Shown in pieces: positions 1 to 64,000 of a stretch of 64,000 nt of DNA. The first letter of the stretch is position 1, and each line of letters begins with the position of its first letter. The stretch spans positions 434,001 to 498,000 of the forward strand of contig NZ_JALNMI010000003.1 of the NCBI RefSeq assembly GCF_023156585.1, written 5' to 3'. Source of the DNA: Subsaxibacter sp. CAU 1640. Its GTDB lineage: Bacteria > Bacteroidota > Bacteroidia > Flavobacteriales > Flavobacteriaceae. The notes under the pieces were generated by a model that was not told where the DNA came from, searched no databases, and worked only from the letters and a program-made list of their open reading frames with translations. Made by a program: the position numbers and the translations under genes.

Positions 1-1773
1 ATGGATTTTAAAGTTTTCAAGATTGATGAAAGTTTTTATGAATTGAGAAACAAAGGGTATGATGATGTTATTGAAACCATTAAGAACAATCATATTAAGA
101 AACTGCGTCATAAGTTTAATAATTTGGACATAAAATTGGTTGATCCCAAAATAACTTCACTTGTACAAAATGAGTTTGATTTTAGAGCATACTCATTTCG
201 ACAACCTAAAGAAAAATTTTATCTTAAAGTTTTTTTACCAGATGAATTAACTGATGATCAAAACTTCAATATCGTAGAGTTTTCATTTGTTTTATTTATA
301 AAATACCATGGTGAAATATATTGTATAATTAGTGGGAGTGGGATGAATGTCATAAAAAAATATCTTCACCCAACTTTTGGAATTGAAATATATCAACGTT
401 TAGCCAAACCAACAGAAGACAATGTGTTAGAATTATATGTACGCAGTATAGCTAATAATATATCTTCCAAAAAGGAAACATTTAATTTAAATCAAACCAT
501 TTTGGAAACTTTGGTTTATTCTGATATACCTACCAAAATTAAGCTAAAAATGAGGAGTGATTTGAAAGCCAATGAATTCAAAGAATTCAAATTAGATAAA
601 AATTTAGCTCTCATGGAGGTAGGATCTTATTTCTACTTAAGAAGTAAAATCAATTTTGAGGAACTGAAACATTTAATCTCCAAATTAGACAATATTTATT
701 TCGATTATAATCCTCAAAAACTGACACTTTTTAGCAAAGTAAATGATTCCAACTTAATTAAAAATCTAGATGACTATTTGATAGAACTTGTCATAGATGA
801 TATTCAAGCACATATAAATCCAGAAAAAGTAAAATATGTGATGAATGAGATTATTGAGGTGGTACATCCCAGTAAACTCGAAAGATTTTACGAGTGTGAC
901 AAGTTTGTAATCAAATATAAATTTGCCAGAGGAAACAATTATTTAGATGTATATGAAAGAGCCGACCTATATTATAAGGCGACAAAGTATATTTATGACA
1001 GTATTGAAAATATAAATGAAAGGTTCGAAATTAAACAAAGTATATATAAATTAAACATTCTAGGTTACGTGAATCAAAGGGAAATCACTTTTGCTAATTT
1101 CTTTTCACACGTGACTGCCGAAATTGATTTTTTGGGGTATAAATATTTTAAAATTGATGGACATTGGTACATACTAGAAGATGCTTTTTTGAATTTAATG
1201 AACGAGGATGCAAAAAGTTATTATATTAAATACTTATTAAAAGAAAATCTCTTAAAACCATGGAACAAAGATGATGATGAAGATGCTTATAATAAAAGCC
1301 ATGACAGGCTCCCAAACTATTATGTATTAGATAAAATATTAAAAGACAATATTGAGCTTTGTGATATTTTAACGATACGAGATAATGTAGCATATTTTAT
1401 ACATGTAAAAAATGGTTTCAACACTACAATGAGAGACTTGTACATTCAATTGATTCTATCGGCAAAAAGGCTTTCAAACGATTTAAAAAACACTAAAGGA
1501 ATAAGTTATCTAAAAAAGACTTTGACAGAATACAATAGAAAAAATCCCAAGAAAAAAATGGATGTTGAATCCTTTTTAAATAAAGTAGCAAAAAAAGAAA
1601 TTTCTATAAATTTTGTTATGGCCTTTAAAAATAATCATCACAAAACTTATCCAATTTTAGAAAGAATAGACCGATGCAAGTCTAATATTGCCAAATATTC
1701 TATAGTACAAGCCGTTAAGGAAATGCAAGCTTTTGATTTTGGAATTAGCTTGATTGATATTTCAGACTTATGA
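1..1773 (+). CDS. DUF6119 / TIGR04141-like protein of unknown function
   Basis: The 590-residue product matches what I know of the DUF6119 (TIGR04141, 'sporadically distributed') family. Its C-terminal half carries the usual ordered blocks: a GHWY core at residues 387-390, a YN pair at 430-431, LD at 443-444, IELCDIL at 451-457, FIHVK at 466-470 and MRDLYIQ at 477-483. No signal peptide or membrane segment is visible, so it should be cytosolic. The family has no established biochemical activity; it occurs patchily and often in variable genome regions. The ATG is the first base of the window, so an upstream start cannot be excluded, although MDFKVFKIDES looks like a natural N-terminus. The gene is very AT-rich (the 60-nt line at 781-840 has 16 G+C). 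It lies 77 nt upstream of a TIR-like gene on the same strand, probably as one transcript ending at the terminator at 2778-2810. Confidence 0.75.
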   Translation: MDFKVFKIDESFYELRNKGYDDVIETIKNNHIKKLRHKFNNLDIKLVDPKITSLVQNEFDFRAYSFRQPKEKFYLKVFLPDELTDDQNFNIVEFSFVLFIKYHGEIYCIISGSGMNVIKKYLHPTFGIEIYQRLAKPTEDNVLELYVRSIANNISSKKETFNLNQTILETLVYSDIPTKIKLKMRSDLKANEFKEFKLDKNLALMEVGSYFYLRSKINFEELKHLISKLDNIYFDYNPQKLTLFSKVNDSNLIKNLDDYLIELVIDDIQAHINPEKVKYVMNEIIEVVHPSKLERFYECDKFVIKYKFARGNNYLDVYERADLYYKATKYIYDSIENINERFEIKQSIYKLNILGYVNQREITFANFFSHVTAEIDFLGYKYFKIDGHWYILEDAFLNLMNEDAKSYYIKYLLKENLLKPWNKDDDEDAYNKSHDRLPNYYVLDKILKDNIELCDILTIRDNVAYFIHVKNGFNTTMRDLYIQLILSAKRLSNDLKNTKGISYLKKTLTEYNRKNPKKKMDVESFLNKVAKKEISINFVMAFKNNHHKTYPILERIDRCKSNIAKYSIVQAVKEMQAFDFGISLIDISDL

Positions 1774-1850
1774 ATTAGCCAATCCATGAAAAGTTTTTTG
1801 GTTTAATTAAAAATATGGTGGATATTGTTCAAACAAATAATATCAAATAA

Positions 1851-2738
1851 ATGTTTTCATTTCATTTTCAAAATTTTCTAGGAAAGCTCGACATTCAATA
1901 TCCGAACTATAAAGGCATACCAAATGATAGTCCAGTTTACATATTTTACAAAGAGAATTCTGATTTAAGTAAACATGAAATATTACGACGATTCTATAAC
2001 CTTTTAAAATTAAATGATATTACTTATCTAAAACCTGAAAAAAACCTAACTAGTGAATGGATTTTTGATTTGTCTGAATTTAAACGCTCCTTTAGATGTC
2101 TTAATGATGTTGATTATTTAAAAGGAATAATAACTATAGAACCAGAATATTTCAGAAAATTTAATGAGTCTCTCGAGGAAGAGCAAGATTGTGACATTGA
2201 AGAGGAAACATCAATTAAATTTTCAATAAAAAAGGAAGAATTAGACTTGCTAAAATATAATACAAATGTAATAAGCGATGAATTATCTATCTCATTAAAA
2301 AGATTTCAGAAAGACCATCCAAATTCCGATAAATGTGGTTTTTTGATGATGAAATTTGAAGACTCGAAATTGCAACAAAATATTATTGGAGTATTAAAGT
2401 CTCATTTAGCGAAAAAAGGAATAACGCTTTTAAGGGCTGATGAGAAATGGTATTCTGACGATCTTTTTGAAAATATTAAAACATACATGCAAGGATGCTC
2501 TTTCGGAATTGCACTTTTTGATAGAATAAATACAGAAGAATTCAATCCTAATGTTTCTTTAGAAATTGGCTACATGATGGCACTGAATAAGCCTGTACTT
2601 TTATTAAAAGATAAAACATTAAAATCCTTACAAACGGATTTGGTTGGAAAACTATATCATCAATTTGATTATCAATATCCCGAAAGCACTATCCCTCTCG
2701 CTTTAGATAAGTGGATTTCGGACAAAGACATCAATTAG
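1851..2738 (+). CDS. Protein with C-terminal TIR-like / deoxyribosyltransferase-like domain
   Basis: The product has 295 residues. The first 150 or so residues match no family I recognise. Residues 160-290 form a predicted nucleotide-binding Rossmann-like domain: a first strand with CGFLMMKF (162-169), RADEKW (195-200), GIALFDR (219-225) and NPNVSLEIGY (232-241), followed by a KPVLLLKD strand (247-254). The Glu in SLEIGY (E238) sits where TIR domains and nucleoside 2-deoxyribosyltransferases keep their catalytic Glu. Such domains cleave or sense nucleotides such as NAD+ and are common effectors in antiviral systems; that role is inferred here, not shown. No membrane segment is visible. The gene follows the DUF6119 gene and is closed by a strong terminator, so the two probably form a unit. 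The composition is AT-rich like its partner and unlike the next gene. Domain call fairly sure; function open. Confidence 0.65.
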   Translation: MFSFHFQNFLGKLDIQYPNYKGIPNDSPVYIFYKENSDLSKHEILRRFYNLLKLNDITYLKPEKNLTSEWIFDLSEFKRSFRCLNDVDYLKGIITIEPEYFRKFNESLEEEQDCDIEEETSIKFSIKKEELDLLKYNTNVISDELSISLKRFQKDHPNSDKCGFLMMKFEDSKLQQNIIGVLKSHLAKKGITLLRADEKWYSDDLFENIKTYMQGCSFGIALFDRINTEEFNPNVSLEIGYMMALNKPVLLLKDKTLKSLQTDLVGKLYHQFDYQYPESTIPLALDKWISDKDIN

Positions 2739-2777
2739 TTTATTCCGCCATTATTGATGTTTCCAAACACAGCAAAA

Positions 2778-2810
2778 AAAACCACAACCCTTTTACAAGA
2801 GTTGTGGTTT
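2778..2810. terminator. Bidirectional terminator between convergent genes
   Basis: A 10-bp perfect stem, AAACCACAAC (2778-2787) with GTTGTGGTTT (2801-2810), encloses a 13-nt loop. It is flanked by A-rich sequence on the left and Ts on the right. It lies between the plus-strand TIR-like gene (stop at 2738) and the minus-strand gene ending at 2836, so it can serve both. Confidence 0.8.
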
Positions 2811-2835
2811 TCCACGTTAAAGACAGCATCTCGGC

Positions 2836-3762
2836 TTACTTTGGCATCAGGTTGCGAAACTTTAAACCATTTACCGCCTTAAAGATGGGGCTCTTATAGC
2901 CAAATAACAACTTAAAGTAGCCTTTGACATCAAGCGCCACAGGTACCAAACCAGTCTTTGGAGCATAGAACACCTCATCGCGTAGAATGCGTGCCAACTT
3001 CAGTGCTGCATGGGCTTCTTGTGCAGTGGCATTGGTTGCTTCAAGTTCATCACCAAAGGCTGTTAATCCCGCTATGGTAAATTCAGCCTCGTTGCTTTCA
3101 AAGTCGACAAATCCTGCACAGGTGGCTACAATTCCTTTCCAAGCCTGAATGCGATTCCCAAATGACTTATGACTGGCACTGATATGCTTATCAGTACTGT
3201 CTGGGTCAATTGGGATGCCTCGCTTCCCATTCAAGATGTTTGCATAAGTACGGAAATCTGAAATCACCTTTGCATCGGCACCACACGCCATGAGCAACCC
3301 ATATACTTGGGCCGACTTTGGCGATGCCATGTCAAAGGTTGTTGAACGTAGGTTGATGGCCGTTTCGAACTCCTGCTTCTTCAGTTGCACCCCTGCGAGG
3401 GCTTCACTGGCAGTGGTTTGAAGCGTTTTCAAATTGGCAAGTGGTAGCCGAGTACCAGGAGGATTGTAAGGCGGTGTGCCAACCTGCACGACGTAGCCGA
3501 TGAGTTGACCAAAGGTGTTGAAATTAACACCATGACCAGACTCTTGCTTCGCCCGCTTGCGCTTGGCTTTAGCCTCCTCCGGGGTAATTTCGGTTTCTTC
3601 CTCTTCAACCGGGGTTATAGACTCCACTGTGTCGGAGGACACAATGTCATTAGCTTCAAGGGTCTCGGTAGGCATTGCCTTCTCCGGAGCGTCCATAAGC
3701 TCGCCCATAGTCATTTTTCTGGGCGTACCGTTGATGCGTCTCTTCTTAATCTTTGTAGACAT
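2836..3762 (-). CDS. Hypothetical protein with charged N-terminus and Ala-rich core
   Basis: The chosen ATG at 3762 gives a 308-residue protein beginning MSTKIKKRRINGTPRK. The reading frame stays open to an ATG at 3801, but that extension (MQWRCRRQLN) runs through a small hairpin at 3777-3791 and looks non-coding. The N-terminal 80 residues are basic, then strongly acidic (EEEETE), then basic again, and look disordered. The rest is a soluble Ala-rich region with recognisable blocks such as GNRIQAWKG and a C-terminal KSPIFKAVNGLKF. I recall similar unassigned Bacteroidota proteins ending in 'VFG..SP..K.V.GL.F', but no function is established. The gene is visibly GC-richer than its neighbours (31 G+C in the 60-nt line 3001-3060, against 16 in the line 781-840), which suggests a separate acquisition. 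It stands alone on the minus strand. Confidence 0.6.
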   Translation of the reverse strand: MSTKIKKRRINGTPRKMTMGELMDAPEKAMPTETLEANDIVSSDTVESITPVEEEETEITPEEAKAKRKRAKQESGHGVNFNTFGQLIGYVVQVGTPPYNPPGTRLPLANLKTLQTTASEALAGVQLKKQEFETAINLRSTTFDMASPKSAQVYGLLMACGADAKVISDFRTYANILNGKRGIPIDPDSTDKHISASHKSFGNRIQAWKGIVATCAGFVDFESNEAEFTIAGLTAFGDELEATNATAQEAHAALKLARILRDEVFYAPKTGLVPVALDVKGYFKLLFGYKSPIFKAVNGLKFRNLMPK

Positions 3763-4336
3763 AACGTAGGTATTAAGTTGTCTTCGACAACGCCACTGCA
3801 TCTATTGCAGCCAACTGCCGAAGTAGTTTAGGGCACGATGCTTTTGTTTTTGGTCTTCACAGATTATAAAACATCGGCATCGCCATCTTTGAAACCCTGC
3901 CCTCTTTACAAGGGCTTGTGATAGAGCTCATTGACGGCTGCAATTTGTGTAAAAAAACAATACGTTCATCGATGCCATTTTCGGCATTGAAAATTCAATA
4001 ATTATAAAATCTTACAAAATTGTAGGAGAAGTGGCGTGGCTGTTACGGAATTTCCTACATTGACAAATGTTAAAATTTGTGAGTTTCGATGAAATACATT
4101 AAAAATTTAACATTTATGATAAAAATAATTAAGCTCAATCATTCAAATACCACACATTGGTTACATATCCTATTTAAAAATTGCGATTCTTCATCTTTTT
4201 TTCCTTTCATTCCATTTAATTTTTACATTTAGGGCATAATTTCAACATGCAACTTAAATTGAAGCTGCGTTGCTAACTTGGGTATCGCCACTACTTAAGC
4301 CAAGACAAGCCTAGAAATAACTTGCTGAATAAATCC
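3763..4336. other. Intergenic region with several short inverted repeats, no gene seen
   Basis: I found no convincing gene in this stretch. It holds a series of small inverted repeats: GTTGTC/GACAAC with a 3-nt loop (3777-3791), GCCCT/AGGGC (3899-3915), ATGCC/GGCAT near 3972-3987, TGTAGGA (4021-4027) with TCCTACA (4053-4059), and ACAAAT/ATTTGT (4063-4080). None has a following T-run, so they are not typical terminators. An open frame of about 38 codons starts near 4116 but has no recognisable features. The left part is GC-richer, like the gene at 2836-3762; the right part is AT-rich and includes the probable promoter of the methyltransferase (TACATTTA-like element just upstream). Confidence 0.5.
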
Positions 4337-5317
4337 ATGATACTCATGAATAAAAACATTCAGTTTATAAAAGGCTTTTTAAAAGGAAAATATCGTGGTA
4401 ACCTGCGTGTGTTTTTAAACAAATCTGCCTTTGTGCGAGGGCTTTTTTATAAAGGTTCTTATGCCGCAAGCAACAGTGATTATTGCTATGGGATATGGAT
4501 GAAACACCTTAAGCATTTGCATTTGGTGAACAAACCGTTTCCCAAGGCTGTATTAGAAATGGGTTGTGGCAATTCACTAGGTGTGGGATTGGCAGCGCTG
4601 ATATCTGGTGCCGATCGGTTTTATGGTTTGGAGCGTACGCAGTTTTGGAATCACTCTACCAACTTACGCGTTTTTGATGAATTGGTAGAGATGTTTAAAG
4701 CGCGAGAGGTTTCTGTGGATATTGCTTCTACTGATAACGATGAGAAAATTCAAACGAAATCCTTCCCTTCTGACCTATTAACGGATGCACATTTGGAGCT
4801 TGCATTATCCAGTGAACGTTTAGCGCGTATAAGAAAAGAGGTGGAAAATCCTTTTGACTCAAATAATAAGTTTATTACATCCATCATTCCATGGACCAGC
4901 CAAGACCAAGTGCCGAAGGCTTCTGTAGATCTGATCTGTTCGCATACTGTACTGCAACATGTGATGGATATAGAAATGGCTTACAAATCGATGGCGCATT
5001 GGTTGAGAGAAGGTGGTTGTTTATCTCATACCATCGATTTTCAATGTATGAATACTTCTCAATATTGGAATGGTCAATGGACTTACGATGCCAAAGCTTG
5101 GAATTTAGTCACTGGTGGTACGGATTTGATCAACCGTGAGCCAGTTTCAAAACACTATGAATTGCTGAACAGGAATGGATTTGAGATACTCTATGAAAAT
5201 GCCATTATTACCAAGAGTGAGTTGGCTATTGATGACTTGGCTGAAGAATTCAAATGGTTCAGTGAAAAGGACCTAACGACTTCGGGGCTGTATTATTTGG
5301 CGACGAAGACCAATTAG
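4337..5317 (+). CDS. Class I SAM-dependent methyltransferase
   Basis: Counted from the ATG at 4337 the protein has 326 residues. A TTG at 4322 and a second ATG at 4346 are alternatives. The SAM-binding motif I is VLEMGCGNSLGVG, about 75 residues in, with the acidic residue of motif II in FYGLERTQ. A motif IV/V-like stretch ASVDLICSHTVLQHV is followed by MAHWLREGGCLSHTIDF, as in methyltransferase fold proteins that act on small molecules or glycans. The substrate cannot be read from the sequence. The closest analogues I know lie in polysaccharide or glycolipid clusters, but no glycosyltransferase is next to it here. It is followed by a 133-bp tandem repeat and then the tRNA-Ser gene, so it belongs to the accessory segment. 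No membrane segment is seen. Confidence 0.75.
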   Translation: MILMNKNIQFIKGFLKGKYRGNLRVFLNKSAFVRGLFYKGSYAASNSDYCYGIWMKHLKHLHLVNKPFPKAVLEMGCGNSLGVGLAALISGADRFYGLERTQFWNHSTNLRVFDELVEMFKAREVSVDIASTDNDEKIQTKSFPSDLLTDAHLELALSSERLARIRKEVENPFDSNNKFITSIIPWTSQDQVPKASVDLICSHTVLQHVMDIEMAYKSMAHWLREGGCLSHTIDFQCMNTSQYWNGQWTYDAKAWNLVTGGTDLINREPVSKHYELLNRNGFEILYENAIITKSELAIDDLAEEFKWFSEKDLTTSGLYYLATKTN

Positions 5318-5326
5318 GGGATTGCA

Positions 5327-5428
5327 ATGCACATACTCATTATAAGCCTTAAGCTTTTGACGCTGCTCAAGAAAAACGGTTTGGGATTACATGCTGTGAT
5401 CCCAGATGGTGGTCCTGGGCAAGCATGA
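5327..5428 (+). pseudogene. 33-codon open frame, possible gene remnant
   Basis: An ATG 9 nt after the methyltransferase stop opens a 33-codon frame beginning MHILIIS and ending AVIPDGGPGQA, then a stop. MHILIIS resembles the first strand of many Rossmann-type enzymes, so the frame could be a fused start and end of a deleted gene. Most of its coding part lies inside the first copy of the 133-bp repeat, and the same C-terminal codons recur in the second copy without a start. I cannot show that it is translated. Confidence 0.25.
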
Positions 5429-5630
5429 AACCCTCATCTAGCTTCGCTTGATTGGTTTTGTGTTTTCATCCGCTTACAAAAGCAAGCTTTTGACGCTGCT
5501 CAAGAAAAACGGTTTGGGATTACATGCTGTGATCCCAGATGGTGGTCCTGGGCAAGCATGAAACCCTCATCAAGCTTCGCTTGATTGGTTTTGTGTTTTC
5601 ATCCGCTTACAAAAGCAAGCTTTTGACGCT
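5351..5630. repeat. 133-bp tandem direct repeat, two full copies plus 14 nt
   Basis: Copy 1 is 5351-5483, copy 2 is 5484-5616, and the first 14 nt of a third copy (AAGCTTTTGACGCT) run to 5630. By direct alignment the two full copies differ at one base only (TCATCTAGC versus TCATCAAGC). Each unit contains the small inverted repeat AAAAGC/GCTTTT at the junction and, in one frame, the tail ...LLKKNGLGLHAVIPDGGPG followed by a stop. The near-identity implies a recent duplication. It sits between the methyltransferase and the tRNA-Ser gene. Confidence 0.9.
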
Positions 5631-5642
5631 CCTGAAAACACA

Positions 5643-5668
5643 AAACCCGCAACTCTCGTTGCGGGTTT
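5643..5668 (+). terminator. Rho-independent terminator
   Basis: An 11-bp perfect stem, AAACCCGCAAC (5643-5653) with GTTGCGGGTTT (5658-5668), closes a TCTC tetraloop and is followed by CTTTT. It would end transcripts coming from the methyltransferase and repeat region. Confidence 0.85.
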
Positions 5669-5672
5669 CTTT

Positions 5673-5690
5673 TGCGGAGAAAGAGGGATT
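5673..5690. repeat. 18-bp direct copy of the tRNA-Ser 3' end (attachment-site-like)
   Basis: TGCGGAGAAAGAGGGATT at 5673-5690 is identical to 5799-5816, which is the 3' end of the tRNA-Ser gene plus two flanking bases. After base 5690 the two copies diverge. Duplication of a tRNA 3' end on the downstream side of the gene is the usual scar of tyrosine-integrase islands. No integrase is in view, so this is a candidate old attachment site only. Confidence 0.55.
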
Positions 5691-5745
5691 TTGTTCCAAC
5701 CTCCCTCTTATGGCATTTTGCAAATGCCTAAAGCTTAAAAACAAA

Positions 5746-5774
5746 AAAACCACACAAGTAAACTTGGTGGTTTT
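5746..5774 (-). terminator. Terminator downstream of tRNA-Ser
   Basis: AAAACCAC (5746-5753) pairs with GTGGTTTT (5767-5774). Inside it CAAGT (5755-5759) pairs with ACTTG (5762-5766), leaving one bulged A. Poly-A to the left supplies the T-run on the minus strand, the direction in which the tRNA is transcribed. Confidence 0.7.
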
Positions 5775-5800
5775 CTATTTTCAAGCTTTGCGCTTGATTG

Positions 5801-5885
5801 CGGAGAAAGAGGGATTCGAACCCCCGGAGGTGTGACCCTCAACAGTTTTCAAGACTGCCGCATTCGACCACTCTGCCATTTCTCC
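5801..5885 (-). tRNA. tRNA-Ser (anticodon TGA)
   Basis: Read on the minus strand from 5885, the gene starts GGAGAAA and ends TTTCTCC plus a G discriminator, a perfect 7-bp acceptor stem. The anticodon loop reads CTTGAAA with anticodon TGA. A long variable arm (TTGAGGGTCACACCTCC) typical of tRNA-Ser follows, then a GGTTCGAATCC T-arm. CCA is not encoded. Translated in another frame it gives the familiar spurious peptide AEKEGFEPP. Confidence 0.95.
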
Positions 5886-5973
5886 TTAAGCGGATGCAAA
5901 TATATGATGATTTTTTTATTGCTACCAATCTTTTTTTAGGATTTTTTATTAAGCACTATCTTTAAAAACAAAA

Positions 5974-6004
5974 AAACCTCCCTATCAATGAGATAGAAAG
6001 GTTT
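5974..6004 (-). terminator. Terminator downstream of the 33-residue gene
   Basis: AAACC (5974-5978) pairs with GGTTT (6000-6004), and CTATC (5982-5986) pairs with GATAG (5992-5996). The A-run on the left gives a T-run on the minus strand. It lies 22 nt past the stop of the small minus-strand gene. Confidence 0.6.
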
Positions 6005-6025
6005 CTTTCCAAGATTTAGGACGGT

Positions 6026-6127
6026 TTATTTTTTGCCCGGCGCTTTCTTTGGTTTGGATTGAGTGCTAGCAGGCTTTTTAGGAGCTGCTTTTTGCTCTTT
6101 CTTCGGATTTTGGTTCTGTGTTGCCAT
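6026..6127 (-). CDS. Small Lys/Pro/Ala/Gln-rich protein, 33 residues
   Basis: This gene is too short for common ORF cut-offs. It starts MATQNQNPKKEQKAAPKKP and ends KKAPGKK. Ten of its 33 residues are Lys, with many Ala, Pro and Gln and no hydrophobic core, so it should be disordered and strongly basic. Such peptides resemble short histone-H1-like or nucleic-acid-binding tails, but no function is established. Support for a real gene is the clean ATG-to-stop frame with biased amino-acid use and a dedicated terminator directly downstream. Its minus-strand neighbour upstream is the CsbD-like stress gene, so it may also be a stress protein. That last point is inference. Confidence 0.55.
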   Translation of the reverse strand: MATQNQNPKKEQKAAPKKPASTQSKPKKAPGKK

Positions 6128-6231
6128 GATGACATTGTTTTAGTTAAACCAATTTTTAAAAACTTAATCTAAAGTAGTTGTAAATAATGGCGTCACATAT
6201 CGCAATCAAATAAATAAATATCCCAAAAACA

Positions 6232-6266
6232 AAAAGTTCCCAAAACAATTTGTCTCGGGAACTTTT
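6232..6266 (-). terminator. Terminator downstream of the CsbD-like gene
   Basis: AAAAGTTCCC (6232-6241) pairs with GGGAACTTTT (6257-6266) over a 15-nt loop, with A- and T-runs on the outer sides. It ends the CsbD transcript 20 nt after its stop codon. Confidence 0.85.
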
Positions 6267-6286
6267 TTTAAACCGAACCTGGCATT

Positions 6287-6472
6287 TTACCAGTTGTCGA
6301 TTTCATCTTTCAATTCTTCTTTACTCTTTCCGTATTTTTCTTGAACTTTTCCGGCTAACTTATCAAAGTTGCCTTCTGCTTCTGTATATTCATCGTTGGT
6401 GATTTTACCATATTTCTTTTTAAACTCACCTTTAATCTGTTTCCATTTTCCTTCAAATTGATCTGAATTCAT
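6287..6472 (-). CDS. CsbD family stress-response protein
   Basis: The product has 61 residues, the usual size of the CsbD/YjbJ family. The family signature is clear: FEGKWKQIKGEFKKKYGKIT near the start, then AEGNFDKLAGKVQEKYG and a charged end, ELKDEIDNW. Members are small hydrophilic helical proteins induced by general stress (sigma-B-controlled in Bacillus); their molecular role is unknown. The gene is single. A minus-strand -7 element (CAAATTTA, 6510-6517) lies upstream and a strong terminator downstream. Confidence 0.9.
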   Translation of the reverse strand: MNSDQFEGKWKQIKGEFKKKYGKITNDEYTEAEGNFDKLAGKVQEKYGKSKEELKDEIDNW

Positions 6473-6509
6473 AATATATTGTTTTTAGAGTTAAACTTAA
6501 TTGTATACT

Positions 6510-6517
6510 CAAATTTA
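6510..6517 (-). promoter_or_regulatory. Bacteroidota -7 promoter element for the CsbD gene
   Basis: CAAATTTA on the plus strand reads TAAATTTG on the minus strand, a full match to TAnnTTTG. It ends 38 nt before the CsbD start codon. I did not find a convincing -33 TTG at the ideal distance. Confidence 0.5.
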
Positions 6518-6655
6518 CCCTTAAACTTGCTTCATGGATGACTCAAAAAAGTTCGGTTTTGACTCAAAACATTATTTAAGAACTATTTAACATGGAATCA
6601 CATTTGGTGAAATACAGACCTAAAATTTTTCGGCGCAATTAATGTTTATAACTTG

Positions 6656-6663
6656 TATCTTTG
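6656..6663 (+). promoter_or_regulatory. Bacteroidota -7 promoter element (DUF3108 gene)
   Basis: TATCTTTG fits TAnnTTTG and ends 19 nt before the ATG at 6682. The element overlaps the in-frame TTG at 6661, which rules that codon out as the start. Confidence 0.65.
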
Positions 6664-6681
6664 AAATCAAATTTTCTGACA

Positions 6682-7446
6682 ATGAGATACTTTTTTACTC
6701 TGTTATGTTATGCAGTAGGCTTAGTGGCAACCGCTCAAAATACAGCCATCGGAAATAATGAAAAACTGACCTTTTCTGCCTCCTATAATATGTCTGGCTT
6801 GCTTACTGAAATCGCACAGGTAGTTATGGAAACTAGCGAAGTTAAAACGTCGAATAGTACACTTCTCAAATTGAAATGTACGGCTGCCACCTACTCTAGT
6901 TTTGATAGTTATTTCAAAATACGTGATTTGTATGAAAGCTATGTGAGCCCAACAACGTTGACGCCTTACCTATATAAGCGAGACATCAATGAAGGTAGTT
7001 ATTACAAGTTTGAACAATATAAGTTCAATCATAAGTCTAAAAGTGTGAGCAGCACTATGAAGAAACGTAAAAGTGAAGAGAACAAAACCGTTTCCATTGG
7101 CTCCAATACACGCGATATTGTATCGACTATTTACCACATTCGTAACTTGGATATCTCGCAAGCGTCTCCTGGTGATGCCCAGAATTTTACTTTTTTGTTT
7201 GATAATGAAGAGTTAGTAATCAATGTAAAATATTTAAGAAAAGAAACCATTAATACCAATCTTGGCAAAAAAGAATGTTATAAGTTAGCCGTAAGTCTTA
7301 AAAATGATGATGCATTGAAAGGTACCAACGAAAACTTATTGTGGTTGACGGCTGATGGAAACAAATTACCAGTGTATGCAAAATTCAAGATAGCCGTAGG
7401 TACTGGAGAATTGAAATTGAAATCTGCCACAGGTTTAAAAAACTAA
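6682..7446 (+). CDS. DUF3108 domain exported protein
   Basis: From the ATG at 6682 the protein has 254 residues. It begins with a signal peptide (RYFFTLLCYAVGLVATAQ) cleaved after about residue 19. The rest matches the DUF3108 family, periplasmic or envelope proteins with a beta-rich fold: GEKLTF-like opening NNEKLTFSASYNMSGLL, then VSPTTLTPYLYKRDINEG and a closing LWLTADGNKLPVYAKFKI. The family's function is unknown. The next gene, a small membrane protein, starts 4 nt after its stop, so the two should be co-transcribed and may work together at the envelope. Confidence 0.8.
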   Translation: MRYFFTLLCYAVGLVATAQNTAIGNNEKLTFSASYNMSGLLTEIAQVVMETSEVKTSNSTLLKLKCTAATYSSFDSYFKIRDLYESYVSPTTLTPYLYKRDINEGSYYKFEQYKFNHKSKSVSSTMKKRKSEENKTVSIGSNTRDIVSTIYHIRNLDISQASPGDAQNFTFLFDNEELVINVKYLRKETINTNLGKKECYKLAVSLKNDDALKGTNENLLWLTADGNKLPVYAKFKIAVGTGELKLKSATGLKN

Positions 7447-7450
7447 TATT

Positions 7451-7837
7451 ATGAGACGACTTTTTATCATCCTAGGTTTTATTGCCTCTATTTTGGCGGT
7501 GATTCTGTCTGTGACACCTTTATCTAAAATAGCCTACATTCCGGCATTATTTGCATTGGTGTTTGGTTTGGCAGCCTTTTACTTTTCGAGACAGAAACAA
7601 TATCCAAAGAAATCCATTCAATTGATTTTTTTATTGACCATCATTTCCTTGATTCTCACCACGTACAAGGCTATTTTTAGTGTGGCGGAAGTAGGTGATT
7701 TGGAAACGCTGGAGCAAAAGGAAAAAGAGTCGGAAGAAAAGGCAATTCAAGAGTTGGATGAATTGAATATTGAGGATATTGAAACCAATGATCCTGATGA
7801 GATGCCAAATTTTAACGGAGATAATTCCGATCAGTAA
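7451..7837 (+). CDS. Small membrane protein with acidic cytosolic tail
   Basis: The 128-residue product has two adjacent N-terminal hydrophobic segments (about residues 3-22 and 27-45) and a third at about 56-78. These are followed by a tail of about 45 residues rich in Glu and Asp (EQKEKESEEKAIQELDELN and onward). I do not recognise a named family. It forms a two-gene operon with the DUF3108 gene and is followed by its own terminator. The acidic tail suggests a protein or metal contact, but that is a guess. Confidence 0.65.
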   Translation: MRRLFIILGFIASILAVILSVTPLSKIAYIPALFALVFGLAAFYFSRQKQYPKKSIQLIFLLTIISLILTTYKAIFSVAEVGDLETLEQKEKESEEKAIQELDELNIEDIETNDPDEMPNFNGDNSDQ

Positions 7838-7862
7838 TTAAAAGTTTTATGTAAATTATATT

Positions 7863-7886
7863 AAGGGAATGCTTCGGTTTTCCCTT
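7863..7886 (+). terminator. Terminator after the DUF3108 operon
   Basis: AAGGGA (7863-7868) pairs with TCCCTT (7881-7886) over a loop containing CTTCGG, and eight Ts follow. Confidence 0.8.
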
Positions 7887-7924
7887 TTTTTTCACGTTAT
7901 TTGGCTTGCTATTAAGGGATTATT

Positions 7925-8959
7925 ATGAAAGTATTACTGGTTGTGTCAGTACTTACTATAGTAGGTGCATGTGCTCACAAACGCCATAGTGAGAAGTTAG
8001 CCGACTTAAAAGACGGCATTCGGTTTGAGCAAGAAAACCACATTTCTGAATTTGCAAGCACCATAAAAGCCAGTGATCTAAAATCTATTGTCTATGAACT
8101 TTCTTCCAATGACAATGAAGGTCGAAAAACAGGTACTTACGGTCATAATAGGGCTTCCAAATTTATAAAGGATTATTACATCAAAAAGCAAATCGCTTCT
8201 CCATTGGGAGGTGAGAATTATTATCAAAGCATTCCTAAATCTTTTCTGTCTAAAGACTTCAATAGTTCGCAAAATGTGATAGCCTATATTAAAGGTTCCG
8301 AGTTTCCCGAAGAAGTCTTAATCATATCTGCACATTCAGACCATCTCGGTATGGAAAACAATATTGTCAATCCAGGAGCTGATGATAATGCTTCCGGCAC
8401 TGCAGCAATTATGGAAATTGCCGAGGCATTCAAGACAGCACAATTGAATGGATTTACACCAAAACGAAGCATCGTTTTTTTACATCTAACTGGTGAAGAA
8501 GAAGGACTTTATGGCTCTCGATACTATATTGAGCATCCTGTTTTTTCATTGAACAATACTGTTGCCAATCTTAACATTGATATGATAGGACGTATTGATG
8601 ACAGACACAAAGACAATCCTAATTATATATATCTCATTGGGTCTGATCGTATCAGCACTGAACTCCATTATATATCGGAAGAGGCAAATGCTGAATTCAC
8701 CCAGCTCGACCTCGATTACAGGTACAATGCCGAGAATGACCCTAATAGATACTATTACAGATCCGATCATTATAATTTTGCACAAATGGGTATCCCTGTC
8801 ATTTTTTACTTCAATGGCGAACACGAAGATTATCACCAGCCCAGCGACACAGCCGACAAACTGAATTATGACCTGCTCGAAAAGCGCACCAAGCTCATAT
8901 TCGCTACGGCATGGTATGTTGCCAACAACACTCAAAGGCTGGTGCCAGAAACATTATAA
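7925..8959 (+). CDS. M28 family zinc metallopeptidase, lipoprotein
   Basis: The product has 344 residues with a lipobox (VGAC, Cys16), so it should be an exported lipoprotein. The M28 (aminopeptidase/glutamate carboxypeptidase fold) zinc ligands are all visible: H137 (SAHSDH), bridging D153 (GADDN), E192 beside catalytic E191 (TGEEEG), D219 (NIDMIGR) and H304 (DYHQPSD). It would cleave N-terminal residues from peptides at two zinc ions. Unlike the next gene it has no protease-associated (PA) insert, which explains the shorter length. It lies 83 nt upstream of a longer paralogue that keeps the same motifs in the same order, so the pair arose by duplication. Confidence 0.9.
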   Translation: MKVLLVVSVLTIVGACAHKRHSEKLADLKDGIRFEQENHISEFASTIKASDLKSIVYELSSNDNEGRKTGTYGHNRASKFIKDYYIKKQIASPLGGENYYQSIPKSFLSKDFNSSQNVIAYIKGSEFPEEVLIISAHSDHLGMENNIVNPGADDNASGTAAIMEIAEAFKTAQLNGFTPKRSIVFLHLTGEEEGLYGSRYYIEHPVFSLNNTVANLNIDMIGRIDDRHKDNPNYIYLIGSDRISTELHYISEEANAEFTQLDLDYRYNAENDPNRYYYRSDHYNFAQMGIPVIFYFNGEHEDYHQPSDTADKLNYDLLEKRTKLIFATAWYVANNTQRLVPETL

Positions 8960-9042
8960 TTTTAGTTAAAATGTGTTAAAGAGAAGAGTGCAAAAAGTTC
9001 ATATTTCGTATTTTGCAAGCTTATAATAAATAATCCCCTTTT

Positions 9043-10629
9043 ATGAAAAAATCTCTCCTATTGGTTAGCATCGCTTTTATCGTATTGAGTTGCGGCAGCC
9101 AGCAAAAAAATGGCAATGCAGATGCAACTGCTACAAAAAAGGAAGCCGACCCGACAGCTTATGGCACCACTATCACTTCAGCCGAACTCCAAGAAATGCT
9201 CTACACTTATGCTTCTGATGAGTTTGAGGGACGTAATACTGGCGATAAAGGACAAAAAATTGCAGTAGAGTATCTAAAAGATAAGTACGTTGCTATGGGT
9301 ATCTCTTCTGCATTACCAAATGGTAATTATTTTCAAAATGTACCATTGGAGAAACAGAAATCTCCGGATGTGAAACTCACATTAAATGGAAAATCCTTTG
9401 AGAAGAATGAGGATTTCGTGGTGTATGGCTCTTCAAGTTCCCAAAGTTTTTCAGCAAATGAAATAGTCTATGTTGGTTACGGAATAGACAGTGATACTTA
9501 TTCAGATTATAACAATTTAGACGTTAAGGGTAAAATTGTAATAGCACGTGAGGGAGAACCTAAAAATAAGGCTGGAGTCTATACTGTTTCTGGCACTACG
9601 GAAGGCTCAAAATGGTCTAATGGCAGACAAGGGCTTTCTTCCAAAAGAGATGCTGCAAAAGAACGCGGCGCCAAAGCATTGTTCTTAATGGATTCTGAAA
9701 TGTTTGATAGATACCTACCTTATTATAAAGCTCAAGACGATTCAGGAACGGCTGGGAGAATTTCATTGAAAAACACAGAACAGGAAATGATAACATTTTT
9801 GATCAGTGCCGAATTGGGCTCTGAATTTATAAAAGACATCAATGAAAATACGACTCCTCGAGTGGTTGCCAATAAAGTTTCTGCAGAAGTAACAAGTAAC
9901 TCTGAAGAATTGTATTCGGAAAATGTAGCAGCCTTTATTAAAGGTTCAGAAAAACCAAATGAAATTATCGTCATTTCGGCCCATTTAGATCATGAAGGCA
10001 TCAAAGGTGGAGAAATCTATAATGGTGCAGATGATGATGGCTCTGGCACAGTGGCAATATTGGAAATAGCCCAGGCGTTCAAAAAAGCTGTTGATGATGG
10101 CTACAAACCAAAAAGATCGATCTTATTTTTACATGTTACTGGAGAAGAAAAAGGTCTATTGGGTTCTCGCTACTACACAGATTTTGATCCTATTTTTCCT
10201 TTGGAAAACACTGTAGCCGACTTGAATATTGATATGATAGGCAGAGTTGATGCGAAACACAATGAAAACAGAAATTATGTATATCTAATTGGTTCAGATA
10301 AGTTGAGTTCAGAACTGCATAAGTTGTCAGAAGAGGTTAACAATAAATATTCAAAAATGACCTTGGATTATACTTATAATGATGAAAATGATCCAAATCG
10401 CTATTATTATCGCTCTGACCATTACAACTTTGCAAAAAACAATATTCCGGTGATTTTCTATTTTAATGGAACACATGATGATTATCACAAACCTACAGAT
10501 ACACCAGATAAAATTCAATATGATTTATTAGAGTCAAGAACTCGCCTGGTATTTTATACCGCTTGGGAATTGGCAAACAGACCAAATAGAATAGTGGTTG
10601 ATAAAGCAACCGAAAAGTCTGCTAATTAA
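9043..10629 (+). CDS. M28 family zinc metallopeptidase with PA domain, lipoprotein
   Basis: The product has 528 residues with lipobox LSC at Cys17. A protease-associated domain of about 130 residues (roughly 130-260: VYVGYGIDSD, KGKIVIAREGEP, AKERGAKALFLMD) sits between the N-terminal helix region and the catalytic part. The zinc site is intact: H314, D330, E369 beside catalytic E368, D397 and H482. It is a secreted or surface aminopeptidase, probably feeding peptide uptake. The catalytic half closely follows the preceding gene (for example RYYYRSDHYNFA in both). A strong terminator follows. Confidence 0.92.
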   Translation: MKKSLLLVSIAFIVLSCGSQQKNGNADATATKKEADPTAYGTTITSAELQEMLYTYASDEFEGRNTGDKGQKIAVEYLKDKYVAMGISSALPNGNYFQNVPLEKQKSPDVKLTLNGKSFEKNEDFVVYGSSSSQSFSANEIVYVGYGIDSDTYSDYNNLDVKGKIVIAREGEPKNKAGVYTVSGTTEGSKWSNGRQGLSSKRDAAKERGAKALFLMDSEMFDRYLPYYKAQDDSGTAGRISLKNTEQEMITFLISAELGSEFIKDINENTTPRVVANKVSAEVTSNSEELYSENVAAFIKGSEKPNEIIVISAHLDHEGIKGGEIYNGADDDGSGTVAILEIAQAFKKAVDDGYKPKRSILFLHVTGEEKGLLGSRYYTDFDPIFPLENTVADLNIDMIGRVDAKHNENRNYVYLIGSDKLSSELHKLSEEVNNKYSKMTLDYTYNDENDPNRYYYRSDHYNFAKNNIPVIFYFNGTHDDYHKPTDTPDKIQYDLLESRTRLVFYTAWELANRPNRIVVDKATEKSAN

Positions 10630-10654
10630 TTCTCATATTTAATCAAAAGTTACG

Positions 10655-10678
10655 AGCCTTTCAATTATAAGAAAGGCT
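10655..10678 (+). terminator. Terminator after the M28 genes
   Basis: AGCCTTTC (10655-10662) pairs with GAAAGGCT (10671-10678), followed by a T-run. It separates the peptidase genes from the riboswitch behind it. Confidence 0.85.
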
Positions 10679-10741
10679 TTTTTATTTGTTAAAACATTCT
10701 AAAAGATATTTTTTGCATTCCTCTTTTTTGTATCTTTATGA

Positions 10742-10818
10742 TGTATTGGGGTGCTGATCATTGTGGCTGAGATTATACCCATTGTACTGCCTCTGATAAT
10801 GCAGAGCATAGGAATACA
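10742..10818 (+). ncRNA. TPP riboswitch (THI element), orphan
   Basis: The conserved thiamine-pyrophosphate aptamer core is present in order. P1 is formed by TGTATT (10742-10747) and AATACA (10813-10818). GGGGTGC follows, then GGCTGAGATTATACCC with the pyrimidine-sensing CTGAGA, then P5 CTCTG (10791-10795) with CAGAG (10802-10806) around the invariant ATAATG loop, and GCATAGGAA at the end. The element is 77 nt, normal for the class. A TATCTTTA promoter-like box lies at 10731-10738. A terminator-like hairpin follows at 10824-10862, as in an expression platform. No thiamine gene or any other plus-strand gene follows: the next gene is tRNA-His on the opposite strand. Confidence 0.88.
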
Positions 10819-10823
10819 ACAAG

Positions 10824-10862
10824 CAAAGGGAACGAGCAATTTAATAATTGTTGTTCCCTTTG
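10824..10862 (+). terminator. Hairpin downstream of the TPP riboswitch (expression platform)
   Basis: CAAAGGGAAC (10824-10833) pairs with GTTCCCTTTG (10853-10862); the stem continues through GCAAT with ATTGT around a TTAATA loop. The T-run after it is weak (TTATTTT). It lies 5 nt after the aptamer, where a TPP-controlled terminator is expected. Confidence 0.7.
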
Positions 10863-10889
10863 TTATTTTCTGAAAACGCTTGGAATAAA

Positions 10890-10917
10890 AAAAGCCCTCA
10901 CTCTCGTGAAGGCTTTT
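10890..10917. terminator. Bidirectional terminator between riboswitch and tRNA-His
   Basis: AAAAGCC (10890-10896) pairs with GGCTTTT (10911-10917), with an inner TCAC/GTGA stem around TCTC. The A-run on the left serves the minus-strand tRNA-His transcript. Confidence 0.75.
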
Positions 10918-10924
10918 GAAACTG

Positions 10925-10999
10925 GGTGGAAGATGGGGCTCGAACCCACGACCCTCGGTACCACAAACCGATGCTCTAACCAACTGAGCTACAACCACC
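10925..10999 (-). tRNA. tRNA-His (anticodon GTG)
   Basis: Read on the minus strand the gene starts GGTGGTTGTAGCTCAG, where the first G can serve as the extra G-1 of tRNA-His, opposite C73. The anticodon loop is TTTGTGG with GTG, and the T-arm is GTGGGTTCGAGCCCCAT. The 3' acceptor strand reads CTTCCACC, so positions 5-68 and 6-67 are T-T oppositions while the other pairs hold. Translated, this gene gives the well-known spurious peptide VVVAQLVRASVCG. Confidence 0.92.
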
Positions 11000-11087
11000 A
11001 TTTTCAATTGGACTGCAAATGTATATTATTTCCGTTTTTCTACAAAACTTTTTATTCAAATTAAGAATAAAAAAATAAATGTTCATT

Positions 11088-11804
11088 CTATATTAAATCG
11101 AACAAGCTTTCAACACCTGCATAACGTTCCACAGTGAAACCCTCGCCATACTCTACTCCTATCAATCTACCCAAATCTCTTGCTCTGTATTTTACGCTAT
11201 CTGTAAAGTTTTTACTGGATATTGGCGTTTCGGGCAGTTTACTTTTTGGATCATAAAATTGCGTTTGGTATGCCAAAACAGCTTTCATTTTGACATCAAT
11301 AAATCCTGAAACATCGACCACTATATCTGGCTCGATATTCTTCCATTGAATATAATGATAGACCTGTTTAGGACGCCAATGTTCTTGTGACTTTCCATCC
11401 ATTTCAGTTTCAATCTTCATCAATCCACTCAAAAAACAGGCATCGCTTACCAATTGACTTCCCCTTCCGTGATCGATATGTCGATCTTCAACAGCATTGC
11501 ACAAAACAATTTCAGGTTGATACTTACGAATCATTTTGATGACTTCCAACTGATGCTGTTTGTCATTCACGAAAAACCCATCTGCAAATGCTAGGTTTTC
11601 TCTAACAGCAACTCCCAATATTTCTGAAGCTGCAGCGGCTTCAACACTTCTGGTTTGCTCTGTGCCTCTAGTACCTAGTTCTCCACGAGTCAAGTCAACA
11701 ATGCCAACTTTTTTCCCTCTTTGAACTTCTTTTGCTATTGTTGCACCACAACCCAATTCTACGTCATCGGGATGGGAACCAAAAGCGAGTATATCTAATT
11801 TCAT
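11088..11804 (-). CDS. bshB1: Bacillithiol biosynthesis deacetylase BshB1
   Basis: The LmbE/PIG-L fold deacetylase removes the acetyl group from GlcNAc-malate, the second step in making the low-molecular-weight thiol bacillithiol. From the ATG at 11804 it has 238 residues, the usual length, and opens MKLDILAFGSHPDDVELG. The zinc-binding AHPDD-type motif is SHPDD (H11, D13, D14), and the third ligand lies in HIDHGRG (H112). An upstream in-frame ATG at 11819 would overlap the preceding gene by 14 nt; the later start matches the family and leaves a 1-nt gap. It is the last gene of a minus-strand operon with a PLP sulfur-metabolism enzyme and a TMEM175-like channel. The AT-rich hairpin at 11051-11071 may end the transcript. 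Confidence 0.92.
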   Translation of the reverse strand: MKLDILAFGSHPDDVELGCGATIAKEVQRGKKVGIVDLTRGELGTRGTEQTRSVEAAAASEILGVAVRENLAFADGFFVNDKQHQLEVIKMIRKYQPEIVLCNAVEDRHIDHGRGSQLVSDACFLSGLMKIETEMDGKSQEHWRPKQVYHYIQWKNIEPDIVVDVSGFIDVKMKAVLAYQTQFYDPKSKLPETPISSKNFTDSVKYRARDLGRLIGVEYGEGFTVERYAGVESLFDLI

Positions 11805-11805
11805 A

Positions 11806-12390
11806 TTATTTATGTTCATTTTTTAGTGCATTCTCAATACGTGTATCTGGCAACAGCCACATAATGGCCACCAAAATATACATTGCACCACTAATCCAAA
11901 TATTCAGGAAGGCTCCAAAGATTCCAATGATATATAACACAGGTGAAATCTTCCCTTTCAAATCTTTACCCAATGCTTTTGCCAATAAAAATTCTTTTCC
12001 GTGACTGGAAATAATTAGGCTTTGCAAGATGAAATAGGCGATAGCTGCAAATAAAAGGACGACACCATACAAAAAAACGGATGCCGTTGTAAAGTGATTT
12101 TCGCCCATCCAACCCGTAACGAAAGGTACCAGAGACAACCAAAACAATAAATGCATATTAGCCCAAAGTATTTTGCCCGTTACGTGTTTCACCGTTTGCA
12201 TCATATGATGGTGGTTGTTCCAATAAATGGCGAGATAGATAAAGCTTAAAACATAACTTCCAAAAACAGGAAGCAATCCTTTTAAATCTTCAAACTCCCC
12301 ACCGTGAGGCACTTTCAACTCCAGTACCATAATGGTTATGACAATTGCCAAAACACCATCTGTAAACGCTTCTAACCTTCCTTTCGTCAT
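11806..12390 (-). CDS. TMEM175 / DUF1211 family potassium channel-like protein
   Basis: The product is 194 residues with about six hydrophobic segments. The family signature RxxxFSDGV appears as RLEAFTDGVLAI at residues 5-16, in the first transmembrane helix, where bacterial TMEM175 proteins line the pore. HHHMM after the second segment also fits the family. Bacterial members are K+-permeable channels made of four one-repeat subunits. It sits 8 nt after the PLP enzyme gene and 1 nt before bshB1, so it is co-transcribed with thiol metabolism genes; no functional link is known to me. Confidence 0.85.
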   Translation of the reverse strand: MTKGRLEAFTDGVLAIVITIMVLELKVPHGGEFEDLKGLLPVFGSYVLSFIYLAIYWNNHHHMMQTVKHVTGKILWANMHLLFWLSLVPFVTGWMGENHFTTASVFLYGVVLLFAAIAYFILQSLIISSHGKEFLLAKALGKDLKGKISPVLYIIGIFGAFLNIWISGAMYILVAIMWLLPDTRIENALKNEHK

Positions 12391-12398
12391 AAAAATGT

Positions 12399-13574
12399 TT
12401 ATTCTTGAGTTTGCAGTTTTGTTGCCTTTACTTTAGCAACGGCTTGCTCGATATCCTCAATCAAATCTGGTTTAGATTCAATACCAACTGAAAATCGAAT
12501 TAAATTATCACTGATCCCAATAGCTTTTCTTTCTTCGGAAGATAACAATGCGTGGGATGTTTTATGAGGCGATAGCATTGTGCTTTCAACACCTGCCAAA
12601 CTGCCTGAAGGTTTGATGAGTTTTAATGCTTTTTGGAATTGAGAAGCATCCAAACCTTCAGTCAATTCAAAAGATAGCATTCCTCCAAAACCTTTCATTT
12701 GAGATTTGGCTAGATCATATTGTGGATGCGACTTCAAGCCTGGATAAAAAACCTTATTGACATCTTCATGCTCCGAAAGATATTTAGCCAATTTCTTCGC
12801 GTTCCTGTTTTGAGCCTTCACTCGCAATGCCAAGGTTTTCATACTGCGTTCTAACATCCACACCGTGAAATCACTCAAGCTTCCACCCAAATTTTTTGCG
12901 ACGTTCCAAATAATCTCCTTATGAGCGTTGCTACAAGCAACAGCGCCTGCAAGTATATCAGAATGCCCAGCCAAATATTTAGTGGCAGAATGTATGACGA
13001 TATCGATACCAAAATCGATAGGGTTTTGATTCACAGGACTCGCAAAGGTATTATCGATGGTTGTGAGAATACCTTTTGATTTGGCCAAATCTGCCACACC
13101 TTTGATGTCGGTAATAGTCAACAATGGATTCGATGGAGTTTCGATATGAATAAGTTTCGTATTTGCTTGAATCGCTGCTTCAAAATCAGCCACTTCATAG
13201 CCATCTGTGAAGGTGTATTCAATTCCATATTTATGAAATTCTTCCTTAATAAAATTACTTGTGCCGCCGTAAAGCGTATTCTGTACCACGATATGGTCGC
13301 CTTTCTTAAGAAACGCCAAAAATGTTGTACTGATAGCTGCCATTCCACTGCCAAAAATCATAGCTGCTTCGGAATGCTCCAAAGCTGCAATTTTCTTGGA
13401 AAGATATTCTTGGTTAGGCGTATTAAAATAGCGAGGGTATCTTTTGACATCAACTTCATCAAATTGATACGAGGTGGAAAGATAGATTGGTGACACAGCA
13501 CCCTTGAATTGTTCGTCCTTTATTTCACCAACGTGGGTGCAAATAGTATTTAAACCGTACTTGGATTTTGACAT
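12399..13574 (-). CDS. Cys/Met metabolism PLP enzyme (cystathionine gamma-synthase / gamma-lyase family)
   Basis: The product has 391 residues, the normal size of the family. The PLP-binding lysine is K199 in SATKYLAGHSD. D174 (TIDNTFASP), which contacts the pyridine nitrogen, and Y102 in the LYGGT motif are also present. The SGMAA stretch near residue 76 binds the cofactor phosphate. Members add or remove thiol groups at the gamma carbon of homoserine or cysteine derivatives. Sequence alone does not separate cystathionine gamma-synthase from methionine gamma-lyase or cystathionine gamma-lyase. Here it heads an operon with the TMEM175-like gene and bshB1, and a role in cysteine supply for bacillithiol would fit. 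Confidence 0.9.
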   Translation of the reverse strand: MSKSKYGLNTICTHVGEIKDEQFKGAVSPIYLSTSYQFDEVDVKRYPRYFNTPNQEYLSKKIAALEHSEAAMIFGSGMAAISTTFLAFLKKGDHIVVQNTLYGGTSNFIKEEFHKYGIEYTFTDGYEVADFEAAIQANTKLIHIETPSNPLLTITDIKGVADLAKSKGILTTIDNTFASPVNQNPIDFGIDIVIHSATKYLAGHSDILAGAVACSNAHKEIIWNVAKNLGGSLSDFTVWMLERSMKTLALRVKAQNRNAKKLAKYLSEHEDVNKVFYPGLKSHPQYDLAKSQMKGFGGMLSFELTEGLDASQFQKALKLIKPSGSLAGVESTMLSPHKTSHALLSSEERKAIGISDNLIRFSVGIESKPDLIEDIEQAVAKVKATKLQTQE

Positions 13575-13616
13575 TGCTTTACAGATTATTTGGTGTTTAA
13601 AATTACAAATTATCTA

Positions 13617-15023
13617 CTAGACTTGGGTGGTTTTCCAAGTTCCTTTTTTAAACCAAATATAGCCTACAATCGTAACCAAAACCTCTGCTGCAGTGATAGC
13701 ACAAAACACTCCGATAGGTCCAGCATTGAAGGTAATAGCTATCAAATACGCTATCGGCAACTGGAATAGCCAAAAACAAATCAAATTGATATAGGTTGGT
13801 GTTTTGGTATCTCCTGCTCCATTGAACGATTGAATAATCACCATACCATATCCAAAGAAAATGTAGCCTGATGCCAATATTCTTAAGCATAAACTGCCAT
13901 ATTTTACGACTTCAGGGGTTGTGTTGAACCACGATATGATTTGTGGCGCAAACAGCAAATACACGATGGATACCATTCCCATAAAAAAGGCATTGTATTT
14001 TGAAGTGATGTGCACAGAACGTTCGGCTCTATCTGGCTGCCCTGCACCAAGATTTTGTCCCACGAGCGTTGCGGCGGCATTGCTCATTCCCCAAGCTGGC
14101 ATAATGGTAAACATCATCACACGAATGGCGATGGTGTAACCTGCCAATACTTCGCTACCAAATTCACTCATAATTCGCATTAAAAACACCCAACTCGAAG
14201 TACCAATAATGAATTGACCTATTCCTCCGAGCGATACTTTTATCAAATTGAGCATCACAGCAGAACGTACGACCAAGTCTTTAATTCTTATTTTTATTTT
14301 ACTATAGCCATAAAATAAAATCATCAATTGAAAAATAACAGCTGTTCCTCTTCCAATGGTGGTGGCAATGGCAGCTCCTTCGACTCCATACGCAGGAATT
14401 GGTCCAAAACCAAATATGAACATTGGGTCCAAAATAATGTTCAATCCATTCGAAAGAATAAGTGTCCACATCGCAACTGATGCATTGCCGGCACCTCTAA
14501 AAATAGCGTTGATAAGGAACAATAGCATAATGGTGACATTACCACCCAATAACCATTGGGTGTAGCCATAACCTTCGGCTATCAAATCAGGTTCGGCTCC
14601 CATCAGACCCAAAATCTCTTTAGCATAAATAATTCCAACAGCGCTGACTATGATGGACACTAAAACTCCAAGAATGATAACCTGTACGGCAGCTCTCGAG
14701 GCACCATCCAAATCTTTTTCGCCTACTCGCCTGGCAACAATTGCGGTTGCTGCCATACTCAATCCAATGGCAACTGCATAAACCAGTGTTATGACTGACT
14801 CCGTAAGACCAATAGTCGCGACGGCATTGACACTTACTTTTGAAACGTAAAGAATATCAACCAACGCAAAAATCGACTCCATAAGCATTTCCAATATCAT
14901 CGGAATGGATAACATAAAAATAGCTCGTCGGATACTGATGGCTGTTAAATCTTGTTCTTTACCTCTAACTGCTACGATAAAGAATCCTATAAATTGTTTG
15001 AAAGATATTTTATTTGATTGCAT
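13617..15023 (-). CDS. MATE family efflux transporter
   Basis: The 468-residue integral membrane protein has two homologous six-helix halves with the typical MATE features: a cytosolic N-terminus, SIPMILEMLMESIFALVDI in helix 1, GLTESV and a VGQNLGAGQPDRA loop at the start of the second half. It would export cationic drugs or metabolites in exchange for Na+ or H+. The substrate cannot be predicted. It is a single minus-strand gene, separated by about 42 nt from the PLP enzyme gene downstream and by 210 nt without a gene from the divergent HAD gene upstream. Confidence 0.92.
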   Translation of the reverse strand: MQSNKISFKQFIGFFIVAVRGKEQDLTAISIRRAIFMLSIPMILEMLMESIFALVDILYVSKVSVNAVATIGLTESVITLVYAVAIGLSMAATAIVARRVGEKDLDGASRAAVQVIILGVLVSIIVSAVGIIYAKEILGLMGAEPDLIAEGYGYTQWLLGGNVTIMLLFLINAIFRGAGNASVAMWTLILSNGLNIILDPMFIFGFGPIPAYGVEGAAIATTIGRGTAVIFQLMILFYGYSKIKIRIKDLVVRSAVMLNLIKVSLGGIGQFIIGTSSWVFLMRIMSEFGSEVLAGYTIAIRVMMFTIMPAWGMSNAAATLVGQNLGAGQPDRAERSVHITSKYNAFFMGMVSIVYLLFAPQIISWFNTTPEVVKYGSLCLRILASGYIFFGYGMVIIQSFNGAGDTKTPTYINLICFWLFQLPIAYLIAITFNAGPIGVFCAITAAEVLVTIVGYIWFKKGTWKTTQV

Positions 15024-15233
15024 AAAAGTTTATTGAAAGTGAACATTGCTGAAGGCAAAATGCATTCAACCTAAAAGTGTCGATTTCAAGAAGTTCGACA
15101 AACGGCATATTTTATCTATACAATCATAGGCATCGCAAATATCTTAAAAATTAACCGAAAGTTCAAAACGATTTTTAGGGATTGTAAGTCATTTCCATTA
15201 TATTCGTAATTGCTATTAATAAATTACTAACCA

Positions 15234-15902
15234 ATGATTAAAGCCGCTATTTTTGATATGGATGGGGTGGTTGTCAATACCGAACCCCTACATCACAAAG
15301 CCTACTACAGAATGTTTGATGATGTTAACATCAATGTATCTGATGCTATGTATGCCTCTTTTACTGGGCAGTCTACTCTAGAAATCTGTAAAAAACTGTG
15401 CAAACATTTTAAGTTGCAACTTGGACCACAAACTCTCGTGGAACTGAAGCGTGACCATTTTAGAGTACTATTTGAAACCGACTCTTCACTGTCTCTGATT
15501 GATGGTGTATTGGATTTGATAAAAGATTACCACAGCCAAGGTTTAACACTTGTTTTGGCATCCTCTGCTTCAATGGAAAACATCAATAATGTGTTTACCA
15601 GATTTGATTTGGACCAGTATTTTGAAGCCAAATTGAGTGGAGCCGATTTAAAAGCTTCAAAACCGCACCCGGAAATATTCGAAAAAGCAGTTGAAGCTTC
15701 TGGTTGCAAACCTGACGAATGTTTTGTTATTGAAGATTCTACAAACGGAATTGAAGCTGCAAAGGCTGCTGGTCTGTTTTGTGTAGGTTTTGACAGTTAC
15801 CACTCTCACGACCAAGATTATTCACTGGCTGACATGGTGGTTAGTGATTTTGAAGACATTGTGCTTTCTAAAATCTCATCAATGGTTCCTGTTGATTGTT
15901 AA
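15234..15902 (+). CDS. HAD family hydrolase, beta-phosphoglucomutase-like
   Basis: The product has 222 residues. HAD motif I is FDMDGVVVNTE, with nucleophile D8 and acid/base D10. Motif II is LASSAS, motif III the K of SKPHPEIF, and motif IV EDSTNGIEAA. The cap between residues 15 and 85 is the small helical (C1) type found in beta-phosphoglucomutase and phosphoglycolate phosphatase. It hydrolyses or transfers phosphate on a small sugar phosphate; the exact substrate is open. It is a single gene, with a near-consensus -7 box TATATTCG at 15199-15206 and a clear terminator. Confidence 0.88.
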   Translation: MIKAAIFDMDGVVVNTEPLHHKAYYRMFDDVNINVSDAMYASFTGQSTLEICKKLCKHFKLQLGPQTLVELKRDHFRVLFETDSSLSLIDGVLDLIKDYHSQGLTLVLASSASMENINNVFTRFDLDQYFEAKLSGADLKASKPHPEIFEKAVEASGCKPDECFVIEDSTNGIEAAKAAGLFCVGFDSYHSHDQDYSLADMVVSDFEDIVLSKISSMVPVDC

Positions 15903-15928
15903 TTGAATATTTATCTTCTGATGATACT

Positions 15929-15955
15929 AAAACCCTTCATTTTATGGAGGGTTTT
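15929..15955 (+). terminator. Terminator after the HAD hydrolase gene
   Basis: AAAACCCT (15929-15936) pairs with AGGGTTTT (15948-15955); the inner CAT/ATG extends the stem. A T-rich tail follows. The remaining sequence to the next start at 16124 shows no gene. Confidence 0.8.
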
Positions 15956-16123
15956 TATTTTAATTTCGATTCTTTCATACTAAAGTTGTAAGCTTTTAGA
16001 AACTAGAAAATTAAATCAAAATGAGGTAGGTTAATAATTGAATAACACTATAAAATCGCTTTTTTAACAGTCATTCCAACGGACATTTTTTAATTTTATC
16101 GAAAATTTAAAAACTACTCTTTT

Positions 16124-17596
16124 ATGAAAAAACTACTACTCAATTTATTCTTTACGTTTGGTGTTTTGGGCATCATCTCCGCACAAGACTTTACTACACC
16201 AGATACTGGAATAACCTATAGCCTTGATGATCTGGTCACAGCAAGTCCATCAACGATCTCTGTATCAGGAACTACATATACGTTGGTGGGAAATCTTACC
16301 ATTTCAGCTACAGATGCCTTATTGATAGATTCAGACATTACTTTGGAAATAGGGGCAGATCTATTGATTACAGTTTTTGGAGACTTTAGCGTGGATGCCG
16401 ACAATGTTTTGTTTACGGCAATCGATACAGCAGCGCCTTATGATGGTTTTCGTTTTGAAGAATTCTCAACTATCAGTATCCAAAATTCAACAATCCAATA
16501 TGGTGGCGGAATGCGAGTGCTGACCGAAACTTTCAGTATCAATAATTGTGTACTTACCAATAATGTTTCTGGTGTATCTACTGGAAGTGTTTTGTCGTTT
16601 TCTCGTGGAACACCTCAAATCACTAACAATGCTTTCACATTTAATGAAACTCCAGCTATTAGTTCTGGGGCCAACACACAGGTTTCGGCTTATATCTTCA
16701 ATAATTATATAGAAGGCAATAACCAAGCAAACAACAATCGTCCGCAAATAAATATGGGAACCACGATGACTTCAGAGCCATTGCGAATCATTGAAAATAC
16801 GATTATTGGTGATCGAAATTTAACAATGGTTGGAGGAATTGCAGTAGCCAATTTAGTTGGAGGTAGCATCAACGCCATTATTGATGATAACGTTATTAGA
16901 GATAACCGATATGGATTGACGATTGTCGGGAACAATTCTTTTGCTTATGTAAGAAACAACGTCATCGAAGACAATGATTCACAGGGCAGTCCAAACGTTG
17001 GTGGTAGTGGTATATCATTGAGTACTTCTGCAGCTGGAATGGAAGTTATTGCGAGTGGTAATCAATTTCGCCGTAATCTTTGGGGAATCACTGTGATTGG
17101 TCAGGCGTCTATCAATCTGGGTGATGGAGCAGGCAACCCAGGACAGAATGTCTTTTCACAAAATGGAAATGGAGGTACAACCTATGCACTTTACAATAAC
17201 ACTGCAAATACGTTGATGGCAATGAACAACTGCTGGATTGAAGAAAGCGTTCCTAACACACTTGCAGATGCCGAATCTGTAATTGTTCATCAAAATGATA
17301 TGGCTTCCTTAGGTCTTGTGAATTTTGACCCTGTGAATTGTGATTTTTTAAGTGTTGAAGATGTATTGACCGAAGAAGTTAGCATCTATCCAAACCCTAC
17401 AGATGGAAGATTATTTGTATCAAACAATCAGATATTTAATCAAATGAATGTTTACAGCATTGATGGTAAATTAGTAATGGAAAAAACGCTTCAAATAGGA
17501 GAAAATGAATTGTTCTTCAATCTGAATTCTGGAATTTATCTTTTGGAATTGAATGGAGAGACTTCCAGAGCAATCAAAAAACTAATTATCAAATAA
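16124..17596 (+). CDS. Secreted parallel beta-helix protein with T9SS type A sorting domain
   Basis: The 490-residue product starts with a signal peptide (about residues 1-20, ending ISAQ). Residues 60-390 are an Asn/Ile-rich series of short repeats (for example IENTIIGDRN, IDDNVIRDNRYG, VRNNVIEDNDSQ) of the kind that stacks into a right-handed parallel beta-helix, as in NosD-like and pectate-lyase-like proteins. The last 80 residues are a type IX secretion sorting domain (SIYPNPTDGRLFV to AIKKLIIK), so the protein is exported across the outer membrane and anchored or released. Carbohydrate binding or cleavage is possible, but no catalytic set is visible. A terminator shared with the convergent acr3 gene follows. 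Confidence 0.85.
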   Translation: MKKLLLNLFFTFGVLGIISAQDFTTPDTGITYSLDDLVTASPSTISVSGTTYTLVGNLTISATDALLIDSDITLEIGADLLITVFGDFSVDADNVLFTAIDTAAPYDGFRFEEFSTISIQNSTIQYGGGMRVLTETFSINNCVLTNNVSGVSTGSVLSFSRGTPQITNNAFTFNETPAISSGANTQVSAYIFNNYIEGNNQANNNRPQINMGTTMTSEPLRIIENTIIGDRNLTMVGGIAVANLVGGSINAIIDDNVIRDNRYGLTIVGNNSFAYVRNNVIEDNDSQGSPNVGGSGISLSTSAAGMEVIASGNQFRRNLWGITVIGQASINLGDGAGNPGQNVFSQNGNGGTTYALYNNTANTLMAMNNCWIEESVPNTLADAESVIVHQNDMASLGLVNFDPVNCDFLSVEDVLTEEVSIYPNPTDGRLFVSNNQIFNQMNVYSIDGKLVMEKTLQIGENELFFNLNSGIYLLELNGETSRAIKKLIIK

Positions 17597-17618
17597 ATAG
17601 TCAGTTTTAATAAATGAG

Positions 17619-17645
17619 AAAGCCCTAATCAATTGTTAGGGCTTT
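17619..17645. terminator. Terminator between the T9SS gene and acr3
   Basis: A perfect 10-bp stem, AAAGCCCTAA (17619-17628) with TTAGGGCTTT (17636-17645), has a 7-nt loop and a T-run on the right. It lies between convergent genes; the A-rich left side is weaker for the minus strand. Confidence 0.85.
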
Positions 17646-17652
17646 TTTTATG

Positions 17653-18702
17653 TCAATCCACGATTGTAACAAAATACTTCTTCCGTAGCCAAAAAGAAAC
17701 TCTTACCAATAAGATGAGCGCTGGCACCTCCACCAAAGGCCCAATCACACCTGCAAAAGCTTGACCAGAATTCAATCCAAAAACCGCAATTGCAACAGCT
17801 ATTGCCAATTCAAAATTATTTCCAGCAGCCGTAAATGCCACAGCTGCAGTTTTATCATAATTCGCTCCCATTGCTTTTGTCAACATGAACCCAATGATAA
17901 ACATCAAAGCGAAGTAAATCAATAATGGCAATGCGATTATCAATACATCCATCGGGATTTCAATAATCAATTCCCCTTTTAAAGAAAACATCACTACAAT
18001 GGTAAACAACAAGGCAATTAATGTTAGTGGAGAAATCATCGGAATAAATTTAGATGTGTACCATTCTTCACCTTTCAATGTCACAAGAATTAGTCTGCTT
18101 AAAATTCCCAAAACAAAAGGAATACCAAGATAAATGGCCACACTTTCCGCAATAGTGGCAATGGAAATATCCACAATTGCACCTTCAAACCCAAAATATG
18201 GTGGAAGCACTGTAATGAAAAGCCAAGCGTAAAAACTGTATCCAAACACCTGAAATATACTATTGAGAGCCACCAGCCCAGCACCATATTCGCTACTGCC
18301 CTCGGCAAGGTCATTCCATACCAACACCATTGCGATGCATCTTGCCAGCCCTATCAAAATGAGACCTACCATATATTCGGGATGGTCTCCAAGAAATAGA
18401 ATGGCGAGGATAAACATCAAAATCGGTCCGATAATCCAATTTAAAAACAAGGAAATAGACAGGATTTTTATATTTCTGAACACTTTTGGCAATAAAGAAT
18501 AATTCACCTTTGCCAAAGGTGGATACATCATCAAAATCAGACCAATGGCAATCGGAATATTGGTAGTTCCACTATTAAAAGAATTAATGGTGTCTGGTAA
18601 TGAAGGTATACAATAACCTAGACCAACGCCTATAGCCATTGCAGTAAAAATCCACAACGTTAAATATTTATCGAGAAAACTTAACTCTTTATTCGATGCC
18701 AT
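17653..18702 (-). CDS. acr3: Acr3 family arsenite efflux transporter
   Basis: The 349-residue protein has ten predicted membrane helices. The Acr3 hallmarks are present: the conserved helix-4 cysteine C122 in GLARCIAMV and the [14 protein letters not shown] stretch near residue 290. Acr3 pumps As(III), and often Sb(III), out of the cell using the proton gradient. It is the last gene of the operon DUF6428, arsC-like, acr3; only 2 nt separate it from the arsC-like gene. A 23-bp operator-like site lies ahead of the operon, so control by the adjacent ArsR is likely. Confidence 0.93.
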
Positions 18703-18704
18703 AC

Positions 18705-19316
18705 CTACGCTTTGATATTTGAAAACACATAAAAAAGCTCTGTTGCAATCTGGATGCTTCGCTCGTTATACTTTTCCAATTGTTCAGGTGTGTTATCGAA
18801 CAGTTTTGGGTCTTCGAAAGTAATTGGAATGCGCTTTTCTGCACCAGCAATAAACGGGCAGCCTCCATCTGCTTGAGAGCAAGTCATCACTGCCGCGAAG
18901 CCAGAAACGGGATTGAAGTCATCATCATAGGTTTTTGAAAACCCAATGATTGGATGCTCATTTTGAGAATATTTGATGCTGTAAATAGGATTGCTTCCTT
19001 CGGAAAGCTTTTGTATCTCAAATCCAGAATTTTCAAGTGTCAAGACGACAGCAGGAAATAATGCCGTGGCTTCCGTACCTCCTGAATAACAAAAAACCTT
19101 GTCTATTTCAAAATAAGACGCCATAGTTTGTGCCCAAACCTGTGACAGATGGCTTCTTCTCGAGTTATGCGTACATATAAAGTTAATTCTAACCTCATCA
19201 TTGCTATTGACTTTGGCCTGAATGAACTCTATCAATGGCTGAAGCGTTTCTTTTCGTTCTTCTGAAATGGTTTCGACATTCAAACCTTTAATGATTTGAT
19301 TGATTTTTGGATTCAT
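18705..19316 (-). CDS. arsC: Arsenate reductase-like low-molecular-weight phosphatase family protein
   Basis: From the ATG at 19316 ([11 protein letters not shown]) the protein has 203 residues. The loop CTHNSRRS at residues 48-55 is the phosphate/arsenate-binding CX5R motif of the LMW-PTP fold, with nucleophile C48 and R54. The [13 protein letters not shown] segment supplies further cysteines near the C-terminal third. By family and context it reduces arsenate to arsenite, which Acr3 exports. It is longer than the 130-140 residue thioredoxin-linked ArsC, because of an N-terminal helical extension. An upstream in-frame start at 19361 would overlap the DUF6428 gene by 10 nt. Confidence 0.85.
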
Positions 19317-19351
19317 ATTCAATTCTTTAGCTGTTTGATGCTTTAATTTGA

Positions 19352-19819
19352 TTAGCAACAATTACCATCAGACGAACAACAAGGTTCGGGACTCAAATCT
19401 GCCAGTTTTACTTTTTCTTTCTTTGTAGATATACCGCATTTATCTTTCGCTAAACAATCGGTCTGTTTTGTGGTCAATAGAAAATTGGTTCCATCAAAGT
19501 CGAGACCAAATTTTCCGATGGTTTCACCTTGATATTCCACTTCTATTGGTAAATCTCCGAGCCCTAAAACCTGTTCTGACAGTTCGATGATTTTGAGCAA
19601 TTTTTCAGGATGCAAGCGATGATTGTAATCATTTGCGCTCCATAGTTGGAAGTTGGCAACTTCTTCTTTTCTTACAGTTCCACCGCAATCGATGAAATGT
19701 TTTGACACTTTACCGACTTCTGTAACGTGGAAGTGGCTTGGTACCAGCTCACCGTTGGGTAATTGGAAAGCTATTCGTTTAAGTTTTAATAATTCGGATT
19801 TAATTTCTGATAGTTTCAT
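19352..19819 (-). CDS. DUF6428 family protein, arsenic-operon partner
   Basis: The 155-residue protein matches the DUF6428 family, which is found repeatedly in Bacteroidota ars operons. The body is soluble (LPSHFHVTEVG near residue 27, DYNHRLHPEKLLKI near 70). The last ten residues are cysteine-rich (CCSSDGNCC), a plausible As(III) or metal-binding tail, and two more cysteines occur at about 122-128. Its role is unknown; metalloid sensing or delivery to the reductase or pump is a guess from context. It is the first gene of the efflux operon, directly behind the operator-like site at 19833-19855. Confidence 0.75.
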   Translation of the reverse strand: MKLSEIKSELLKLKRIAFQLPNGELVPSHFHVTEVGKVSKHFIDCGGTVRKEEVANFQLWSANDYNHRLHPEKLLKIIELSEQVLGLGDLPIEVEYQGETIGKFGLDFDGTNFLLTTKQTDCLAKDKCGISTKKEKVKLADLSPEPCCSSDGNCC

Positions 19820-19832
19820 AATTAATTGTTTT

Positions 19833-19855
19833 ATTGCGATTATACGATTAATATT
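19833..19855 (-). promoter_or_regulatory. Putative ArsR operator upstream of the arsenic efflux operon
   Basis: The 23-bp element contains TACGATTAATATT and matches the element at 20215-20237 at 20 of 23 positions. It lies 14 nt before the start of the DUF6428 gene, in the same orientation as the second copy relative to its own gene. Confidence 0.65.
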
Positions 19856-19865
19856 AACAAATTTT

Positions 19866-20198
19866 TTAGCAGCAGCCTTCTTTGAGGTCTAAATCTTGGT
19901 TTAAAAAGTCACTCATCAGGTTTTTCATCTTCGCCCAATTATCTGTGTCAATACAATAGCAAACACTTGTTCCCTCGACATTACCTTTGATAAGGCCCAA
20001 AAGCTTCAACTCCTTTAAATGTTGAGAAATTGTCGGTTGTGCTAAACCTATTTCATTAACCAAATCACCACAAACACACGTATTGATTTTGAACAGATGT
20101 TGCAAAATAGCAACCCTTGCAGGATGACCAAAAGCTTTCGCTATCAAAGCGATCTCATTCTGTTGGTCGGTGAACATCTCTGTTTTGGCTAATCCCAT
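19866..20198 (-). CDS. arsR: ArsR family transcriptional repressor
   Basis: From the ATG at 20198 the protein has 110 residues, typical for ArsR/SmtB repressors. The winged helix-turn-helix includes HPARVAILQHL and the recognition region QPTISQHLKELKLLGLI. The metalloid site is the Cys-x-Cys pair in TCVCGD before the recognition helix, and the C-terminus adds GCC. The frame is open upstream to 20249, but that extension would cover the operator-like site at 20215-20237, which supports the later start. It lies upstream of the DUF6428/arsC/acr3 operon and has its own copy of the operator, so it should control both units and itself, releasing DNA when arsenite binds. Confidence 0.9.
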   Translation of the reverse strand: MGLAKTEMFTDQQNEIALIAKAFGHPARVAILQHLFKINTCVCGDLVNEIGLAQPTISQHLKELKLLGLIKGNVEGTSVCYCIDTDNWAKMKNLMSDFLNQDLDLKEGCC

Positions 20199-20214
20199 TC
20201 TTAAACATTTATAT

Positions 20215-20237
20215 ATTGCAATATTACGATTAATATT
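20215..20237 (-). promoter_or_regulatory. Putative ArsR operator upstream of arsR
   Basis: This is the second copy of the 23-bp element, ending in TACGATTAATATT, and lies 17 nt before the arsR start. Only the part left of TACGATT differs from the copy at 19833-19855 (three bases). Confidence 0.65.
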
Positions 20238-20263
20238 GTTTTCAGCCAAAGAAACGACAAGAA

Positions 20264-20295
20264 AAAACCATTACTCTTTCAAAAGCAATGGTTTT
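20264..20295 (-). terminator. Terminator of the lipoprotein gene at 20322-21083
   Basis: AAAACCATT (20264-20272) pairs with AATGGTTTT (20287-20295), with more As on the left supplying the minus-strand T-run. It also shields the ars genes from read-through. Confidence 0.8.
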
Positions 20296-20321
20296 CCTTA
20301 ATACTCAACTAATTGTTTTAT

Positions 20322-21083
20322 TTATTGTCTTGTAGGATCAAAAGGAAAATTATCTTGATTATCCGGAGTACCATCAAGGTCACTGTCTCTTACTCCATTA
20401 TCTATCACCAATAATTGAAAGCTAATTGGTAAAAATGTATTGAAAACTTGGGAATCAAATTCGGCAGTTGGCGCAACCGAAACTGATACTGAAGTAAAGG
20501 TAACATTCAAAGTCGTATCATACATATTTCTTGCCCAAATGCATGCCGTCATATTTCCAAACCTCAACAATCTTGCTCCAAAAAATATTGTAAATACACT
20601 CATATTTTGTTGTGATGTAGTCGTGCACACTACTTCAGGCGTTCCGTTAAAACCATAAAAAGCAAACATTGAGTTGATTTCAGAAGCAAGGATGTCGTTA
20701 ATGCCTACCTGTCCTTGAAATGAAGATGATGGCACATATCGCCAAACGACATTATTATCATTTCTTATGACATTAACGCCTATACTTTGGGTTTGTGGCA
20801 CATAAATTTCTTGCGCAGAAAAACCAGCTGGCATTTGGAATCCGAGAGCTGGATACTGACTATGAATGAATTGACCACCAGGATTTGCAATGGTTGGTAT
20901 TTGTGTTAAAGGAACTGCCAATCCGTGAGAATAGTCCCAATAGATGGCTTGCGCTCCCGAAACATTGCTACAAATTGAGGATTGAAAATTTTGAATTTCT
21001 TGTTGGTCATTGTTATCATCCTTACTACAAGAAGTTGAAAAAATCAAAGCAAAGATAATTACTAGGGCATTTAAGTGTTTCAT
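20322..21083 (-). CDS. Lipoprotein of unknown function with a calcium-repeat-like tail
   Basis: The 253-residue product has a signal peptide with lipobox STSC (Cys19) followed by SKDDNND, an acidic stretch typical of exported Bacteroidota lipoproteins. The middle 200 residues are beta-rich with no family I recognise (QAIYWDYSHG, VNVIRNDNNVVWRYVPSSS). The end, DSDLDGTPDNQDNFPFD, is a single DxDxDG-type calcium-binding repeat like those of thrombospondin type 3 modules. A cell-surface role is likely; the ligand is unknown. It is a single gene with its own terminator. Confidence 0.7.
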   Translation of the reverse strand: MKHLNALVIIFALIFSTSCSKDDNNDQQEIQNFQSSICSNVSGAQAIYWDYSHGLAVPLTQIPTIANPGGQFIHSQYPALGFQMPAGFSAQEIYVPQTQSIGVNVIRNDNNVVWRYVPSSSFQGQVGINDILASEINSMFAFYGFNGTPEVVCTTTSQQNMSVFTIFFGARLLRFGNMTACIWARNMYDTTLNVTFTSVSVSVAPTAEFDSQVFNTFLPISFQLLVIDNGVRDSDLDGTPDNQDNFPFDPTRQ

Positions 21084-21127
21084 TTGTGATTGTTTTTCCT
21101 CTCCATCGGAACATCACAAATATGTCA

Positions 21128-21571
21128 TCACTTTTTTTCTTTTAGCAGTTTATTTTGTTCTTCCATCAAATCGGAAAGTTTGGCAAGAAGCTCAATATCT
21201 TTAGGTGTTTTGACGGTTTTATCATTTGGGTCGTGAGCTTTATTTTTCAGACTGTTTAAAAATTTGACAACCACAAACACAGTAAATCCTATGATTAAAA
21301 AATCCAAGCCAGCTTCCAAAAATGCACCATATCCAATAGCCACTTCATCCGAAACAATCTCGCCATTCGTATTGGTAACCAGCTCTCTTAAAACCAGCTT
21401 TTTATCTTGATAATTGAGTCCATCCGTCATCAGCGATAATGGCGGAAGCAAAATTTTCTTCACCAAAACGTCAATTACCTGATTGAAAGAAGCACCAATG
21501 ATGATACCGATAGCCATATCCATCATACTTCCTTTGACCGCAAATTCTTTAAACTCTTTAAAAATCCTCAT
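21128..21571 (-). CDS. mscL: Large-conductance mechanosensitive channel MscL
   Basis: The 147-residue protein shows the MscL plan: a short amphipathic N-terminus (FKEFKEFAVKGSMMDMAIGIIIGASFN), first membrane helix with the tight glycine packing at residues 14-45, a periplasmic loop (QDKKLVLRELVTNTNG), second helix FLIIGFTVFVVVKFLN, and a charged C-terminal helix bundle. It opens a wide pore on membrane tension to release solutes on osmotic downshock. It sits between a lipoprotein gene and ccsBA, 31 nt from the latter, and may be read from the same transcript. Confidence 0.93.
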   Translation of the reverse strand: MRIFKEFKEFAVKGSMMDMAIGIIIGASFNQVIDVLVKKILLPPLSLMTDGLNYQDKKLVLRELVTNTNGEIVSDEVAIGYGAFLEAGLDFLIIGFTVFVVVKFLNSLKNKAHDPNDKTVKTPKDIELLAKLSDLMEEQNKLLKEKK

Positions 21572-21602
21572 AGATATTTAAATTTTGGATAGACTCTGTA
21601 GT

Positions 21603-24600
21603 TTATTTTTTATAAAAGACTTTGTATTTTCTGTAGGCGAAAAATCCTAAAATAGCCACTATCGCAGCAGTTAAAGCAATAAATTGAAAACTGATGATTT
21701 GATCACCACTCGCATACGCGTGCAATCCTGATAGGTAGAAATTCACTCCAAAATACGTCATCAAAATACTGGCAAAAGCAATAATGGATGCCAAATTGAA
21801 TCCATATCGACCACGAAGACCTGGAACCAATCGCATATGTATCACAAAGGCATAGACCATAATACTGATGAGCGCCCAAGTTTCTTTCGGATCCCAACCC
21901 CAATAACGTCCCCAACTTTCATTTGCCCACATTCCTCCAAGGAAATTTCCAATCGTCAATAGCACCAATCCGACCGTTAAAGCCATTTCGTTGATGATGG
22001 TCAATTCTTTGATGTTGAGAAGCATCTTATCCTTATTATTTTTTGTGGTGAAAGCCATTAAAAACAGTGACACAACTCCAAGAATCATCCCAAGTGTAAA
22101 CGGTCCATAACTCATCACAATCACGGCCACGTGAATCATCAACCAATAACTATCTAAAACAGGTTGCAGATTGGCGATGGCAGGATCCATCCAGTTCCAG
22201 TGTGCGACCATTAGAATAGTAGAAGTTACAAATGCGCCTGATGCGATTGTCAAATCTGAATTTTTACTTTTTCCTAAAATTGCCAAAACAATTCCAGATA
22301 TATCGTCCTTATCAATTTTTTCGCTTTTTCTACTAATTCCCACAAGTAACCCGAACAACATTGTCGACCAAGCCACATAAATCATCGATTCATAAGCATC
22401 GCTCCAAGGTGCGTGACCCGAAATATACCACCGTACACTTAATCCAATGGTATGTAATAAGAAAAGCCCAACAACAACCCAGCGAAAGAACTTTACAGTA
22501 GAATTAACGAATTTATTTTGATCATAAAATATCTGCAATATGACAAAAATCAGCATCAATACTCCAGCATACATATACCAACTGAACAGTTTTTTAAAGA
22601 TGTCGTACTTATTATATTTAATTTCTGTATCGATCTTCTTATCAGACAGCATCACTTCGCTTCCATATTTCTGTTGCGACTTCTTGATACCTGTCAAGAT
22701 ATTTTCGGCTTTTGAAAAATCACCTGTTTGCTTTGCATTATTAAGTGTCAACATATAGGCACTAAAACCATTGTTGATGAAGTTACCATAAAGTGTGTCT
22801 TCAATTTTTTCGCGATAGCCTTCTTCTCTGAATTCCTTTGGCGAAATCCATTTGTTGTTATCATCATTCGGTACAGGAAAGATTTTGATGGCCCTACCTT
22901 CAATAACATTGTAAAGCAAATTAACACGCTGGTCGGCTTCTTTAAACTCTTTTTGTGAGCCATTAGGAATTTGGGCTTTATAAGCTTCGTCCAAATAAGG
23001 AGACAATTTATAACCTCCACTTTCATCAAAGAAATCAACTAAAGTCACATATTTTTGATCCTTCGAAACTCCAATAATGCTTCTGATGGTATCGGCCTTT
23101 TTCGGTTTTAAATAAATAATTGGCACATTATACCACAACAAAGGACTTTCATTGATGGACAAAAACACTTGGTTGGCATCGAAATCTTCATAAGTATCGT
23201 GTTTGCTCAACTTACGCAACATTTCAGAAGCGTAGGTATTCATTGGCATCATTCGTCCACTATAATCCTGAACAACCATATGGCCAAATTTATCCGCGTG
23301 CCCCTTCGGTGTGATATTAGCCGTTAAAATAGAATCAATTTGTGCTTTTAATGGCTTGCTGAAATTGTGTCCATCTTCTGAATGTACTTGAGCAAATCCA
23401 AGGGTTGATATGAAGAGCAGCAATACGGTAACGACCTTGTGCTTTTGTTTTTTTACTTTTTCCAGCATTCGCTTTAAATCGGCAAAACGTGTGTTCTTAT
23501 CAAATAAAATAGCGAGTAACGAAAGATAAAGTAAAAAATAACCAACATAGGTAATCCAGGTTCCCCAAAAATCGTGGTTCACAGAGAGAATTGTTCCTTT
23601 TTCATCTGGGTCAAAACTTGCCTGAAAAAAGCGATACCCACGATGATCCAAAATATGGTTCATATAAATGTGATAATCAAAATCTCCTTCTTTTTCGTCC
23701 AGAACAGTCACTTTACTTTCATAAGATGAATAACTCTTTTCGGTTCCTGGATATTTTTGACCAATAAAATCATTGAGTTTGATGCTAAAAGGCAACTCCA
23801 TAATTTTTGAACCATATTTCATCGAAATGTCCAAATCTCCCATCTCGATTTGCTCAAATGGATTGTTCATTCCTGTTGCACCCAACAACTTAAAACGTTC
23901 TGTTTTACCATTGGCAGTAACTTTCATCACCACACCATCTTCATCGCCTTTTAAAATTTGAGGTTTCTTGACAATATCGAACGTTCCTTTAACCACTGGC
24001 TTTGGAAACACTATTGCCATATTCCCGATAATATAACGAGAACGCAGCATCAAAGGTTGAACGCTATCTTTGACCAAAAGACCTTGCGCACGCGTGGCCA
24101 TCGTCATATATTCACCTTCAAATGGCGATTCAATGGTCAATCCGTCTGGTGTGTTGGTAATATTGATAGCTCCTTCGGTATGCTTATCAAGCGAAATCAG
24201 AACATTGTGAATACTTTGTACCTGACCTGCTTTCAAAAAATGATTGTGCGATTGTCCGTCGCCAGCTTCTACAAGTTTCAGATATTCCTCTCCACTTTCA
24301 TCAGGAACGATGTCTTTTTCTGCTCCTTTGATAAACTTTTCAAGTTCTATGATAATAGGCTTTCCGTTGTATTCTGTTTCAATCTTAAAATCATTATCCA
24401 ATCTTGGCGAAAAATCCACCTCTTTCTCAACACGACGTCGCTGTGCCACGCCATTTACCGCATAATCGCCATCAATATAGGCCGTAATGTATGTTTTTTG
24501 AGATAGAAATTGATTCTCGGTCGCTCCTTCCCTAATGGCCATCATTCCTTCATAACTAATATATCGCGTCACAAAAGCTCCAACAATGATGAAAATAAAA

Positions 24601-24863
24601 GACAAGTGAATTAATAACGTTGCCCACTTTTCTTTTCTCCATAGACGATATCTAGAAATATTGCCAATAAAATTGATCACGAAAAAGACCATAATCGACT
24701 CGAACCACCAAGCATTGTAAATCAATGTACGTGTATAAGGCGTTGGAGACGTATCCATATTTCTGTCCATAATGGTTCCTGTTGCCATAGCGACAGCAAA
24801 AACAACAAACAAAATGGCGGTTAGACGGGTTGAAAAAAGAATGTTAGCAAGTTTTTTTTGCAT
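21603..24863 (-). CDS. ccsBA: Fused ResB/CcsA cytochrome c biogenesis protein (CcsBA)
   Basis: From the ATG at 24863 (MQKKLANILFSTRL) the protein has 1086 residues; an upstream in-frame ATG at 24890 is possible. The N-terminal part resembles ResB/CcsB, with membrane helices around TRLTAILFVVF, YNAWWFESIM and YVGYFLLYLSLL and a large periplasmic section. A second exported section follows (residues near 500-760). The C-terminal part is CcsA, with the heme-handling WWD-type motif ESWGRYWGWDPKETWAL and the HMRLVPG histidine. It exports heme and ligates it to apocytochrome c (system II). One-piece CcsBA is usual in Bacteroidota. A -7 element lies at 24904-24911. Confidence 0.92.
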   Translation of the reverse strand: MQKKLANILFSTRLTAILFVVFAVAMATGTIMDRNMDTSPTPYTRTLIYNAWWFESIMVFFVINFIGNISRYRLWRKEKWATLLIHLSFIFIIVGAFVTRYISYEGMMAIREGATENQFLSQKTYITAYIDGDYAVNGVAQRRRVEKEVDFSPRLDNDFKIETEYNGKPIIIELEKFIKGAEKDIVPDESGEEYLKLVEAGDGQSHNHFLKAGQVQSIHNVLISLDKHTEGAINITNTPDGLTIESPFEGEYMTMATRAQGLLVKDSVQPLMLRSRYIIGNMAIVFPKPVVKGTFDIVKKPQILKGDEDGVVMKVTANGKTERFKLLGATGMNNPFEQIEMGDLDISMKYGSKIMELPFSIKLNDFIGQKYPGTEKSYSSYESKVTVLDEKEGDFDYHIYMNHILDHRGYRFFQASFDPDEKGTILSVNHDFWGTWITYVGYFLLYLSLLAILFDKNTRFADLKRMLEKVKKQKHKVVTVLLLFISTLGFAQVHSEDGHNFSKPLKAQIDSILTANITPKGHADKFGHMVVQDYSGRMMPMNTYASEMLRKLSKHDTYEDFDANQVFLSINESPLLWYNVPIIYLKPKKADTIRSIIGVSKDQKYVTLVDFFDESGGYKLSPYLDEAYKAQIPNGSQKEFKEADQRVNLLYNVIEGRAIKIFPVPNDDNNKWISPKEFREEGYREKIEDTLYGNFINNGFSAYMLTLNNAKQTGDFSKAENILTGIKKSQQKYGSEVMLSDKKIDTEIKYNKYDIFKKLFSWYMYAGVLMLIFVILQIFYDQNKFVNSTVKFFRWVVVGLFLLHTIGLSVRWYISGHAPWSDAYESMIYVAWSTMLFGLLVGISRKSEKIDKDDISGIVLAILGKSKNSDLTIASGAFVTSTILMVAHWNWMDPAIANLQPVLDSYWLMIHVAVIVMSYGPFTLGMILGVVSLFLMAFTTKNNKDKMLLNIKELTIINEMALTVGLVLLTIGNFLGGMWANESWGRYWGWDPKETWALISIMVYAFVIHMRLVPGLRGRYGFNLASIIAFASILMTYFGVNFYLSGLHAYASGDQIISFQFIALTAAIVAILGFFAYRKYKVFYKK

Positions 24864-24903
24864 GATAGAAGAACTATAATTTGAAGCCAAAATTTTAGCT
24901 GTG

Positions 24904-24911
24904 CAAATTTA
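24904..24911 (-). promoter_or_regulatory. Bacteroidota -7 promoter element for ccsBA
   Basis: CAAATTTA on the plus strand reads TAAATTTG on the minus strand, a full TAnnTTTG match, 41 nt before the preferred ccsBA start. Confidence 0.5.
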
Positions 24912-24970
24912 GTGCTTTTAGTTGAGTTGGATTGGGTAAAAAGGTGTTAAAATTCTGATGTTTCTATGAT

Positions 24971-25372
24971 TCACTTTATCCTTGCCTGAAAGATATTCAA
25001 GTAGAGAAATGTACCCATTTTTCTGGCGCGACGTTTGGCATTTTCAGCGATGTCACCTTCAAACAATTCATCAATAGTCGCAAACCAAAGATTCAACCAT
25101 ATTCCAAAATGAAGTTCTATAATGCTATGATTGTTTTCTTTATCGACCTTTACATGTACTTCCAAAGGATTGCCATAATATTTATGCTCAAGTTTTTTAG
25201 TGAGAAACAAACTCGTTTCCCAAAAGCTTGTCAAACGATTGATGTGCTCATCCCAATCCTTGATGATCGGATTGAAAAATGGTCCTAAAACGGCATCTTT
25301 CCTTACTTTTTTGTAAAATTCAGAAACAAGCAAATGTACATCGTCCCTATTTTGAATATCGTGCTTTTGCAT
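24971..25372 (-). CDS. Group III truncated hemoglobin
   Basis: The 133-residue protein matches group III (P-type) truncated globins, including the FYKKVRKDAVLGPFFNP opening and the KKLEHKYYGNP segment. The probable proximal heme ligand is H88 in HFGIWLNLW, followed by the ARRARKMG helix near the end. These proteins bind O2 or NO; roles in NO or peroxide handling have been proposed. The gene lies directly upstream of ccsBA on the same strand, which may reflect shared heme or respiratory functions. A -7 promoter box ends only 6 nt before the start codon, which would give an almost leaderless mRNA. Confidence 0.9.
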   Translation of the reverse strand: MQKHDIQNRDDVHLLVSEFYKKVRKDAVLGPFFNPIIKDWDEHINRLTSFWETSLFLTKKLEHKYYGNPLEVHVKVDKENNHSIIELHFGIWLNLWFATIDELFEGDIAENAKRRARKMGTFLYLNIFQARIK

Positions 25373-25378
25373 TGTTCA

Positions 25379-25386
25379 CAAAGATA
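25379..25386 (-). promoter_or_regulatory. -7 promoter element abutting the truncated hemoglobin start
   Basis: CAAAGATA on the plus strand reads TATCTTTG on the minus strand. Six nt separate it from the ATG at 25372, so a start site at the usual distance would fall on or next to the start codon. Confidence 0.5.
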
Positions 25387-25432
25387 AACCACAAGGCTTT
25401 TATTTCATAGTTAACTTATTTATTTTAGCAGA

Positions 25433-26200
25433 ATGATTTCAGTAGTACTTCTTGGCGCTGGAAATGTTGCCACACATTTATTCAAAGCATTTCAAAAATC
25501 TGAAGACGTTGTTGTAAAACAATGGTTCAACAGACATTTGGAAGCCATTCAAACCTATAAAAATGAGGTAGAAGTCACAGATGCGCTATCTGATTTAAAA
25601 GAAGCTGACGTTTACATTATTGCGGTAAGCGATGATGCCATTTCAGATTTGTCATCAGAGCTTCCTTTCAGGGGACGACTGGTAGTTCATACTTCTGGCA
25701 GTGTTGGCATTCACGATCTGGACAAAAAGAACGAACGTGGTGTTTTTTATCCGCTTCAAACTTTTAGCAAGGATGCAGATGTTGACTTTAAAAATGTGCC
25801 GATTTGTATTGAAGTGATTGACAAGGAACATTTAAAAGTCTTGAAATCATTGGCTGATGCGCTCAATAGTAAAAGCCAACGTGTCAATACAAACCAACGT
25901 CGTGCATTGCACTTGGCTGCTGTGTATGTAAATAATTTTACGAATCAATTGTACCGGGTAGCACACGAAATTACAGAATCGGAAGGTGTGGATTTTGACA
26001 TTCTCAAACCTTTGATATTGGAAACAGCCAAAAAGGTTCAGAACTTGTCACCATATATGGCACAAACTGGTCCAGCAAAACGCAATGACAAACGCACCAT
26101 CAAAAAACATTTAAAACTCTTGGAAAACGAGCATCACAAAGCTATTTATGAGCTCCTCACCTCCTCTATTCAACACACGCATGGAAGAAAAAAGTTATAA
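25433..26200 (+). CDS. Rossmann-fold and DUF2520 domain protein
   Basis: The 255-residue protein begins with a dinucleotide-binding motif, VVLLGAGNVATHLFKAF (residues 4-20). A Rossmann domain (to about residue 120) follows, with VYIIAVSDDAI, VVHTSGSVG and GVFYPLQTFSK. The C-terminal DUF2520 helical domain includes LAAVYVNNFTNQLY. It resembles ketopantoate or F420-dependent NADP reductases, but no substrate is known. It is the first gene of a conserved flavobacterial run with kdsC, a prenyltransferase and maf; kdsC overlaps its end by 20 nt. Confidence 0.85.
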   Translation: MISVVLLGAGNVATHLFKAFQKSEDVVVKQWFNRHLEAIQTYKNEVEVTDALSDLKEADVYIIAVSDDAISDLSSELPFRGRLVVHTSGSVGIHDLDKKNERGVFYPLQTFSKDADVDFKNVPICIEVIDKEHLKVLKSLADALNSKSQRVNTNQRRALHLAAVYVNNFTNQLYRVAHEITESEGVDFDILKPLILETAKKVQNLSPYMAQTGPAKRNDKRTIKKHLKLLENEHHKAIYELLTSSIQHTHGRKKL

Positions 26201-26711
26201 AGAATATCTCAATCACATTACCACATTTTTGTTTGACGTCGATGGCGTTTTGACAGATGGAACCATTGCATTGACCACTTCGGGTGAAATGTTACGGACA
26301 ATGCATACAAAAGATGGATATGCGATGAAAACAGCATTGCAGGCAGGTTATAACATTTGTATCATTTCAGGTGGTTCAAACGAAGGTGTTAGAATGCGCT
26401 TGAAAGGTCTCGGAGTAACCGATGTGTATCTCGGAGCACACAATAAGATTGAGCAATTCAAGGAATATCTTGAAGCTAATAACATCAAGGCTGAAAACGT
26501 GCTGTATATGGGCGACGATATTCCTGATTTTCCTGTGATGAAGTTGGTAGGGTTGCCAACCTGTCCGCAAGATGCAGTTCCTGAAATCAAAGCGATTTCA
26601 AAATATGTATCGCATAAAAATGGAGGAAAAGGCTGCGTAAGGGATGTGATTGAACAGGTTTTGAAAGTTCAAGGTAAATGGAACAGTGATTTTAGTGCGA
26701 AATATGATTAG
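26181..26711 (+). CDS. kdsC: KdsC-type 3-deoxy-D-manno-octulosonate 8-phosphate phosphatase
   Basis: From the ATG at 26181 (MEEKSYKEYLNHI) the protein has 176 residues, the normal size for the cap-less KdsC branch of the HAD family. Motif I is FLFDVDGVLTDG, motif II ISGG, and motif IV MGDDIPDFPVM, which precede the CPQDAVPEIK stretch typical of KdsC. It removes phosphate from Kdo-8-P to give Kdo for lipopolysaccharide. An earlier in-frame start at 26148 lies well inside the DUF2520 gene and is less likely. Its start overlaps the DUF2520 gene by 20 nt, which suggests translational coupling. Confidence 0.9.
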   Translation: MEEKSYKEYLNHITTFLFDVDGVLTDGTIALTTSGEMLRTMHTKDGYAMKTALQAGYNICIISGGSNEGVRMRLKGLGVTDVYLGAHNKIEQFKEYLEANNIKAENVLYMGDDIPDFPVMKLVGLPTCPQDAVPEIKAISKYVSHKNGGKGCVRDVIEQVLKVQGKWNSDFSAKYD

Positions 26712-26753
26712 TCGACAGTCGCAGCATTCAGTCATCAGTCTAAAAAATAAAAT

Positions 26754-26954
26754 ATGAAAACATTCAAATATGTTTTAATTGCAGTTTTGATATTTGTAGT
26801 AACAGTCACTGGGTATTACACTATTAAAAGATACATTATCAACGACGGATTAAAAGGCATCAGTCCAGATAACATTTTAAATATCTGCTTGTTCTTGATT
26901 TTGCCAATCATCATTGGTTTGTTCATAATAAAACGTCTTGAAAAGAAACGTTAG
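26754..26954 (+). CDS. Small two-helix membrane protein
   Basis: The 66-residue product has two hydrophobic helices (about 6-24 and 41-60) joined by a short polar loop and ends in KRLEKKR, a positive cytosolic anchor. I recognise no family. It lies 42 nt after kdsC, behind a degenerate short-repeat stretch (26711-26740). It overlaps the next open frame by 17 nt, so the two may be translationally coupled. Confidence 0.5.
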   Translation: MKTFKYVLIAVLIFVVTVTGYYTIKRYIINDGLKGISPDNILNICLFLILPIIIGLFIIKRLEKKR

Positions 26955-27255
26955 AAGACATAAAACAGGTTTTGGATATATTGGGTCTGGAAATAGCCTT
27001 AATGTATTCAACAGAAAACCTCATCGTCCATTTTCTGAATTGAAGTATAAATTGAATTCTGAAAGTTTAAAACTTCTTCAAACTGAATTTGATTCCGAAG
27101 AGCTAACAGATGCTCAAAGAGCGCAGATAAAAGAAAATGTCAGAAAATCAACTAAAGGCAAATCCATTAAAATTGCAATCGTAACCTTTATTTTTATTCT
27201 GCTATTCATTATTATTGCCATCGAAATGCTAAATGGTGTTTTAAATATAGATTAA
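26938..27255 (+). CDS. Small protein with one C-terminal membrane helix, TTG start
   Basis: The 105-residue product has a soluble basic N-terminus (RRHKTGFGYIGSGNSLNVFNRK), a central helical, charged region (TEFDSEELTDAQRAQIKENV) and one membrane helix at about residues 79-98 (AIVTFIFILLFIIIAIEML). The frame has no ATG at its beginning; TTG at 26938 is the only upstream candidate and overlaps the previous gene by 17 nt, so coupling from that gene is plausible. I recall similar unnamed flavobacterial proteins with FGYIGSGNS near the start, but no function is known. Confidence 0.5.
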   Translation: MKRNVRRHKTGFGYIGSGNSLNVFNRKPHRPFSELKYKLNSESLKLLQTEFDSEELTDAQRAQIKENVRKSTKGKSIKIAIVTFIFILLFIIIAIEMLNGVLNID

Positions 27256-27274
27256 TCTTAATTACGTATCAAAT

Positions 27275-28156
27275 ATGAATTTTATGACTTCAAAAATTTT
27301 ATTTTTCTTCTTGTTTTTTACATGTATATCATATTCTCAATCATTTACAGGTGAAGACATTTTAGGAGCATGGATAGTTGAAACGGCTGAAATCAATCCA
27401 AAAATTTTTCTTGAAAACAAAAAAGAGACGCAAGAGCAAATAAAGTCAGCCCTCATAGGTTCTAAATTTTACTTTACTAAAACTGATTTGGTGAAAATGG
27501 AGTTAAACGGCGAGTTACCTGAACCTTTCAATAACAAAATGTTCAACCAGGTTTTTTATTACAGAATAAAAAATAATCTTATTCAAATAGGTCACGATAA
27601 ATACTCTACCGATATTATGACTATTGCAGTCAAATCAATGCCAGATGGATTCATCTTAGATTTTTTAGGAGTTACAGCAGAAATTAAACCTATAGACAGT
27701 AAATTCAAGCTTAAATTTGACAAAGAAACGGAAAAGTCATTTGAGTTTATAAGACCCTCAAAACCATTGCTTTTTGTCAACATTCCTGAAAACGAAATAT
27801 ATAATTATGACCAAATACAGCGTCCACCTGTTTCATACAATTGTGACGATACTTTGATGTTGGAAGAACAAAAAGATTGTTTAGCTGACAGTTTCGTTAT
27901 GTATGTTAATAGAAAGTTCAACACAGGTTTAGGCAAGAAATTGGGAGTTTCAGGAAAATTTAGAATCGAAACTGAATTCATAATTGATAAAGATGGTGAC
28001 ATTATAAACATTAAATCAAAAAGCCCAGTTGAGGAATTGTCAAATGAGGCTACAAGGATAATAAATTTGATGCCTCGATTTAAGCCTGCATTAATAAATG
28101 ATGAGGCAGTAAATGTATCTTATCAACTTCCTATCACATTTTCAATTCAAGATTAA
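27275..28156 (+). CDS. Exported protein with TonB C-terminal-like domain
   Basis: The 293-residue product has a signal peptide (SKILFFFLFFTCISYSQ); a second ATG at 27284 could be the real start. The middle part is unassigned. Residues 200-290 resemble the TonB C-terminal (energy-transducer) fold, with GKFRIETEFIIDKDGDI and RFKPALINDEAVNVSYQLPITF. In Bacteroidota such domains often appear in exported proteins that are not true TonB; here there is a cleavable signal instead of the usual membrane anchor with a Pro-rich linker. The last base of its stop codon is the first base of the next start (TAATG), so translation is coupled to the prenyltransferase gene. Confidence 0.65.
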   Translation: MNFMTSKILFFFLFFTCISYSQSFTGEDILGAWIVETAEINPKIFLENKKETQEQIKSALIGSKFYFTKTDLVKMELNGELPEPFNNKMFNQVFYYRIKNNLIQIGHDKYSTDIMTIAVKSMPDGFILDFLGVTAEIKPIDSKFKLKFDKETEKSFEFIRPSKPLLFVNIPENEIYNYDQIQRPPVSYNCDDTLMLEEQKDCLADSFVMYVNRKFNTGLGKKLGVSGKFRIETEFIIDKDGDIINIKSKSPVEELSNEATRIINLMPRFKPALINDEAVNVSYQLPITFSIQD

Positions 28157-29070
28157 TGGCCATTCTCAACCTCATCCGCTGGAAAAATCTTTTAATGATT
28201 GCCTTAATGCAATTGCTCGTCAAATATGCGCTTTTGGAACCTTTTGAAGCAGATTATATGTTCAATTGGTTTGGAATTACCTTGCTTATTGTGGCAACGC
28301 TTTGCCTTGCCGCTGCTGGCAACATTATCAATGATATTTATGATTTGGATACGGATAATGTCAACAGACCAACCAAGGTGATTATAGGTAAAAAGGTATC
28401 TGAAAAAACGGCGTATAATCTGTTTTTTGCTTTCAACATTATCGGAATCCTGATAGGTTTCTACTTATCACATTTGGTGGGAAGAAGTGGTTTCTTTGCA
28501 CTTTTTGTCATTATTTCTGGCTTGCTGTATGTGTATGCTTCATATCTGAAGCAAACGCTTTTGGTAGGGAACATTGTGGTTTCTGTTATGGTCGCTATGA
28601 GCATTCTGATTGTTGGGCTCTTCGAACTTCTGCCTGCCATCACACCTCAAAATCAGCAGGTGCAATTGTTTTTCTTTAAGATATTGCTCGATTATGCGTT
28701 GTTTGCCTTTATCATCAATTTGATTCGGGAAATTGCCAAAGATCTGGAAGATGTTGATGGCGATTACAAAGCTGGTATGAATACCTTGCCCATTGCCATC
28801 GGACGTGAGCGCGCCGCAAAAGTGTTGTTTGGACTGACATTTATCCCGCTTTTTGGGGTGGTGTACTATGTGATGACCTATATGTACAAACAACAGATTG
28901 CTGTTGGCTATTTCTTGCTTTTCATCATTGCACCTTTACTTTACATTTCAATCAAATCTTTTAGTGCCAAATCAAAAAAGGAGTTTCACCACATCAGCAA
29001 CATGCTTAAATTAGTGATGTTGTTCGGGATGCTCTCATTACTTTTATATCGATTTATTTTGATGTCATAA
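28156..29070 (+). CDS. UbiA-family prenyltransferase, geranylgeranylglycerol-phosphate type
   Basis: The 304-residue membrane protein has about nine helices and both Asp-rich motifs of the UbiA superfamily: NIINDIYDLDTDNVNRP near residue 53 and DLEDVDGDYKAGMNTLP near 195. These bind the magnesium-diphosphate of the prenyl donor. By similarity to annotated Bacteroidota proteins it belongs to the digeranylgeranylglyceryl-phosphate synthase branch, a family best known from archaeal lipid synthesis. The real product in this organism is not established and could be a quinone or another prenyl lipid. It starts on the stop codon of the preceding gene and ends on the start of maf (both TAATG). Confidence 0.8.
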   Translation: MAILNLIRWKNLLMIALMQLLVKYALLEPFEADYMFNWFGITLLIVATLCLAAAGNIINDIYDLDTDNVNRPTKVIIGKKVSEKTAYNLFFAFNIIGILIGFYLSHLVGRSGFFALFVIISGLLYVYASYLKQTLLVGNIVVSVMVAMSILIVGLFELLPAITPQNQQVQLFFFKILLDYALFAFIINLIREIAKDLEDVDGDYKAGMNTLPIAIGRERAAKVLFGLTFIPLFGVVYYVMTYMYKQQIAVGYFLLFIIAPLLYISIKSFSAKSKKEFHHISNMLKLVMLFGMLSLLLYRFILMS

Positions 29071-29657
29071 TGCTCAATCAAAAATTAAAAAACTATACCA
29101 TCATTCTTGCTTCGGGTTCTCCCAGAAGGCAACAGTTTTTTAAAGATTTGGGTATAGATGTGGAGATTCGGCTTAAGCCTGTTGTCGAAGAATTTCCACA
29201 GCGCTTGGTCCACTTTGAAATCAGTGATTACTTGGCACAATTGAAAGCGATTCCTTTTAAGGATAGTTTAAAAGCAAATGAAATTCTCATCACAAGTGAT
29301 ACCATCGTTTGGCACAACCAAAAAGCTCTTGGAAAACCACGAAGCCGCGACGAAGCATTTCAAATGATTCAATCAATGAGCAACACCACGCACGAGGTCA
29401 TCACATCTGTTTGCTTTACAACTTCAGAAAAAGAAAAGACCTTGAATTCTGTGACGAAAGTGACTTTCAAAAAACTCACGGATGACGAAATAAACTTCTA
29501 CATAGATACCTACAAACCCTTTGACAAGGCTGGTGCTTATGGCATTCAGGAATGGATTGGACTGATTGGTGTGACAAAAATCGAAGGTTCTTATTTTAAT
29601 GTAATGGGTCTGCCGACAGATTTGGTTTATAAAACCCTCTCGGAGATTGTTAAGTAA
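29070..29657 (+). CDS. maf: Maf family nucleotide pyrophosphatase
   Basis: The 195-residue protein carries the Maf signatures ILASGSPRRQQFFKDLG at the start, ITSDTIVWHNQKALGKP near residue 72 and DKAGAYGIQEWIG near 150. Maf/YhdE proteins hydrolyse dTTP, UTP and modified pyrimidine nucleotides to monophosphates and protect against their misuse. The gene overlaps the prenyltransferase stop by one base and closes the operon. Confidence 0.92.
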   Translation: MLNQKLKNYTIILASGSPRRQQFFKDLGIDVEIRLKPVVEEFPQRLVHFEISDYLAQLKAIPFKDSLKANEILITSDTIVWHNQKALGKPRSRDEAFQMIQSMSNTTHEVITSVCFTTSEKEKTLNSVTKVTFKKLTDDEINFYIDTYKPFDKAGAYGIQEWIGLIGVTKIEGSYFNVMGLPTDLVYKTLSEIVK

Positions 29658-29691
29658 ATCAAAAAAGCAGCTTTGTTTAAAGCTTCTGATT

Positions 29692-29699
29692 TATCTTTG
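29692..29699 (+). promoter_or_regulatory. Bacteroidota promoter for the MscS-like gene
   Basis: TATCTTTG fits TAnnTTTG and ends 24 nt before the ATG at 29724. A TTTG at 29672-29675 may act as the -33 element, at a slightly short spacing of 16 nt. Confidence 0.6.
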
Positions 29700-29723
29700 T
29701 GTTTCATTTTTTAAATACCGACT

Positions 29724-30266
29724 ATGTTTTTTGAAAAATACCAATTCGAGCTCATCACCACAGGATTTTTTCTATTGTTTTTGTTACTGGTACGATGGAT
29801 TCTAGTGATGCTGATCACAAAGATTTCTCGTAAACAAGGCATCAATTTGGCACGTATCCATTTGATGAATCGCTACGTATCAGTGACCTTACTCATTATC
29901 GGATTGCTGATTGTACCTTTTATTTTTGGTACACACGTTAAGGATTTGGCGCTCGTCTTCTCCTCTATTTTTGCGGTCATTGGTATCGGTTTGTTCGCCA
30001 TTTGGTCTATTTTGAGCAATATTACTTCTGGGATTATTATGTTCTTTTCATTTCCTTATAAGGTGGGTGACAAGATTCAGATTCACGATAAAGATTTTCC
30101 TTTGGAAGGCATCATCGAAGATATTCGTGCGTTTCAATTGCATTTAAGATTAGACAATGGCGATTTGGTCACCTATCCCAACAATTTGATACTTCAAAAG
30201 GCAGTTACTTTGGTTCAAAAAGATGCCATCGATGAACTCTTTGAAGATGGAACAGATTTGATTTAA
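29724..30266 (+). CDS. Small MscS-family mechanosensitive channel
   Basis: The 180-residue protein has three membrane helices (about residues 10-30, 52-70, 78-105) followed by the MscS beta domain (FFSFPYKVGDKIQIHDKDF, VTYPNNLILQKAV). It is shorter than E. coli MscS (286 residues) and lacks most of the C-terminal cage. It could conduct or act as a minimal tension-gated channel. It is a single gene with its own promoter and terminator. Confidence 0.85.
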   Translation: MFFEKYQFELITTGFFLLFLLLVRWILVMLITKISRKQGINLARIHLMNRYVSVTLLIIGLLIVPFIFGTHVKDLALVFSSIFAVIGIGLFAIWSILSNITSGIIMFFSFPYKVGDKIQIHDKDFPLEGIIEDIRAFQLHLRLDNGDLVTYPNNLILQKAVTLVQKDAIDELFEDGTDLI

Positions 30267-30285
30267 TCACGTTAAATAAACATTA

Positions 30286-30307
30286 AAACCAGCCTTTGCG
30301 CTGGTTT
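30286..30307 (+). terminator. Terminator after the MscS-like gene
   Basis: AAACCAGC (30286-30293) pairs with GCTGGTTT (30300-30307) around a 6-nt loop, followed by CTTTTTT. Confidence 0.85.
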
Positions 30308-30313
30308 CTTTTT

Positions 30314-30321
30314 TATATTTG
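30314..30321 (+). promoter_or_regulatory. Bacteroidota -7 promoter element of the PIG-L operon
   Basis: TATATTTG fits TAnnTTTG. It ends 25 nt before the ATG at 30347 and only 13 nt before an in-frame TTG at 30335, which favours the ATG. The TTTG inside the preceding terminator loop (30295-30298) lies upstream at a short 15-nt spacing. Confidence 0.6.
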
Positions 30322-30346
30322 GCACTAATGCCAATTGAAACTGATT

Positions 30347-32872
30347 ATGTCCAAACGTTACTCGTTGCTGTTACTTATTGTATTCCTTTGTTTTTCCATC
30401 CAAGCGCAACAGCCGAAAAAACCAACCTCCTCTGAAATTTATGAATCCATCGAAAAGCTCAATTTTCTTGGGTCTGTTTTATATGTTGCGGCACATCCTG
30501 ATGATGAAAATACGCGTCTGATTTCTTTTATGGCGAATGACCTTAAGGCTAGGACGGCTTATCTTTCATTGACGCGAGGTGATGGTGGACAAAACCTAAT
30601 TGGTTCAGAGTTGCGTGAGCTTTTGGGCGTTATTCGTACACAGGAATTATTGGCAGCTCGCCGAATTGATGGTGGCGAACAGATGTTTACAAGAGCGAAT
30701 GATTTTGGCTATTCAAAACATCCTGATGAAACCTTTGACATTTGGAATAAAGATGAAGTTTTAAATGATGTGATTTGGGCAATTCGAAAGTTTCAACCAG
30801 ATGTCATCATCAATCGTTTTGACCATAGAAGTCCAGGTTCTACGCACGGCCATCACACTGGCTCGGCAATGTTGAGCGTGGAGGCGTTTGATTTGGCAAA
30901 TGATAAAAATAGCTATCCTGAACAACTCAAATACGTTTCTACTTGGCAACCAAAACGTCAATTTTTCAATACATCTTGGTGGTTTTATGGCAGTCAGGAG
31001 AATTTTGACAAAGCCGATAAAACGAATTTGTTAAGCTTGGAAGTTGGCAGCTACTTCACTTCTTTGGGTCTGTCAAATAGCGAGATTGCCGCATTAAGTC
31101 GAAGTGAGCATAAGTCGCAAGGCTTTGGAAATACGGGAAGTCGTGGAAGCGAAATGGAATATCTCGAATTGATCAATGGCAATCTGCCAAAAGATAAATC
31201 CAACTTGTTCGACGGTATCGATACGTCGTGGAATCGTGTGAAAGGCGGCAAAGCTATTGGTGATATTCTGAAGAAAGTTCAAGAGAATTATGATTTCAAA
31301 AATCCTTCGGCATCAATTCCTGAATTGATGAAAGCCTACCAACTGATTTCAAAATTGGAAAATCAGCATTGGAAAACCGTCAAACTGGAAGATATTAAAA
31401 ATGTCATTGCTGCGTGCGCCGGACTTTACCTAGAAGCGGCTGCCGATTCCAACACTGCCACGCCAAACAGCAATGTAGCTCTAAAATTGGAGGCTATCAA
31501 CAGAAGTCCGCAGAATATGAAGCTCAATTCCGTGAGTTTATCTGACGGAAATACTATTCAAAAATCCATCGAATTGAAACAAAACGATTCGCAGCGCTTT
31601 GACGCAGAATTTAATGTTGCAGCAAGTACTGCTGTATCCACTCCGTATTGGCTCAATGAAAAAGGAACACTTGGAATGTACAACGTGAAGGACCAAATGC
31701 TCATCGGTTTACCGGAAACACCGCATCTTACAACGGCAACCTTCAATTTGACCATTGCTGGACAAACCATCAGTTACTCAAAACCTATCATTTACAAAAC
31801 CAACGACCCTGTAAAGGGCGAAGTTTACAAACCATTCGAAATTATTCCAGAAGTATCGGCTAAAGTTGCTGAAAAGGTCATCATTTTTGAAACCGATAAA
31901 CAAAAAGATACCCCTGTGCTGGTGAAGGCTGGAAAAGACAACTTGGAAGGCTATGTTCAAATGGCGTATCCTAATGGTTGGAAAGTTTATCCTGATAAAC
32001 AGAAGATCGAAATCAAGAACAAAGGCGAGGAACAAACCTTAATCTTCACCGTCATTCCTCCGAAAGAACAAAGCGAAGGCCTTTTGACGCCAATGGTTCA
32101 CATAGGAGAGAACGTTTATACCAAAGAATTAGTCGAGATTGATTACGACCACATTCCATTGCAAACAGTATTGCTTCCTAGTGAAAGCAAAATTGTGCGA
32201 TTGGACATCAAAAAACGTGGCGAAAACATTGCCTACATTGAAGGTGCTGGCGATGTGGTTCCTGAAAGTTTGAGACAAATCGGTTATAACGTTGCCATCA
32301 TCAAACCTGAAAACATTTCGCAGGAAACATTGAGTCATTTCGATGCGGTTGTCGTAGGTATTAGAGCTTATAATACGGTGGATGCGCTTAAATTCAAACA
32401 GCAAGCATTGTATGACTTTGTAGAGCAAGGCGGCAACTTAATTGTGCAATACAATACCAGTCGTGGATTGATTATGAATGATCTTGCGCCTTATGAATTG
32501 GAACTCTCTCGAGACCGTGTCACCGACGAGAATGCCGAAGTGCGTTTCTTAAATCCTGAACACGAATTATTGAATTTCCCAAACAAAATTACACCAAAGG
32601 ATTTTGAAGGCTGGACACAGGAACGCGGATTGTATTTCCCTGACAAATGGGGCAGAGAGTTCACACCATTATTATCTATCAATGATAAGGGAGAATCACC
32701 TAAAGAAGGTAGTTTGCTGGTTGCCAAATACGGTAAAGGGCATTATATCTACACAGGTTTGAGCTTCTTTAGGGAATTTCCTGAAGGTGTTTCTGGAGCC
32801 TATCGTTTGTTTGCCAATATGCTTTCCATTGGGAAAGAAAACATAAAAACGGATAAAAAACTCAACGATTGA
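30347..32872 (+). CDS. Large PIG-L family deacetylase, exported
   Basis: From the ATG at 30347 the protein has 841 residues, with a signal peptide ending SIQAQ. The deacetylase domain is at the front: AAHPDDENTRL carries the zinc-binding HPDD, and RFDHRSPGSTHGHH holds the third ligand. The remaining 550 residues include beta-sandwich-like regions and a C-terminal part with VVVGIRAYNTVDALKF, VEQGGNLIVQYNT and GKGHYIYTGLSFFREFPEG that resembles the ThuA/glutamine-amidotransferase-like fold seen in large Bacteroidota PIG-L proteins. It probably N-deacetylates an amino-sugar-containing substrate in the periplasm. It leads an operon with a small membrane peptide, a sodium symporter and a Gfo/Idh/MocA enzyme, which suggests use of an external sugar-like compound. 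Confidence 0.88.
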   Translation: MSKRYSLLLLIVFLCFSIQAQQPKKPTSSEIYESIEKLNFLGSVLYVAAHPDDENTRLISFMANDLKARTAYLSLTRGDGGQNLIGSELRELLGVIRTQELLAARRIDGGEQMFTRANDFGYSKHPDETFDIWNKDEVLNDVIWAIRKFQPDVIINRFDHRSPGSTHGHHTGSAMLSVEAFDLANDKNSYPEQLKYVSTWQPKRQFFNTSWWFYGSQENFDKADKTNLLSLEVGSYFTSLGLSNSEIAALSRSEHKSQGFGNTGSRGSEMEYLELINGNLPKDKSNLFDGIDTSWNRVKGGKAIGDILKKVQENYDFKNPSASIPELMKAYQLISKLENQHWKTVKLEDIKNVIAACAGLYLEAAADSNTATPNSNVALKLEAINRSPQNMKLNSVSLSDGNTIQKSIELKQNDSQRFDAEFNVAASTAVSTPYWLNEKGTLGMYNVKDQMLIGLPETPHLTTATFNLTIAGQTISYSKPIIYKTNDPVKGEVYKPFEIIPEVSAKVAEKVIIFETDKQKDTPVLVKAGKDNLEGYVQMAYPNGWKVYPDKQKIEIKNKGEEQTLIFTVIPPKEQSEGLLTPMVHIGENVYTKELVEIDYDHIPLQTVLLPSESKIVRLDIKKRGENIAYIEGAGDVVPESLRQIGYNVAIIKPENISQETLSHFDAVVVGIRAYNTVDALKFKQQALYDFVEQGGNLIVQYNTSRGLIMNDLAPYELELSRDRVTDENAEVRFLNPEHELLNFPNKITPKDFEGWTQERGLYFPDKWGREFTPLLSINDKGESPKEGSLLVAKYGKGHYIYTGLSFFREFPEGVSGAYRLFANMLSIGKENIKTDKKLND

Positions 32873-32873
32873 T

Positions 32874-32984
32874 ATGAGCAACCATATCCCAGAACGGCAA
32901 CCTTGGCTTAAGCTTTACACGTTAGTGCTGGTGGCAAATGTGCTGTACATCCTCTTGTTTTACATCATTATGAAATCCTTCTAA
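32874..32984 (+). CDS. 36-residue single-span membrane peptide
   Basis: This frame runs ATG to TAA directly between the PIG-L gene (1 nt gap) and the symporter gene (3 nt gap). The product starts MSNHIPERQPWLKLY and has one hydrophobic helix (LVLVANVLYILLFYIIM) with a short positive end. The tight packing and the helix with a cytosolic-style N-terminus support a real small protein, possibly a subunit or stabiliser of the sodium symporter. I recall the same arrangement next to related symporters in Bacteroidota, but no function is established. Confidence 0.7.
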   Translation: MSNHIPERQPWLKLYTLVLVANVLYILLFYIIMKSF

Positions 32985-32987
32985 ACT

Positions 32988-34682
32988 ATGCAAACTTTAG
33001 ATTGGATTGTACTCATCGGCACGCTGTTGACCATCGTTATTTACGGTACGCTCAAAACCAGAGGTAGCAAGGATGTACAAGATTATGTGCGTGGTGGCAA
33101 CAGTTCTAAATGGTGGACGATTGGACTTTCGGTAATGGCGACACAAGCCAGCGCGATTACCTTTCTATCCACACCAGGACAGGCGTTTCACGATGGAATG
33201 GGCTTTGTGCAGTTCTATTTTGGGGTGCCTCTTTCCATGATTATCATCTGTATGGTGTTTATTCCTATTTATCATCGGTTGAAGGTGTACACGGCTTATG
33301 AATTTCTTGAAAATCGTTTTGATTTAAAGACCCGAAGTCTTACAGCCATCTTGTTTTTGATACAGCGTGGACTGGCTGCTGGTATTACCATTTATGCACC
33401 TGCCATTATCTTGTCGGCGGTTTTGGATTGGAACCTCAACTATCTCAACATCATCATTGGTATTCTGGTCATAATTTACACCGTTTCGGGTGGTACGAAG
33501 GCGGTGAGTATCACACAGAAACATCAAATGGCGGTCATTTTTGCTGGTATGTTTGTGGCGTTCTTTTTAATCATCAGTTACTTGCCTGCCGATATTACCT
33601 TTACCAAAGCACTGGATATTGCAGGCGCGAGTGGTAAGATGGACATTCTTAATTTTGAGTTCAATCTTGAAAACAGATATACGGTGTGGACCGGTTTGAT
33701 AGGTGGGACGTTTTTGGCACTTTCCTACTTCGGGACCGATCAAAGCCAAGTGCAGCGCTACCTTTCTGGCAAGTCGATGAAGGAAATGCAAATGGGTCTT
33801 ATTTTTAATGGACTGCTCAAAGTACCTATGCAATTCTTTATTCTGCTGGTGGGCGTGATGGTTTTTGTTTTTTATCAATTCAATGCCTCACCCATCAACT
33901 TTAATCCTGCGACGGATAATGTCGTTTTGTATTCATCCTGTATTGATGACTACAGAATGCTTCAGGCGGAGCAACAACAGATTTTCGATGAGAAACAAGT
34001 GATCGTTCAGCAATATTCAAACTCAAATCCTTCTAAAGAAAACATCAAAGCGCTACAAAAAATCAACCAAAAAGACAAAGCCAACCGCGAAGCAGCGCGA
34101 ATCGTCATAGATGAAGCGGCAAAGGAGTTTGACACCAAAATAGAAACCAACGATAAAGATTATGTGTTCATTCATTTTATATTGAACAACTTGCCACGCG
34201 GGTTGATTGGCCTTCTCCTTGCCGTGATTTTGAGCGCTGCTATGTCTAGTACTGCCAGCGAACTGAATGCGCTTGCCTCAACCACCTCTTTGGACATCTA
34301 CAAACGCAACTTTGCAGAGGGCAAGGAGGATGCACATTACGTCCGTGCCACAAAGTGGTTTACCTTCGGTTGGGGCATTCTCGCCATCATCATTGCGTGC
34401 GTGGCGTATCTGGCGGATAATTTGATTCAATTGGTAAACATCATCGGGTCTATCTTTTATGGAAACGTCCTCGGAATATTTCTTCTTGCTTTTTTCTTTA
34501 AGGCCATCAAAGGCAATGCCGTGTTCATTGCTGCATTAATTACACAAACCATCGTTGTCATTGGTTGGTGGTTCGATTGGATGCCGTATCTTTGGTTAAA
34601 CTTATTCGGGTGCGCTTTAGTGATGACGATTGCGTTCCTTATCCAAATTAGCATGACTTGCAATGAAAGAACAGTCTCTTAA
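32988..34682 (+). CDS. Sodium:solute symporter (SSS family)
   Basis: The 564-residue protein has about 13 membrane helices. The SSS opening (DWIVLIGTLLTIVIYG), a GGNSSKWWTIGLSVMATQASAIT segment with the sodium-site region, and the family stretch SYFGTDQSQVQRYLSGKS are clear. A long cytosolic loop (about residues 310-390, rich in Gln and Lys) lies between helices 8 and 9. It would import a small organic solute with Na+. The neighbouring deacetylase and Gfo/Idh/MocA enzyme suggest a sugar or sugar-acid substrate. The last 20 nt overlap the next gene. Confidence 0.92.
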   Translation: MQTLDWIVLIGTLLTIVIYGTLKTRGSKDVQDYVRGGNSSKWWTIGLSVMATQASAITFLSTPGQAFHDGMGFVQFYFGVPLSMIIICMVFIPIYHRLKVYTAYEFLENRFDLKTRSLTAILFLIQRGLAAGITIYAPAIILSAVLDWNLNYLNIIIGILVIIYTVSGGTKAVSITQKHQMAVIFAGMFVAFFLIISYLPADITFTKALDIAGASGKMDILNFEFNLENRYTVWTGLIGGTFLALSYFGTDQSQVQRYLSGKSMKEMQMGLIFNGLLKVPMQFFILLVGVMVFVFYQFNASPINFNPATDNVVLYSSCIDDYRMLQAEQQQIFDEKQVIVQQYSNSNPSKENIKALQKINQKDKANREAARIVIDEAAKEFDTKIETNDKDYVFIHFILNNLPRGLIGLLLAVILSAAMSSTASELNALASTTSLDIYKRNFAEGKEDAHYVRATKWFTFGWGILAIIIACVAYLADNLIQLVNIIGSIFYGNVLGIFLLAFFFKAIKGNAVFIAALITQTIVVIGWWFDWMPYLWLNLFGCALVMTIAFLIQISMTCNERTVS

Positions 34683-35658
34683 ACCTGTACAGTGGGGCAT
34701 TATCGGACTTGGCAAGATTGCCAAAAAGTTTGCTGCTGACGTTCGTAAAACTAAGGGCGCCAAACTTTACGCAGTGGCGTCGCGCGATTTTGAAAAGGCG
34801 GAGTCCTTCGCTAGTGAATTCGGGGCGCATTTGAGTTTCGACTCGTATGAAAATCTCTTGAAAAATTCAAAAGTAGAAGCGGTGTACATTGCTACGCCTC
34901 ATAGCCTTCACTTCAAACATACAATGTTGGCATTACAATATGGCAAGGCCGTACTTTGCGAAAAGCCCTTTGCAATGAACTCTCAAGAGGTAGCAACCAT
35001 GATTGCGACCGCCAGAGAACAGAACATTCTTCTTATGGAAGCCTTGTGGACTTACTTTTTGCCGCACTATCAGTTTGCCTTGCAGCAATTGCAATCGCAA
35101 CATTTTGGAAAGATCACGAAGCTTGAGGCGGATTTCGGTTTTGCGCCATTGATCGACTTTCGCTCGCGCGTGTTTAAGAAAGATTTAGGTGGTGGTAGCC
35201 TTCTCGACATCGGTATCTACCCTATTTTTGCGGCGTTGAGTACGCTCGGTAAGCCCATTGATATCGATGCCAAGGCATACTTTCTTGAGAATGGCGTAGA
35301 CGAAAGCTGCGAGATGGTGTTTAATTATGATGATGGTGTCAAGGCATTCCTCAAAAGTACTTTGGTGGAAAAAACTCCGACAGAAGCGATTTTCACTTGC
35401 GAAAAAGGCATCGTTAAAATCAATTCGAGGTTTCACGAACCTTCAAGTGTGACCTTGATGGAGAACGGTAAGGAAGAAACCTTTACGTTTGACACCAAAA
35501 CCATCGGCTACAGCTATGAGATTGAACATTTTAATGAGTTGTTTCGCAATGGCATCACTGAAAGCCCTGTGATGACACATCAAATGAGCAAAGACCTAAT
35601 AGAACTGTTGGACAAAGTGCGCCAACTCATTGGCTTAGATTACAGCACTACCCGATAA
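34663..35658 (+). CDS. Gfo/Idh/MocA family oxidoreductase
   Basis: The 331-residue protein has a Rossmann NAD(P)-binding motif, GIIGLGKIAKKFA (about residues 11-23). The family's lysine motif is CEKPFAMN near residue 91, where K acts in proton transfer, and DIGIYPIFA near 177 lies in the substrate half. Members oxidise or reduce sugars and inositols. It overlaps the symporter gene by 20 nt and ends the operon, fitting a role in processing the imported compound. The next gene is convergent with an 11-nt gap and no clear terminator. Confidence 0.9.
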   Translation: MKEQSLKPVQWGIIGLGKIAKKFAADVRKTKGAKLYAVASRDFEKAESFASEFGAHLSFDSYENLLKNSKVEAVYIATPHSLHFKHTMLALQYGKAVLCEKPFAMNSQEVATMIATAREQNILLMEALWTYFLPHYQFALQQLQSQHFGKITKLEADFGFAPLIDFRSRVFKKDLGGGSLLDIGIYPIFAALSTLGKPIDIDAKAYFLENGVDESCEMVFNYDDGVKAFLKSTLVEKTPTEAIFTCEKGIVKINSRFHEPSSVTLMENGKEETFTFDTKTIGYSYEIEHFNELFRNGITESPVMTHQMSKDLIELLDKVRQLIGLDYSTTR

Positions 35659-35668
35659 GAACTCGTAT

Positions 35669-36244
35669 TTACTGCGCTGCAGGTTTACTGCGCTGACCAC
35701 GCTCCTCTTTGAGCGATTTTAGAATGGCCTTCATTTCGTCTTTATACTTATCCTGGCGGTCGCTTAAGGTCCAAACAATTACCTGATACCACGTATCAGC
35801 CCCTTCATAAATGCCGTACTCATAATAAATATCTACGCCATCAATAGTGCCGTCGATGGTGGAAAAACGCGCTGGCATACCATTCACATTATCTTCCACA
35901 AAATCCGTTTGGGTAGCATTGATAAGGCTTTCATACAGCCCATCGCCTATCAGGTCGGTGTAGCCATCCAAGTCGATGTCGTAATAGTCTGCAAGTTCAT
36001 TAAACTCCATAAGTTCTTGTAGCTCGGCCTTGGATTCGTCGATGACGATGACGTAAAACTCCTTAAAAATATGCTGATACTGCAAGGAGGCATCCTCATG
36101 CAGGTCGCTGCCTTCCGACAGAAAGGCGGGAATGGTAAGGCTGTAAAGATTATCAACGGTAACAGTCTGTACGCCCTCTTCGGAGGCACAAGAAACGAAC
36201 AACAGCGCAAGGCTGAACACTAGAACTCTGTAGATGTGTGTCAT
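35669..36244 (-). CDS. Lipoprotein of unknown function
   Basis: The 191-residue product has a signal peptide with lipobox VSC (Cys19) followed by ASEEG. The mature part is acidic and compact, with TVDNLYSLTIPAFLSEGSD, LQYQHIFKEFYVIVIDES and DTWYQVIVWTLSDRQDKY. It resembles PsbP/MOG1-like exported lipoproteins in outline (short strands around YSLTIP and a final long helix), but I cannot name a family. It is a single minus-strand gene. Confidence 0.65.
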   Translation of the reverse strand: MTHIYRVLVFSLALLFVSCASEEGVQTVTVDNLYSLTIPAFLSEGSDLHEDASLQYQHIFKEFYVIVIDESKAELQELMEFNELADYYDIDLDGYTDLIGDGLYESLINATQTDFVEDNVNGMPARFSTIDGTIDGVDIYYEYGIYEGADTWYQVIVWTLSDRQDKYKDEMKAILKSLKEERGQRSKPAAQ

Positions 36245-36691
36245 GTAGGCTTTTTAAATATGGGCTTTAGTGCCCTTCGTTGAGCAAAATACGAAATAAT
36301 TGCAAAGCCGCAACCCCATTTTTTTGTTTCATTTGACATACATATCATTACCAACTAGAAAAATCACAAATCAACCCATTTTATAAACAACTGATAATAA
36401 AGTAATTATTTCACTCCGAAGCATTGTGACAACACTCCGAAGCATCCCGACAACACTCCGACGCGTTTTGCCAACACGCCGAGGCATCACCGCTAAAATC
36501 GGTAGCCTTACCGCAGGATGCGGAAGGGTAAACTTTAAATTAAAAATTTGTTGAAAAAGTCTCTGCGAGAAGCGCAGCAAACCGGTAAAGCAAGTTGCGG
36601 TTATACACCCACCGTTTAGATTCCCACCATTTGATGTCTTGCTTTAATGTTTCTAGGGTCATATATCAAAACTAGCATAATTTATATGCAA
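36245..36691. other. 447-bp intergenic region with tandem repeat and hairpins
   Basis: I see no gene with a start codon here. The region has the 21-bp tandem repeat at 36412-36495. It then has a GC-richer part with small hairpins: CGGTA/TACCG near 36499-36512, CCGCA/TGCGG just after it, and CTGCG (36563-36567) with CGCAG (36573-36577). The 36540-36620 part (CTGCGAGAAGCGCAG and following) could be a structured RNA or a remnant; nothing more can be said. Confidence 0.5.
36412..36495. repeat. 21-bp tandem repeat, four degenerate units
   Basis: Four consecutive 21-bp units begin at 36412, 36433, 36454 and 36475. They share CACTCCGAAGCATnCCGACAA, with increasing change towards the right (CACGCCGAGGCATCACCGC in the last). 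In one plus-strand frame they read as heptapeptides like TLRSIPT, but no start codon precedes them. The period is three times the 7-bp period of other repeats in this part of the window. Confidence 0.85.
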
Positions 36692-37612
36692 TCAATCACA
36701 AACATCAATCGAAACATTGCCTTTTTTTCTTCCTGTATCGACGTACTCGTGGGCTGCAACAATCTCCGCAAGCGGAAAGCTTTGATCTATATAAGGTGTT
36801 AGTTTACCTTGTTCGGCTAGTTCTTTCAAGGCATCTAGATGCTCTTGTGTAGGGCTGGTCATTGTTGCAATAGTCACAAACTGCCCGTTTGGTTTCAATA
36901 CTTTTTTGGCTGCGGACTTCGATGTTTTCCCTACAGCGTCAAATACTAGATCAAACTTGTCATTGAGCAATGTATAATCTTCTTGGTGATAATCAATCGT
37001 TTTATCTGCACCAAATGATTCCACCATAGCACTATTCGCACCACTGCACACCGCCACAACGGTGGCGCCCTTTGCTTTCGCAATCTGTACGGCATAACTA
37101 CCCACACTACCCGACGCTCCGTAGACTAGCACATTTTGTCCCGCACTTAAGTTGCCTTTATTGAGCAAAAACAATGCGGTCATCCCTCCTACCGGTATGG
37201 CAGCAGCTTCTTTGAGACTTAAATTTTTTGGCTTATGGGACAATGCTCCCTTTTTTCTGTCCTGTGGAATGCAGAGATATTCCGTATAGGTGCCAGTTTT
37301 GAGACCTGTAGGCGTACCGAAAACCTCATCGCCAACTTTATACTTGACAACGTCCTTCCCTACAGCTTCCACAATGCCTGAAAATTCGTGACCAAGAATG
37401 GTCTTTTTTGGTTTGAACAGACCAAACATCAGTCTGGCAAGCAGCCAAACCCCAGCAGGAAAATCTGAACTGCGCAAGCGTACATCACCCGAAGTAACGG
37501 TTGTAGCGCATACTTTTACAAGAATTTCATCATCTTTTGGTTGAGGCTTTTTGATATCTACCAATGTCAATACACTTGGCGGACCATACTTGGTGTAAAC
37601 AACTGCTTTCAT
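36692..37612 (-). CDS. Medium-chain dehydrogenase/reductase, quinone-oxidoreductase-like
   Basis: The 306-residue protein shows an N-terminal GroES-like domain (VYTKYGPPSVLTLVDI; GHEFSGIVEAVGKDVVKYKVGDEVFG) and a Rossmann domain with VLVYGASGSVGSYAVQIAKA at about residue 140. The catalytic-zinc cysteine of classic alcohol dehydrogenases is absent, so it belongs to the zinc-free NADPH-dependent quinone oxidoreductase or reductase branch. The substrate is unknown. It is a single gene with 194 nt upstream before the divergent acidic-protein gene. Confidence 0.9.
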   Translation of the reverse strand: MKAVVYTKYGPPSVLTLVDIKKPQPKDDEILVKVCATTVTSGDVRLRSSDFPAGVWLLARLMFGLFKPKKTILGHEFSGIVEAVGKDVVKYKVGDEVFGTPTGLKTGTYTEYLCIPQDRKKGALSHKPKNLSLKEAAAIPVGGMTALFLLNKGNLSAGQNVLVYGASGSVGSYAVQIAKAKGATVVAVCSGANSAMVESFGADKTIDYHQEDYTLLNDKFDLVFDAVGKTSKSAAKKVLKPNGQFVTIATMTSPTQEHLDALKELAEQGKLTPYIDQSFPLAEIVAAHEYVDTGRKKGNVSIDVCD

Positions 37613-37806
37613 CTAATTTAAAGTGTAGAACGGCATTGTGTGACCGTTAGTTAGGACTTTAAAGATAGTATTTTTAGTTTAAGGGCTTGGCGCAGTCTGT
37701 TTTAGGGTAATCAATATCTCATGTTTATCTATAAATTAAAATTGTTATTGACTTGTTTTTCGAATCCTAAAATTCACTACTTTCACTTTAACTAACTCCA
37801 ACTACC

Positions 37807-38541
37807 ATGAGCAACGATTTAGAAAATTATGACGAGCACCTTGAAGATAATTATGATGACTTTGAGGATGACGATTACGATGATGATGACTATGAATACA
37901 TCACCTTCGGAACAGAGATGGGCAGAGATCTTGCCCCTAATGTAAAGCAGTTCCTTGCCGAGTATTATGGTGATAAAATGGCTGATCTCGATTCTGAAAC
38001 CTATGTAGATATCGAAGAGATTATCAAGGATGCCTTTTTTTATGAATGCGATGGCATCCCAGATTTGCTGTACAACAACAGAACCATATCGCATCAGGAA
38101 TTTGATGAATTCTATGAAAACTATAAGTATACACCAAAGTCCTTTGCATGGCCTGCCCGAAAAGAAGAATGGTTCGACAGAACATTTGGTGAAGAGGATG
38201 AGGAAGATGAACATAAAGAGTTTGAAACCTATCTAAAGGAAAGTGACCCAATTGATCTTAACGAACAAGAACAGGCCATCAAAAATATTATTGATGCTGC
38301 CGACAATATGCTAGATTGGCATTCAGGCTTTGCTGATTTTACCAAAAAAGGTTATGATAAACTATCACCAGAGATACAGCAATATATGGATAACCGAATT
38401 GCTCTAGACCTGGAAGTTTTAACTGCGGAAGGTTTTGTAAAACTTCAAGAAACCATTTTCTGGCTGATTACGGAAATGCTGGATAAATTGTATGGCACTA
38501 TCGAGGCCGACCTTCGAGGTGATGAAGAAGAGGAAGAATAA
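37807..38541 (+). CDS. Highly acidic hypothetical protein
   Basis: The 244-residue product opens with about 30 residues of nearly continuous Asp/Glu/Tyr (EDNYDDFEDDDYDDDDYEY) and ends in EEEEE. Between them is a folded-looking helical part (VKQFLAEYYGDKMADLD, PEIQQYMDNRIALDLEVL) with a second acidic patch around residue 130. No signal or membrane helix is present. I recognise no family; acidic tails can mimic nucleic acid or bind basic proteins and calcium, but that is speculation. The gene has its own terminator. Confidence 0.6.
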   Translation: MSNDLENYDEHLEDNYDDFEDDDYDDDDYEYITFGTEMGRDLAPNVKQFLAEYYGDKMADLDSETYVDIEEIIKDAFFYECDGIPDLLYNNRTISHQEFDEFYENYKYTPKSFAWPARKEEWFDRTFGEEDEEDEHKEFETYLKESDPIDLNEQEQAIKNIIDAADNMLDWHSGFADFTKKGYDKLSPEIQQYMDNRIALDLEVLTAEGFVKLQETIFWLITEMLDKLYGTIEADLRGDEEEEE

Positions 38542-38550
38542 TAAAAAATC

Positions 38551-38587
38551 AAAAACACCTGATAACTATAAATTATCAGATGTTTTT
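38551..38587 (+). terminator. Terminator after the acidic-protein gene
   Basis: AAAAACA (38551-38557) with TGTTTTT (38581-38587) and CTGATAA (38559-38565) with TTATCAG (38573-38579) form one long hairpin with a single mismatch and a T-run. It lies between convergent genes and can serve both. Confidence 0.85.
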
Positions 38588-38604
38588 TTGACTAACTAAA
38601 TTAA

Positions 38605-39423
38605 CTAATATTGAACAGTCACTCTTGCCATCCCATCAACTTGATAGCATAAACCTTCGTTACAGGCGGTTGATGTGCACCAACTGGCCATTACAAAGAA
38701 TTTTTGTTCAGGAGTAATGCGCGTTACTGCCAACGAAACACCTACGTAATACCAATTGACATATTCCAAATTACCTTGAACGCCATTGATCATTTCAGTT
38801 CCGTAATCAGCAGAAAAAGTTCTTGAAGCATCTGCTGGATAGGTAGTGTCTTCGCCATCACGAGTTCTAGACAAATCATAAAATTCTACCGTATAACTTT
38901 CGGCATACGGATCCATGTCAAACTCAATACCATCAATATACATACAGGCAGCAATAGAACCTGATTCTGTTAAAGTATAACTACTACCATCGCGAACATG
39001 ACCAATAGGCATAGTAAATTCTCTTGTGGAGCCAGCTACGGGAATATTTGTGGTAGTAAAACTCACCTCATTGCCATAGGCCGTCCCTCCAGAATTTGTA
39101 GCATAAGCTCTTAAATAATAAGCGGTGTCAGCGGACAAACCTGTTACATTACTGACGAATAACCCTGTACCAGAACCATCAACACTCACATTGTCATTGA
39201 TAGTAGGATTCTGTGTTGTGCTCCAACACACACCTCTGGCGGTTACTTCTGCCCCACCTTGACTGCTGATATTTCCTCCAGCCACTGCTGTGGTGTTTGT
39301 GATATTACTAATGGCAACCGTAGTTAAAGTAGCTACTTGTACAGTGTCATCTTCAGAGGATGAGCAAGAATTTAAAATGATTCCCGATAGAAAAAGGATA
39401 CTTAATACTTTTAAGCGTTTCAT
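38605..39423 (-). CDS. Lipoprotein with fibronectin-III-like domain
   Basis: The 272-residue product has a lipobox (ILNSC, about Cys20) followed by SSSEDD, the acidic export signal of surface lipoproteins. Residues 35-125 look like one fibronectin type III-type module (GVCWSTTQNPTI near the start, then ADTAYYLRAYATNSGGTAYG). This is the 'ARGVCWS...YYLRAYA' form frequent in Bacteroidota surface proteins. The C-terminal half is unassigned, with many Tyr and two Cys pairs (STACNEGLC). A surface binding role is likely. Confidence 0.75.
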   Translation of the reverse strand: MKRLKVLSILFLSGIILNSCSSSEDDTVQVATLTTVAISNITNTTAVAGGNISSQGGAEVTARGVCWSTTQNPTINDNVSVDGSGTGLFVSNVTGLSADTAYYLRAYATNSGGTAYGNEVSFTTTNIPVAGSTREFTMPIGHVRDGSSYTLTESGSIAACMYIDGIEFDMDPYAESYTVEFYDLSRTRDGEDTTYPADASRTFSADYGTEMINGVQGNLEYVNWYYVGVSLAVTRITPEQKFFVMASWCTSTACNEGLCYQVDGMARVTVQY

Positions 39424-39559
39424 GAAGTTCGATTTTTGAGTTTATTTTTCAATACATCGAATGATGTTTGAAATGTCATCAAAAAATCATGGAAAAAATC
39501 TCCTTTTGATTAACTAGTGTTTAAATTTTATAAGAAAGCAAGAATATAAATGGCTTCCG

Positions 39560-40114
39560 TTAACTCGACAAGCGCTCTTTCAACTGATCGTACCAAACAC
39601 TGCGTTCATTCACCACTAGGTCGTACTGCTTATCATTTTTAGTAACGATTCGTAAGCCATTGTCAATAAACTTGGCTGTTTTACGTTTTTGAACATCTGC
39701 GATGTCTTGATACGAAATAGCAGTCTGCCCACCTTGTACATTAAACTTATGGGATTTGAAGATAAGATGTGTATTGGTTAAAAAAAGCTTTCCTCCTACA
39801 CCTTCAATACCACGAAATAAGTTGGCTGGTCCTTCTACTTCTACTTTTTCATCGTCGTCCAAATCTGGCGTGATATTCTGGCCTAATGTCCTGAAGACCT
39901 TCCCTCCTAATTTTTCATTCAAATAAGGAAACCCAATTCCGAAGAATAACCCGAAAAAAACAGCTTGAAATAGAATACCATTAGTAGAATACATTTCTCC
40001 GTCTGTACTATAATTCATCAACCATAATATCAGTCCATAAAATACTCCAGCGCATACAGCAAAAATCAATCGATATTGCCACTTCATCTTCACCATGTTA
40101 TTCCCCAATTCCAT
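39560..40114 (-). CDS. GRAM domain membrane protein
   Basis: The 184-residue protein has two N-terminal membrane helices (about 15-33 and 47-63). A GRAM/PH-like domain follows at about 90-180, with EGPANLFRGIEGVGGKLFLTN, HLIFKSHKFNVQ and ISYQDIADVQKR, the typical order of the fold. GRAM domains bind lipids or peptides at membranes; in bacteria the role is unknown. The gene is single. A 7-bp tandem repeat lies between its start and the stop of pcm upstream on the same strand. Confidence 0.78.
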   Translation of the reverse strand: MELGNNMVKMKWQYRLIFAVCAGVFYGLILWLMNYSTDGEMYSTNGILFQAVFFGLFFGIGFPYLNEKLGGKVFRTLGQNITPDLDDDEKVEVEGPANLFRGIEGVGGKLFLTNTHLIFKSHKFNVQGGQTAISYQDIADVQKRKTAKFIDNGLRIVTKNDKQYDLVVNERSVWYDQLKERLSS

Positions 40115-40162
40115 AAAATCTATTTATAAAGTAAAAGTTCTTAATCAAAACTGTCTACTGCT

Positions 40163-40190
40163 TACTACCTACTACCTACTACCTACTACC
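40163..40190. repeat. 7-bp tandem repeat TACTACC, four exact units
   Basis: Units begin at 40163, 40170, 40177 and 40184. The array lies between the stop of pcm (40200) and the start of the GRAM gene (40114), both on the minus strand. Confidence 0.9.
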
Positions 40191-40199
40191 CACTAAAAA

Positions 40200-40841
40200 C
40201 TAATTCTTATCCTCCAACAAAGGCACAAACCTAAACTCCCCAAACTCGTGCTTTTCAAAATCCTTGAGGCCTGTTCTGATAAACAACGTCATCACTTGCA
40301 CATCGTCTCCCACAGGAATCACCAATCGACCACCAATGTTGAGTTGGCTCATCAAAGGTTTTGGAACAAAAGGCGCACCAGCCGTCACAATAATACCATC
40401 AAAAGGGGCTTCCTCTTTTAAACCTTTATAACCATCACCAAAAATGAGTTTTTTTGCACGATAGCCCAACTTCGGTAGAAACTTGCTGGTAATCTTGAAC
40501 AACTCTAATTGTCGTTCGATACTATACACCTTCGCTCCCAATTCGCAAAGTACTGCCGTTTGGTAACCACTGCCTGTACCAATTTCCAATATCTTTGATC
40601 CTTCCTTGACTTGCAACAATTCAGTTTGAAATGCCACAGTATAAGGTTGCGAAATGGTTTGATCGGCAGCAATGGGAAATGCCTTATCCACATAAGCGTG
40701 GTCCAAGAAACCGGAATCCATAAACAGATGTCGAGGTATCTTGCCAATGGCGTCCAAAACCTTTTGCTCCTTGATGCCTTTACCTTTAACGGTCTCAACG
40801 AGTTGTTGACGTAAACCCTTATGTTTAAATGTATCTTTCAA
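40200..40841 (-). CDS. pcm: Protein-L-isoaspartate O-methyltransferase
   Basis: The 213-residue protein carries the PCMT signatures: ISQPYTVAFQTELL before SAM motif I, ILEIGTGSGYQTAVLCELG, and GYKGLKEEAPFDGIIVTAG. It methylates abnormal L-isoaspartyl residues in damaged proteins using SAM and starts their repair. No ATG fits: the frame begins with TTG at 40841 (translated MKDTFKHKGLRQQL), which matches the family's N-terminus, and an in-frame stop lies 24 nt further upstream. It is therefore a TTG start. Confidence 0.92.
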   Translation of the reverse strand: MKDTFKHKGLRQQLVETVKGKGIKEQKVLDAIGKIPRHLFMDSGFLDHAYVDKAFPIAADQTISQPYTVAFQTELLQVKEGSKILEIGTGSGYQTAVLCELGAKVYSIERQLELFKITSKFLPKLGYRAKKLIFGDGYKGLKEEAPFDGIIVTAGAPFVPKPLMSQLNIGGRLVIPVGDDVQVMTLFIRTGLKDFEKHEFGEFRFVPLLEDKN

Positions 40842-40877
40842 GCGGAATTGTGTTTGTGGCTAAATTAATTCAAACAT

Positions 40878-40912
40878 TAGGAAGTTCAAAGTTTAATGCT
40901 CAAAGTTTAGCC
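40878..40912. repeat. Degenerate 7-bp tandem repeat (TTTGAAC type)
   Basis: On the minus strand the units read GGCTAAA, CTTTGAG, CATTAAA, CTTTGAA, CTTCCTA. The CTTTGAA-type unit is the same motif as in the array at 44947-44988. It lies between the divergent pcm and Gfo/Idh/MocA genes. Confidence 0.55.
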
Positions 40913-40940
40913 GAATTTATAATTTCTGAAACTAAAATCT

Positions 40941-40948
40941 TATTTTTG
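40941..40948 (+). promoter_or_regulatory. Bacteroidota -7 promoter element of the Gfo/Idh/MocA gene
   Basis: TATTTTTG fits TAnnTTTG and ends 17 nt before the ATG at 40966. Confidence 0.6.
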
Positions 40949-40965
40949 TTCAAAACGTACAACAT

Positions 40966-41925
40966 ATGTTAAAAGCTGGTGTTCTTGGTGCTGGTCACCT
41001 TGGAAAAATTCATTTGAGATTGCTCAATCAATCTGAAAAATATGAATTGATTGGGTTTTATGATGCTGATGAAACAAGCGCTAAAAAGGTCGAGGCTGAA
41101 TTCGGTTATAAATATTTTGATTCCATCGAAAAACTTATCGATGCCGTGGATGTTGTAGACATCGTAACACCTACACTGTCTCATTATGATTGTGCCAGAC
41201 TCGCCATTACCAAAGGCAAGCATATTTTTATAGAGAAGCCAATTACCAACACGGTTGAAGAAGCTGAAACCATCCGAACGTTAGTTGCCGAGAACAGTGT
41301 CAAAGGACAGGTTGGTCACGTGGAACGTTTCAACCCAGCGTTTAAGGCTGTCAAAGACCAGATTCACAATCCGATGTTTATAGAAACCCATCGATTGGCA
41401 GAGTTCAACCCTCGTGGTACAGACGTGCCTGTGGTTTTGGATTTGATGATACACGATATTGATATCATCTTGAGCGTGGTAAACAGTAAAGTGAAACAGA
41501 TTTCAGCTAGTGGTGTTGCAGTTATTAGCGACACACCAGATATTGCCAATGCACGTATCGAGTTCGTAAACGGCTGCGTTGCCAATTTGACGGCGAGCCG
41601 AATTTCCTTAAAGAATATGCGCAAAACACGATTTTTTCAGAAGGATGCTTATATTTCTGTAGATTTTCTTGAGAAGAAATGTGAAGTGGTCAAGATGAAG
41701 GATGCCCCTGTAAACCCTGGCGATTTTGATATGATTCTTCAAAATGCGGAAGGTATCAAAAAGCAAATCTATTTTGATAATCCTGATATTCCGAATAACA
41801 ACGCTATTCTTGAAGAACTGGAAACCTTTGCAGATGCCATCAACAACAATACAAAACCAATTGTGACGCTTCACGATGGTACAGAAGCACTTCGTGTGGC
41901 GAATATGATTATTGACCAATTTTAG
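40966..41925 (+). CDS. Gfo/Idh/MocA family oxidoreductase
   Basis: The 319-residue protein starts with a Rossmann motif, GVLGAGHLGKIHLRLL (about residues 5-20). The family lysine lies in IEKPITNTVEEA (about residue 90), followed by GHVERFNPAFKAV, which is typical of the WlbA-like/UDP-N-acetylamino-sugar dehydrogenase branch, and DLMIHDIDIIL with the catalytic His/Asp. An NAD-linked sugar or sugar-nucleotide substrate is likely. It is well separated in sequence from the Gfo/Idh/MocA enzyme at 34663. It appears to be a single gene with its own promoter. Confidence 0.88.
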   Translation: MLKAGVLGAGHLGKIHLRLLNQSEKYELIGFYDADETSAKKVEAEFGYKYFDSIEKLIDAVDVVDIVTPTLSHYDCARLAITKGKHIFIEKPITNTVEEAETIRTLVAENSVKGQVGHVERFNPAFKAVKDQIHNPMFIETHRLAEFNPRGTDVPVVLDLMIHDIDIILSVVNSKVKQISASGVAVISDTPDIANARIEFVNGCVANLTASRISLKNMRKTRFFQKDAYISVDFLEKKCEVVKMKDAPVNPGDFDMILQNAEGIKKQIYFDNPDIPNNNAILEELETFADAINNNTKPIVTLHDGTEALRVANMIIDQF

Positions 41926-42019
41926 TCTTTAGATAATCATCGGTTGAATTATTTCAATCTATAAATACATTCGTGCATTCGTGGCAACTACTATTAAAAA
42001 ACAAAAAAAAATAAATAAG

Positions 42020-42039
42020 ATTTTCGCTTTCGCGGAAAA
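42020..42039. repeat. Short hairpin element upstream of the hydroxyacyl-CoA dehydrogenase gene
   Basis: TTTTCGC, a TTTC loop and GCGGAAAA form a stem of 7 pairs with one T-G wobble, 15 nt before the ATG at 42055. The element TTTTCGCTTTCGCGGAAA is one I recall as frequent between flavobacterial genes; no role is established. Next to it, ATTCGTGC/ATTCGTGG forms a near-tandem 8-bp repeat at about 41970-41985. Confidence 0.45.
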
Positions 42040-42054
42040 GACAAAAACAGATTT

Positions 42055-42945
42055 ATGAAAAACATCGCAGTTATTGGAGCAGGAACTATGGGCAATGGTA
42101 TTGCACATACGTTTGCTCAAAGCGGATTTAAAGTACAATTGATTGACATCAACGAAGCTTCTCTAAAAAGAGGTTTGGACACCATCACCAAAAATTTGGA
42201 TAGAATGGTTTCCAAAGAAAGCATCACAGAAGCACAAAAACAGGAAACTTTATCGAACATTACCACCTTTACCGATATGACAGAAGGTGTGGAATATGCA
42301 AGTCTGGTGGTGGAAGCTGCCACAGAAAACATCGATTTGAAGTTGAAGATTTTTAAGCAATTGGATGAAGCTTGTTCTGAAGATACAATTTTGGCAACCA
42401 ATACATCTTCAATATCAATTACACAAATCGCCGCAGCAACTTCTCGTCCAAAACAAGTCATAGGGATGCACTTTATGAATCCTGTGCCGATTATGAAATT
42501 GGTAGAAATCATCAGAGGTTACAGTACAAGTGATGAAGTGACCAAAACCATTATGGATTTGTCCAAAACCTTGAACAAAGTACCAGTTGAGGTCAATGAT
42601 TATCCAGGATTTGTCGCTAACCGTATTTTGATGCCGATGCTTAATGAATCGATTGAAACGCTTTATAATGGTGTGGCAGGTGTTGAGGAAATCGATACGG
42701 TTATGAAATTGGGTATGGCACATCCTATGGGACCATTGCAATTGGCTGATTTTATTGGTTTAGATGTATGCCTTTCCATTTTGAATGTGATGTACGATGG
42801 CTTCAAAAATCCGAAATATGCACCTTGTCCATTGTTGGTTAATATGGTAAGAGCAGGAAAACTTGGCGTGAAATCCGGTGAAGGTTTCTACGATTATTTA
42901 GAAAGTAAAAAAGCGGAGAAAGTTGCGAAGCAGTTTTTGAAGTAA
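42055..42945 (+). CDS. 3-hydroxybutyryl-CoA dehydrogenase
   Basis: The 296-residue protein is a soluble 3-hydroxyacyl-CoA dehydrogenase. NAD binding is at IAVIGAGTMGNGIAHTFAQ (residues 4-22). The catalytic His and Glu of the family lie in GMHFMNPVPIMKLVEII. A C-terminal domain follows (GFVANRILMPMLNESIETLY and LKLGMAHPMGPLQLADFIGLD). It interconverts 3-hydroxybutyryl-CoA and acetoacetyl-CoA in beta-oxidation or phenylacetate-type routes (Hbd/PaaH). It is followed by a 7-bp tandem repeat and the DUF1015 gene. Confidence 0.93.
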   Translation: MKNIAVIGAGTMGNGIAHTFAQSGFKVQLIDINEASLKRGLDTITKNLDRMVSKESITEAQKQETLSNITTFTDMTEGVEYASLVVEAATENIDLKLKIFKQLDEACSEDTILATNTSSISITQIAAATSRPKQVIGMHFMNPVPIMKLVEIIRGYSTSDEVTKTIMDLSKTLNKVPVEVNDYPGFVANRILMPMLNESIETLYNGVAGVEEIDTVMKLGMAHPMGPLQLADFIGLDVCLSILNVMYDGFKNPKYAPCPLLVNMVRAGKLGVKSGEGFYDYLESKKAEKVAKQFLK

Positions 42946-42980
42946 AAAGTCACAGTCACAGTTTTCAGCTTCCCACTGCG

Positions 42981-43008
42981 ACTGAACACTGAACACTGAA
43001 TACTGAAA
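42981..43008. repeat. 7-bp tandem repeat ACTGAAC, four units
   Basis: Units begin at 42981 (ACTGAAC), 42988 (ACTGAAC), 42995 (ACTGAAT) and 43002 (ACTGAAA). The array ends 3 nt before the ATG of the DUF1015 gene at 43012, so it covers the place where a ribosome binds. Confidence 0.9.
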
Positions 43009-43011
43009 AAG

Positions 43012-44250
43012 ATGGCACAAATCATCCCTTTTAAAGCTGTAAGACCCACACGAGACAAGGTAAGTCTTGTGGCGGCTCGTTCGTATCAAAGTTATACGAA
43101 GGAGCAGTTGGAGTCGCGTTTAAGGGATAATCCGTTTTCTTTTTTGCACATTGTCAATCCTGGCTATAAATACGATAGAGAAATTTCTGGGGAGGCAAGA
43201 TACAACTTGGTTCGAAACCGTTATCTCGAGTTCATTGAAGACGGCATTTTCATTCAAGATGAAAACCCCTGTTACTACGTCTATAAAATTGTAGACCGAG
43301 AAAAGCAGGAATTCAATGGTATTGTGGCTGCTACAAGTGCTGTTGATTATGAAAATGACGTTATCAAACGGCACGAAGACACCATTCAGCATCGAGAAAT
43401 CATCTTTAAAGAGTATCTCAAAACGGTTGGTTTCAATGCCGAACCTGTACTCCTCACCTATCCTGACAATGATTTCATTGCAAGCATCATCAAAGACACT
43501 CAAAAGCATCGAGCAGAATTTGAATTCACTACCACTTATCGCGACACGCATTATCTCTGGAAAGTTGATGATAAAACATTGGTAGAAAACATACGCAATG
43601 AATTCGAGCAGATGAAAACTATTTACATTGCAGATGGTCATCATCGTACGGCGTCGTCCTATTTGTTGTATCGCGATTTAAAAGCCAACAATCCCAATCA
43701 TAATGGTGATGAGCATTACAACTTTTTTATGAGTTACCTCATCCCAGAATCTGATTTGAGAATCCACGAATTCAATCGTGTTGTCAAAGATTTGAATGGC
43801 TTGACCAAGGAAGAGTTTTTGATTCATTTGGACACTTTATATCGCATTGAAAACAGAGGAAAGATGCCTTACAAACCATCGAAAAAGCATCACTTCAGTA
43901 TGTATCTGGATGGTGAGTTTTACTCGCTCTATCTTCGGAAAACCAGCTACACCATTGAAACGTCCTTGGATGCATTGGATGCGCAAATTCTTTATAAGAC
44001 TATTTTGCAACCTATTTTGGGCATTCAAGATTTACGCAATGACGATCGCATTTCGTACATCAATGGTAAAAAGGACATTGTCAATATGAAAGATAGTGTT
44101 GATAGTGGTTTTTATAAAGTTGGTTTTGGTATGGTTCCTGTGAACATTGATGAGATGAAACACATCGCGGATGACGGTTTAAAAATGCCTCCAAAAAGTA
44201 CATTTATCGAACCAAAATTGCGCAGTGGAGTAACGATTTATGAGATTTAG
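43012..44250 (+). CDS. DUF1015 family protein
   Basis: The 412-residue protein matches DUF1015 throughout: IIPFKAVRPTRDKVSLVAARSYQ at the start, FLHIVNPGYKYDRE, CYYVYKIVDR, a central IYIADGHHRTASSYLLY block and EMKHIADDGLKMPPKSTFIEPK at the end. The HHR in the ADGHHRT motif suggests a catalytic or metal site, but the biochemical role of this HTH-linked, widespread family is unknown. A 7-bp repeat sits immediately upstream and the YggS gene begins 1 nt after its stop. Confidence 0.9.
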   Translation: MAQIIPFKAVRPTRDKVSLVAARSYQSYTKEQLESRLRDNPFSFLHIVNPGYKYDREISGEARYNLVRNRYLEFIEDGIFIQDENPCYYVYKIVDREKQEFNGIVAATSAVDYENDVIKRHEDTIQHREIIFKEYLKTVGFNAEPVLLTYPDNDFIASIIKDTQKHRAEFEFTTTYRDTHYLWKVDDKTLVENIRNEFEQMKTIYIADGHHRTASSYLLYRDLKANNPNHNGDEHYNFFMSYLIPESDLRIHEFNRVVKDLNGLTKEEFLIHLDTLYRIENRGKMPYKPSKKHHFSMYLDGEFYSLYLRKTSYTIETSLDALDAQILYKTILQPILGIQDLRNDDRISYINGKKDIVNMKDSVDSGFYKVGFGMVPVNIDEMKHIADDGLKMPPKSTFIEPKLRSGVTIYEI

Positions 44251-44251
44251 A

Positions 44252-44923
44252 ATGACAGAAATACAACAAAACCTTCAAGATATTTTAAACGCGCTTCCTG
44301 AAAAAGTCACATTGGTCGCAGTTTCAAAGACCAAACCCAATTCTGATATTATGGAAGCTTATAACGCTGGTCACAGAATATTTGGCGAGAACAAAATTCA
44401 GGAAATGGTCGAAAAGTATGAATCACTTCCCAAAGACATTCAATGGCATATGATTGGTCACGTGCAGCGCAACAAAGTCAAATATATGGCTGATTTTGTA
44501 AGTCTGATTCACGGAATTGATAGTTTTAAGTTGTTAAAAGAAGTAAACAAGCAGGCAAAAAACAGCAAAAGAATCATCAATTGTCTACTTCAGATAAAAA
44601 TCGCCGAAGAAGATTCAAAATTTGGAATGACAGCAGATGAAGCAACAGAAATTTTGCAATCCAAAGAATTTTCAGAATTAAAAAACGTTTGCATTACTGG
44701 TGTGATGGGAATGGCCACATTTACAGACAATCAAGAGCAAATAAAAAAAGAATTTTCATTTTTAAAAGCTACTTTTGAAAAGCTCAAACAATTGAATAGT
44801 CCAAACTTTAAACCAGAAACCATTAGTATGGGAATGAGTGGCGATTATAATTTGGCAATTGAATGTGGAAGCACGATGATAAGAGTGGGAAGCAGTATTT
44901 TTGGAGAACGAAACTATCAGTGA
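44252..44923 (+). CDS. YggS family PLP homeostasis protein
   Basis: From the ATG at 44252 (MTEIQQNLQ) the protein has 223 residues, normal for PLPBP/YggS. PLP binds the lysine in LVAVSKTKPNSD (residue about 30), and FGENKIQEM, WHMIGHVQRNKVKY and LSMGMSGDYNLAIECG-like motifs follow in the usual order. It is a catalytically inert alanine-racemase-fold protein that controls cellular pyridoxal phosphate levels. An alternative upstream in-frame start at 44240 would overlap DUF1015. Translational coupling to DUF1015 is likely. Confidence 0.92.
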   Translation: MTEIQQNLQDILNALPEKVTLVAVSKTKPNSDIMEAYNAGHRIFGENKIQEMVEKYESLPKDIQWHMIGHVQRNKVKYMADFVSLIHGIDSFKLLKEVNKQAKNSKRIINCLLQIKIAEEDSKFGMTADEATEILQSKEFSELKNVCITGVMGMATFTDNQEQIKKEFSFLKATFEKLKQLNSPNFKPETISMGMSGDYNLAIECGSTMIRVGSSIFGERNYQ

Positions 44924-44946
44924 TTAATGATTAGTAATTTATGATT

Positions 44947-44988
44947 TTTGAACTTTGAACTTTGAATTTTAAACCTTAAACTTTAAAC
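44947..44988. repeat. 7-bp tandem repeat TTTGAAC, six degenerate units
   Basis: Units TTTGAAC, TTTGAAC, TTTGAAT, TTTAAAC, CTTAAAC and TTTAAAC begin every 7 bp from 44947. The array lies between the YggS stop and the exonuclease gene, next to the place where that gene lacks an ordinary start codon. Confidence 0.85.
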
Positions 44989-45019
44989 CCGAAATTCGGA
45001 ACTTTAAACCAATAACAAG

Positions 45020-46387
45020 ATTTACGCAATACTCGACATAGAAACTACTGGCGGAAAGTACAATGAAGAAGGTATAACTGAAATAGCAATCTATAAGTTT
45101 GATGGCCACAAAACTATCGACCAGTTTATAAGTCTTGTCAATCCGGAACGGGAAATCCAACCCTTTGTAGTTAATCTTACTGGAATCAACAATAATATGC
45201 TTCGTACGGCTCCCAAGTTTTACGAAGTGGCAAAACGAATAGTTGAAATCACTGAAGATTGTATTATTGTGGCCCATAATTCTGAATTTGATTATCGCAT
45301 ACTTCGAACGGAATTCAGCAGACTTGGTTTCGATTTTAAGCGCAAAACGCTTTGTACGGTAGATTTGGCCAAAGTACTGATACCAGATCAACCTTCCTAC
45401 AGTCTTGGAAAACTTACTCGTGCTTTGGGAATACCAGTGAGTGACAGGCACAGGGCCTCTGGTGATGCGATGGCGACGGTGAAATTGTTCAAGATGCTAT
45501 TGGCAAAGGATGACAAAAAGACGATTATTTCAGATGCCGTAAAATGCGAGCCAATGTTCAAAATGGAAACCAACCTGAAGAATATTATTGACGGGCTCCC
45601 TACAACCACTGGCGTATATTATATACACAATGCTCAAGGTGATGTTATTTACATTGGCAAGAGCAAAAACATCAGAAACCGAATCAATCAGCACTTTACA
45701 AATACCAGCAACAAATCAAAGAAAATTCAGGTCCAAGTGGCTGCTGTCACTTATGAATCTACAGGGAGTGAATTGGTAGCAATGCTGAAGGAAAATGATG
45801 AAATCAAAAAAATTAAGCCAGTACTCAATCGTGGTCTGAAACGAAACGGTTTTACTTACGCTCTTTATAGTTTTGTAGACGATAAAGGTTATATCAATCT
45901 GAAAATTGATGCAGCGGATGGGCGAAAAAAATCTATTACTACGTTCGCGAATAAACAAAGTGCCAAGAGCTTTTTATCTAATGTAATTGACAAATTTCAA
46001 CTTTGTCAAAAGCTTTCGGGTCTCTACAACACAAAAAGCAGTTGCTTCAAATATGACATCAATGAATGTTTTGGCGCGTGCATCGAAAAAGAATCGCCAG
46101 AAGATTATAACCAAAGAGTACAAGAACTCATCGATAACAACAGTTTCGAAGCTAAAAACATCGCTATCATCGATAGAGGTCGTGAGATTGATGAGCGCAG
46201 TGTTCTTCTAATAGAAAATGGAGTTTTTAAAGGTTTGGGATTTTATAACCTCAACTATCAAATCAACAATCTGAAGGTTTTGGAAACCATCATTACTCCG
46301 ATGGAAAACAACCGCGACACCCAACATATTATCCAAACTTATTTAAGAAAAAATAAGAATATTAAAATTGTGCACCTAAACAAATGA
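45020..46387 (+). CDS. DnaQ-like exonuclease fused to a GIY-YIG nuclease, apparent ATT start
   Basis: Numbered from 45020, the product has 455 residues. Exonuclease motifs: LDIETTGG with D6 and E8, AHNSEFD with D91, and HRASGD with H144 and D149. The GIY-YIG domain follows, with GVYYIH at about 198 and IYIGKSKNIRNR at about 210-221, as in UvrC/Cho proteins. It would trim 3' DNA ends and nick DNA, probably in repair. The first ATG in frame is at 45197, which would lose the catalytic DIE. The open frame extends upstream through IYAILDIETTGG to an in-frame TAA at 45005, with no ATG, GTG or TTG. Homologues I recall begin MYAILDIETTGG, which points to ATT at 45020. It shares ATGA with the next gene. 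Confidence 0.85.
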   Translation: MYAILDIETTGGKYNEEGITEIAIYKFDGHKTIDQFISLVNPEREIQPFVVNLTGINNNMLRTAPKFYEVAKRIVEITEDCIIVAHNSEFDYRILRTEFSRLGFDFKRKTLCTVDLAKVLIPDQPSYSLGKLTRALGIPVSDRHRASGDAMATVKLFKMLLAKDDKKTIISDAVKCEPMFKMETNLKNIIDGLPTTTGVYYIHNAQGDVIYIGKSKNIRNRINQHFTNTSNKSKKIQVQVAAVTYESTGSELVAMLKENDEIKKIKPVLNRGLKRNGFTYALYSFVDDKGYINLKIDAADGRKKSITTFANKQSAKSFLSNVIDKFQLCQKLSGLYNTKSSCFKYDINECFGACIEKESPEDYNQRVQELIDNNSFEAKNIAIIDRGREIDERSVLLIENGVFKGLGFYNLNYQINNLKVLETIITPMENNRDTQHIIQTYLRKNKNIKIVHLNK

Positions 46388-48342
46388 AATACTTTCTTCT
46401 AATTGTCCTGCTTCAACTTTCTATCAAGAGTCAATCTCAAAATGAATTTAATTCACTAGATATGTCTGTAACGAAATCGGATTTAGAGATTAATACCTTT
46501 AGTAAAGATTCTACAGCCAATGCCATCATGTTATTTGAGAGCGGTAAAAGTTATTTGGATAAAAACAATTTCATGTTAAAAACTGAAGTCAGCAAAAAAC
46601 TTAAAATACTTAACCGACAGGGTTTTGGAAAAGCAGAAATCAACATTTACCTCTATAAAAATGGCAGTAAGAAGGAAAAAATTTCAAATATATCGGCCAC
46701 AACCTACAATCTTGAAAACAATTCAGTCACCAAATCTCAACTGGATTTAAAACAAGTATTTGAGGAAAAGTACAATGATAATTATACCATCATAAAGTTT
46801 ACATTTCCCAATCTTAAGGAAAATTCAGTTATAACCTATAGCTATACTTTAGAATCTCCGTTCATGTATAAATACAAAGACTGGTATTTTCAGGATGACA
46901 TTCCAAAACTTTACAGCGAATATAGAGCAAGCATTCCTGCAAATTATGATTACCATATCAAGCTAGTGGGTTTTCTCAAATTAGATGTCAACGATGCCAG
47001 AATCGAAAATAATTGTTTAGAGATCGGTAACGGGGCTTCTGCAGGGTGTGTGAATTACACCTATGCTATGAAAGATATTCCTGCTTTTGTTGAGGAAGAC
47101 TTTATGACTACAAAGTTAAATTACCTGGCAAGGGTAGAGTATGAATTGAAGACTTTTAAGGGATTTGATGGAAGTGTGAACCACTACACCAAATCGTGGA
47201 AGACAGTCGATTCCGAATTAAAGACCGATAAAAATATTGGAAGGCAATTGAGCAGAAATGGAATTGTGAAAGACTTATTGGATGCGTCTATAGTTAATGA
47301 ACCTGATCCTTTAAATAAAGCAAGAGCTATTTACAGTTTTGTTCAGAAGACTTATACTTGGAACAATAAATACGATATCTTTAATGATGTGTCAGTTAAC
47401 AACCTAATCGACACAAAATCTGGCAACGTCTCTGAAATAAATATGCTGTTGCACAATCTTTTGGATGAAAATGGTTTTGACGTTAAACCTGTTTTATTAT
47501 CTACACGAAATAATGGTTTTGTCACAAAAGTTTATCCTGTTCTTTCCGATTTCAATTATTTAATTGTTCAGGCCACAATTGATGGTAATTCCTATTTGTT
47601 AGACGCTACAGATGACTACTTATCATTCGGTGAACTTCCTCCCAGATGTCTTAACCAAGATGGTAGATTATTGGATTTTAGAAATGGAAGTTCTTGGATA
47701 GACATTAAACTTGAAAATACGTATTCTGTGATGTATCGAAGTGATTTAAGCCTGAATATAGATGGAATACTAAAGGGGAATGTAGAGAAAAAATCAACTG
47801 GTTATCAAGCATTACCTTTAAAGAAGGCTTATTTTGAAAACAAACAAGCATACATCGAAGGATTGAACGATAAAACTGAAGACCTATCAATTATGGATTA
47901 TTTCACATCCATTGAAGACAAGACTGATTTTGAATTTAAAGAGAACTTTACTATACAACAAAAAATGGAATTTATAGGTGACAACATATATTTGAATCCT
48001 TTTATCTTTAAATTCTTCGCAGAAAATGTTTTCAAGCTTCAAGAACGCACCTATCCTATCGATTTTGGTTATAAAGACTCATATACCTTTGCAATGAAGT
48101 TAACTATTGATGAAGGCTTAGAGGTTTTAGATCAACCAAAAGAATCAACCTTAAAGCTTCCAAATAACAAAGGGAGCATTATTTTTACTAGCAAAATTGA
48201 AAACAACGTGATGCTTCTATATTTTAAGTTAGCATTTAATGATTCTTTGTACAACCCAGAATATTATTCCTCAATTAAAGAATTTATGGGGAATGCAGTA
48301 GATATTCAAAATAATTCACTTTTAGTACTAAAGAAGAAATAA
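46384..48342 (+). CDS. Exported DUF3857 protein with degenerate transglutaminase-like domain
   Basis: The 652-residue product has a signal peptide ending SQSQ. A DUF3857-type beta-rich N-terminal half (VITYSYTLESPF and DWYFQDDIPKLYSEYRASIP, about 150-185) precedes a transglutaminase-like domain at about 290-415. In that domain the usual catalytic Cys is replaced (SGNVSEIN at 346-353), the His is Tyr (FNYLIV, 390-395), and only the final Asp-containing LDATDDY (406-412) remains, so it should be non-catalytic. The C-terminal part resembles further beta domains. A periplasmic binding or structural role is likely. Its start overlaps the exonuclease stop (ATGA). Confidence 0.8.
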   Translation: MKYFLLIVLLQLSIKSQSQNEFNSLDMSVTKSDLEINTFSKDSTANAIMLFESGKSYLDKNNFMLKTEVSKKLKILNRQGFGKAEINIYLYKNGSKKEKISNISATTYNLENNSVTKSQLDLKQVFEEKYNDNYTIIKFTFPNLKENSVITYSYTLESPFMYKYKDWYFQDDIPKLYSEYRASIPANYDYHIKLVGFLKLDVNDARIENNCLEIGNGASAGCVNYTYAMKDIPAFVEEDFMTTKLNYLARVEYELKTFKGFDGSVNHYTKSWKTVDSELKTDKNIGRQLSRNGIVKDLLDASIVNEPDPLNKARAIYSFVQKTYTWNNKYDIFNDVSVNNLIDTKSGNVSEINMLLHNLLDENGFDVKPVLLSTRNNGFVTKVYPVLSDFNYLIVQATIDGNSYLLDATDDYLSFGELPPRCLNQDGRLLDFRNGSSWIDIKLENTYSVMYRSDLSLNIDGILKGNVEKKSTGYQALPLKKAYFENKQAYIEGLNDKTEDLSIMDYFTSIEDKTDFEFKENFTIQQKMEFIGDNIYLNPFIFKFFAENVFKLQERTYPIDFGYKDSYTFAMKLTIDEGLEVLDQPKESTLKLPNNKGSIIFTSKIENNVMLLYFKLAFNDSLYNPEYYSSIKEFMGNAVDIQNNSLLVLKKK

Positions 48343-48355
48343 ACAATCTTTTTAG

Positions 48356-48363
48356 TACTTTTG
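48356..48363 (+). promoter_or_regulatory. Bacteroidota -7 element abutting the K+ channel gene
   Basis: TACTTTTG fits TAnnTTTG and ends only 3 nt before the ATG at 48367. Transcripts from it would be leaderless or would use a later start. Confidence 0.45.
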
Positions 48364-48366
48364 AGT

Positions 48367-49227
48367 ATGCTCGAGTCTAAAGATAAAAACTGGAAAGCCA
48401 GACTACATGAGATCATCTATGAAGCTGATACTCCTGAAGGCAAGCTGTTTGATATCATCCTATTGATAGCAATCATTGCGAGTATTGCATTGGTAATGCT
48501 CGAAAGCATCAGAGGTTTTGATGTTAAATATCATGATTTTCTCGATACATCAGAATGGATTATAACCATTCTTTTTACACTAGAATATATCGCGAGAATC
48601 ATTTCTGTAAAGCGGCCATGGAAGTATATTTTCAGTTTTTATGGTATCATAGATTTTCTTTCAACAATTCCTAAATATATCTCTATCATATTTGTTGGTA
48701 CGCACGCTTTAGTGGCATTGAGAGCTTTGAGGCTACTTCGAATTTTTAGGATATTGAAATTGGCACGGTATCTAGGCGCTTCAAACATGCTTGCTAATGC
48801 ATTAAGGGCAAGTCGTGCTAAAATATCAGTATTCTTATTTGCAGTGCTCATAGTCTGTATCATTTTTGGCACATTGATGTATCTTGTAGAAGGTGAGGCC
48901 AGTGGTTTTAGCAGTATTCCTGTGAGTGTTTATTGGTGTATTGTAACATTAACAACTGTTGGCTTTGGAGATATAGCTCCGGTTACACCTCTAGGACAGT
49001 TTATTGCAGCCGTTATTATGGTTTTGGGATATGGTATTATCGCCGTACCCACAGGAATTGTTTCTGCTGAATACGCCGCTCAAAAACCAAAAGAAGGCGA
49101 ATTAAAACCTGCTCAACCATTGGTTCATCTTAATTCGCAAGCATGTCCAAGCTGTTCGGCCGAAAGACATAGAGATGATGCCAAATACTGCTACAAATGC
49201 GGTCATTTCCTAGAGGATTATTCATGA
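48367..49227 (+). CDS. Voltage-gated-type potassium channel with C-terminal zinc ribbon
   Basis: From the ATG at 48367 the protein has 286 residues. It has six membrane helices in Kv layout: S4 carries the regular arginines LRALRLLRIFRILKLARY (118-136) and the pore contains the K+ filter TVGFGD (197-202). The C-terminus has a four-cysteine zinc ribbon, CPSC (260-263) and CYKC (275-278), which is not part of the classical channel. An in-frame TTG at 48361 overlaps the promoter box and is unlikely. It may respond to voltage; the zinc ribbon could sense metal or redox state. The miaA gene follows 6 nt later. Confidence 0.9.
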   Translation: MLESKDKNWKARLHEIIYEADTPEGKLFDIILLIAIIASIALVMLESIRGFDVKYHDFLDTSEWIITILFTLEYIARIISVKRPWKYIFSFYGIIDFLSTIPKYISIIFVGTHALVALRALRLLRIFRILKLARYLGASNMLANALRASRAKISVFLFAVLIVCIIFGTLMYLVEGEASGFSSIPVSVYWCIVTLTTVGFGDIAPVTPLGQFIAAVIMVLGYGIIAVPTGIVSAEYAAQKPKEGELKPAQPLVHLNSQACPSCSAERHRDDAKYCYKCGHFLEDYS

Positions 49228-49233
49228 CACTTG

Positions 49234-50151
49234 ATGAAAAAAGAAAAGTATCTCATAAGTATTGTCGGTCCTACAGCTATAGGAAAAACGGCTTTGAGCA
49301 TCAAACTTGCCAATCATTTTAAAACGGAAATCATTTCTGCCGATTCAAGACAGTTTTTCAAAGAAATGTCAATAGGGACTGCGGCTCCTACTTCATCAGA
49401 ATTGTCCGCCGCCAGGCACCATTTTATTCATCACAAATCTGTAAAAGAAGATTATAATGTTGGTGAATTTGAAAGAGATGCCATTGAAAAGCTCAACTAT
49501 TTGTTCAAGGAGCATGATGTTGTGATAATGGTAGGTGGGTCTGGTTTATATGTCGATGCCGTGGTGAATGGTCTTGATGATTTTCCAAATATAGATCCAA
49601 ACATTCGTGAATTTTTGAATCTTCAACTTGAAACGAATGGGCTAGAGTATCTACAGAATAAATTGAAAGAATTAGACCCAATTTCTTATCAAAACACTAC
49701 TATTGATAATCCTCACCGCGTTATCAGAGCGCTCGAAGTTTCCATCGGAACTGGCAAGCCTTATTCTTCTTTTTTAAATCAAAAGAAATCGAACCGAAAC
49801 TTTAACACCATCAGCATTGGATTAGATGCCGATAGACAAACTATTTATAATCGTATCAACTTGCGTGTTGATAAAATGGTGAAGGAAGGGCTTTTAGAAG
49901 AAGTGAAAGCGTTGCTTCCAATGCGGCATTTGAATGCATTGAATACTGTTGGGTACAAAGAATTATTCCATTATTTAAATGGTGAATGTACATTGGAATT
50001 TGCCGTTTCAGAAATAAAGAAGAACTCAAGACGATTTGCAAAACGCCAACTCACATGGTTTAGGAAGAATAAAAATATACTCTGGTTTGATTTTGAAAGT
50101 GATATAAAAAATATCATCAAAGCCATTGAAAATCAAATCGAAAAGGTGTAA
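49234..50151 (+). CDS. miaA: tRNA dimethylallyltransferase MiaA
   Basis: From the ATG at 49234 (MKKEKYLISIVGPTAIGKTALSI) the protein has 305 residues. The P-loop is GPTAIGKT, the prenyl- and tRNA-binding region includes DSRQFFKEMSIGTAAPT, and GGSGLYVDAVVNG, NPHRVIRALEV and the NTVGYKE stretch follow as in MiaA. It adds the dimethylallyl group to A37 of tRNAs reading UNN codons. It is adjacent to the K+ channel gene and ends 104 nt before the cold-shock gene. Confidence 0.95.
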   Translation: MKKEKYLISIVGPTAIGKTALSIKLANHFKTEIISADSRQFFKEMSIGTAAPTSSELSAARHHFIHHKSVKEDYNVGEFERDAIEKLNYLFKEHDVVIMVGGSGLYVDAVVNGLDDFPNIDPNIREFLNLQLETNGLEYLQNKLKELDPISYQNTTIDNPHRVIRALEVSIGTGKPYSSFLNQKKSNRNFNTISIGLDADRQTIYNRINLRVDKMVKEGLLEEVKALLPMRHLNALNTVGYKELFHYLNGECTLEFAVSEIKKNSRRFAKRQLTWFRKNKNILWFDFESDIKNIIKAIENQIEKV

Positions 50152-50220
50152 TACAAATGATTTATTTTACGCCTTTTAGAAAATAAATTTAAAAAACACT
50201 GAATTACAATGAATTAATAC

Positions 50221-50228
50221 TACATTTG
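50221..50228 (+). promoter_or_regulatory. Bacteroidota -7 element of the cold-shock gene
   Basis: TACATTTG fits TAnnTTTG and ends 27 nt before the ATG at 50256. Confidence 0.6.
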
Positions 50229-50255
50229 CAACTAATTAATTTTTTAAATTTTATT

Positions 50256-50447
50256 ATGAGTAAAGGTACCGTAAAGTTCTTCAATGAAACTAAAGGTTTT
50301 GGTTTTATCACTGAAGAAGGAAACAACAAAGAACACTTTGTACACATTTCTGGTTTGATCGATGAGATCCGACAAGGAGATGAAGTAGAGTTCGAATTAA
50401 CCGAAGGTAAAAAAGGATTGAACGCAGTAAACGTAAGAGTTATATAA
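50256..50447 (+). CDS. Cold-shock domain protein (CspA family)
   Basis: From the ATG at 50256 (MSKGTVKFFNETKGFGFI) the protein has 63 residues, with RNP1 KGFGFIT and RNP2 HFVHIS. It is a single five-stranded barrel that binds single-stranded RNA or DNA and acts as an RNA chaperone. A longer frame (start 50226) would run over the promoter region and is rejected. It is a single gene with its own promoter and terminator. Confidence 0.95.
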   Translation: MSKGTVKFFNETKGFGFITEEGNNKEHFVHISGLIDEIRQGDEVEFELTEGKKGLNAVNVRVI

Positions 50448-50474
50448 TACTTCCGCTTAAACTTTTTAAAAGAA

Positions 50475-50499
50475 AAAGCCTATCAGTTCGATAGGCTTT
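50475..50499 (+). terminator. Terminator after the cold-shock gene
   Basis: AAAGCCTATC (50475-50484) pairs perfectly with GATAGGCTTT (50490-50499) around a 5-nt loop. A-rich sequence precedes it; only a few pyrimidines (CTT) follow. Confidence 0.85.
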
Positions 50500-50536
50500 C
50501 TTATTTCCAGTCATTTCTAAACTGAAAATATATTTT

Positions 50537-51247
50537 TTATGCTTTTTGATTGACAACCAATCTAAAACCTTCACCATGAATGTTGAGAATCTCTACATTC
50601 TCATCAAGTTTTAGATATTTACGCAGTTTGGCAATATAAACATCCATACTTCTGGATGTAAAGTAATTGTCATCTCTCCATATTTTAGTCAAAGCCAACT
50701 CACGTGGCATCAAGTCATTTTCATGAAGAGCCAATAATCGCAACAATTCGTTTTCTTTTGGAGACAATTTTACAGGTTCTTTGTCCTTGTATTGTAAAAA
50801 TCTCAATTTTGAATTCAATTCAAAGCCACCAATTTTGAATTCGGTCTGTTTGCTATCTGCTACGACATCTGTTGCTTTACGTTGCATGATAGCCTTGATT
50901 TTCATCAATAAAACCTCACTATCAAACGGTTTGTTCAAATAATCGTCCGCCCCTACCTTATATCCTTTCAATACGTCTTCTTTCATTGCTTTTGCAGTAA
51001 GAAAAATGATTGGCACATCAGCATTTTTCTCCCTGATTTCTTTAGCGAGGGTAAACCCATCTTTATAAGGCATCATAACGTCTAAAATACATAGATCGTA
51101 ATCGTCTTTTTTAAACTTTTCAAAACCCTCCATACCATTCTTTGCATGAACAACTTCGTAGTCATTCATTGCAAGATAGTCCTTTAAAACGGTTCCGAAA
51201 TTTGGATCGTCCTCAACTAATAGAATCTTTTTGTTTTGTTCTTCCAT
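50537..51247 (-). CDS. OmpR-family response regulator
   Basis: The 236-residue protein has a receiver domain with LLVEDDPNFG, the phosphorylation site D56 in CILDVMMPYKDGF and the conserved K in NKPFDSE. A winged-helix DNA-binding domain at about 130-230 follows (KLSPKENELLRLLALHEN and SMDVYIAKLRKYL). It is the partner of the histidine kinase directly upstream (2-nt gap). Targets are not visible. Confidence 0.93.
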   Translation of the reverse strand: MEEQNKKILLVEDDPNFGTVLKDYLAMNDYEVVHAKNGMEGFEKFKKDDYDLCILDVMMPYKDGFTLAKEIREKNADVPIIFLTAKAMKEDVLKGYKVGADDYLNKPFDSEVLLMKIKAIMQRKATDVVADSKQTEFKIGGFELNSKLRFLQYKDKEPVKLSPKENELLRLLALHENDLMPRELALTKIWRDDNYFTSRSMDVYIAKLRKYLKLDENVEILNIHGEGFRLVVNQKA

Positions 51248-51249
51248 AA

Positions 51250-52824
51250 TTATGATATTAATGGTAGCTTAATTGTAAAGGTACTACCTTTTCCTTTTTC
51301 ACTTTCTACTGATATATGTCCTTGGTGGTCTTCGACTATACGTTTTACATAAGCCAATCCCAAACCGTGTCCTTTTATATTATGTACATTTCCAGTATGC
51401 TCTCTATAGAATTTTTCGAACACCTTTTTCTGTACCTGTTTTGACATTCCGTTACCTTGATCGGAAATCTTTAATAAAATGTTGGTTCCTACAAGCTCTG
51501 TAAAAACATCTATTTTTGGTGCGTTATCAGAGTACTTAATGGCATTGTCTAAAATGTTAACAATAACATTCGTAAAATGAGTTTCATTTGCCAACACTGA
51601 TGACTTTTCAGCATCCAAATGCGTTTTAATATAACCTTGTCGATCTTCAACTATCAACTCGACGTGAGTGATGGCGTCATGAATTAAATCATGCAACTTC
51701 ACCCTTTCTTTACTGATATTCAACTCGTTCTTCTCAAGCTTCGAAATACGTAGCACGTTTTCAACTTGTGCATGCATACGCTTATTCTCGTCTTTAATCA
51801 TATTTAAGTATCGCATCACTTTCTCTTGGTCATTGATGATTTTTGGATTTTTTATCGAATCCAAAGCCAAGTTAATTGTTGCAATGGGTGTCTTAAACTC
51901 ATGCGTCATATTATTGATAAAGTCAGACTTAATCTGCGAGATTTGTCGTTGCTGAATCAATTGATGAATGGCACTACCAAAGGCAAAAATGATAATAGAC
52001 GTAAAAACTATTGATAAAATGGTCATCCCCAAAATATTCCGAAACAAGAACTTATTTCTATCAGGGAAATTAACGTACAATCTATAAGTGCTTTCGTTGT
52101 TGTTATCCAGAAAAAGAGGAACACCATAAGTGGAGCCCTTAATCATTTCAAAGTTGTTCGATTGCACCTTTGTTGCTAAATCCTTATCATAAATTGCAAA
52201 TTCGAATTCTGTATCAATACCATCATCGTGCAACTGCCTTTTGAGCATATTTTCAACATCTTCTATCGAAACCCTTTTATAAATTGGGTAATTTTTAAAT
52301 TGATCTCTGTATGTAGTTTCAAAACGTTTCTTATCAAGTTCTGATAACTTACTAAATTCAAAAACTTTCTTTTCCGAAGGAATATTTAAATTTCCTTCGA
52401 TAGGATTTCGATTGTAAATGGTGGTTTCTCGCTGACTGGATGTTCTACTGATACTTACGCTGTCTAAACCAATGTCAAGGAACAAAGATGGTACTTTATA
52501 ACTTTCCTCTAGAATTCCGTTTCTGTAAATAATTGTTTGATTTTGGGATGGATCTTCAGTGATAATGCGCAACTCACTAAAAGCTGTGGAATCTGCAACG
52601 GCTCCACTGGCAATAAGTCTATACATTTTTTCAGAAAACCTCTTGAATTCCTTGTCTTCAATAGCATCAGAAACAAAACTCAAAGAACGTTTGGCGTTGA
52701 GTGTGAATTGATTTTTTTCGTTTTGTAAGCTATTGTTAATGAAATATACTTGAACGAAAATTATACCAATGAGGGATAGACTCATTAACACAATCAACAT
52801 AATGAAAAGCTTTTTGCCCATCAT
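51250..52824 (-). CDS. Sensor histidine kinase
   Basis: The 524-residue protein has an N-terminal membrane helix (about 5-27), a periplasmic sensor region of about 220 residues without a family I recognise, a second helix (about 270-292, ILGMTILSIVFTSIIIFAF) and the kinase core. The phospho-acceptor His is in NMTHEFKTPIATIN, with the N-box NILDNAIKYSDN, G1 DQGNGMS and G2 GHGLGLAYVKRI. No clear HAMP domain separates the second helix and the kinase. It phosphorylates the regulator encoded 2 nt downstream. The start has two adjacent ATGs. Confidence 0.93.
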   Translation of the reverse strand: MMGKKLFIMLIVLMSLSLIGIIFVQVYFINNSLQNEKNQFTLNAKRSLSFVSDAIEDKEFKRFSEKMYRLIASGAVADSTAFSELRIITEDPSQNQTIIYRNGILEESYKVPSLFLDIGLDSVSISRTSSQRETTIYNRNPIEGNLNIPSEKKVFEFSKLSELDKKRFETTYRDQFKNYPIYKRVSIEDVENMLKRQLHDDGIDTEFEFAIYDKDLATKVQSNNFEMIKGSTYGVPLFLDNNNESTYRLYVNFPDRNKFLFRNILGMTILSIVFTSIIIFAFGSAIHQLIQQRQISQIKSDFINNMTHEFKTPIATINLALDSIKNPKIINDQEKVMRYLNMIKDENKRMHAQVENVLRISKLEKNELNISKERVKLHDLIHDAITHVELIVEDRQGYIKTHLDAEKSSVLANETHFTNVIVNILDNAIKYSDNAPKIDVFTELVGTNILLKISDQGNGMSKQVQKKVFEKFYREHTGNVHNIKGHGLGLAYVKRIVEDHQGHISVESEKGKGSTFTIKLPLIS

Positions 52825-52891
52825 TCAAATTTAAGATTTTAACATTTACCATTAGATGCCTTTAACCTTACCTTAACAAAAATGTTAACAG

Positions 52892-53485
52892 CTAGAATTT
52901 GCTTATCTTTTCCAGTATTTGTCTATGTATAGCTATTACTTGTTTTTTGGTGTTTTCTAAATATTCATTAACAATCACAAAGTCTGATTTTTTGATTTTC
53001 TCTTCATCTGGCATTTGATTATTGACGATATCAAGAACTTTCTTTTTGGTTGTATTATCTCGATTCATTACCCGAGTCATTTTATCATCAAGACTCGCCG
53101 TAACTGTAACGATATAATCATAATCTGATTCTTTCTTATGCTCAAAAATTATTGCAGCCTCTTTAATAACATATTTAGAATCTTGTTTTTTCATCCAACG
53201 AATGAAGTCTTTGCCTACCTTCGGATGCACAATGGCATTCATTTGATTCAGCAAATTAGTGTCATTGAAAATCTTTGAAGCGATGAAAGGTCTGTTCAAT
53301 TGGTTTTCTAGATATGCATCGTCTCCAAATAATGCAATCAGCTTACGTCTGATTACTTTTGAAGTATTCATAAGTCGTTTAGCCTCTTTATCGGCTATAT
53401 AGATAGGAACACCCATATCTTCAAACATCCTTGCGACCGTAGTCTTACCGCTGCCAATACCGCCTGTCAATCCTACAACTATCAT
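52892..53485 (-). CDS. coaE: Dephospho-CoA kinase
   Basis: The 197-residue protein has the P-loop GLTGGIGSGKTTVARMF at residues 5-21, YIADKEAKRLM, HPKVGKDF and the DDKMTRVMNRD lid region, as in CoaE. It phosphorylates dephospho-CoA in the last step of CoA synthesis. Its ATG overlaps the stop of the YbbR-like gene by 4 nt (ATGA). Confidence 0.94.
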   Translation of the reverse strand: MIVVGLTGGIGSGKTTVARMFEDMGVPIYIADKEAKRLMNTSKVIRRKLIALFGDDAYLENQLNRPFIASKIFNDTNLLNQMNAIVHPKVGKDFIRWMKKQDSKYVIKEAAIIFEHKKESDYDYIVTVTASLDDKMTRVMNRDNTTKKKVLDIVNNQMPDEEKIKKSDFVIVNEYLENTKKQVIAIHRQILEKISKF

Positions 53486-54450
53486 TCGATTATGATAAAT
53501 TCAATTTTATTTTGTTTCATTCTGGTACTCTTGACAAGCTTTGGCTTTTGAACCAATTGAGGTATCATGAAGGTTTTGTCGGTATTTTTCACATTTGAAT
53601 AATCACATACCACTTTGAAATCCAAAGCTTTTATTTTTTTATAATCTTCCAGACTTACGTAATATGCCACAGTAACTGTTTTTGGAAAATAATTGATTTT
53701 GATATTGCTGGGCATATTCTCAAAGGTCACTGGAACCTCAAAGGTACCTTCTGTAAATTTTTGAACGGAACCAGACACATTGACCTTTGATTGGCTCAAC
53801 TTTACATTCTTTAATTCCTTGTCGAGCGTTAAATTAACTATTGCGCTGATCGGCTTGTTTACATCGTTAAGCTTTAACTTGGTTGCCATCACCCTGGAAA
53901 TTTTTTCGACAGACTTCTTCGGCCCAATAACCTTAATGGAGTCTGGCTCAAGTTTAAGGCTATCCAATAAATCGTAACCTGATTCGTACGATATTTCCGT
54001 ATCCAATTTTACAGGCACGGTTTTGACGGTCATAACTTCATAAGGAAAATTTAATGAATCTGGTTGAATGGATAGCACTTCTATTTTTGAGCCAAGTTGG
54101 TTCTCTATTTTGGACCTACCTTTTTTAGTATCATATGAATATAATAATCCTTGTTCTTTAACTTCTTTGTTAAAGTCTACAATCAAATTATGTCTGTAAA
54201 AATTTTGAGCCAACAAGCTAAAACCATATGCTTTCACTTTTACCTTAACGATAGAATCGAAATCGGTAGAAATACTGTGCTGTTCTGGAACGTTGGTATA
54301 AGACACATGAAAAGTTACGATTTCAGTATATGATTTTGACAGTTTTACAATCACTAAAAACAAAAAAGATAACAGCAAAAAAAAACTAAAAACATTGAGT
54401 TTTTTGCTTTTAATAGATTTAAACAATTTTGACTTTAATTTAGTAACCAT
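53482..54450 (-). CDS. YbbR/CdaR-like domain membrane-anchored protein
   Basis: From the ATG at 54450 (MVTKLKSKLFKS) the protein has 322 residues. One membrane helix lies near residue 21-42 (LNVFSFFLLLSFLFLVIVKL) and the rest is extracytoplasmic. Repeated YbbR-type beta modules are visible (VKAYGFSLLAQNF and onward; IKVIGPKKSVEKISRV; SKVNVSGSVQKF). YbbR/CdaR proteins in Firmicutes regulate the diadenylate cyclase CdaA, but no cdaA is next to it here. A TTG at 54456 is less likely as a start. It sits in an operon with the glycosyltransferase upstream (11-nt overlap) and coaE downstream. Confidence 0.8.
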   Translation of the reverse strand: MVTKLKSKLFKSIKSKKLNVFSFFLLLSFLFLVIVKLSKSYTEIVTFHVSYTNVPEQHSISTDFDSIVKVKVKAYGFSLLAQNFYRHNLIVDFNKEVKEQGLLYSYDTKKGRSKIENQLGSKIEVLSIQPDSLNFPYEVMTVKTVPVKLDTEISYESGYDLLDSLKLEPDSIKVIGPKKSVEKISRVMATKLKLNDVNKPISAIVNLTLDKELKNVKLSQSKVNVSGSVQKFTEGTFEVPVTFENMPSNIKINYFPKTVTVAYYVSLEDYKKIKALDFKVVCDYSNVKNTDKTFMIPQLVQKPKLVKSTRMKQNKIEFIIIE

Positions 54451-55453
54451 TTTCAAAAAATAAACTTGGAAAGAGTGCTTCAGGTGATTTTTTGACTAAT
54501 TTAAGTTTTAAAGTTGACTTTAAAAACCCATAACCATAACCGAAAAATTGAATAAAAATTGCGAATATGCATTGTATGGCAATAAAAAAACTTTTAGTTG
54601 ATATTAATGCCGCCACAAATACCGCCACAAAATAAAATGAAAATAACAAAAACAGCCACTTTATCTGGAAGATTAAAAGTGTTAATGACACTAAAAATAA
54701 AAGACTGAAGACAGTTGGGAACCAATATGTGATTTTAGTGGTTTCAGGATGCCAAAAATTTAAAATTGGACGCACCGAACCAAATTTAAAAACTTGTCTG
54801 TAGAATGTTGACCAAGAAATTCTACGCTTATGATACACAAAAGCATCTTTAAACAAAACCGTTTTATAACCAAGTTTGTTCAATCTTATTGCCAAATCTG
54901 GATCTTCACCGGGATGAATACTTCCAAATCCACCAGAATCTTCAAAAGCTCTTTTTGATATGCCCATGTTAAAACTTCTTGGTTGAAAATTCTTTTGCTT
55001 CTTATTCCCTCCTCTAATTCCACCTGTTGTAATAAATGACGTCATGGCAAAATTTATTGCCTTCTGTAGATTTGAAAAGGATTCATGTGCAGCATCAGGA
55101 CCTCCAAAACAATCAACATAATTTTCTTGAAGATTTTCTTTAACAACGTCTAAATAATTTTCAGTCAACAAGCAATCAGAATCCAAGATGATGTAATAGT
55201 TGCCTTTAGCTTGTCTCATCCCAAAATTTCTAGAATCACCAGGCCCTGAATTGTCTTTGAAAAAATATTTGATGTTTAGATTTGTCTTAAACAAATCAAT
55301 TATTTTATCGCATTTAATGTCAGAACCATCCTCTACAATAATGATTTCAATACCTTCAGCTCCCTTTAAAATTGTAAAACTATTCAAAAGTTCCTGAACC
55401 TCATCAGGTCTATTAAATACTGGAATTATAAACGAAAAAGTCAAAGCATTCAT
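54440..55453 (-). CDS. Family 2 glycosyltransferase with C-terminal membrane segments
   Basis: From the ATG at 55453 the protein has 337 residues. The GT-A fold opens with FSFIIPVFNRPDEVQELLNS. The nucleotide-sugar metal site is the DxD-type LDSDC, and the acceptor-side GEDPDLAIRLNKLGY follows. Two membrane helices lie near the C-terminus (about 250-310). It probably builds an envelope polysaccharide or lipid-linked sugar. It is the first gene of the operon with YbbR and coaE. An in-frame TTG at 55462 is unlikely. Confidence 0.88.
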   Translation of the reverse strand: MNALTFSFIIPVFNRPDEVQELLNSFTILKGAEGIEIIIVEDGSDIKCDKIIDLFKTNLNIKYFFKDNSGPGDSRNFGMRQAKGNYYIILDSDCLLTENYLDVVKENLQENYVDCFGGPDAAHESFSNLQKAINFAMTSFITTGGIRGGNKKQKNFQPRSFNMGISKRAFEDSGGFGSIHPGEDPDLAIRLNKLGYKTVLFKDAFVYHKRRISWSTFYRQVFKFGSVRPILNFWHPETTKITYWFPTVFSLLFLVSLTLLIFQIKWLFLLFSFYFVAVFVAALISTKSFFIAIQCIFAIFIQFFGYGYGFLKSTLKLKLVKKSPEALFPSLFFENGY

Positions 55454-55480
55454 ACCATACAAAGGTAACTAAAGAAAACA

Positions 55481-55506
55481 CAAAAGCCACCATATGGTGG
55501 CTTTTG
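55481..55506 (-). terminator. Perfect 26-bp palindrome, terminator of the first T9SS gene
   Basis: CAAAAGCCACCA and TGGTGGCTTTTG, with TA between, form a perfect palindrome. It lies 22 nt past the stop of the T9SS gene and 27 nt before the glycosyltransferase gene on the minus strand. Confidence 0.8.
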
Positions 55507-55528
55507 AAAATTTAGTCTATGTTAAAAT

Positions 55529-58500
55529 CTATTGCTTAATAACTCTAACTGTTTCAGTAGCATTATTAATTGTCACTTTAACAAAATAAGCACCTTCTTG
55601 TAATTGACTCATATCTACATTGCTTTCTAAAGAGTTTGGAGCCGTTCTCAAAACTTCTTGTCCAAGCATATTATAAATAGATACATTTTGAATGTTGCTT
55701 TGGGCTTTTAAGTTCAACTCATCATTTACAGGATTAGGGAAATAAGTAAACGAATTTGGGTTCTCTAATTCATCTACAGAAAGAGTAACACAAGTTACCG
55801 CTAAATGGAAATTGCCAACATCATCAGAATCATAACCCCCAACAGCTATGTAATAAGTTGTTGTACCATCTGATGTAAATGTTGTTTCAGCAGCCCAGTT
55901 CTCCGCTGATCCACCACATTCGTCATATCCATCATCTACCAATGTTAGGTTACCAGAAGTACCTGTGTAAACAAATATTTCAGTATCAAAATCAGTTTGT
56001 GCAGTACCACAAGTAGATAATGTTATTTCTTCAGAAACACCAGAACCAGTGTAAGAATACCAAACCCAAGGAGAATCATTATCAGCAAAAGTATCATCCT
56101 CAATCGTGGCTACACTTGGAGCATCTGATTCGTCTTGTGTCGCATCTATAGTTGTTCCTGTAACATCATCACCACAATTTAATGCAATTGCATTTGCGAA
56201 CAGGTCATTTGCTGGAGGAGGTCCAGTAGTAGTAAAGCTATATGGTCCAACCCATTCACTTGTACCGTCTGCATCACAATCTGTTTGAACATATAAGTCA
56301 TAAGCAGTTGTGCCTGTCAAACCATTCACAGTATCAGAAGTATTTGCAGTATTTCCAACAATTGCGCCAGCAGTGCCTTGAGGCGTACCATCAGGCTGAA
56401 CTTCCCAGTTATATCCTATTGGTGTACCTATTGTAGGAGCATCCCATGAAATATCTGCACTCATTTCAGCTACGACCGCATCTAAATTAGAAGGTTCTCC
56501 ACAAGCAGGAAATGGTGTGCAAGATGCAGTAATACTAAAGTCTAATCCTGGATTTCCGTTAATCCAATTTCCAATTCTTATAAAGTATTCAGTTCCTGAA
56601 TCAGCATCAAAACTGAGCAACACTGGGTTTTCTCCTGAACCTGCACTCTCGAAACATGTCGCTAAAGTAAACCCGGCGCAAGTACCATCTGTACTGCTGT
56701 AAACTTCAACTTGAGCGCCTTCTCCAGCAGTGGATGAATTCACAGTCAAATCTACTGTGGAATCATTGCCGGTAAATTGATACCATACATCATTGCCTAT
56801 TGAGCCTACACAAGAAGTACTGGCACCCCCTGTCGCACTAATAGTTGTTCCGTTTAAAGGTTGATTGCATGCTAAACCAATTGCATTTGAGCATAAATCA
56901 TTAGACGGTGGTGCAGGTGGAGTTCCGACACAAATGTTAAAATTGGTCTGCGCTGTTCCTGTACCTGACGCCCATCCATATACTCTAACGTAATAAGTAA
57001 CGCCCGATGTCAAACCTGTTAAATTGAGAGTGTTCGGGTCACTAGTAGCCGTAAACACTAGGGATGCACATCCTCCAGTCCCATCATAAACACCAATTCC
57101 CATATCGGTAGATGTCCCTACCACAGCCACTACATCGGACAAAGAAACTCTATGTTCTGCACCAGTTGCAACGAAAGAAAACCATACATCATTATTTGGC
57201 GTTCCAGATACATCGTCAGCTTGAGGTGATGCTGTTGCCGATACAGTGGTACCAGCAGTAACATTCCCACAATTCAAATCTGCATTAACAGTCAAAGCAA
57301 CCGCATTGTCGCATTCATCATTTGATGGTGGTGCAGGTGGTGTTCCAACACAAATATTAAAATTGGCTTGAGCCGTCCCTGCGCCAGAACCCCATCCATA
57401 TACTCTTACATAATAAGTAACACCAGCTGTCAGACCTGTCAAATTAAGTGTATTTGGATCGCTTGTAGCTGTAAATACCAATGAGGCACATCCTCCTGTT
57501 CCATCATAAACTCCAATTCCCATATCTACCGAAGTTCCAACAACGGCAACAACATCTGTCAATACAACTGTATGTGCTGTTCCAGTAGCTAAAAATGAAA
57601 ACCAAACATCATTATTTGGTGTACCAGAAACATCATCTGCTTGCGGTGAAGCAGTAGCTGCCACGGTAGTACCTGCCGTAACAGTTCCACAACTTAAATC
57701 AGTATTAACTGTTAACGCAACGGCATTATCACATTCATCATTTGAAGGTGCTGTAACTGTCAATACTCCAGAACCATTACCATTATCTCCCCATTCACCT
57801 CCGAAAGAACCGTCTGCTTGGATTCCTCCATAAGTGTAGAATCCTCCATTAAGTCTCCATCTACTCGCATAATAATAAGTTCCTGTAGCAGATATAGAAG
57901 CTCCTAAATTTAAGGAATACTCATCATTATTACCCACTTCGGCATTAAAATTCGCTACTATCCAAGTCCATCCAGCACCACTTGGATCCGTGTCCGCTGT
58001 ACTATACCCAATCCAAGCTTCAATTCCTGGAGCTTGACCTGCTGTCACATCTGTCAATCCAGCTTCATACGCTTGCGCATAAACTTCAAATGGAGATCCT
58101 ATTCCAATATTCCCATTAGGTGGCCATTGTAAATTATAATAATCTAAAACATCCGTAGGTGGGGTTGCTGAAACAATTGTAGGAGATTGAAAACAAAACC
58201 CCCAGTTCCAATCTGTTCCAGCAGGATTATCATCATATGAAATTCTATATCTAAAACCAGCCAATTGAGTAGATGTAAAACTGGAAATATCCAAAACAGG
58301 ACTCACATAAGTTTGCGAAATTCCTGTACAAAAATCGTCGTCAACCGCTGTATCTGTGCCCAAAGTATCAAATGAAGGTCCCCAATTAACCCAAGCAGAA
58401 CCATCAGCATCCCAATATTGGAACACAAGTTCGTCATCCGCTAGATAACGATATACGTAGTCAGCAGAAACTGTCAACCATACCTCGCCTGCATTAAAGG

Positions 58501-58756
58501 CGGTGGTTAAATCAATAATTGGGGATTCAGCGGCAATATTGTCTTCATGAGATCCTCCAGCATCATCATCGTCAAAAGCAAAGTTAGCAGTAGTTGTTGG
58601 ATCCGATTCAAACGCTAACGGATCTGTGCTATAATTCCCTGTAACCGTCCAATTGGCATTGGGCCAATTCGCATTTTGATTTAATGTTTGCGCAATTGTA
58701 AAATTTGAGAACGCAAACACCAATAAAAGAAAAGAAAATAATGTAATTTTTTTCAT
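55529..58756 (-). CDS. Large secreted T9SS type A protein with duplicated 140-residue modules
   Basis: The 1075-residue product has a signal peptide ending TIAQ and no catalytic motif. After an N-terminal beta-sandwich-like region, residues 337-476 and 477-616 are two near-identical 140-residue modules (each opening PSNDECDNAVALTVN and containing GTPNNDVWFSF and SDPNTLNLTGLT). A diverged third begins at 617 (PPSNDLCSNAIGL) and a fourth near 850 (PPANDLFANAIAL). A fibronectin-III-like domain lies between (about 770-850). The modules resemble pre-peptidase C-terminal-type folds. The end (YFPNPVNDELNLK to ETVRVIKQ) is a type IX sorting tail. A surface adhesin is likely. Upstream of it is a sibling gene with the same tail. 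Confidence 0.85.
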   Translation of the reverse strand: MKKITLFSFLLLVFAFSNFTIAQTLNQNANWPNANWTVTGNYSTDPLAFESDPTTTANFAFDDDDAGGSHEDNIAAESPIIDLTTAFNAGEVWLTVSADYVYRYLADDELVFQYWDADGSAWVNWGPSFDTLGTDTAVDDDFCTGISQTYVSPVLDISSFTSTQLAGFRYRISYDDNPAGTDWNWGFCFQSPTIVSATPPTDVLDYYNLQWPPNGNIGIGSPFEVYAQAYEAGLTDVTAGQAPGIEAWIGYSTADTDPSGAGWTWIVANFNAEVGNNDEYSLNLGASISATGTYYYASRWRLNGGFYTYGGIQADGSFGGEWGDNGNGSGVLTVTAPSNDECDNAVALTVNTDLSCGTVTAGTTVAATASPQADDVSGTPNNDVWFSFLATGTAHTVVLTDVVAVVGTSVDMGIGVYDGTGGCASLVFTATSDPNTLNLTGLTAGVTYYVRVYGWGSGAGTAQANFNICVGTPPAPPSNDECDNAVALTVNADLNCGNVTAGTTVSATASPQADDVSGTPNNDVWFSFVATGAEHRVSLSDVVAVVGTSTDMGIGVYDGTGGCASLVFTATSDPNTLNLTGLTSGVTYYVRVYGWASGTGTAQTNFNICVGTPPAPPSNDLCSNAIGLACNQPLNGTTISATGGASTSCVGSIGNDVWYQFTGNDSTVDLTVNSSTAGEGAQVEVYSSTDGTCAGFTLATCFESAGSGENPVLLSFDADSGTEYFIRIGNWINGNPGLDFSITASCTPFPACGEPSNLDAVVAEMSADISWDAPTIGTPIGYNWEVQPDGTPQGTAGAIVGNTANTSDTVNGLTGTTAYDLYVQTDCDADGTSEWVGPYSFTTTGPPPANDLFANAIALNCGDDVTGTTIDATQDESDAPSVATIEDDTFADNDSPWVWYSYTGSGVSEEITLSTCGTAQTDFDTEIFVYTGTSGNLTLVDDGYDECGGSAENWAAETTFTSDGTTTYYIAVGGYDSDDVGNFHLAVTCVTLSVDELENPNSFTYFPNPVNDELNLKAQSNIQNVSIYNMLGQEVLRTAPNSLESNVDMSQLQEGAYFVKVTINNATETVRVIKQ
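56909..57748 (-). repeat. Two tandem 420-bp coding repeats inside the T9SS gene
   Basis: 57329-57748 and 56909-57328 each encode one 140-residue module. The proteins are almost identical, while many synonymous codon positions differ (for example AACACAAATGTTAAA versus AACACAAATATTAAA), so they are older than the 133-bp repeat at 5351-5630 and probably under protein selection. Confidence 0.85.
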
Positions 58757-58893
58757 GAAAAATTAGTGTTTAAATTGTAGATTATTTGAAAGCCAAAAGA
58801 TAATCATTAAAAAAGTATTTCTTTAGTTAAAAATCCCCTAACCGATAAACGGCAAAAATCATCGGTAAAACATATGATATTTTTATAAAAAAA

Positions 58894-58913
58894 AGCTGTC
58901 AAAAATGACAGCT
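58894..58913 (-). terminator. Terminator of the second T9SS gene
   Basis: AGCTGTCA (58894-58901) pairs with TGACAGCT (58906-58913) around a 4-nt AAAA loop. The A-run before it gives a T-run on the minus strand. It lies 23 nt past the stop of the gene at 58936-60447. Confidence 0.85.
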
Positions 58914-58935
58914 CTTATTTTAAGATGTAAAATTT

Positions 58936-60447
58936 TTATTGTTTTATAATCCGAATTGTCTCTATCAAATCGTTAATTGATACTTTTACAAAGTAAGCAC
59001 CGGTTTGCAATTGATTCATATTAATAACAGTTTCAAGAGTATTTGGTGTGGTTCGCAAAACTTCCTGTCCTAACATATTAAATACTGATATGTTTTGAAT
59101 ATTGCTTTGAGATTTAACAGTCATTTCATTCTTTACTGGATTAGGATAGTAGGCAAAAGCATCAGCACTTTCAAATTCATTTGTTGATAGCGTTGCATCA
59201 TTCACCTGTATCGTAAATGTACCTTCGGTTCTAGCTTCGGATGAGGTTCTTGGCGCAACACCATCACTCCATACTCTGATAAAATATACGTTATCTTCTA
59301 CTAATCCTGTTAGATTAAACGACTCTCCTCCATTTCCTTCTTCACATGCAATAGAATCATTATCTAATTGTGTACAAGCATAATCAGCTGGATTAGTAAT
59401 GTTTACATCGTACACAGCCACATTAGCCTGATCTGAAGATCCCGTTATAGTAGTTACAATACTCACATCCGTATCAGTGGCCGTAAAATAATACCAAACA
59501 TCCGATTTGAAACTAAATGAATCACATGTGGTATCATCTATATTGCCAGTAGAATTATCAGTTGCACCAGCCGTAGTTCCACTTGTTGGCGTATTTAATA
59601 CTAGTTCAATAGCATTTGAACAAAGATCATTTGGTGGTGCAGGAACACTTTCTGAACATGTCAAAGTCAATTCAAAGTCTCCGATGGCTGCACCATATCC
59701 TTCAACTAGAATGTAGTATGTTGTTGCACCATCGGATGTGAACGTGCCGTAAGATTGGACACTATTCATCTCACAAGTATCGGAATCATCATTGAATAAA
59801 ACCTGCGCTCCTGCGGTTAACGAACAATCTGTATAAACTCTGATAGCAGTGTCATAGTCTGAATTACACAAGGAAACCGTGATATCTTCAATATTCCCAG
59901 AGCCTGTGTAAGAATACCACAAATCATCGGCGGCATTAGAGTTTCCACCACTATCTGTAGCTCCTAATGTCGAACCTGTGACAGTTTCATCACATATCAA
60001 AGCTATAGCTCCAGAGCATTCATCATTTGGAGCTGGTTCTGGGGCATTGGTTAAATTAGTATAAGAAGTGGTATGGCAATCTGTATCTTCTCCACATGTA
60101 TTATCGTTGTTCCAATGCACCTCCACATTTGAGACGGTTGCAGTCCAATTCAAGGGTGATACTCCGTTAGCTAATACGGTTGTACCATCAGCTGCATCAA
60201 TAACAGTGACATAACCGTGACTGCCATCATTGTTAAGAGTTATGGCTATTTCATAATCTTCACCTACAGTAAAGCCAAGAAGATTAGAATACTCACCGGA
60301 ATAGTTACAAGTCGCTACTTCATGGACAAACCCATCATTATTAATAGTAACATCAGTTGTGGGATACAATTCTGCATTTAAACATTGAGCATTAAATTGC
60401 CAAGTAAAGGTTATCATGACAATGATTAAAAAAGTAATTTTTCTCAT
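58936..60447 (-). CDS. Secreted T9SS type A protein with repeated beta modules
   Basis: The 503-residue product has a signal peptide ending QFNAQ. It contains an N-terminal region with CNYSGEYSNLLGFTVGEDYE and then two modules of the same type as in the neighbouring larger protein (PAPNDECSGAIALICDETV near 145, PPNDLCSNAIELVL near 275). The C-terminal sorting tail (YYPNPVKNEMTVK to ETIRIIKQ) matches that of the neighbour almost residue for residue. The two genes are therefore relatives, exported by the type IX system and probably acting at the surface. No enzymatic motif is visible. It is separated from the neighbour by 179 nt including a terminator. Confidence 0.85.
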   Translation of the reverse strand: MRKITFLIIVMITFTWQFNAQCLNAELYPTTDVTINNDGFVHEVATCNYSGEYSNLLGFTVGEDYEIAITLNNDGSHGYVTVIDAADGTTVLANGVSPLNWTATVSNVEVHWNNDNTCGEDTDCHTTSYTNLTNAPEPAPNDECSGAIALICDETVTGSTLGATDSGGNSNAADDLWYSYTGSGNIEDITVSLCNSDYDTAIRVYTDCSLTAGAQVLFNDDSDTCEMNSVQSYGTFTSDGATTYYILVEGYGAAIGDFELTLTCSESVPAPPNDLCSNAIELVLNTPTSGTTAGATDNSTGNIDDTTCDSFSFKSDVWYYFTATDTDVSIVTTITGSSDQANVAVYDVNITNPADYACTQLDNDSIACEEGNGGESFNLTGLVEDNVYFIRVWSDGVAPRTSSEARTEGTFTIQVNDATLSTNEFESADAFAYYPNPVKNEMTVKSQSNIQNISVFNMLGQEVLRTTPNTLETVINMNQLQTGAYFVKVSINDLIETIRIIKQ

Positions 60448-60564
60448 AAATTGGTTATTTTTATTAATAATAGTTTTGAATGCTCAAGTTATTGATTAAA
60501 TAAAACATAAACAGTAAATTAAGAATCAAATCGTTAAAAAACAATATAAATTCGTTATCACGTC

Positions 60565-61383
60565 TTATTCTTCCTTCGTGAAAGTATCCATAACAGCATC
60601 ACTGACACCCATATTACTAAAACCTCCATCATTAAATAAGTTTTGTAGTGTGACTCGTTTTGTTAAATCACTAAAGAGTGTTACAGTATAATTTGCGCAG
60701 TCAAGAGCTGTAGCATTTCCTAATGGTGACATTTTATCTGCATAGGCGATAAAACCATCAAAACCTTTAACGCCTTGTCCAGCAGTTGTAGGTGTTGGTG
60801 ATTGAGAAATAGTGTTAACACGTACTTTTTTATCTCTTCCAAAAAAATAACCAAAGCTTCTTGCAATACTTTCCAAATATGCTTTGTTATCAGCCATATC
60901 ATTATAATCTGGAAATACGCGCTGTGCTGCCATATAGGTGAGCGCAACAATACTTCCCCATTCATTCATAGCATCTGCTTTGTAAAGTGTTTGCATTACC
61001 TTATGGAATGACATTGCGGAGACGTCCGTTCCTTTCTGGGTCCAATCGTAATTTTGGTCCGTGTAATGCTTACCTTTTCTAACGTTTATAGACATTCCGA
61101 TGGAATGCAATACAAAATCCAATTTACCTCCAAGGATGTCCATTGATTGCTTCACAAGATTTTCCAAGTCTTCTATGGAAGTGGCATCTGCAGGAATAAT
61201 TTGAGAACCTGTTTTTTCAGCCAATTCATTGATTTGTCCCATTCTCATCGCAATTGGCGCATTTGTCAAGACAAATTTTCCTCCTTCTTCATGAACACGT
61301 TCAGCTGTCTTCCATGCAATTGAATTAGCATCTAATGCTCCAAAAATAATTCCTCTTTTTCCTTTAAGTAAATTATATGACAT
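60565..61383 (-). CDS. fabI: Enoyl-ACP reductase (FabI type)
   Basis: The 272-residue short-chain dehydrogenase family protein has the FabI opening MSYNLLKGKRGIIFGALDANSIAW. The active-site pattern YxxxxxxK appears in PDYNDMADNKAYLE, preceded by SIVALTYMAAQRVFPDY. It reduces trans-2-enoyl-ACP with NAD(P)H in the last step of each fatty-acid elongation cycle. The C-terminal MSPLGNATALDCANYTV is also typical. It is a single gene between recN and the T9SS pair. Confidence 0.93.
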   Translation of the reverse strand: MSYNLLKGKRGIIFGALDANSIAWKTAERVHEEGGKFVLTNAPIAMRMGQINELAEKTGSQIIPADATSIEDLENLVKQSMDILGGKLDFVLHSIGMSINVRKGKHYTDQNYDWTQKGTDVSAMSFHKVMQTLYKADAMNEWGSIVALTYMAAQRVFPDYNDMADNKAYLESIARSFGYFFGRDKKVRVNTISQSPTPTTAGQGVKGFDGFIAYADKMSPLGNATALDCANYTVTLFSDLTKRVTLQNLFNDGGFSNMGVSDAVMDTFTKEE

Positions 61384-61493
61384 AGTGTGTTTTTTATTGG
61401 TTTTCTAATAGTTTTAGTAGTTTCCTAATCGTAAAAGATTCTAATTTATCAAAGTTAATAAAACTTTAAACTTTAATTTCAATCTTTTCAGTT

Positions 61494-63146
61494 TTAATTC
61501 AAGAGTTGTTTGGCATGGGCTATTGCCGATTCTGTTAATTTGAAGCCACCAAGCATTTGTGCAATTTCTACGATTCGATCTTCAGAATTCAGTTTTTTCA
61601 TTTGAGTGACGGTAACTCCATCGACATCTTGTTTAAATACTTTATAGTGAGTATCTCCTTTCGCTGCAATCTGTGGCAAATGAGTGATGGAAAAAACTTG
61701 CATTGAGTTGCTCATTTGTTGCATGATAAACGCCATTTTATTTGAAATTTCGCCAGAAACTCCAGTATCTATTTCGTCAAACATAATTGTGGGAAGTTGA
61801 ATGTATTTTGATAAAATAGATTTTATTGCCAGCATAATTCTCGACAGTTCACCACCAGAAGCACTTTTTTTGAGTTCATTGAAATTGCCTCCTTTATTGG
61901 CCGAAAACAGAAATTCAAGTTCGTCTGAACCATTCAAATAATATTTTTGACCTTGATGGAGTTTGATGTTAAATCTTGAATTTGGCATTCCTAAAGTTCC
62001 AAGGATTGCTTCCAACTGCTCAATGAGAGTTGGAATAACAGCTTCTCTGTTCTTATGGATAGTTATAGCCAAAGTATTCAACTGTTCATTTATCGTTTTC
62101 AACTCTGACTCCTTTTGCTGAATGACAGCATCCAGGTTTTCTGCATCATTTATTTTAGCGGCAAGTTCCTCTCGAATGCTTATCAACTGGCTTTCGTCTG
62201 ATACTGAATGTTTCAACATCAAATTATGATAAATCTGAAGCTTTGAATTGACAACCTCCAATCTTTTGGGGTCAGCTTCCAACGATTCCCGAAGCGCTTC
62301 TATCTCACTAAAAATATCATCCAATTCTATCAAACTGCTATTGATGCGCTCAAAAACTGATTGATATGCTGTCCCATAACTTGTAAGCCTGGAAAACTGT
62401 TGCTTTAATTCGGTTAAATTATTCATTAACCCAACTTCCTCATTACTCATCAAGGCATTGGAGTTTGATAATTTCTCCTTGATGTCTTCAATATTATTTA
62501 ATGTTTCATACTCTTCCTCTAGAGCATTCATTTCTCCAACCACCAATTTAGCATCTTCCAGTTCTTTCAATAAAAATGAATTGTAATCGTGCTCCTTGAT
62601 GGCTTCAGATTTCTTTGACTGCAAAGTTTTCAATTCAGTTTGAAGTGAATTATACGTTGAAAGATTTGATGCATATTTCTCTAAAATATCACCATTTGAA
62701 GCCAAAGCATCTATGACCTGAAATTGAAAATCATCGTTGGTGAGCTGCAAAGTTTGATGTTGAGAATGGATATCCAACAATCGTTCTCCCAAAAGTTGTA
62801 AACTGTCAAGATTTACAGGAGTGTCATTGATGAACGCTCTAGATTTTCCAGATGGAAGGATTTCTCTTCTGATGATTGTGAGCGGTTCATAATCTAAATC
62901 TTCTGTCTTAAACAGTGGTTTGAGATTATAATTCGCCAAATCAAATGTGGCTTCAACAATACATTTCTCCGTAGCATTTTTGACATTGCTCAAATCGGCA
63001 CGTTTTCCTAAAATCAATGATAAACCACCCAATAGAATGGATTTTCCTGCACCGGTTTCACCTGTAATGATAGTCAAACCATTGGTAAAATTGACCTGTA
63101 AATGGTCAATCAGAGCATAGTTTTTTATGGTGAGTGAGGTTAGCAT
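61494..63146 (-). CDS. recN: DNA repair protein RecN
   Basis: The 550-residue SMC-like ATPase has a Walker A of GETGAGKSILLGG near residue 30, a central coiled-coil region (about 150-370), the ABC signature SGGELSRIMLAIK near 432, and Walker B TIMFDEIDTGVSGE after it. It acts in double-strand break repair together with RecA. It lies 53 nt past the end of the DUF4835 gene on the same strand, the arrangement I recall in Bacteroidota. Confidence 0.94.
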   Translation of the reverse strand: MLTSLTIKNYALIDHLQVNFTNGLTIITGETGAGKSILLGGLSLILGKRADLSNVKNATEKCIVEATFDLANYNLKPLFKTEDLDYEPLTIIRREILPSGKSRAFINDTPVNLDSLQLLGERLLDIHSQHQTLQLTNDDFQFQVIDALASNGDILEKYASNLSTYNSLQTELKTLQSKKSEAIKEHDYNSFLLKELEDAKLVVGEMNALEEEYETLNNIEDIKEKLSNSNALMSNEEVGLMNNLTELKQQFSRLTSYGTAYQSVFERINSSLIELDDIFSEIEALRESLEADPKRLEVVNSKLQIYHNLMLKHSVSDESQLISIREELAAKINDAENLDAVIQQKESELKTINEQLNTLAITIHKNREAVIPTLIEQLEAILGTLGMPNSRFNIKLHQGQKYYLNGSDELEFLFSANKGGNFNELKKSASGGELSRIMLAIKSILSKYIQLPTIMFDEIDTGVSGEISNKMAFIMQQMSNSMQVFSITHLPQIAAKGDTHYKVFKQDVDGVTVTQMKKLNSEDRIVEIAQMLGGFKLTESAIAHAKQLLN

Positions 63147-63199
63147 TTTATTATTTCAGGTTGAAACATATGTAGATTCCAGAACAGAAACTGATAATC

Positions 63200-64000
63200 C
63201 TAGAATGTAATCGTTCTCCATTTTGAAGAGTACGTTGGCGCTATTCTATTAAGAACATCAAGAACAGAAGTTACGTTGACACTCGGTCCTCCGCTAAAAA
63301 TATCAGATATTTCATCTGATTTCGCATCAAAAAATACACGAAGAAGAAATGAGTTTGGACGTCTTTGATTCATGGTATTCAAATCGCTCATCAAAGAAGC
63401 AATTTTTTCCTTTCCAGCTTTAGGATTGTCAGCCATGACGTCGAGCCCGTTGATATGGTAATCATACATCACGCTTCTGTATTCTTTATATGTTGGTGAT
63501 AAAATGTTGTCAATCAGAATAAATCGCGTTTGAAGTCCATCTTCCAATTTCCAACCTTTGAAATTGCCTTGTTGTGAATAGTTCAGAATTGTTTGCGCTT
63601 GCCTAAAATATTCATCACCTCCATTTAAAGCGAATGTATCTGCATCCAAGCCTAAAATCATATACACATGAAATGCCAAAACCGATATCAAATTTGACTC
63701 ATACTGATTGGCATTATAGAGAAGGTTTTGGAATTCCAAATATTGAAAATCAAAATTCTTATCATTAAAGTTATAGACAGGAGTGCTATAAGTAGACTTG
63801 AATACAGGTCGTGAAGATTGCACTTGTATCGAAGCCTGAAAATTATCAGTATCATAGTCGGTAATGATAATGTTCATGGAACATTCTATTTTTTCCTGTG
63901 CTTTATAATTTTTATTGGTCCATTTGGTATTGTTGATGAACTCTTTTAATTGACGCTCCAAAGTTTTAAACACCTGAACATTTTCATTTCCTGTTTGTTG
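63200..64000 (-). CDS. DUF4835 family protein, 5' end beyond the window
   Basis: The frame is open from the right edge of the window to its stop at 63200, giving at least 267 residues; the in-frame sequence before the GTG at 63973 continues as QQTGNENVQ, so the true start is outside. The visible part matches DUF4835 (VFKTLERQLKEFINNTKWT, SRPVFKSTYSTPVYNFND, LAFHVYMILGLDADTFALNGGD). Members are exported proteins of unknown function, common in Bacteroidota and found next to recN. The signal peptide region is missing. Confidence 0.85.
   Translation of the reverse strand, partial: QQTGNENVQVFKTLERQLKEFINNTKWTNKNYKAQEKIECSMNIIITDYDTDNFQASIQVQSSRPVFKSTYSTPVYNFNDKNFDFQYLEFQNLLYNANQYESNLISVLAFHVYMILGLDADTFALNGGDEYFRQAQTILNYSQQGNFKGWKLEDGLQTRFILIDNILSPTYKEYRSVMYDYHINGLDVMADNPKAGKEKIASLMSDLNTMNQRRPNSFLLRVFFDAKSDEISDIFSGGPSVNVTSVLDVLNRIAPTYSSKWRTITF

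Follow-up and report, generated by a model that had tools for sequence, protein, structure and literature searches.

Introduction

Riboswitches are defined by the gene under their control, and the known trans-acting riboswitch transcripts (SreA, Rli55 and EutX) are single cases from Gram-positive bacteria. In Listeria, SreA and SreB are SAM riboswitch transcripts that act in trans on prfA (PMC8383071). Rli55 and EutX are small RNAs controlled by B12 riboswitches, and they sequester EutV, the regulator of eut genes (PMC8383071). In C. difficile, an orphan riboswitch in the interval between CD2517 and CD2517.1 has been listed without known function (PMC11477304). Furthermore, Flavobacterium psychrophilum possesses stand-alone small RNAs, of which Rfp18 has been reported to act on protease mRNAs (PMC9723704).

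Here we describe a thiamine pyrophosphate (TPP)-class aptamer with a hairpin behind it in Subsaxibacter sp. CAU 1640. The window is the whole stretch of DNA that was analysed (64,000 nt). The aptamer-hairpin unit shares its fold, the CUGAGA pyrimidine pocket and the UAAU of L5 with the THI element (RF00059), and several of its orthologues pass the curated threshold of that family. It differs from RF00059 in that it is free-standing without a controlled gene, that the CG contacting the pyrophosphate is replaced in 49 of 51 copies, and that a hairpin of conserved sequence lies directly behind P1. In SreA and SreB, a riboswitch and a terminator together give a small RNA able to act in trans, and the free-standing unit would resemble them in this. 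However, the SreA riboswitch additionally regulates the gene behind it through antitermination, whereas the free-standing unit has neither gene nor antiterminator and belongs to another ligand class. The resemblance to Rli55 and EutX is that a vitamin riboswitch is linked to a non-coding RNA rather than to an mRNA; in contrast to them, the unit has one hairpin after the aptamer and no such eut locus nearby. The C. difficile orphan is a single locus of another class, whereas the free-standing unit forms a family over about 24 genera. Rfp18, which we liken to the unit by its description, is a stand-alone structured small RNA from the same bacterial family; the accessible part of its report does not describe it as a riboswitch. 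In the literature searched, which was largely open-access, no stand-alone TPP-class RNA in Bacteroidota was found.

Results

Structure of the locus

The features of the locus are given in Table 1. Because the terminator of the M28 peptidase gene lies upstream and that of the convergent tRNA-His gene lies downstream, the element would constitute its own transcription unit. The M28 peptidase gene is the second of a tandem pair of paralogues, the first of which occupies positions 7925-8959.

Table 1. Coordinates of the free-standing RNA and its neighbours in the window
Feature	Position	Strand	Evidence
M28 peptidase, upstream neighbour	9043-10629	+	PF04389, E 5.7e-40
Terminator of M28 peptidase gene; parts its transcript from the RNA gene	10654-10679	+	Terminator scan
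-7 promoter box TATCTTTA, Bacteroidota type, TAnnTTTG-like	10731-10738	+	TAnnTT[T/A] in 50/51 homologues
Whole free-standing RNA as modelled (aptamer, hairpin and tail)	10741-10871	+	Model R2, 117.9 bits, E 5.4e-23
TPP-class aptamer, P1 to P1'	10742-10818	+	RF00059, 42.2 bits; covariation
Aptamer P1	10742-10746 / 10814-10818	+	
CUGAGA: J3-2 T-loop, thiamine pyrimidine pocket	10767-10772	+	Homologue alignment
P5/L5, loop AUAAUG	10791-10806	+	
CA in place of canonical TPP-riboswitch CG (C77-G78, pyrophosphate/metal contacts)	10807-10808	+	
Terminator-type hairpin, conserved stem GCAAAGGGAAC...GUUCCCUUUGU	10822-10864	+	Fold z -6.7; stem kept across 24 genera
Terminator of convergent tRNA-His gene	10890-10917	-	Terminator scan
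tRNA-His (GTG), convergent neighbour	10924-10998	-	

The 3' side of the aptamer reads AUAGGAAUAC, and in P5 the sister species show a compensatory change from U-A to G-C. By folding, the hairpin is 43 nt long with -23.4 kcal/mol. The first-pass annotation had placed a terminator-type hairpin 5 nt behind the aptamer: the hairpin stands, but the gap between P1 and the hairpin is 3 nt. In the window the hairpin ends in a poor U tail (UUAUUUUCU), and a simple terminator scan misses it. The loop of P3 is often palindromic in this RNA (UGAUCA at 10755-10760 of the window, CUUAAG in many Aequorivita), and kissing dimers could form.

The earlier statement that no open frame with a start lies between the riboswitch and tRNA-His on the opposite strand was borne out, as no plausible reading frame was found between the hairpin and tRNA-His in the window. 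One frame of 40 aa (10751-10873) overlaps the RNA and is attributed to chance. A small open reading frame within the aptamer-hairpin unit was also rejected: because hairpin lengths vary, the frame is not conserved across homologues.

Assignment to the TPP class and conservation

A cmscan search of the window placed RF00059 at 10737-10830 on the plus strand, covering the full model (1-105), with an E-value of 4.9e-7 (local stretch) or 9.0e-7 (genome). The score (Table 1) is below the curated gathering score of 54.3 bits, and thus the window copy is unlisted in a default Rfam search. In contrast, orthologues from sister genera pass this cut-off with 54.6-65.0 bits (L014, 65.0; L021, 62.6; L009, 58.9; L011, 58.6), and they support the TPP class of the window aptamer. 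In the covariance-model check proposed in the first-pass annotation, the window copy lies below the cut-off and several orthologues lie above it. The complete TPP aptamer described there (P1, CTGAGA, the ATAATG loop with P5, and GCATAGG) is confirmed.

The aptamer-hairpin unit is also found 3' of the M28 gene in two congeneric species, one of which has tRNA-His behind the unit as well. Among the three congeneric species, the flanks of the unit are poorly conserved, and three pairs already carry compensatory changes. A covariance model built from these three sequences (R1) retrieved full-length matches, with both aptamer and hairpin, from many Flavobacteriaceae genera. In an alignment of 51 distinct sequences of the unit (A5), the P1-P5 architecture is present and 24 of 36 pairs, in both aptamer and hairpin, are changed on both sides; there are 167 such cells, as compared with 49.6 in shuffles. 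When the pairing was slid along the same alignment as a control, the paired fraction dropped from 91% to 40-54%. The unit is about 125-140 nt long.

A further model, R2, found 37 full-length copies in 35 Flavobacteriaceae genomes from 24 genera, at 66.9-135 bits. The scores leave a gap in the same genomes: free-standing copies have at least 66.9 bits and ordinary TPP riboswitches at most 55.7 bits. Matches of a pattern scan to named genomes (Aequorivita, Gelidibacter, Altibacter, Luteirhabdus, Thermobacterium and Pukyongia) all match the covariance model. Four pattern matches from outside the phylum (Armatimonadetes, Holophagales, Aminicenantes and Paludibacteraceae) fail the model and were discarded as chance. 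Outside Flavobacteriaceae, no R2 score exceeded 64 bits in samples of 296 genomes from the order and 296 from the phylum, which include family members; the top match from outside the family is an ordinary riboswitch preceding a TonB receptor. A plasmid- or phage-borne element was rejected, as collections of plasmids and phages gave no match. Two genomes (G211 and G268) have two copies of the free-standing RNA each. On one contig (L045) the copies, at 937-1066 and 3892-4020, are only 3 kb apart.

At the level of sequence, these comparisons demonstrate that an aptamer-hairpin RNA family exists. They also bear on the idea that the element resembles a TPP riboswitch by chance or is what remains of one after this lineage lost the gene behind it. 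The window score below the Rfam threshold and the lack of a gene behind the element would fit this idea. However, the unit is conserved with compensatory changes over 24 genera, and promoter and terminator are conserved alongside. Loss of the gene in this lineage was rejected on the conservation in relatives and chance on the covariation, and we regard this explanation as highly improbable. These data contradict the earlier suggestion of a lost or moved target gene: in about 24 genera the unit occurs without a thiamine gene, with strong covariation and with its own promoter and terminator travelling along. Rather than being left over from a lost gene, the element probably works as a small RNA that senses a vitamin.

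Neighbouring genes of free-standing and ordinary aptamers

The comparison with relatives that had been suggested for finding an ancestral downstream gene was carried out; it gave no consistent downstream gene, and no thiamine gene was seen behind any of the 51 loci. When genes of at least 100 codons were counted by mechanical gene calling, over loci that are phylogenetically non-independent, the next gene of the free-standing class was convergent at 36/50 loci (often within 50 nt) and co-directional at 14/50, at a distance of 75-681 nt. In contrast, the ordinary TPP riboswitches that these genomes carry were followed by a co-directional gene in 28/28 readable cases. The frequency of a convergent next gene thus differs between the classes (36/50 versus 0/28; Fisher p 5e-11, for phylogenetically non-independent loci). 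Most genes behind ordinary riboswitches encode a TonB receptor, at 48-204 nt; the others are ThiC or another gene. Searching 33 carriers with RF00059 gave one or two TPP elements in most of them. Those co-directional neighbours of the free-standing RNA that were sampled are mutually unrelated (beta-eliminating lyase, NAPRTase, SpoU methylase, fatty-acid hydroxylase and unknowns), and the convergent ones include peptide chain release factor, RecG, PRA-CH/PRA-PH and alcohol dehydrogenase.

The hairpin and its possible role in cis

A -7 box precedes the unit by 10-16 nt in 50 of the 51 homologues, and the transcript should therefore have P1 at its extreme 5' end. The terminator stem (CAAAGGGAAC/GUUCCCUUUG) is strongly conserved, with compensated variants (GGAAAC/GUUUCC, GAGAAU), and its upper part and loop are variable. 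Most homologues have a U tract (UUUUUU) 3' of the stem. One homologue (L158, G268:C27) has a degraded aptamer core (GGGGUGGCUAUCUAGUCUGAGA, short P4) and retains promoter and hairpin, a pattern which suggests a separate function for the hairpin.

In transcription-attenuating TPP riboswitches, too, the aptamer directly abuts a terminator. The unit might act in cis, by ligand-dependent read-through past the hairpin into the neighbour, either as an mRNA leader or as antisense to a convergent gene; at 14/50 loci a co-directional gene lies farther down. However, the neighbours vary between genera, and downstream of the hairpin the window has a second terminator, which is convergent, and tRNA-His. 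Moreover, when the nascent RNA was folded up to the 5' arm of the terminator, for the alignment and for single sequences, no conserved antiterminator was found (5/51, as compared with 12.5% for shuffled arms). Because no competing antiterminator is conserved, ligand-controlled termination is unlikely. As an antiterminator, CCCRUUG of the aptamer could pair with the terminator's CAAAGGG in the window, but this pairing is not conserved (Aequorivita has CCCGUAA) and is absent from the nascent folds; this candidate was rejected. Overall, we consider action in cis to be unlikely.

Recognition of the ligand

The pyrimidine pocket (residues 39-43) reads CTGAGA in 48 and CTGAAA in 3 of the 51 sequences, so that CUGARA is present in all 51 homologues. 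L5 has UAAU in 50/51, and P2/P3 are found in nearly all homologues. In canonical TPP riboswitches, C77-G78 interact with a metal ion and G78 directly contacts the pyrophosphate (PMC3764141). At this site (J5-4), CG occurs in only 2 of the 51 free-standing copies, and J4-5 is shortened in the class. Because these pyrophosphate contacts are not conserved, the TPP specificity of the free-standing RNA is uncertain.

This result brings in a further explanation: ligand sensing may have been lost or altered, and the fold may serve an ordinary structured small RNA as its scaffold, or the RNA may sense another aminopyrimidine compound. Members with a degraded aptamer and an intact hairpin, such as L158, point in the same direction as the altered pyrophosphate site. 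However, the conservation of CUGAGA, UAAU and P2/P3 is hard to explain without pyrimidine recognition, and TPP riboswitches of TonB receptors in the same genomes have a similarly altered pyrophosphate site. We judge this explanation as doubtful as action in cis.

In the same genomes, CG is kept in 7/7 riboswitches of the ThiC type and other non-TonB types and in 0/22 of the TonB type, which have UU or CC. The TonB-receptor leaders (L001 1501-1592, minus strand, and 21 more: L097-L115, L081, L082 and L005) have a nearly continuous P4-P5, unlike the ThiC type. These leader riboswitches may sense thiamine or TMP. Judging from the altered pyrophosphate site, both the import-linked and the free-standing aptamers may respond to thiamine or its monophosphate, besides or instead of TPP. 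An ACCYCUUUU-like stretch (AAUGACCUCUUUUUAUUCG) recurs near the start of the TonB receptor and is complementary to AAAAGGGGU of the aptamer (L001, L081, L100, L102, L107, L114 and L161); it looks like the expression platform of the TonB riboswitch.

Possible partners of the RNA

The perfect 12-nt complement of the conserved stem plus AA (AACAAAGGGAAC) is confined to the RNA gene itself in many genomes, and extra sites exist in some; no shared 12-nt target was found. Thus, the terminator stem as a 12-nt antisense seed was rejected. Because the conserved parts of the RNA are almost all paired, there is no obvious seed. Pairing with TonB-receptor leaders gave -43.3 kcal/mol for own pairs, -42.5 for swapped pairs and -43.6 for shuffled sequences, and thus no advantage for own pairs, in a weak test that allowed long gappy duplexes. 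No Hfq gene was found in the 35 carrier genomes.

The first-pass annotation had alternatively proposed a short TPP-controlled transcript that acts in trans or as a TPP sponge. The anatomy fits this proposal; the specificity for TPP is in doubt, and the searches gave neither a shared 12-mer nor a TonB-leader target. The sponge half of the proposal can be stated as a buffer or store: an abundant RNA would mainly hold thiamine compounds, or a protein recognising the RNA, instead of pairing with mRNAs. The missing seed and shared target agree with this, and so does the aptamer as the conserved domain. In addition, ThiC is present in 3/34 carriers as compared with 79/363 other Flavobacteriaceae (p 0.08, a trend only), that is, absent from 31/34 and 284/363; most carriers would hence depend on uptake. 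However, only a very abundant RNA would make the stoichiometry favourable, and a ligand sponge leaves the sequence conservation of the terminator stem unexplained. We see a buffer or store as a minor contender, slightly ahead of the two preceding explanations.

Discussion

We propose, with a probability of roughly 55%, that the element is an independent RNA gene, namely a free-standing, trans-acting small RNA responsive to a thiamine compound and belonging to a family in Flavobacteriaceae. In this proposal, its own promoter would produce a transcript of about 125-140 nt with a 5'-terminal TPP-class aptamer followed by an intrinsic terminator. The RNA would bind thiamine or a phosphate of thiamine, and binding would alter its fold, stability or availability. 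By acting in trans, on mRNAs or a protein, it would then couple some process to thiamine status. Tentatively, and with less assurance than for the proposal itself, we suggest a vertically conserved class of vitamin-gated free-standing RNAs with altered phosphate recognition, which may report the thiamine supply in trans, or buffer it, in Hfq-less and mostly vitamin-importing bacteria.

Surveys of riboswitches anchored to genes and the Rfam threshold are both prone to overlook such RNAs. A gene-less TPP-class aptamer that has been kept over many genera together with promoter and terminator implies a second use of metabolite aptamers. It would be a family-wide case in Bacteroidota, in carriers among which the search found no Hfq.
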